From IMG/VR virus record IMGVR_UViG_3300017714_000238, positions 1-20,091 of that record: DNA of 20,091 nucleotides. One strand, given 5' to 3'. Positions 1-20,091 of this stretch are shown in pieces. The notes under the pieces are model-generated. The model was given only the letters and a program-made list of their open reading frames with translations. It ran no database searches and was not told where the DNA came from. The position numbers were made by a program, and so were the translations under genes. This DNA comes from a virus. Position 1 is the first letter of the stretch. Each line of letters begins with the position of its first letter.

Positions 1-596
1 CTATCGAACTCATTAGTTATGCCAATGTTATTATCCATACTTGAGTTGTGTGAGTGATAATTAGAATAACCTAATTCTTGTCTGCAACCCTCTATGTGTT
101 GCGACTTGTGTGGGTTATCTTGATTATCTTTTTGTTGTGGGTAGATGTCGGGGTTTAATCCTTTTGCTTTTAACTCATCTCTAAAATAAGCGAAAGCAAA
201 TTTCTCACCACTATCACCATAGTTGCGACTATCTGTGCTACCAAATAAGCCGAAGTCTATGTGTTCACTATGTTCGTTGTTGCGACCATAAGAACTATTT
301 TCTTCGGTATCCATGCCTTGAGCCATTGAGAAGTAAAAGCATTTATCTTTTGCTACCACATCAACAGCCGAGCCATATCTGTCTTTTAACATTTGACATA
401 GCTTAACATCTTCGGGTAGATAAGACCTCTCTACAACTTGCTTGGCAAGTGCAAAGGCTTTCCCATAGTTATCTTCCACTTCTATTCTACAAGTATCAAA
501 TGCTTGTTTTTCTAAAGTGTCCTCACTTTCTGCGTGTGAGATATATCGATTTATTATCTTCTTTCGATATTCGTCATTCATTCTTAATCGTGCCAT
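1..596 (-). CDS. Hypothetical phage protein, 3' end outside the window
   Basis: The minus-strand frame is open from an ATG at 594-596 to the left edge, giving at least 198 residues with no stop. The ATG follows AGAAAGGATAAAAT, a good ribosome site, and lies 12 bases after the upstream gene's stop. The protein begins MARLRMNDEYRKKIINRYIS, is rich in charged residues at first, contains a DKCFYFSMAQG segment near residues 87-97, and becomes Asn/Ser/His-rich (SSYGRNNEHSEH, then DNPHKSQHIEGC). It resembles, from memory, a hypothetical family in marine podoviruses whose members start with an 'LN-EYR-KI-NR' helix. No enzymatic motif is visible. It is the last visible member of the leftward group that starts at 1260. 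Function unknown; the gene itself is well supported by reading frame, start site and spacing. Confidence 0.8.
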   Translation of the reverse strand, partial: MARLRMNDEYRKKIINRYISHAESEDTLEKQAFDTCRIEVEDNYGKAFALAKQVVERSYLPEDVKLCQMLKDRYGSAVDVVAKDKCFYFSMAQGMDTEENSSYGRNNEHSEHIDFGLFGSTDSRNYGDSGEKFAFAYFRDELKAKGLNPDIYPQQKDNQDNPHKSQHIEGCRQELGYSNYHSHNSSMDNNIGITNEFD

Positions 597-608
597 ATTT
601 TATCCTTT

Positions 609-839
609 CTATATGGATTGGTTATTAGTTGCATTAGTTGTATCATTATTTCCCATACCTTGCAACCATAAAGTGTATGCGGTAATATTTTTTGCTGTCC
701 ATTCTTCCCAGCAACCGCGACTATGAAAGACGCGCATGTGGCTTGGCGCTTTGTTATAGTAGGTCCCAAAGGGATAGCCGACATAGTTATTATCACTTGG
801 ATAGAACTTAATGCCACAATTCTTACAATGCATTTTCAT
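609..839 (-). CDS. Small zinc-ribbon-like protein (76 aa)
   Basis: The ATG at 837-839 shares its A with the last base of the TAA of the upstream 34-aa gene (TAATG), and a GGGGGTGA purine run lies 7-14 bases upstream inside that gene. A second ATG occurs two codons later. The protein has C5-x2-C8 near the N-terminus and H39-x3-C43 in the segment FHSRGCWEEW, which could form a treble-clef or TRASH-like zinc site (HSRGC in place of the more usual CS-GC). The C-terminal 20 residues are Asn/Thr-rich and probably disordered. The overlapping 77-aa frame at 584-817 is less likely because it lacks the coupled start. Metal binding is inference from residue spacing; function is unknown, possibly a small host- or DNA-binding factor. 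Confidence 0.75.
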   Translation of the reverse strand: MKMHCKNCGIKFYPSDNNYVGYPFGTYYNKAPSHMRVFHSRGCWEEWTAKNITAYTLWLQGMGNNDTTNATNNQSI

Positions 840-943
840 TAATATTCACCCCCTCTTATAACTCTGATTATATCTCTTATCCCTAAGGCTACTACTACTA
901 GTAGCCCTAAAGATATTACTATCATTAATAAACTGAAACTCAT
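839..943 (-). CDS. Single-pass membrane peptide (34 aa)
   Basis: This is a 34-codon frame starting MSFSLLMIVISLG and ending RVIRGGEY. Residues 3-21 are a nearly uninterrupted hydrophobic helix (Leu/Ile/Val), followed by a basic tail (RDIIRVIR), so it would sit in the inner membrane with the tail in the cytoplasm. Its ATG overlaps the stop of the 105-aa gene as TAATG (position 943), and its own TAA overlaps the ATG of the zinc-ribbon-like gene in the same way (position 839). Two TAATG joints in a row make a chance frame unlikely and imply translational re-initiation along the operon. Function unknown. Confidence 0.75.
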   Translation of the reverse strand: MSFSLLMIVISLGLLVVVALGIRDIIRVIRGGEY

Positions 944-1260
944 TAGTTCAGTACTTCGGGTAATACTTTTGATTTACCCATAATATTAACAATGTTAGTA
1001 GCTGTTCTAAAACCCATGCTATTATAATCGCTGTCTAACTGTTCATAACATACAGCAACCTTGCCTTTTTTGGTTATCCATATCTTACACTTATCATTAC
1101 TGAAACGACCAAAGCGAGTTATGATTGTGTTATGCTTTTCAGCATAAAAGGTTATCTTAAACCAACGACTAGCTTGTAGCTCATTAGTCATATCGTCAAG
1201 GCTGTAATCATCTTCTTCTGTATAGGGCTGATGATATTCGCCTAATTCTATATTACTCAT
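943..1260 (-). CDS. Hypothetical protein (105 aa), first gene of the distal leftward operon
   Basis: The ATG at 1258-1260 is preferred because AGAAAGGATAATT lies immediately upstream. A longer frame up to 1317 would begin inside the promoter palindrome and lacks a ribosome site. The protein starts MSNIELGEYHQPYTEEDDYS, has an acidic N-terminal part, then an alternating hydrophobic/charged section (residues 32-70, RWFKITFYAEK and KCKIWITKKGKVAVCYE) that looks like a small beta-sheet, and ends with SMGFRTATNIVNIMGKS. I do not recognise a family. It is the promoter-proximal gene of the group that continues through the 34-aa, 76-aa and partial 198-aa genes. It is downstream of a palindromic operator-like site, so it is probably regulated. 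Confidence 0.8.
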   Translation of the reverse strand: MSNIELGEYHQPYTEEDDYSLDDMTNELQASRWFKITFYAEKHNTIITRFGRFSNDKCKIWITKKGKVAVCYEQLDSDYNSMGFRTATNIVNIMGKSKVLPEVLN

Positions 1261-1279
1261 AATTATCCTTTCTAATGTG

Positions 1280-1317
1280 TTATGGGAATATAATATATAT
1301 ATTCCCATAACTGTCAA
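1280..1317 (-). promoter_or_regulatory. Promoter with -10 inside a perfect 13-bp palindrome
   Basis: On the minus strand a perfect -35 TTGACA (1312-1317) is followed by a 16-base spacer and TATTAT (1290-1295, 5 of 6 to consensus). The -10 lies in a perfect inverted repeat: TTATGGGAATATA at 1280-1292, five bases, then its complement at 1298-1310. The start of transcription would fall near 1283, leaving a leader of about 20 bases before the ribosome site of the 105-aa gene. A repressor dimer on the palindrome would block the -10. The arms are too AT-rich, and no T run follows, for a classic terminator. Sequence features are direct; repression is inference. Confidence 0.65.
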
Positions 1318-1321
1318 GTAT

Positions 1322-1501
1322 TTAATTAACTAACTCAACTATTTTAAAAGTTCTAAAAGTTAAGCCTTTTACTTTGCTTTCTATTTCTTTTAGTCTTTTC
1401 ATTTCTTCTATGTCTGCTTTATCTTCAGCCCATAGCTCAACATCATAATCATCTGTGATAATCTTGCTGTCGTACTTACTTGATTTGATTAATAAAAACA
1501 T
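1322..1501 (-). CDS. Small acidic/basic hypothetical protein (59 aa)
   Basis: The frame runs from ATG at 1499-1501 to TAA at 1322-1324. A GGAGG sits 9-13 bases upstream, within the end of the preceding 48-aa gene, and only one base separates that gene's stop from this ATG. The protein starts MFLLIKSSKYDS, has a charged helix (EDKADIEEMKRLKEIESK, residues 26-43) and ends RTFKIVELVN. The pattern of two short strands flanking a helix suggests a tiny alpha/beta fold. No family recognised. It is the last gene of the promoter-proximal leftward group. Confidence 0.7.
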   Translation of the reverse strand: MFLLIKSSKYDSKIITDDYDVELWAEDKADIEEMKRLKEIESKVKGLTFRTFKIVELVN

Positions 1502-1502
1502 T

Positions 1503-1649
1503 CTATAAATCCTCCATGAATGTTAATGCAATTTTCATTGCACATATTGCAAATAATGCTAACCCCATTAATGGGCTAACATACACAGCAACAACTGGAC
1601 TTAAAATAAATCCAGTTGTCACTAACACAAATTGACGAGCTGTATTCAT
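1503..1649 (-). CDS. Two-helix membrane peptide (48 aa)
   Basis: The ATG at 1647-1649 overlaps the upstream gene's TAA as TAATG, with GAGGAAA about 9 bases upstream. The protein has two hydrophobic stretches, roughly residues 7-24 (FVLVTTGFILSPVVAVYV) and 27-43 (LMGLALFAICAMKIALT), separated by a short Ser-Pro turn, so it is probably a small hairpin in the inner membrane. The C-terminus FMEDL carries the GGAGG of the next gene within its codons. Size and topology would fit a small phage membrane protein of unknown role; an early holin-like or exclusion role is only speculation. Confidence 0.7.
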   Translation of the reverse strand: MNTARQFVLVTTGFILSPVVAVYVSPLMGLALFAICAMKIALTFMEDL

Positions 1650-1798
1650 TATACAGTTTCCTCAATCATTTCCATTTGTTTAGAAGTCCATACATCAATG
1701 ACTTGTTGTATTTCGCCATGTTCAGCCATGAACTCATTTAAGGTCATGTGTTCTGCGTCTTCTTGCATTTGCACTAACCAATTATTTATTTTACTCAT
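1649..1798 (-). CDS. Small acidic hypothetical protein (49 aa)
   Basis: The frame from ATG (1796-1798) to TAA (1649-1651) encodes an acidic, Met/Gln/Glu-rich helical protein beginning MSKINNWLVQMQEDAEHM. The ribosome site is a weak AGAAAGAAGAAA stretch 6-17 bases upstream. It is the first gene of the proximal leftward group, its stop overlaps the next ATG, and a candidate promoter lies about 40-70 bases upstream. No family or function recognised. Confidence 0.65.
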   Translation of the reverse strand: MSKINNWLVQMQEDAEHMTLNEFMAEHGEIQQVIDVWTSKQMEMIEETV

Positions 1799-1836
1799 TT
1801 GATTTCTTCTTTCTGTTAGTTAATTAATAAATAAAT

Positions 1837-1865
1837 AATATACAATCCCATATTAAATACAACAA
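1837..1865 (-). promoter_or_regulatory. Candidate leftward promoter for the 1798-1322 gene group
   Basis: On the minus strand TTGTTG (1860-1865) and TATATT (1837-1842) are separated by 17 bases. The -10 matches 5 of 6 consensus positions, the -35 only 3 of 6. The spacer contains TATGGGA (1846-1852), the same heptamer found in both arms of the palindrome at 1280-1310, here as a single half-site. Placement about 40 bases ahead of the first gene fits, but AT-rich DNA gives such matches easily. Confidence 0.4.
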
Positions 1866-1876
1866 CTAATTTAATT

Positions 1877-1885
1877 TTATCCACA
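1877..1885 (+). promoter_or_regulatory. Perfect DnaA-box consensus (TTATCCACA)
   Basis: The nine bases match the strong E. coli-type DnaA box TTATNCACA exactly. Only one perfect copy is seen here, and one match by chance in a window of this size is not rare, so its meaning depends on the neighbouring repeats. Confidence 0.35.
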
Positions 1886-1926
1886 GTTTTCTTTGTACAT
1901 TAGACGCATTCTAAACTGGAACAACC

Positions 1927-1970
1927 TACTACATCTTGTATGTCTCACTCTGATACATACTACATCTTGT
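1927..1970 (+). repeat. Two 13-base direct repeats (iteron-like)
   Basis: TACTACATCTTGT occurs at 1927-1939 and again at 1958-1970, 31 bases apart. The core ATCTTGT recurs a third time at 2009-2014 and flanks (AAATCTTGT, from 2006), and an inverted near-copy (CCAAGATTT) lies at 2040-2048. Repeats of this kind next to a DnaA box resemble iterons bound by a replication or packaging protein. Confidence 0.55.
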
Positions 1971-1974
1971 GTCG

Positions 1975-1994
1975 CCTCGCTTCGCTCGGCGAGG
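1975..1994. repeat. GC-rich hairpin in AT-rich intergenic DNA
   Basis: CCTCGC (1975-1980) and GCGAGG (1989-1994) form a 6-bp stem with an 8-base loop; an alternative stem TCGCC/GGCGA (1972-1976 with 1988-1992) overlaps it. No T run follows on either strand, so it is not a standard terminator. Confidence 0.5.
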
Positions 1995-2005
1995 GGTCCC
2001 TAGCC

Positions 2006-2048
2006 AAATCTTGTCGCTTGCGGGCCCACCCCCCCCTACCCAAGATTT
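2006..2048. repeat. 8-bp inverted repeat around the C-rich core
   Basis: AAATCTTG (2006-2013) and CAAGATTT (2041-2048) are exact complements with a 27-base GC-rich loop that includes GGGCCC and the C8 run. It could be a protein-binding site or cruciform. Confidence 0.45.
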
Positions 2049-2083
2049 ATATAAAAGGGGTCCCAAACTTTTACCTATATACC

Positions 2084-2112
2084 TTGTTTTGTAAATAGAT
2101 ATGTGCTATTTT
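2084..2112 (+). promoter_or_regulatory. Weak candidate promoter for the rightward structural genes
   Basis: TTGTTT (2084-2089) and TATTTT (2107-2112) are 17 bases apart, about 50 bases ahead of the terminase ATG. Match to sigma70 consensus is modest, and phage late promoters often differ, so this is only a candidate. Confidence 0.3.
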
Positions 2113-2164
2113 CATTTTCACTACTAAAAGAGTAAGTGCAAAATTTTTTAAAAATTTTTTTCAA

Positions 2165-3631
2165 ATGCTAACACCAGATCAAATAAAACAGTTACCACCT
2201 GATACTAGAAAAGAGTATTTAAAGACAGCTTTGCAATTAGAAGAAAAAAAGAAAGAACAAAATATTAAAAACAATTTTCTTGATTTTGTAAAATATCTTT
2301 GGCCTGAATTTATTGAAGGCGAGCATCATAAAATTATGGCGGAAAAATTTAACCGTGTTGCTAATGGTGATTTAAAACGTGTTATTATTAACATGGCACC
2401 ACGTCACACTAAGTCAGAATTTTCATCTAACTTTTTGCCAGCATGGATGATTGGTAACAATCCTAAATTAAAAATAATCCAAGCAACTAACAACGCCGAA
2501 CTTGCAGTGCGATTTGGTCGTAAGGCCAAAGGTCTTATGGAGCAGGAAGAATATAAAAAAATATTTAATACTAGATTGAAAGAAGATTCAAAGGCTGCTG
2601 GAAAATGGGAAACGGACCAAGGTGGAGAATACTATGCAGCAGGTGTTGGCGGATCAATAACCGGTCGTGGTGCTGATCTTTTAATTATTGATGATCCACA
2701 TTCAGAGCAGGACGCAATGAATATGGCATCTTACGACAGGGTATATGAGTGGTATACTTCTGGACCTCGGCAACGACTGCAGCCTGGAGGCAGGATAATT
2801 GTGGTGATGACTCGTTGGAATGTGGCAGATCTGACCGGTAAATTGATAAAAGCACAATCAGAGCCAAAGGCAGACCAATGGGAAGTAATAGAGTTTCCTG
2901 CAATCTTACCTTCAGGCGAACCAGTTTGGCCTGGTTATTGGAAATTAGAAGAGTTAGAAGCGGTGAAAGCATCCGTAAGTATACTAAAATGGAATGCACA
3001 ATACCAGCAAAACCCAACTGCAGCAGAAGGCTCTATTATTAAAAGAGATTGGTGGAAACTGTACGATAAACCGGAACCCCCACCTTTAACACATGTTATA
3101 CAATCTTATGATACAGCATTTATGAAAAAAGAAACGGCCGATTATAGTGCTATAACTACATGGGGTGTATTTTGTCCAAACGAAGGTGACGCCCCTAATT
3201 TAATCTTATTAGACATGGTTAAAGATAGATATGAGTTTCCAGAACTAAGGAAGAAAGCCAAAGAACAATATGACTATTGGAAACCAGAAACAGTTATTAT
3301 TGAAGCCAAAGCTTCAGGATTACCTTTAACATATGAATTAAGAAAATTAGGTATACCAGTTATTAACTTTACACCAAGCCGTGGAAATGATAAACATACT
3401 AGAATAAACTCGGTTGCACCTTTGTTTGAATCTGGTATGATATGGGCACCAGACACAAAGTTTGCAGAAGAAGTGATTGAGGAATGCGCTGCATTTCCAC
3501 TAGGTGAGCATGATGACCTTGTGGATAGTATGACTCAAGCAGTAATGAGATTTAGACAAGGTGGATTTATAGAACATCCAGATGATTATGAGGATGAACC
3601 ATTACCACAACAACAGAGGACATATTACTAA
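2165..3631 (+). CDS. terL: Terminase large subunit (TerL)
   Basis: This is the ATP-driven DNA packaging motor, which docks on the portal, translocates DNA and cuts it. The 488 residues match the usual length. The ATPase domain shows a Walker A-type loop APRHTKS (residues 78-84), a Walker B strand LLIIDDP with D176/D177, and a coupling TRW motif (216-218). The nuclease domain of RNase H fold shows SYDTAF (D316), VIIEAKASG (E380) and GEHDDLVDS (D450, D451, D454), the expected acidic metal ligands. The start MLTPDQIKQLPPDTRKEYL matches the N-terminal helix of homologues as I recall them. There is no Shine-Dalgarno: the ATG follows a poly-A/T tract. Its TAA overlaps the next ATG (TAATG). No small subunit gene is seen in the window. 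Confidence 0.95.
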   Translation: MLTPDQIKQLPPDTRKEYLKTALQLEEKKKEQNIKNNFLDFVKYLWPEFIEGEHHKIMAEKFNRVANGDLKRVIINMAPRHTKSEFSSNFLPAWMIGNNPKLKIIQATNNAELAVRFGRKAKGLMEQEEYKKIFNTRLKEDSKAAGKWETDQGGEYYAAGVGGSITGRGADLLIIDDPHSEQDAMNMASYDRVYEWYTSGPRQRLQPGGRIIVVMTRWNVADLTGKLIKAQSEPKADQWEVIEFPAILPSGEPVWPGYWKLEELEAVKASVSILKWNAQYQQNPTAAEGSIIKRDWWKLYDKPEPPPLTHVIQSYDTAFMKKETADYSAITTWGVFCPNEGDAPNLILLDMVKDRYEFPELRKKAKEQYDYWKPETVIIEAKASGLPLTYELRKLGIPVINFTPSRGNDKHTRINSVAPLFESGMIWAPDTKFAEEVIEECAAFPLGEHDDLVDSMTQAVMRFRQGGFIEHPDDYEDEPLPQQQRTYY

Positions 3632-4794
3632 TGAGTATATTAAATTCAGGAACAGCTTTAGAGAGAATAACAAAATTCTTAAAAAAAGTATTCAAAGGCA
3701 AACCAGCCACCACAGCAGAACTTAACAAAACAGCTAGAAATCTAGGTTTAAATGAAAAAGAAGTTGAAAGAGTTATTGCAGCTTTTAAATCAGAAGAAAC
3801 CACAGATTTAAATAAAGTAGATGATCTTATGAATTCTACTAAAGTAGATGATGCAAATTTAACAAAAGCATTGGATCGAGTAGACACTATGTCCGGCGAT
3901 GATTTATTAAGAGAAGCGCAAATAGGAAAATTTGATATTACTTCACCTCTAACACGAACTGTCACAGACGTTGGTGATTTTAAAAATGCTGGAATAGTTA
4001 CTCGAAAAGGACCTGCAGGTAGAGGTAACAGTGATGAAGTAGTTGGTATGTCAGAAGGTATAGAACGTTCTATTAAGTTTGTTGGTGAACGAACCGGTTT
4101 ACCGGACTCAATCGTAAAAAAAGCTCTTAAAGTTAAAATGATGGAAGGCTATGAAGCCGGAAATTATAAAGGTCTAGCTAACGAAGCAGAAGACATGAAA
4201 GCGTATATTGATACTCAAATCATGGGTGATGACACTTTAACTTTTTTAGAAGAGATTGAACAAATAGGTAAAGAGTTAATTGACAGTCGTGGAGTAGGAT
4301 CAATGACTGAAGCGTTTGATAATGCTATGGATGCAAAAAAAATAACAGATAAAGCTAAAGGCGGACGTGTTGGTTATACTATCGGTGGTTTAACGCAACT
4401 AGCATCAGCTCCTGATCCTATGGCTGAAAGAGGCGACATGTTAGAGAATATGGCAATGGAAAGATATGGTAAACCATTTGACAGTTTACCCGAAGTAATT
4501 CAAATCCAATTAATAGAAGATGTGAATGAATTTAATGAAGCTAACATACCATATGCTAAAGGCGGACGTGTTGGACTTAGATCTGGTGGCGAGGCCGGTA
4601 TCTTGGATGATGCTGACGAACATTCTTTTAGAATGTTTAATAAACCATATAAAGAATTAAATGCGATTGAATTAGAAGAGTTTGACGAAGAGATGGCTAG
4701 ACTTAGAAGTAAGTTTATGGCTGTTGGTGGTCCAGTAACCCCGCAACGCGGACCGATGCAAGCTGGTATTGGTCAAATGTTTAAAAAAAAATAA
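3631..4794 (+). CDS. GGRVG-motif protein between terminase and portal (387 aa)
   Basis: The start overlaps the terL stop as TAATG and the gene ends 9 bases before the portal ATG, so it is part of the packaging/head operon. The N-terminal 60 residues are a basic helical domain (ITKFLKKVFKGKPAT, then LNEKEVERVIAAFKS). The middle is acidic and helical, with a region around 145-235 that may be a small helical bundle. AKGGRVG occurs twice, near residues 242-248 and 309-315, each followed by a second GG, and a related AVGGPVTPQ lies near the C-terminus, which ends QMFKKK. Similar glycine motifs are frequent in marine phage virion or head-region proteins, whose function is unknown. It might be a virion internal or ejection protein, but no enzymatic motif supports a specific role. 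Confidence 0.85.
   Translation: MSILNSGTALERITKFLKKVFKGKPATTAELNKTARNLGLNEKEVERVIAAFKSEETTDLNKVDDLMNSTKVDDANLTKALDRVDTMSGDDLLREAQIGKFDITSPLTRTVTDVGDFKNAGIVTRKGPAGRGNSDEVVGMSEGIERSIKFVGERTGLPDSIVKKALKVKMMEGYEAGNYKGLANEAEDMKAYIDTQIMGDDTLTFLEEIEQIGKELIDSRGVGSMTEAFDNAMDAKKITDKAKGGRVGYTIGGLTQLASAPDPMAERGDMLENMAMERYGKPFDSLPEVIQIQLIEDVNEFNEANIPYAKGGRVGLRSGGEAGILDDADEHSFRMFNKPYKELNAIELEEFDEEMARLRSKFMAVGGPVTPQRGPMQAGIGQMFKKK
4354..4574 (+). repeat. 20-base direct repeat encoding AKGGRVG
   Basis: The 20 bases from 4354 to 4373 recur exactly at 4555-4574, both in frame and both encoding AKGGRVG. Codon-level identity over that length points to recent duplication, gene conversion or nucleotide-level selection, not only protein conservation. 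Confidence 0.7.
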
Positions 4795-4803
4795 GGAACT
4801 TAA

Positions 4804-7314
4804 ATGGCTATAGAATTTGACGAAAAGAATAAACCAACCGCTGAAGATATTGTTAGGTCTACGGTTGAAGTAAAACCTCAAGACTTACAACCAACACAAC
4901 AAATACCAGAACAACCAATCGAAATCACAGAAGACGAAGACGGTGGTGCAACGATTGATTTTGATCCGCAAGCTTTAGTTGGACAAGGGACCGCGAGCCA
5001 CGAAGAAAACTTAGCTGAGTTTCTAGAAGAAGATATTCTACAGGGTGTCGCTAACGAGATGCTAGATAATTTTGACAACTACAAAGGCTCTAGAAAAGAT
5101 TGGGCTGACACTTATACTAAAGGTTTAGACTTACTTGGGTTTAAATATGAAAACAGATCAGAACCTTTTGCAGGATCAAGTGGTGCTACCCACCCAGTAT
5201 TAGCTGAAGCAGTTACGCAATTTCAAGCACTAGCTTACAAAGAATTATTACCGGCGCAAGGTCCGGTTAGTACTCAAGTAGTTGGTAAAATAACTAAAGA
5301 AAGTAAACAACAAGCACAACGTGTTAAAGACTTTATGAATTACCAGTTAATGGTACAGATGAAAGAGTACGAACCTGAGTTTGATCAGATGTTATTTAAT
5401 CTACCATTGTCTGGTTCTACTTTTAAAAAAATATATTATGATTCAATTCTTGGTCGTTGTGTATCAAAGTTTGTACCGGCTGAAGATTTATTTGTACCCT
5501 ATGAAGCAACCAGTTTAGAAGAAGCAGAATGTATTATTCACCGTTTACGGGTCACGGGCAACGAACTAATTAAATATCAATTATCAGGTTTTTATCGTGA
5601 TATAGATATTTCTGAAGCAAGTTTAATTGAAACAGATATTTCTGAAAAGAAAGCCGACCTACAAGGGGTAACACCTAACCGTGCAGAAGTGCACACATTA
5701 TTAGAGTGTCATGTTAATTTAGATCTTGCTGGTTTTGAAGATGTTGATGAAGAAGGTGCTCCGACCGGTTTAGGATTACCTTACATTGTAACATTGGATG
5801 AAACTAGTTCTGAAGTTTTATCTATTCGTAGAAACTTTGCAGCAACAGATCCATTAAAACAAAAGAAAGATTATTTTGTACATTTTAAATTTTTACCAGG
5901 ACTAGGCTTTTATGGCTTTGGTCTAATCCACATGATTGGTGGCCTATCAAGAACTGCAACCTCAGCGTTGCGACAACTTCTTGATGCAGGTACTTTATCA
6001 AATCTTCCCTCTGGATTTAAGATGCGTGGTATTAGAGTCCGTGATGAAGCTCAACCGTTGCAGCCGGGCGAGTTTCGTGATGTTGACGCCCCTGGTGGAA
6101 ATCTTAAAGATGCATTTATGCCATTACCATTTAAAGGTCCTGATGCAACGTTACTACAATTAATGGGTACAGTAGTTCAAGCTGGTCAACGGTTCGCGAG
6201 CATTGCTGATATGCAAGTTGGTGACGGCAATCAATCGGCAGCCGTGGGCACAACAGTTGCGCTCTTGGAACGCGGCTCGCGGGTCATGTCAGCGATTCAC
6301 AAAAGATTGTATCAATCATTAAAATGTGAGTTCATGTTATTAGCAACTTGTTTTTCAACTTACCTACCAAAAGAATATCCGTATGACGTAGTTGGTGGTG
6401 AGAAACAAATCTTTGTACAAGACTTTGATGACAGAGTAGACATTGTACCAGTTGCTGATCCAAACATATTTTCACAAACGCAACGTATTAGTGTAGCACA
6501 AACAACTATGCAAATGGCGATGTCAAATCCACAGATGCATGATCTATATCAAGTGTATAGAGATATGTACGAAGCTTTAGGTATTAAAGATATTGATTTA
6601 ATTTTAAAGAAACCAGAAGAAGCAGCACCAATGGATCCAGCAATGGAAAACATTCAAGCATTATCTGCTGGTAAATTTAAAGCGTTTGAAGGTCAAGACC
6701 ATCAGGCACATATGGCGGCACATTTAAGTTTTATGGGTACCGTTACAGTACGAAATAACCCACAAGTCTTAGGTGCTTTGCAAAAAAACATCTTAGAACA
6801 CATAAATTTAATGGCACAAGAGCAAAGTGCCTTAGAATTTAGAGATGAAATGGCTGAAATGCAGCAAATGCAACAACAAATGCAGCAAACAATGCAACAA
6901 ATGGGCCAAAATCCGCAAGCACAAGCACAAATGATGCAAAATCCACAAATAAAACAGCAACAAGACAAAATGAAAGACCTAAATCAGAAAATGGAGTCTA
7001 GAAAAGCTATTTTAGTGGCAGAAACCATGGCAGAGTACGCTGAAGAAGAGCAAAAAGTGTTAAATCCAATGGATACTGATCCATTATTGAAATTAAAGAG
7101 CGATGAACTAAGATTAAAGACACAAGAAGAGAATAGAAAACGTGAAGAAGGCGAAACAGATGCTGAAATGGACGCGTTAAAACTATTATCTCAACGTGAA
7201 ATCGCTGAAAGCAAATTGGAACAAGATGATCAACATGCTAAGCTTAGAGCTAGTGTTTCTTTAGCAAAAGATGGCATAAAACAAATGCAATCTAGCGTTA
7301 AAATGAAAAACTAG
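4804..7314 (+). CDS. Portal protein (836 aa)
   Basis: It forms the dodecameric ring at one capsid vertex through which DNA enters and leaves, and binds TerL and the tail adaptors. Sequence support: an acidic N-terminal arm, a helical region RKDWADTYTKGLDLLGFKYE (about 95-114), the wing/stem segment with FNLPLSGSTFKKIYYD, FLPGLGFYGFGLIHMIGGLS (about 365-384), and the helix QVGDGNQSAAVGTTVALLERG that resembles other portals of podovirus type. Residues about 685-725 are Met/Gln-rich (MQQMQQQMQQTMQQMGQ), followed by charged coiled coil to the end. This is longer than P22 portal (725 aa), and the Gln-rich C-terminal extension could form a barrel projecting into the head. AAGGAAC precedes the ATG. 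Family assignment is by similarity recalled from memory. Confidence 0.88.
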   Translation: MAIEFDEKNKPTAEDIVRSTVEVKPQDLQPTQQIPEQPIEITEDEDGGATIDFDPQALVGQGTASHEENLAEFLEEDILQGVANEMLDNFDNYKGSRKDWADTYTKGLDLLGFKYENRSEPFAGSSGATHPVLAEAVTQFQALAYKELLPAQGPVSTQVVGKITKESKQQAQRVKDFMNYQLMVQMKEYEPEFDQMLFNLPLSGSTFKKIYYDSILGRCVSKFVPAEDLFVPYEATSLEEAECIIHRLRVTGNELIKYQLSGFYRDIDISEASLIETDISEKKADLQGVTPNRAEVHTLLECHVNLDLAGFEDVDEEGAPTGLGLPYIVTLDETSSEVLSIRRNFAATDPLKQKKDYFVHFKFLPGLGFYGFGLIHMIGGLSRTATSALRQLLDAGTLSNLPSGFKMRGIRVRDEAQPLQPGEFRDVDAPGGNLKDAFMPLPFKGPDATLLQLMGTVVQAGQRFASIADMQVGDGNQSAAVGTTVALLERGSRVMSAIHKRLYQSLKCEFMLLATCFSTYLPKEYPYDVVGGEKQIFVQDFDDRVDIVPVADPNIFSQTQRISVAQTTMQMAMSNPQMHDLYQVYRDMYEALGIKDIDLILKKPEEAAPMDPAMENIQALSAGKFKAFEGQDHQAHMAAHLSFMGTVTVRNNPQVLGALQKNILEHINLMAQEQSALEFRDEMAEMQQMQQQMQQTMQQMGQNPQAQAQMMQNPQIKQQQDKMKDLNQKMESRKAILVAETMAEYAEEEQKVLNPMDTDPLLKLKSDELRLKTQEENRKREEGETDAEMDALKLLSQREIAESKLEQDDQHAKLRASVSLAKDGIKQMQSSVKMKN

Positions 7315-7316
7315 TT

Positions 7317-9077
7317 ATGCCTGGATCCCACTCAAAAAAAATACGAAAAAGTTATGCTGTCGGTGGTACAACAGACGAACGTTTAAGTGACATAAGAAAA
7401 TCTTATAGTAAAAATGATCCTTCTAAAGTTGCTCGTGGTCCTGAAGTTAGTGGTGTTCCAAAACATTTTGGCTTAGGTAAACATAGAGTTGACCTAGCTT
7501 ATATAACTCCAGATGAAGCTAAATTATTAGAAAATTTAGACATGCATGGTACAACACCACCTAATACCGGACCAGAAATACAAAATATACCTAATTATAA
7601 TGGTTGGGGTCGAGGTGATTCTTTTGGATCTACCGCAAATACAGACCCAAGTTCAGGCACAGGTAATACTACAGGCTCAGGTGATAGTAATACAGGGAAC
7701 GGTGGTTTTAATGATGCTGCTGGCGCTGCACACGATGCTAATGTAGAGTCGTATAATGAAAGTCTTGCAGAAAGAGAAAAAGAACGTGAAAGACAAAGAC
7801 TGTTAGACCAAGGTTATATAAAAACCAATTGGAATTTAGATGACGAAGAAAACCTTCTGGCTGGTTATCAATACAACGAACTTGCAGCTGAAAGAGCTGG
7901 ATTAAGTGAAGATGAAGCTTACGCAGGCGCTTTAGGAGCATTAGGTTATAATCCTGATGGTACTCCAATTACTACAGGTATAGGCACAAGTGAAGATTTA
8001 GGAATTAGTTCGGATTTAGGTTTAAGCTCTTTAAATGAAAACCTAACTTTAAGTAATATTGGATATGATCCAGAAAACCTATCTCTGGCTAATGTTGGAT
8101 ATGATCCAACGCAAACAGATTATGCGGCATTGGCTGATACTATTGGAACGCCTGCTGCAGATTTATCACTACCTGACTTTAGTAGTTTGAATGCTAAAGA
8201 AAAAACAAATATGGAAAAACTTTCAGACGCTATTACTAACGCAGGTTATAATGCTTATAATGCAAACTTAGAAGCGTATAATCAAAAACCAGTTACTATG
8301 GCGCAATATAAAGCCATAACTACAGATTTTGGTGATCTAGCTGGCTTGGCTGTGGATGGTTTTGGTAATACTATCACTGGTTTACAAACTGATACAATGT
8401 CAACTTTAGGTGATTTAAGTTTAACAGCTGGTGATGCGCTGTCGATAGGATATGGTGGTCTGCCTAGTATAAGTCCAACCATGAGTGCGCTACAAGGTAT
8501 TGGTAATCTATTTAACCAAACCCCCATTAATACTAATTCTTATAATAATCTTAATGTTCCTGCTGATTTCAATGTCCAGGATCATCTTAAAAAAGATAAG
8601 TATGGTAATGTTGTACAATCTTTTACTAGTAGAATTATGAGTCCTTTTAACAAGGCACCAGAGCTAGCTGACTACAGTGATTTAGGGGAGTTTATGAAAG
8701 ACAAACAGGCTTATCAAGATAAAATAAATGCTAGCGTAAATTTGGATTTTGACAGTTATAGCAAAATAAAAGGTGTTACTTTTAAAGACCCAAAAATAGC
8801 AGCAAATTTAACTAAAGAACAATATGCTGTAGCAGTAGCCAACGATATGTTTGCTGATCCTGGATTAGCTGCAGCTTATAGATCACAAGCGGCAGTAGAT
8901 AAAGCAAAAGAAAAAGAAAATATTAGAGGTGGTAATTTATCAGCAACTACTGAAAATGCGGCTGAAGCAGCACAAGACTTAACTATTTTAACTGAAAATG
9001 GTTTGGATGTATATAATCAGATGTTATCTAGTGGTTATGACATGGATTATGCTTATAGATATGCCTTGCGAGTTTAA
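7317..9077 (+). CDS. Large putative virion protein, Asn/Gly/Ser-rich (586 aa)
   Basis: The ATG is 2 bases after the portal stop and has no clear ribosome site, so it is probably coupled. The N-terminus MPGSHSKKIRKSYAVGG is basic and ends in an AVGG motif like the upstream protein's glycine motifs. Next comes LAYITPDEAKLLENLDMHGT with GPEIQNIPNYNGWG (about 59-97), a short module I remember from marine phage head-region proteins. A Gly/Ser/Thr/Asn linker (about 98-135) and a charged helix (REKERERQRLLDQ, about 154-166) follow. Residues about 230-275 contain two IGYDP/VGYDP repeats. The C-terminal part is helical and Ala-rich. No catalytic motif seen. Internal virion or ejection protein is the best guess from length, composition and position after the portal. 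Confidence 0.8.
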   Translation: MPGSHSKKIRKSYAVGGTTDERLSDIRKSYSKNDPSKVARGPEVSGVPKHFGLGKHRVDLAYITPDEAKLLENLDMHGTTPPNTGPEIQNIPNYNGWGRGDSFGSTANTDPSSGTGNTTGSGDSNTGNGGFNDAAGAAHDANVESYNESLAEREKERERQRLLDQGYIKTNWNLDDEENLLAGYQYNELAAERAGLSEDEAYAGALGALGYNPDGTPITTGIGTSEDLGISSDLGLSSLNENLTLSNIGYDPENLSLANVGYDPTQTDYAALADTIGTPAADLSLPDFSSLNAKEKTNMEKLSDAITNAGYNAYNANLEAYNQKPVTMAQYKAITTDFGDLAGLAVDGFGNTITGLQTDTMSTLGDLSLTAGDALSIGYGGLPSISPTMSALQGIGNLFNQTPINTNSYNNLNVPADFNVQDHLKKDKYGNVVQSFTSRIMSPFNKAPELADYSDLGEFMKDKQAYQDKINASVNLDFDSYSKIKGVTFKDPKIAANLTKEQYAVAVANDMFADPGLAAAYRSQAAVDKAKEKENIRGGNLSATTENAAEAAQDLTILTENGLDVYNQMLSSGYDMDYAYRYALRV

Positions 9078-9120
9078 TTAAAAAATAGTAGTATTCTAAA
9101 AACCAAATAAGGAGATCTAA

Positions 9121-9222
9121 ATGATTGAATTTTTAAAAGCAAAATGGACTGCACTAAGCGTTAAGAAAAAAGTTATCGCTGGTGTTGTAGTTGCTGTAAT
9201 CATAATCGCAATATTTTCATAA
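9121..9222 (+). CDS. Single-pass membrane peptide (33 aa)
   Basis: The frame starts at ATG 9121 after AAGGAGATCTAA, a strong ribosome site, and ends at TAA 9220-9222. The N-terminus MIEFLKAKWTALSVKKK is amphipathic and basic, and residues 18-33 (VIAGVVVAVIIIAIFS) form one membrane helix reaching the C-terminus. It lies 5 bases ahead of the holin-like gene, so the pair may be a lysis module with this as a small partner or regulator. The role is inference. Confidence 0.7.
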   Translation: MIEFLKAKWTALSVKKKVIAGVVVAVIIIAIFS

Positions 9223-9227
9223 CATAA

Positions 9228-9605
9228 ATGTGGTTATCACTTTTACCAACAGTATTAAAAACTGGTTCGGCTATATTTGCTAACAAGCAAAAAGCTAAGA
9301 TACTTATGTCTGATGCTGCTTTACTGCATGCCCAAAAAATGGCCAGTGGTGAAGTTGAGTATCAGGCGCAAGTACGGCAATCAAACGACAAGGGATGGAA
9401 AGACGAGTTCGTGCTTTTGCTTGTGAGCGCCCCAGTGATTTTATTGATTTGGTCGGTCTTTAGTGACGACCCATTAATTCAGCAAAAATTGGATATCTTT
9501 TTTGACAAGTTTAGTAATCTGCCTTTCTGGTACCAATCGTTATTTATTGGCGTGGTCGCATCGATATACGGATTGAAAGGCGCAGATATATTTAAGAAGA
9601 AGTGA
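9228..9605 (+). CDS. Holin-like membrane protein (125 aa)
   Basis: Residues 1-57 are a soluble, helical N-terminal part (SDAALLHAQKMASGEVEYQ). Residues 59-78 (DEFVLLLVSAPVILLIWSVF) and about 100-116 (FWYQSLFIGVVASIYGL) are membrane helices, and the protein ends with a basic ADIFKKK. The pattern 'KDEFV...P...WY...GL+G' resembles the 3-TM holin family known from gene-transfer agents and many marine phages. If so, it would permeabilise the inner membrane at the end of infection. No endolysin gene is visible in the window, which leaves the lysis role unproven. The ATG has no good ribosome site and is 5 bases after the preceding stop, suggesting coupling. Confidence 0.65.
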   Translation: MWLSLLPTVLKTGSAIFANKQKAKILMSDAALLHAQKMASGEVEYQAQVRQSNDKGWKDEFVLLLVSAPVILLIWSVFSDDPLIQQKLDIFFDKFSNLPFWYQSLFIGVVASIYGLKGADIFKKK

Positions 9606-9775
9606 AGTTCCACGAATATTGGGACAGTGAGAATAAACTATTAGAACTTTCATATAAAGAATCTATTAGACAGAAGGAGGAAAGAAGATGCAAGAACAAG
9701 ACAAGTGTGCCTGTCACACAAAAGAAAAAGAACAATCGGGGGAATGTTGTAAACAAAAAAGGCTCAATCCTTTAG
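9602..9775 (+). CDS. Possible GTG-started small protein (57 aa), overlaps two neighbours
   Basis: GTG at 9602-9604 overlaps the holin-like gene's TGA as GTGA, a common coupling form. The first 29 residues ((M)KFHEYWDSENKLLELSYKE, then SIRQKEERR) look like a natural charged helix, while the rest is Lys/Asn-rich and overlaps the next frame out of phase. Either the whole ORF is translated, or only its first part is conserved and the 49-aa frame takes over at 9688. Without it, 9606-9687 would be non-coding in an otherwise fully packed region. Confidence 0.45.
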   Translation: MKFHEYWDSENKLLELSYKESIRQKEERRCKNKTSVPVTQKKKNNRGNVVNKKGSIL

Positions 9776-9837
9776 ACGAGTTTTGGGCATCACTAGGAGA
9801 CTATCATAAATGCAAGACACCGATCCAATCGCAGTAA
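9688..9837 (+). CDS. Small Cys-rich protein (49 aa)
   Basis: The ATG follows AGAAGGAGGAAAGAAG, the best ribosome site nearby. The protein starts MQEQDKCACHTKEKEQSGEC and has Cys at residues 7, 9, 20, 21 and 42 with His at 10 and 40, so it could bind a metal, though the spacing fits no zinc finger I know. Its middle, NPLDEFWASLGDYHK, looks like a real helix. It overlaps the next gene's start (9810) by 28 bases. Function unknown. Confidence 0.6.
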   Translation: MQEQDKCACHTKEKEQSGECCKQKRLNPLDEFWASLGDYHKCKTPIQSQ

Positions 9838-10049
9838 TTTATAAACTACAAAGATACCTTGAAAGGGAGCAAGAAACACATGTTGTAGTTCTTGCAAACG
9901 GAGGGGTTGACAATATGCCCGACTATAAGTATATTTGTGGCAAGATTCACACATTGGATCAAATATCACAGGAACTCTCTAACCTGCTAAACCCTAAGGA
10001 GCCGAATAAATATGACGAAGAAGAAAAAGTTACACCCATTAGAAGCTAA
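9810..10049 (+). CDS. Small hypothetical protein (79 aa)
   Basis: The ATG follows AGGAGACTATCATAA. The protein begins MQDTDPIAVIYKLQRYLERE, contains the strand-like HVVVLANGG and the segment DYKYICGKIHTLDQISQELS, and ends in a charged tail. The overall pattern (helix, strand, helix) resembles small conserved proteins found near head genes of marine podoviruses, as far as I recall. It overlaps the GroES gene by 38 bases in a different frame. No function assigned. Confidence 0.75.
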   Translation: MQDTDPIAVIYKLQRYLEREQETHVVVLANGGVDNMPDYKYICGKIHTLDQISQELSNLLNPKEPNKYDEEEKVTPIRS

Positions 10050-10443
10050 GTACGAAGAAGAAGCTAAGTTAGCTAAAGAAGAACCTCAAGAAACAAATTT
10101 AGAAAAGTTACCAAACCCAACCGGGTGGCGTATACTTATAATGCCGTTTGCTCAAAAAGAAAAAACAGATGGCGGAATCATAATTGCACAAGAAACCTTA
10201 GACCGATCACGTATTGCTACTCAATGTGGTTACGTGTTAAAGATGGGTGATCTTTGTTATCAAGACAAAGATAGATATCCCACTGGTCCTTGGTGCAAGG
10301 AAAAAGACTGGGTTATATTTGCAAGGTATGCAGGATCCAGAATGGAGATCGATGGCGGAGAGATAAGAATGTTAAACGACGATGAGATATTAGGGACAAT
10401 AGATAATCCTGAAGATATCTTACACGCAACCATAGGAGGTTAA
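10012..10443 (+). CDS. groES: GroES-like co-chaperonin (Cpn10 family)
   Basis: It would cap the host GroEL ring to fold phage proteins, most plausibly the capsid protein, like T4 gp31. The 143 residues consist of a charged N-terminal extension (1-35), then a Cpn10 beta-barrel. PTGWRILIMPF (36-46) aligns with the first GroES strand. The mobile loop EKTDGGIIIAQ (50-60) carries GG-III in place of E. coli GG-IVL, the hydrophobic triplet that binds GroEL. GYVLKMGD (73-80) corresponds to GEVLAVG, WVIFARYAGSRMEIDGGE (100-117) to the VIF-DGYG strand, and MLNDDEILGTID to the last strand. It is longer than E. coli GroES (97 aa) because of the N-terminal tail and an insert around 81-96. AAGGAG lies 9 bases upstream. 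No GroEL is seen, so the host ring is used. Confidence 0.88.
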   Translation: MTKKKKLHPLEAKYEEEAKLAKEEPQETNLEKLPNPTGWRILIMPFAQKEKTDGGIIIAQETLDRSRIATQCGYVLKMGDLCYQDKDRYPTGPWCKEKDWVIFARYAGSRMEIDGGEIRMLNDDEILGTIDNPEDILHATIGG

Positions 10444-10447
10444 CCAT

Positions 10448-11371
10448 ATGTCAGATGATGTAAAAATAGATGTCGGCGACGGCGAAGAAGTAGCAACTGA
10501 AATAAATTTAGATGCTGAACCAATAAAACAAGAAGAAGAAGTAATTGAAGTTGAACAAACAACTGAGGAAACTAAAACGGAAGAAACTCCGGAAGTTGAA
10601 ACAAATAAAAATGAACTTGATGAGTATTCAGAAGGTGTTCAAAAAAGAATAGCGAAACTTACACGTAAAATGCGTGAAGCTGAAAGGCAAAAAGAAGAAG
10701 CTATTGCCTTTGCTCAAACACAAAGGGAAGAAAACGAAAAAATTAAAAGTAAGTTTAATACGTTAGATTCTGATTACACTAAAGAGTTTGAAAAAAGAGT
10801 TGTTACTAATCTAGAGGCTGTAAAAGGTAAACTAGCTACAGCAATTGCTAATGGCGATATCGAAGGTCAAGTACAAGCTCAAGCTGAACTTTCTGGTTTA
10901 GCTATGGAATCTACTAGAGTAGCTAGACTAAAAGACTTACAAGAAAATAAAAAGGAAACTGTACAAGAGCCTGTTAAAGCACCTGTACAACCTAAAAAAC
11001 AAGCTCCAATAGACCCCCAAGCAGATGCTTGGGCAGCAAAAAACCCTTGGTTTGGCTCAGATAATGCAATGACATACACTGCATTTGATATCCATAAAAA
11101 GCTTGTTGAAGAAGAAGGTTTTGATCCACAATCAGATAATTATTATGCAGAAGTAGACAAGCGAATAAGACTTGAATTTCCGCACAAATTTGATAAGATC
11201 AATACAGAAACGCCTGAACAACCTGTTCAGAACGTTGCAAGTGCCCGACGTCCGGCCACACAAGGACGCAGAAAAACTGTGAAACTCACACCTTCACAGG
11301 TCGCAATTTCTAAAAGATTAGGTGTGCCACTCGAAGAGTATGCGAAACAACTATCGCTGAAGGAGGTATAA
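10448..11371 (+). CDS. Scaffolding protein (putative, 307 aa)
   Basis: It precedes the head genes and has scaffold-like composition. Residues 1-57 are very acidic (Glu/Thr-rich), and 60-105 form a charged coiled coil (RIAKLTRKMREAERQKEEAI). About 120-165 is a second helical part, 170-190 a Pro/Lys/Gln linker, then a short domain NPWFGSDNAMTYTAFDIHKK, and the C-terminus from about 265 is basic with LTPSQVAISKRLGVPLEEYA, a helix-turn-helix-like end. Scaffolds of P22 type bind coat protein through a basic C-terminal helix-turn-helix, which fits. Such proteins direct procapsid assembly and then leave. Identification rests on composition, position before the capsid gene and resemblance to marine phage proteins. 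A strong AGGAGG lies before the ATG. Confidence 0.72.
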   Translation: MSDDVKIDVGDGEEVATEINLDAEPIKQEEEVIEVEQTTEETKTEETPEVETNKNELDEYSEGVQKRIAKLTRKMREAERQKEEAIAFAQTQREENEKIKSKFNTLDSDYTKEFEKRVVTNLEAVKGKLATAIANGDIEGQVQAQAELSGLAMESTRVARLKDLQENKKETVQEPVKAPVQPKKQAPIDPQADAWAAKNPWFGSDNAMTYTAFDIHKKLVEEEGFDPQSDNYYAEVDKRIRLEFPHKFDKINTETPEQPVQNVASARRPATQGRRKTVKLTPSQVAISKRLGVPLEEYAKQLSLKEV

Positions 11372-11375
11372 GCAT

Positions 11376-11846
11376 ATGACAAAAAATGAAACAGAAACAA
11401 CTGTTAAAACTTCCCGCGTGAGTCAAACAAGGGCTAAAAATGAAAAGCCAAAAGTTTGGGCTCCACCGTCTTCATTAGACGCACCACCTGCCCCGGAAGG
11501 GTTCCGACACAGATGGTTACGAGCAGAGAGTATGGGCGAAGACGACGCTCGGAATATCTCTGGAAAAATTAGATCCGGATGGGAGTTTGTGAGAGCAGAC
11601 GAATATCCAGATACAGATTTTCCCGTAATTGAAAGTGGAAAGTACGCAGGTTTAATCGGTGTAGGCGGCCTTGTGCTGGCAAGGATATCTGAAGAACTCG
11701 CACAGTCACGTGAACAGTATTTTAGTAATAAAACTGCTGAACGTGAAGAAGCTGTACAAAACGATGTTTTAAAGGAACAGCATCCAAGTATGCCGATCAA
11801 TCAAGATCGACAGACTCGTGTAACCTTTGGTGGCTCAAAGAAATAA
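11376..11846 (+). CDS. Conserved phage protein of unknown function (156 aa)
   Basis: AAGGAGG about 10 bases upstream overlaps the end of the scaffold gene; the start is 4 bases after that stop. Residues 1-45 are charged and Pro-rich. The core begins with GFRHRWLRAESMGEDDARNI (about 41-60) and GWEFVRADEYPDTDFPVIES, then GLIGVGGLVLARISEELAQS (about 92-111) and a charged coil REQYFSNKTAEREEAV. This order (basic Trp/Arg patch, DDxRNI, GVGGLVLAxI) recurs in a family of phage head-region proteins that I recall as unannotated. Position between scaffold and capsid genes suggests head assembly. No motif gives an activity. Confidence 0.8.
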   Translation: MTKNETETTVKTSRVSQTRAKNEKPKVWAPPSSLDAPPAPEGFRHRWLRAESMGEDDARNISGKIRSGWEFVRADEYPDTDFPVIESGKYAGLIGVGGLVLARISEELAQSREQYFSNKTAEREEAVQNDVLKEQHPSMPINQDRQTRVTFGGSKK

Positions 11847-11897
11847 TCTTTGAACTACTGATTTAATCAACTAACCCTTTTAAGGAGGATAAAAACT

Positions 11898-12431
11898 ATG
11901 GCTAATACAGACAGCCCAATGGGTTTTAATCCAGTTGGAAAAATCGGAAGTGGACCATCTCAAAAAGCAGCTGAATATGACATCACAAATGATGCTATAT
12001 TTCAGGGCGACGCAGTACAGATTGCAGGTAACAGTGGTGTTTTAACACAAGCTGGAACTGGAACTACTAACGTTGGTGTTTTTTGGGGATGTAATTTTGA
12101 TGACTCAACAGGAAAACCCGCATTTAAAAATCAATCAGCAGCAGGACAAGCAAGTAAAGGTTTTGTTTATGATGATCCATACCAAGTTTTCGAACTACAA
12201 GGTGATTCAGGAACAAACTCTGCACAGACCGATATAGGCAGAACAGCCGATATCGTTGTAGGCACTGGTAACACAACTAACGGTATCTCAGGTATGGAAC
12301 TTGATGCATCCGACATAGGAACAGGAGCGAACGTTCGTATTATAGGCTTTTCAGGAAATGCCTCACGAAACACAGTCGGTTCTGCAAACATGTTGTATGA
12401 AGTTCTAATAGCAGAGCATCTGTATAAATAA
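11898..12431 (+). CDS. Putative head decoration or stabilising protein (177 aa)
   Basis: A strong AAGGAGGATAAAAACT precedes the ATG, as expected for an abundant virion protein, and the capsid gene follows 19 bases after. It starts MANTDSPMGFNPVGKIGSG and is Gly/Thr/Asn/Ala-rich with many short beta-strand segments (GDAVQIAGNSGVL, VGVFWGCNFDD, ANVRIIGFSG). It lacks long helices and has no signal peptide. Composition and position just before the major capsid gene match phage decoration or head-fiber proteins. The assignment is inference. Confidence 0.6.
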   Translation: MANTDSPMGFNPVGKIGSGPSQKAAEYDITNDAIFQGDAVQIAGNSGVLTQAGTGTTNVGVFWGCNFDDSTGKPAFKNQSAAGQASKGFVYDDPYQVFELQGDSGTNSAQTDIGRTADIVVGTGNTTNGISGMELDASDIGTGANVRIIGFSGNASRNTVGSANMLYEVLIAEHLYK

Positions 12432-12450
12432 TAGCAGGAGGATTTAAAAA

Positions 12451-13377
12451 ATGGCTATATCAAGACAACAACTAGCAAAAGAGCTAGAGCCAGGTCTAAA
12501 TGCATTATTTGGACTTGAGTACAAACAATACGAAAATCAACACACGGAGATTTTCGACACTGAAAACAGTGACAGAGCTTTTGAAGAAGAAGTAATGTTA
12601 TCTGGTTTTGAAAACGCATCTGTTAAAGCAGAAGGTGCAGCGATCGTATACGATAACGCACAAGAAACTTTCACTGCAAGATATCAACACGAAACTGTTG
12701 CGTTAGCATTTAGCTTAACGGAAGAGGCGGTTGAAGATAACTTGTATGACAAGATTTCTACACGTTATACGAAAGCATTAGCACGTTCTATGGCTAACAC
12801 AAAACAGATCAAAGCGGCAAGTGTATTAAACAATGCATTTACGGCTGGCGTAACTGGTGGCGACGGAGCAACTTTATGTTCTGGTCAAACTGCTAACAGA
12901 GCTGCTGGTCACCCGACCATTGCTGGAAAATTTGTTAATGAATTATTAGTTTCGGCTGATCTTTCTGAAACATCTTTAGAGCAGTGTTTGATCGATATTG
13001 GTTCGCTTACTGATGAAAGAGGCTTAAAAATTGCAGCTAAAGGTATGAAACTTATTATACCTTCAAACTTGCAGTTCGTAGCTGACAGAATCATGAAGTC
13101 TGCTAATAGAGTTGGCACAGCTGATAATGATATCAATGCAATGAAATCAATGGGAATGATTCCACAAGGATACGTGGTAAACAACTTCCTAACTGATGAT
13201 GATGCATTCTTCATTAAAACTGATGTTCCTAACGGAATGAAACACATGGTAAGAGCGCCAATCAAAACTGCTATGGAAGGCGATTTTGAAACTGGCAACA
13301 TGAGATATAAAGCAAGAGAAAGATACAGCTTCGGTTGGTCTGACCCTCGTGGAATCTTTGGTTCTCCAGGTGCTTAA
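12451..13377 (+). CDS. Major capsid protein (308 aa)
   Basis: This is the icosahedral shell protein, probably of HK97 fold. It starts MAISRQQLAKELEPGLNALF, then shows an E-loop-like strand pair (EEEVMLSGFENASVKAEGAA with YDNAQETFTARYQHETVALA, about 45-92). The spine helix is EEAVEDNLYDKISTRYTKAL plus ARSMANTKQIKAASVLNNAF (about 91-131), and the P-domain strand is MKLIIPSNLQFVADRIM. Late regions include YVVNNFLTDDDAFFIKTD and a C-terminus ARERYSFGWSDPRGIFGSPGA in which Trp-Asp-Pro-Arg resembles the end of many coat proteins. A strong CAGGAGGATTT ribosome site and the intrinsic terminator just after fit the most abundant phage protein. The next gene is isolated by that terminator. Confidence 0.88.
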   Translation: MAISRQQLAKELEPGLNALFGLEYKQYENQHTEIFDTENSDRAFEEEVMLSGFENASVKAEGAAIVYDNAQETFTARYQHETVALAFSLTEEAVEDNLYDKISTRYTKALARSMANTKQIKAASVLNNAFTAGVTGGDGATLCSGQTANRAAGHPTIAGKFVNELLVSADLSETSLEQCLIDIGSLTDERGLKIAAKGMKLIIPSNLQFVADRIMKSANRVGTADNDINAMKSMGMIPQGYVVNNFLTDDDAFFIKTDVPNGMKHMVRAPIKTAMEGDFETGNMRYKARERYSFGWSDPRGIFGSPGA

Positions 13378-13399
13378 GCATTAGTTTAAGACTTTAATT

Positions 13400-13423
13400 A
13401 AGGGGGCTTCGGCCCCCTTTTTT
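13400..13423 (+). terminator. Strong rho-independent terminator after the capsid gene
   Basis: AAGGGGGC pairs with GCCCCCTT around a UUCG-type tetraloop (13408-13411), followed by six T (13418-13423). It ends 46 bases after the capsid stop. This would stop or reduce readthrough from the head operon into the next gene. Confidence 0.92.
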
Positions 13424-13425
13424 AT

Positions 13426-13454
13426 TTGCATATTATTATTTAAAAGCGTATACT
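13426..13454 (+). promoter_or_regulatory. Candidate promoter just after the capsid terminator
   Basis: TTGCAT (13426-13431) and TATACT (13449-13454) are separated by 17 bases; the -10 matches 5 of 6 and the -35 only 3 of 6. It starts three bases after the T run of the terminator, where a new promoter would be needed if readthrough is limited. Transcription would begin near 13461, at the foot of the structured leader. Confidence 0.45.
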
Positions 13455-13467
13455 TCGTTCTAATGAA

Positions 13468-13524
13468 CTGAGATAACCCTTTAGTGTAGACGTACTCAGA
13501 CGACGGCCTAGAGACTACACTAAA
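13468..13524 (+). promoter_or_regulatory. Structured 5' leader with pseudoknot potential
   Basis: TTTAGTGTAG (13480-13489) pairs perfectly with CTACACTAAA (13515-13524) across a 25-base loop. Inside the loop CTCAG (13495-13499) is complementary to CTGAG (13468-13472) upstream of the stem, so the two helices cross and could form a pseudoknot. AGAC occurs three times within 13488-13515. The structure ends 6 bases before the AGGAG of the next gene. I match it to no known riboswitch or ribozyme, and no hammerhead core is present. A role in transcript stability or translational control is inference. Confidence 0.5.
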
Positions 13525-13542
13525 ATAACTAGGAGAAAAATT

Positions 13543-14004
13543 ATGGCTTCAACAACTTTTTCCGGTCCTATTAAAGCCGGAACAATCAAAGAAACTGTCG
13601 GTAGTACACTCGGCAAAAACGTAAAAAATACAGGACAAGTATTAATGTCTCAAACTCATCTGATTGATTTATCAGGTGGTGCAATTGCTGCAGGATCAAC
13701 TGATATGGTTATTCCAGCAAACTCACAAATAGTAGATGTTATTTTAGACTCTGTAACTGCTGCATCAGGTGCAACCAATTTAAGTATTGGTGACACTGTA
13801 GGTGGAGCTGCTACAATTGTTAATACTTTTGCACTAGGAACAGCTGTTGGTCAAAAAAGACCAACAACAGAAGCTGGTGGTGCATTAGCTTGGTCTGATA
13901 CTGGATCTGCTGATATAAAGTTAACAATAACTACTTCAGCGGCTACTAATGCCGGAACAACTAGAGTTACAATTGTTTACGCACAAGATAATAACTTAGG
14001 TTAA
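13543..14004 (+). CDS. Putative structural/decoration protein (153 aa)
   Basis: CTAGGAGAAAAATT precedes the ATG. It starts MASTTFSGPIKAGTIKETVG, then HLIDLSGGAIAAGSTDMVIP (about 39-58), and continues as a Gly/Ala/Thr-rich beta protein with repeated strands (SQIVDVILDSVTAAS, DIKLTITTSAATNAGTTRVT). This is typical of capsid decoration or head-fiber proteins encoded just after the major capsid gene. It forms its own transcription cassette: terminator, candidate promoter, structured leader, this gene, and a second hairpin. That arrangement suggests that its dosage is set separately from the head operon. It has no catalytic motif; the exact virion location is unknown. Confidence 0.65.
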   Translation: MASTTFSGPIKAGTIKETVGSTLGKNVKNTGQVLMSQTHLIDLSGGAIAAGSTDMVIPANSQIVDVILDSVTAASGATNLSIGDTVGGAATIVNTFALGTAVGQKRPTTEAGGALAWSDTGSADIKLTITTSAATNAGTTRVTIVYAQDNNLG

Positions 14005-14014
14005 TAAATAATTA

Positions 14015-14040
14015 ATGTGGGGCTTTGGCCCCACATATTT
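14015..14040 (+). terminator. Hairpin terminator-like element after the 153-aa gene
   Basis: ATGTGGGGC (14015-14023) pairs perfectly with GCCCCACAT (14028-14036) around a TTTG loop, followed by ATTTT. The T run is short, so it may be a partial terminator or a 3'-end stabiliser. It lies directly ahead of the ribosome site of the next gene. Confidence 0.75.
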
Positions 14041-14055
14041 TAAGGAGACAATATT

Positions 14056-14334
14056 ATGAGTAATAGTTATTTATCAGACCAAAGAACAGCACATCTAGCA
14101 GCGGATGGTCAATTAGTAACGGGACCTTGTAGAGTTACATCTATCCAAGCAGAAGGCGCAGGAAGTTCAACTGTTGTATTATATGACAATACTTCTGCAG
14201 CAGGAACGGCTCACACTTTTAAATTTGGTACAGAGGGGCTAAGTGTTTTTGTTCCTGGAAGTGGTATTAGATTTAAGACAGGTGTGTTTTTAGATTTAAC
14301 AGCTACTCCAGGCGTTACTGTAACATTTAACTAG
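14056..14334 (+). CDS. Small decoration-like protein (92 aa)
   Basis: TAAGGAGACAATATT precedes the ATG. It starts MSNSYLSDQRTAHLAADGQL and is a compact beta protein: VTGPCRVTSIQAEGAGSS, VVLYDNTSAAGTAHTFKFGT and KTGVFLDLTATPGVTVTFN, with regular short strands and one Cys. Small beta proteins of this kind with an 'R-TSIQ...G...VVLYDN...G' pattern occur among phage head and tail accessory genes. No more precise role can be given. It starts the block that continues into the adaptor genes with only 8 bases to the next ATG. Confidence 0.65.
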   Translation: MSNSYLSDQRTAHLAADGQLVTGPCRVTSIQAEGAGSSTVVLYDNTSAAGTAHTFKFGTEGLSVFVPGSGIRFKTGVFLDLTATPGVTVTFN

Positions 14335-14342
14335 GAGGTTCA

Positions 14343-15086
14343 ATGACATCATCCGGTACATCTACTTTTGAAAGTGGGTTTTTAATCGATGATATTATTG
14401 AGGAAGCCTACAATAGAATAGGTCTTAATAGCATTAGTGGTTATCAATTAAAATCAGCAAGACGTTCTTTAAATATAATGTTTCAAGAATGGGCTAATAG
14501 AGGTTTGCACTATTGGGAAATAGGACAAGCTAATATAGATTTAGTTGAAGGCCAAGCAGAGTATAAATTTTTTAGATCCACTGCTGACGGTACCAGTGCA
14601 GTAACTGATCCAGTAAATTTATATGGTTTAGATGATATATTAGAAGCAACTTACAGAACTAACAAAGGAACTACTAATCAATCTGACAACAGTTTAACTA
14701 AAGTTGACAGAAGTACTTACCAATCTTATTCTAATAAACTAACAAAAAGTCAACCATCACAATATTATGTACAAAGATTTATTGATAATATCACCCTTAC
14801 GATTTATCCTGTTCCTGATTCAACTGCCGCTGCTAATTTTGCAAATATTTATTTTACTAAAAGAATTCAAGATGTGGGCGGATATAGCAATACTGCTGAC
14901 GTTCCTTATCGTTTTGTTCCTTGTATGTCTGCTGGTTTGGCTTATTATCTAGCACAAAAAGATAGAACTGATTTAGTACAACAATTAAAAATGTTGTATG
15001 AAGATGAATTAAATAGAGCTTTAATTGAGGACGGCTCTTCAACAAGTACTCATATAACACCACAGAATTATTATCCAAATGTCTAG
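14343..15086 (+). CDS. Head-to-tail adaptor-like protein (247 aa)
   Basis: Such proteins bind the portal ring and close the head before tail attachment. The N-terminal helical domain FLIDDIIEEAYNRIGLNSIS, followed by QLKSARRSLNIMFQEWANRG and HYWEIGQANIDLVEGQAEYK (about 13-76), is the typical feature of P22 gp4-like or related adaptors in marine podoviruses: helices with an Arg-rich 'SARRSLN' and a Trp, then a beta strand before a variable part. Further on come the strand ITLTIYPVPDS and the C-terminal helix DLVQQLKMLYEDELNRALIE. AGGAGG lies before the ATG. The stop overlaps the next gene by 8 bases. Confidence in the class is moderate because the assignment rests on recalled similarity. Confidence 0.65.
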   Translation: MTSSGTSTFESGFLIDDIIEEAYNRIGLNSISGYQLKSARRSLNIMFQEWANRGLHYWEIGQANIDLVEGQAEYKFFRSTADGTSAVTDPVNLYGLDDILEATYRTNKGTTNQSDNSLTKVDRSTYQSYSNKLTKSQPSQYYVQRFIDNITLTIYPVPDSTAAANFANIYFTKRIQDVGGYSNTADVPYRFVPCMSAGLAYYLAQKDRTDLVQQLKMLYEDELNRALIEDGSSTSTHITPQNYYPNV

Positions 15087-16074
15087 TTTTTCTACAGGTA
15101 AAAATGCATTAGCTATTTCAGACAGAAGTGGTATGGCCTTTCCGTATAATGAAATGGTAACAGAATGGAATGGTTCTAGAGTACACTACACTGAGTTTGA
15201 ACCTAAACACCCACAGTTAATTTCTAGAATACATAGAGGTGATAGAATTTCTTTACAATTTGCTCGACCAGATAGAGTAGAGCCACCAGTACCACTAGTA
15301 TTAACTAATAACGCTTTACAAGCAGGTCCAACTGATAGTGAAATAATTACAGTTACTCTACCAGGACACGGTTATAAAGTAGGTGATATTATTAAAATAC
15401 AAGGAGCTGTTTCTTTTTTTCCTACCTACCCACAAGTTTCTCACATAGAAGACGATGATGTTAATAGTGCTGCTGGACATACAATTACTGCAGTAACACC
15501 AAATACTTTTGATTTTAATCCTAATGATCGAATCACTGCTTTTTTAACAAACTGTATACCCGGAACTACAACTGTTTATGTAGATATGGATGGAGTCTTA
15601 ACTGAATACTATCAAGCTGTTGCTGCTTATGCTACTGCAACTGGTTTATTACCTTCTGGTCCTGATTGGTATAACTTAACACCTGAAATTGAATCACAAG
15701 CAATTGCTGCTGCGGGTGGTGGTGGCTATTTTTCTAATCTTGATAAACGCGCAGAAGCAGATGCGTTAGTTGATTTAGTTATTTCTAAAAATGGTAGTTG
15801 GGCAGTTTTATCAACTGGACCTACTTATAATACTGAAAAAACAGCTTGGATTAATGCAAGATATACAGGCGCGCGAGCTCCGGTAAGTATGGACTTTGCA
15901 ACTAACTTTAATAAAGGACCCTTTGGTGGTGCCAACAAATTATTAATTGACGACAGAACTACTTACATAGACCAGTTTGAAGCTGCGGGTGGTAAAGGCT
16001 TTAAATATTGGGAAAGTGGTGGTATAAAAAACTTTGGAGGACGTAATATGTCTATTACTAAAATATCAACATGA
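15079..16074 (+). CDS. Connector-type virion module fused to a HAD phosphatase/nucleotidase domain (331 aa)
   Basis: Residues 1-155 look like a small phage connector protein: LAISDRSGMAFPYNEMVTEW (11-30), EPKHPQL (41-47) and a GHGYKVGDIIKIQGA beta module (96-110). From about 163 the protein changes to a HAD-fold enzyme: VYVDMDGVLTEYY with D169 and D171 (motif I nucleophile and acid/base), WAVLSTGP with S245/T246 (motif II), K254 and W257 in 'NTEKTAW', K279/K287 as motif III candidates, and LLIDDR with D291/D292 (motif IV). The DMDGVL and IDDR pair is typical of 5'(3')-deoxyribonucleotidase-type HADs; dephosphorylating nucleotides is therefore the likely chemistry, the exact substrate unknown. 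The frame is continuous with no stop between modules. It overlaps both neighbours (8 bases before, ATGA after). The HAD part might ride in the virion or be cleaved off. Confidence 0.8.
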   Translation: MSSFSTGKNALAISDRSGMAFPYNEMVTEWNGSRVHYTEFEPKHPQLISRIHRGDRISLQFARPDRVEPPVPLVLTNNALQAGPTDSEIITVTLPGHGYKVGDIIKIQGAVSFFPTYPQVSHIEDDDVNSAAGHTITAVTPNTFDFNPNDRITAFLTNCIPGTTTVYVDMDGVLTEYYQAVAAYATATGLLPSGPDWYNLTPEIESQAIAAAGGGGYFSNLDKRAEADALVDLVISKNGSWAVLSTGPTYNTEKTAWINARYTGARAPVSMDFATNFNKGPFGGANKLLIDDRTTYIDQFEAAGGKGFKYWESGGIKNFGGRNMSITKIST

Positions 16075-16772
16075 CCACATATACAGAACTAAAACAACAG
16101 ATATTAGACTATTGTGAAACTGATTCAGCAGTTCTTACAGATGTTATTATGAATGATATAATAGAACATGCTGAACATAGAATATTTAGAAGTATAGAGT
16201 TAGACAACCAAAAAGAATATTTAAATGGAAACACAGCACCTAATAACAGATTTGTATTACTACCAGGATATAGCTCTATTAATGTTACTAAACCAGACAT
16301 TAATGACATAGCTACTATTAGATATGTGACTTTATACACCGATTCAGGGACCAAAGAACGTCATGAATTAGTTCGTGTAGACGTAGACTTTTTAAATGAA
16401 TACTATCCAACCCCAGAAGTAGGATCAACTGCTAAACCTAGATATTATTCTACTTGGGATATGGGGCAAATAGCTATTGCGCCAACACCAAATGCAGTGT
16501 ATAAATTTGAAATAGGAATTCTTAAAAAACTATCAGGCTTAGGTTCCACTAATCCAACTACTTGGATAAGCTTAAATGCCCCAAGAGTTATATTATATGC
16601 CTGCTTATGTGAAGCTTTTAAATTTTTAAAAGCGCCTCAAGATCAAGCTGTTTATGAGCAATCTTTTAAAGAAGCTATTACAGAACTTGCCCAAGAACAA
16701 CTTGGTAAAAAACGAAGAGATGAATACAGGGATGGAAGTTTACGAATGAATATTCCTACAACAAACCCTTAA
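16071..16772 (+). CDS. Second adaptor/connector-like protein (233 aa)
   Basis: The ATG overlaps the stop of the HAD fusion gene as ATGA. The protein starts MTTYTELKQQILDYCETDSA and continues with a helical region DVIMNDIIEHAEHRIFRSIE (about 24-43), then beta segments with NNRFVLLPGYSSI and IATIRYVTLYT, LVRVDVDFLNEYYP, and RYYSTWDMGQIAIAPTPNAV. It ends with a helical part, AITELAQEQLGKKRRDEYRD. The order helix domain, 'F-LP', 'R-V', 'Y..WD..I-I.P.P' and helix resembles adaptor proteins of SU10-like and marine podoviruses. Together with the protein at 14343 it would bridge portal and tail. Class-level assignment only. Confidence 0.65.
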   Translation: MTTYTELKQQILDYCETDSAVLTDVIMNDIIEHAEHRIFRSIELDNQKEYLNGNTAPNNRFVLLPGYSSINVTKPDINDIATIRYVTLYTDSGTKERHELVRVDVDFLNEYYPTPEVGSTAKPRYYSTWDMGQIAIAPTPNAVYKFEIGILKKLSGLGSTNPTTWISLNAPRVILYACLCEAFKFLKAPQDQAVYEQSFKEAITELAQEQLGKKRRDEYRDGSLRMNIPTTNP

Positions 16773-16784
16773 TAGGAGAAAATT

Positions 16785-17231
16785 ATGGCAATATCACAAG
16801 CAGTAGCAAATGTTTTTAAACAAGAACTGTTAAAAGGTAATCACGATTTCGATGGTGGTGCTACTTACTACATTGCGTTATATACTTCTTCAGCAACTAT
16901 GGGTGCAACTACTTTAAAATATGTAACAACTAACGAAATAACCAACACTTCCGGATCTGCTTATACAGCAGGTGGAAAAGTTTGTGGTAACCCATCAGTA
17001 ACTGGTGGTCAAAGTTCTACTACTGCTTTTGTTGATTTTGATAATGTTAGTTTTGCTAATGCTTCATTCACTGCTAATGGTGCATTAATTTACAGACAAG
17101 ATGGTAGTGGCCCAACTAATGATGCTGTTGTTGTGTTAGCGTTCGGTGGTGACTTTACAGCTTCAAACGGAACATTTGAAATTCAATTCCCAACAGCGGG
17201 TGGTGGATCAGAGATCATCAGATTAGGGTAA
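16785..17231 (+). CDS. Minor structural protein, tail/fiber-associated family (148 aa)
   Basis: TAGGAGAAAATT precedes the ATG. The sequence MAISQAVANVFKQELLKGNH, YYIALYTSSATMGATT, AYTAGGK, FVDFDNVSFANASFTANGAL and a C-terminal GTFEIQFPT fits a phage structural family that I recall well from many marine and soil phages, always next to tail fiber genes. It is a beta-sandwich-like protein of stable length (about 140-150 aa). Its virion position is unknown; its location between the adaptor and the S74 fiber suggests the tail or fiber base. Confidence 0.75.
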   Translation: MAISQAVANVFKQELLKGNHDFDGGATYYIALYTSSATMGATTLKYVTTNEITNTSGSAYTAGGKVCGNPSVTGGQSSTTAFVDFDNVSFANASFTANGALIYRQDGSGPTNDAVVVLAFGGDFTASNGTFEIQFPTAGGGSEIIRLG

Positions 17232-17240
17232 GGATTTTAG

Positions 17241-18932
17241 ATGGCCCTTGTTCTTAATGATCGAGTCAAAGAGACTAGCACCAGTACAGGTACAGGGACA
17301 ATAAATCTTGCTGGAGCCGCTCAAGGCTTCACAACTTTTGTTGCCGGTATTGGTAACAGTAATACAACTTACTATTGTATAGAAGCTGATGGTGGAGCAG
17401 ATTTTGAAGTAGGTATTGGTACGGTCACTGACGCAACTCCCGACACACTCTCACGTGACACAATTCTTAGAAGTTCTAACTCTAACAATGCTGTAAACTT
17501 TGGTGCAGGTACAAAAAATGTATTTTGTACACAGCCTGCTAGTAAAGCAGTGTTTGAGGATGCAAGTGGTAACGTAGCAATCGCCGGAACAGTCGATGGC
17601 ATTGACATACAAAGTAGAGATTCAGTATTAACTTCCACAACTACTACCGCTAACGCCGCTTTACCTAAAGCTGGTGGCACTATGACAGGTGCAATTGCTA
17701 TGGGTAATAATGCTATCACAACTTCTTCTACTGTTGATGGTGTAGATGTTTCAGCAAGAGATTCAGTATTAAGTTCTACAACAACCACAGCCAATGCAGC
17801 TTTGCCAAGAGCAGGTGGAGCAATGACAGGGGCTATTACAACAAACTCTACTTTTGATGGTCGTGACGTTGCAACAGACGGAACTAAACTAGACGGGATA
17901 GAAGCTAGTGCAGATGTAACTGATGCTGCAAATGTTGGTACTGCTCTTACAGCATTTTCAACTGGAACAGACGCAGCGGCTTCTGATTTAGTTCCTTATT
18001 ATGATGTAACTGCTTCTGCATGGGAAAAATCAACTATTACAAATTTAGCCTTACAAGGCCCTACTGGACCGACAGGACCGACAGGCCCTACTGGACCTAA
18101 CGGCCCTACTGGACCCGATGGACCTACAGGACCGGGTGGCGGCACAGGACCAACAGGAACAGCAGCCGGATTTGGAACTCCCACTATTGCTACAGGCGCA
18201 CCTATTGCAGTAACTGCATCTGGACCTGATACAGCAAAAGTTTTTGCATTTACTATACCAGCCGGACCGACAGGACCTACTGGACCTACTGGACCTAACG
18301 GCCCTACCGGACCAGGTGGTGGAACAGGACCGACAGGACCCGATGGACCCGATGGACCTCCGGGACCGAGCGGTGGAACAGGACCGACAGGCCCTACCGG
18401 ACCAGGTGGTGGAACAGGACCTACCGGCCCCGATGGACCTCCGGGACCTTCAGGTGGAACAGGACCAACAGGACCAACAGGACCAGGTGGTGGAACAGGC
18501 CCTACCGGACCGACCGGACCAACCGGTGGCTTTAGTACAAACTCAAATGCACAAGTAAACAGTTTAGGTGTAAATACAGGAGCATCAGGAACCGCTGGTG
18601 AAATCCGAGCGACCAATAATATCACTGCTTATTATTCAGATGAGCGTTTAAAAAATATTTATGGTTCAATTGACACTGCTTTAGAAAAAGTAAAAAAACT
18701 AAGAGGTGTTTATTTTAAAGAAAATGATCTAGCTAAATCTTTAGGTTATGACAACGACCGTAGACAAGTAGGGGTAATAGCACAAGAAGTAGAACTAGTT
18801 TTACCTGAAGCAGTAACAGGTGCGCCTATTGGCGAACCATATATCACTGTGTGGTATGAAAAACTTGTACCCCTCTTAATAGAGGCTATCAAAGAATTAG
18901 AGCTTCGAGTAAAAGACTTAGAGGATAAATAA
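17241..18932 (+). CDS. Collagen-like tail fiber with C-terminal peptidase S74 chaperone (563 aa)
   Basis: The N-terminus ([38 protein letters not shown], up to residue about 108) is a phage fiber attachment domain found in many marine phages. Residues about 113-255 hold repeated modules ([43 protein letters not shown], and [13 protein letters not shown] twice). Two collagen-like Gly-Pro-X blocks follow at 273-306 and 342-430, separated by a [17 protein letters not shown] module. At 466 begins SDERLK, the S74 autocleavage motif with Ser466 and Lys471 as the expected dyad; then [14 protein letters not shown] and the terminal coil [20 protein letters not shown]. In this family, cleavage at the Ser releases a trimerisation chaperone, here about 98 residues, leaving a stable trimeric fiber for host binding. 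Confidence 0.9.
18057..18530 (+). repeat. Collagen-like Gly-Pro-X coding repeats
   Basis: Two arrays of 9-base GGN-CCN-ACN-type units (18057-18158 and 18264-18530) encode Gly-Pro-Thr and variants with Asn, Asp, Ser, Pro or Gly. Longer units are repeated inside the second array ([10 protein letters not shown] and [10 protein letters not shown], twice or more). Such DNA is prone to slippage and copy-number change. Long frames without stops on other strands here (for example 17999-18625 minus) are produced by the repeat. Confidence 0.85.
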
Positions 18933-19954
18933 TGACTTTCGGTATAGCACCTTTTGCGGCTACACCTTTTTCTGCACCAGCCGTTGCAGGTGATGATGCT
19001 ACTATTACTTTAACAGGTGTTTCATTAAATATTACTCTTAGCAATTCTTATACAGTACAAAAAACTCACTTTGTAAGTGGTTTTGATTTAACTTCAAATA
19101 CAGGAACATTAACAACTAAACTTGCACCAACTATAGCAAGTAATGCTGTAACTTCAGCAGTAGGTTCAGTTGTTCCATCAGCAGGACACGGTATTGCAGT
19201 AACAGGTAATGCTGTAACTTCAGCAGTAGGTTCAGTAACACCTAAACTAGAACTAGCTACAACAGGTAATGCTATAACTTCGGCGGTAGGAACAGCAACT
19301 GCAACGGGTTCTGCAGTTAAAACAGTTACAGGAACTTCGTCTACCCTATCTACAAATAATGTATCTTTAGTTGGTAATGCCAATGTTGCTGTTACAGGAA
19401 ATAGTTCTACTGTAACTTTAGGTGCAGTTACAGAAAAACTTGCCCTGACTATTGCAGGTAATTCTCTTACTTCTGCAGTCGGTACAGTTTCGTTATCTTC
19501 AGGACACACTATCGCTGTTACAGGAACTTCGTCTACTTTATCTATAGGGACAACAACACAAAAAATCGTTAAAGCTATTACAGGTAATTCTCTTACATCT
19601 GTTGTTGGCACAGTTATACCTTTAACCGGTTCTACTGTTGCTGTATCCGGAGTAAGCGCAAGTTTATCAGTTAATGCTGTATCACCAAAACTTGTTTCAA
19701 TAATTGCAGGGCAGAGTTTAAATACAAGCGTAAATAGTGTTAGTATTACTCTTTCTCCTGTAATACCTGTTACAGGAGAACTTATATCTGTGATAGTAAA
19801 TCCATTATCTGTCTTTACATGGAGTGCCGTTGATGATACAACTATTGGTAGTTCGTGGACCGACGTTTCAACAACAGGAAGCGGAGGGTCTAGTTGGACC
19901 GAAGTTTCAACAACAGGATCTGGGACAATAAACCCAGAACAAAAGGTAGCATAA
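18932..19954 (+). CDS. Repetitive beta-rich fiber-like protein (340 aa)
   Basis: The ATG overlaps the S74 fiber stop as TAATG, so the two are translationally linked. It starts [20 protein letters not shown]. From about residue 60 to 270 it consists of degenerate units of about 20-22 residues such as TGNAVTSAVGSVTPKLE and TGTSSTLSIGTTTQKIV, made almost only of Thr, Ser, Ala, Val, Gly and Asn, as in solenoid or fiber proteins. The C-terminus contains two copies of SSWT(D/E)VSTTGSG. It has no Cys, few Arg and no enzymatic motif. A role as a tail appendage or host-range adhesin follows from its position and composition; membership of a named family is not established. Confidence 0.75.
   Translation: MTFGIAPFAATPFSAPAVAGDDATITLTGVSLNITLSNSYTVQKTHFVSGFDLTSNTGTLTTKLAPTIASNAVTSAVGSVVPSAGHGIAVTGNAVTSAVGSVTPKLELATTGNAITSAVGTATATGSAVKTVTGTSSTLSTNNVSLVGNANVAVTGNSSTVTLGAVTEKLALTIAGNSLTSAVGTVSLSSGHTIAVTGTSSTLSIGTTTQKIVKAITGNSLTSVVGTVIPLTGSTVAVSGVSASLSVNAVSPKLVSIIAGQSLNTSVNSVSITLSPVIPVTGELISVIVNPLSVFTWSAVDDTTIGSSWTDVSTTGSGGSSWTEVSTTGSGTINPEQKVA
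19140..19236 (+). repeat. 31-base exact tandem-type repeat in the fiber-like gene
   Basis: The 31 bases at 19140-19170 recur exactly at 19206-19236 (66 bases apart, 22 codons). A third, diverged copy starts near 19267. Identity at synonymous positions indicates recent unit duplication or conversion. Confidence 0.75.
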
Positions 19955-19955
19955 T

Positions 19956-20091
19956 ATGGCATCAACATATTCAAGTAGATTAAGAACAGAACTTATTGGA
20001 TCAGGAGAACAAGCAAACTCTTGGGGAGATACTACTAACAATAACTTTACTAATATTTTTGACGAAGCAATTTCAGCAGTTTATGATAAAA
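19956..20091 (+). CDS. Tail fiber-type protein, 3' end outside the window
   Basis: The ATG at 19956 is one base after the stop of the repetitive protein, and the frame is open to the right edge (45 codons). The start MASTYSSRLRTELIGSGEQA, followed by NSWGDTTNNNFTNIFDEAIS, is the highly recognisable N-terminus of a phage fiber/structural family, 'MAST-S--L+-EL--TGE-AG-WG-TTN-N'. These proteins are usually long, Gly/Thr/Asn-rich virion proteins. No ribosome site is obvious, so translation probably depends on re-initiation from the preceding gene. Confidence 0.8.
   Translation, partial: MASTYSSRLRTELIGSGEQANSWGDTTNNNFTNIFDEAISAVYDK

Follow-up and report, generated by a model that had tools for sequence, protein, structure and literature searches.

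The locus described here raises the question of whether a phage particle can carry a phosphatase of the nucleotidase type inside one of its structural proteins. Free phage NT5C enzymes are known, as are tail-borne enzymes, and of the enzymes that tailed phages carry, most cut glycans or the cell wall or are injected proteins. The window analysed in this study is the whole of a metagenomic virus fragment (20,091 bases). From its letters, the original prediction had read one gene as a HAD-type nucleotidase domain fused in frame to a small phage connector and lying between two adaptor-like genes that it overlaps.

TerL and the capsid protein of the window are 60-74% and 70-73% identical, respectively, to those of HTVC023P, HTVC027P and 023Pt_psg01, and its portal matches SU10_portal (E 4e-11). 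Judging by these terminase, capsid and portal relatives, the phage is assigned to the HTVC023P-type, SU10-like short-tailed phages. The phages with fused HADs fall into the HTVC023P-like and T4-like marine groups, in which cultured relatives have SAR11 and other marine bacteria as hosts. The predicted position of the fusion gene was confirmed (Table 1): it overlaps its upstream neighbour by 8 bp and its downstream neighbour by 4 bp (ATGA), suggesting translation coupled to that of the neck genes. The order adaptor-like gene, fusion gene, adaptor gene was kept in all fusion loci uncut by a contig end, with 122 upstream and 119 downstream sides evaluable. The downstream product also matches solved head-to-tail adaptors; the upstream gene is a weak candidate for a true adaptor (profile probability 18%). 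Since the downstream gene belongs to the SU10 adaptor family, the SU10 tail was used for comparison; its published structure comprises the portal, a single ring of adaptors, nozzle, needle and fibres, and a counterpart of the fusion protein was not reported in it (PMC9509320). Elsewhere in the window, a GroES-like co-chaperonin gene (10012-10443; PF00166 E 2e-9) lies upstream of the capsid genes. A likely tail-fibre protein (17241-18932) has GPT repeats of collagen type and ends in a Peptidase_S74 chaperone domain (PF13884 E 4e-13), and the repeat-rich protein encoded beside it (18932-19954), built of GN(A/S)xTSAVG-type units, had no significant Pfam match.

Table 1 Coordinates of the fusion gene, its modules and conserved residues, and the two neighbouring genes in the window
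Feature	Residues	Window position	Strand	Basis or remark
Upstream neighbour, adaptor-like		14343..15086	+	phrog_12985; weak profile similarity to downstream adaptor
Fusion gene, neck-cluster protein with NT5C-type HAD inserted	331 aa	15079..16074	+	One open frame
Conserved N-terminal segment	1-74	15079..15300	+	ISDRSGMAFPY..EMV.EWNG..VH..E.E.KHPQL
Predicted beta-barrel module, E1-FCCH / endosialidase-barrel type, interrupted before last strand	75-146	15301..15516	+	
Linker with helix (150-158) accompanying HAD	147-162	15517..15564	+	Aligned before HAD in other carriers
NT5C-type HAD phosphatase domain (predicted)	163-311	15565..16011	+	Profile, model, alignment
HAD motif I DMDGVL, putative nucleophile and acid/base	D169, D171	15583..15600	+	Invariant in 53 distinct fusions
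HAD motif II L-S-T	T246	15808..15816	+	T, except for one S among 52
Lys of EK..W element	K254	15838..15840	+	Invariant; common to free NT5C enzymes
HAD motif III Lys	K279	15913..15915	+	Invariant; aligns with Lys before LIDDR in solved deoxyribonucleotidases
HAD motif IV (LIDDR)	D291-D292	15949..15954	+	Invariant
C-terminal tail FGGRNMSITKIST, in place of barrel's last strand		16033..16071	+	Window subclade, without GP motif
Downstream neighbour, head-to-tail adaptor		16071..16772	+	PF24175 SU10_adaptor, E 9e-22

The in-frame fusion stood up: the 331 codons form one open frame, and the halves, for which separate profile searches had been proposed, matched different profiles. Residues 1-150 matched phrog_28581 (E 1e-32) and residues 164-310 matched phrog_2643, 5'-3' deoxyribonucleotidase (E 5e-12, or 9e-13 with the half alone), while the whole protein had no match above threshold in Pfam and NCBIfam. 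The full chain was modelled by AlphaFold2 with a mean pLDDT of 84 and a pTM of 0.71. In the homologue survey, the N half was fused in frame at 128 of 128 IMG/VR loci with a close HAD relative (71 distinct open reading frames), and one IMG/VR scan recovered fused close HAD relatives on 80 different contigs. Every close HAD relative was thus fused, with no free copy at the 128 loci and no stop codon between the two modules in the relatives; assembly error, against which the original prediction had set this survey, and readthrough were ruled out by the 71 distinct fused frames. The neck-protein/HAD fusion is real, and both halves are under purifying selection (median dN/dS ~0.24 in each, 602 pairs). 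Separate production of the HAD from an internal start was also ruled out, as no in-frame start with a ribosome site was conserved. No fused member occurred in 50,697 phage records searched, and a scan of cellular genomes found no relative.

Comparison of the model with the PDB by Foldseek gave 3bwv, 6g2m, 4mum, 4l6a and 1mh9 as top matches (probability 1.00, E 4e-5 to 4e-4). These are 5'(3')-deoxyribonucleotidases of 18-21% identity, and HAD folds filled the list. Structure prediction, named beforehand as a check, therefore yielded the HAD/NT5C fold, and absence of a Rossmann core can be set aside. A PDB search with the single sequence gave nothing useful, and a profile of the neck fusions alone found no deoxyribonucleotidase. 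The large-tail relatives described below and the free relatives had to join the profile before solved deoxyribonucleotidases were matched; the joint profile then found 3bwv (E 2e-7) and, at E values from 2e-4 (the mitochondrial enzyme) up to 9e-3, the mitochondrial and cytosolic human enzymes. The full HAD motif set read from the sequence was borne out, with one refinement: in the 'ST' pair the motif II residue is T246, position 245 being S or T. The three lysine candidates (254, 279 and 287) are all invariant in the 53 distinct fusion proteins, K254 aligning with the lysine of EKYAWV and K279 taking the motif III position; other positions vary widely, unlike the catalytic residues. A degenerate HAD domain was ruled out by the invariant motifs and the dN/dS of 0.24. 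The four motifs and the predicted fold place the domain in the HAD phosphatase superfamily, and its profile matches and structural neighbours assign it to the NT5C 5'(3')-deoxyribonucleotidase family. This similarity is so remote that the substrate is not readable from the family.

The structural connector proposed for the N half was not upheld, because sequence searches found no solved relative and the half looks like a short N-terminal segment followed by a putative FCCH/endosialidase-type barrel. By profile and by its place between the adaptor genes, the N half is assigned to the phrog_28581 neck-cluster proteins, and 'neck-associated accessory protein' is a safer name for it than structural connector. 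The barrel type was suggested by a non-fused relative (L020) whose barrel was modelled confidently (residues 70-160, pLDDT about 82-96). Its match to PF16190 (E 0.01) fell below the family cut-off, and Foldseek returned 3gvk, 3ju4 and 4hiz (E about 1e-3, probability 1.00) followed by E1 enzymes, with E values of 1e-3 to 5e-2 overall. The modelled barrel looks like those of the K1F and phi92 endosialidases and like the FCCH domain of E1 enzymes. The N-terminal segment (window 15079-15300) aligns with CDYCGQRYPY...VCPDDYEPKEPQL (CDYCGQRYPY...VCPDD) in phage DSL-LC04 and is possibly a zinc ribbon that lost its cysteines.

The HAD had been placed at residues ~163-331 and tentatively described as a domain cargo. 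It is indeed inserted, but the mobile unit begins near residue 147, a helix preceding the HAD, and a conserved final strand follows the domain. Relatives without the HAD, mostly about 165-190 aa long, end in '...TDTATTGN.GGG..AGPVTITP', most fusions end in '...FGG..SVGPVTLLP' after the HAD, and MAFFT aligned both tails unprompted. Among the 68 distinct fusions complete at this end, 57 retained the (S)VGPVT / GP motif; the window subclade (11 of 68) lost it and carries MSITKIST and similar tails. Because the last strand resumes after the HAD, the domain is assigned by alignment to the loop before the barrel's last strand, and a simple C-terminal append was ruled out; secondary structure and alignment served to judge which strands meet across the insertion. 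In the N-half tree the fusions formed one clade (100/96), indicating one insertion event among the sampled sequences. Furthermore, HTVC027P (gp65) and L074 hold another, unrelated insert in one of the barrel's earlier loops, which indicates that the neck protein is a platform accepting domains. The barrel's last loop would be a site at which this family accepts foreign ones.

The same HAD branch was found on other tail proteins, which the original prediction could not have seen from the window alone. Sister HADs, 31-37% identical to the neck HAD, were located at the N-terminus of gp25, the T4-type baseplate wedge protein, in 15 contigs (PF04965 E 1e-11; phrog_261 E 2e-43), directly upstream of gp6 (phrog_219 E 6e-181), and, in 13 contigs, at the start of a tail protein about 1,530-1,660 aa long. 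The arrangement of HAD, Ig-like domain and gp25 occurs in marine T4-like contigs (L215:322-1620 with L215:1624-3498; L217-L221; L230-L237), and the large tail protein contains He_PIG/Ig domains (L148:3055-7989; L149; L151; L249; L252; L262). One further sister-HAD locus was too short to classify, and none of the 65 loci classified in that scan held a free copy of the branch. The three carriers (neck protein, gp25 and large tail protein) could all be aligned over the helix that precedes the HAD, and the catalytic residues were invariant in the gp25 and large-tail fusions as well. In a tree with an outgroup of 10 free and two endolysin-fused phage NT5Cs, several of them on long branches, the HADs of the three carriers formed one clade (100/99) apart from the free phage NT5Cs, a result limited by this sampling and by the long outgroup branches. 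Some T4-like phages with the large-tail fusion encode a separate NT5C outside that gene, suggesting a different role for the tail copy; a search of seven long neck-fusion contigs found no second NT5C. At L154:5980-7158, and also in L155-L157, a more distant NT5C (PF06941 E 4e-10) is joined to an endolysin-like GH19 domain (PF00182 E 5e-13). In addition, an adaptor-like gene of 023Pt_psg01 (L001:4889-5986) is longer than usual and contains a module sharing ~54% identity with residues 377-496 of the large L148 tail protein that bears the HAD, indicating that podovirus neck genes and myovirus tail genes share modules.

Taken together, the gene product is probably a neck-associated virion protein whose inserted NT5C-type HAD domain is a functional phosphatase acting from the particle. 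Its presence in the virion is inferred from the operon position, the gene overlaps and the tail-type barrel, and the domain is apparently an active phosphatase, judging by its conserved residues. The N-terminal segment and the interrupted barrel would dock the protein on the adaptor ring, a placement on the neck that rests on gene order, as the N half has no solved relative; the HAD, set in the barrel's last loop, would be exposed on the tail. The HAD mechanism with an Asp nucleophile and Mg2+ is established and is applied here by homology. Accordingly worded for this protein, D169 would attack the phosphate of a phosphomonoester with D171 as acid/base, Mg2+ would be held by D169 and D291/D292, and T246 and K279 would bind the phosphate. 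Entry into the cytoplasm is not expected of neck proteins or gp25, and the carriers share only their tail location, which favours extracellular or periplasmic action. As the HAD branch otherwise occurs only on tail proteins, it is most likely the particle that uses this activity, at the cell envelope during adsorption and entry; the target may be a free (deoxy)nucleotide or the phosphate of a surface molecule. A wider reading, to which we give slightly less than an even chance, is that one NT5C-type HAD branch is a tail-specific virion enzyme of marine phages, moved with its helix among at least three structural proteins that are unrelated to one another (the podovirus neck protein, and gp25 and a large tail protein of myoviruses) and acting, during infection, on phosphorylated molecules located at the host envelope.

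Several explanations of what the domain does were weighed. The best-surviving one, which we hold tentatively as rather more doubtful than probable, is a virion-borne (deoxy)nucleotidase that dephosphorylates (d)NMPs outside the host, in the periplasm, or in the producing cell before lysis. The phrog_2643 match and the nearest solved folds point to it, and free phage NT5Cs share D169, D171, K254, W257, K279, D291, D292 and the GG at 304-305 with the fused HAD, so that the invariant K254, W257 and K279 are common property. Against this, identity to characterised or free enzymes is 18-25%, and synthesis late, with the structural genes, makes little sense for nucleotide supply. Nor could the cap pocket residues be matched: Y177, W197 and Y198 are nearly or fully invariant, and the cap alignment to human mdN is unreliable.

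It is less likely that the HAD has left nucleotides altogether and strips phosphate from a host surface glycan or lipid at adsorption, in the manner of a tailspike. Such an envelope-modifying role would suit the fact that all three HAD carriers are tail or neck proteins, the resemblance of the HAD-holding barrel to those of the K1F and phi92 endosialidases, the endolysin-type fusion of the more distant NT5C, and the presence of a separate NT5C in some T4-like phages. But the fold and the nearest enzymes are those of nucleotidases, no surface substrate is known, and a tail position is compatible with a nucleotide substrate too.

A purely structural cargo, with the HAD as folded filler or decoration without catalysis, is improbable. 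The unrelated inserts that HTVC027P gp65 and L074 take in their barrel loops indicate that the position tolerates domains, yet structural filler is disfavoured because the HAD motifs are invariant in 53 distinct sequences in which other residues vary widely, and likewise in the gp25 and large-tail fusions. More doubtful still is a DNA-end phosphatase at the portal or neck that acts on the packaged genome end like the 3'-phosphatase domain of T4 Pnkp: the neck is near the DNA end and the T4Pnkp phosphatase is among the weaker Foldseek matches (rank 45), but nucleotidases match better, and the sister fusion on baseplate gp25, positioned away from the DNA end, disfavours such repair. An assembly or frame artefact joining two adjacent genes, conceivable for a window that is a single 20-kb metagenomic fragment, has a negligible chance given the 71 distinct fused frames on many independent contigs, the uninterrupted reading between modules and the barrel tail that resumes after the HAD.

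The preferred reading thus stays that of a neck-associated phosphatase acting from the particle. A full-text literature search of limited coverage found no virion protein described as containing an NT5C/HAD phosphatase. The neck fusion and the two other tail fusions of the branch suggest a nucleotidase-type phosphatase carried by the virion and so far undescribed. If the wider reading is true, the tail-specific HAD branch would be a new class of virion-borne enzyme. The intact active site and the repeated recruitment to tail proteins would suggest that current infection models miss a chemical step, either on the cell surface or in the periplasm, and the fused HAD is a directly testable protein.

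Among known systems, the NT5C family (human mdN and cdN, S. epidermidis 3BWV; PHROG 2643, Pfam PF06941) has the same HAD core and DMDGVL motif I, and shares with the fused HAD the T before EK..W, the motif III Lys, the LIDDR motif IV and a helical cap between motifs I and II. The fused branch differs in its 18-21% identity, below Pfam and NCBIfam thresholds, and in never being free but built into structural proteins. The free phage NT5Cs (Flavobacterium immuto, Vibrio EniLVp02, Cronobacter S13, HTVC008M and SPFM19) have the same catalytic residues. As the original prediction rightly contrasted, they are stand-alone proteins, most of about 160-200 aa, encoded outside structural clusters, and in the tree they are separate from the tail-fused HADs. 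The phrog_28581 proteins of HTVC023P-type pelagiphages (HTVC027P gp65, HTVC023P gp55 and 023Pt_psg01) have the N half and the gene order between adaptors in common with the fusion, and most HAD-less relatives and fusions share the C-terminal GP(V/A)T strand; the pelagiphage proteins lack the HAD, and some hold other inserts in the barrel. Marine T4-type HAD-Ig-gp25 phages in IMG/VR carry the same HAD branch and leading helix on a virion structural gene, but as an N-terminal fusion to a baseplate wedge protein encoded beside gp6, in a myovirus and not a podovirus. Finally, endosialidase tailspikes and virion-associated lysins are tail-displayed enzymes with a similar barrel module; unlike the HAD phosphatase described here, they are glycan or peptidoglycan hydrolases.
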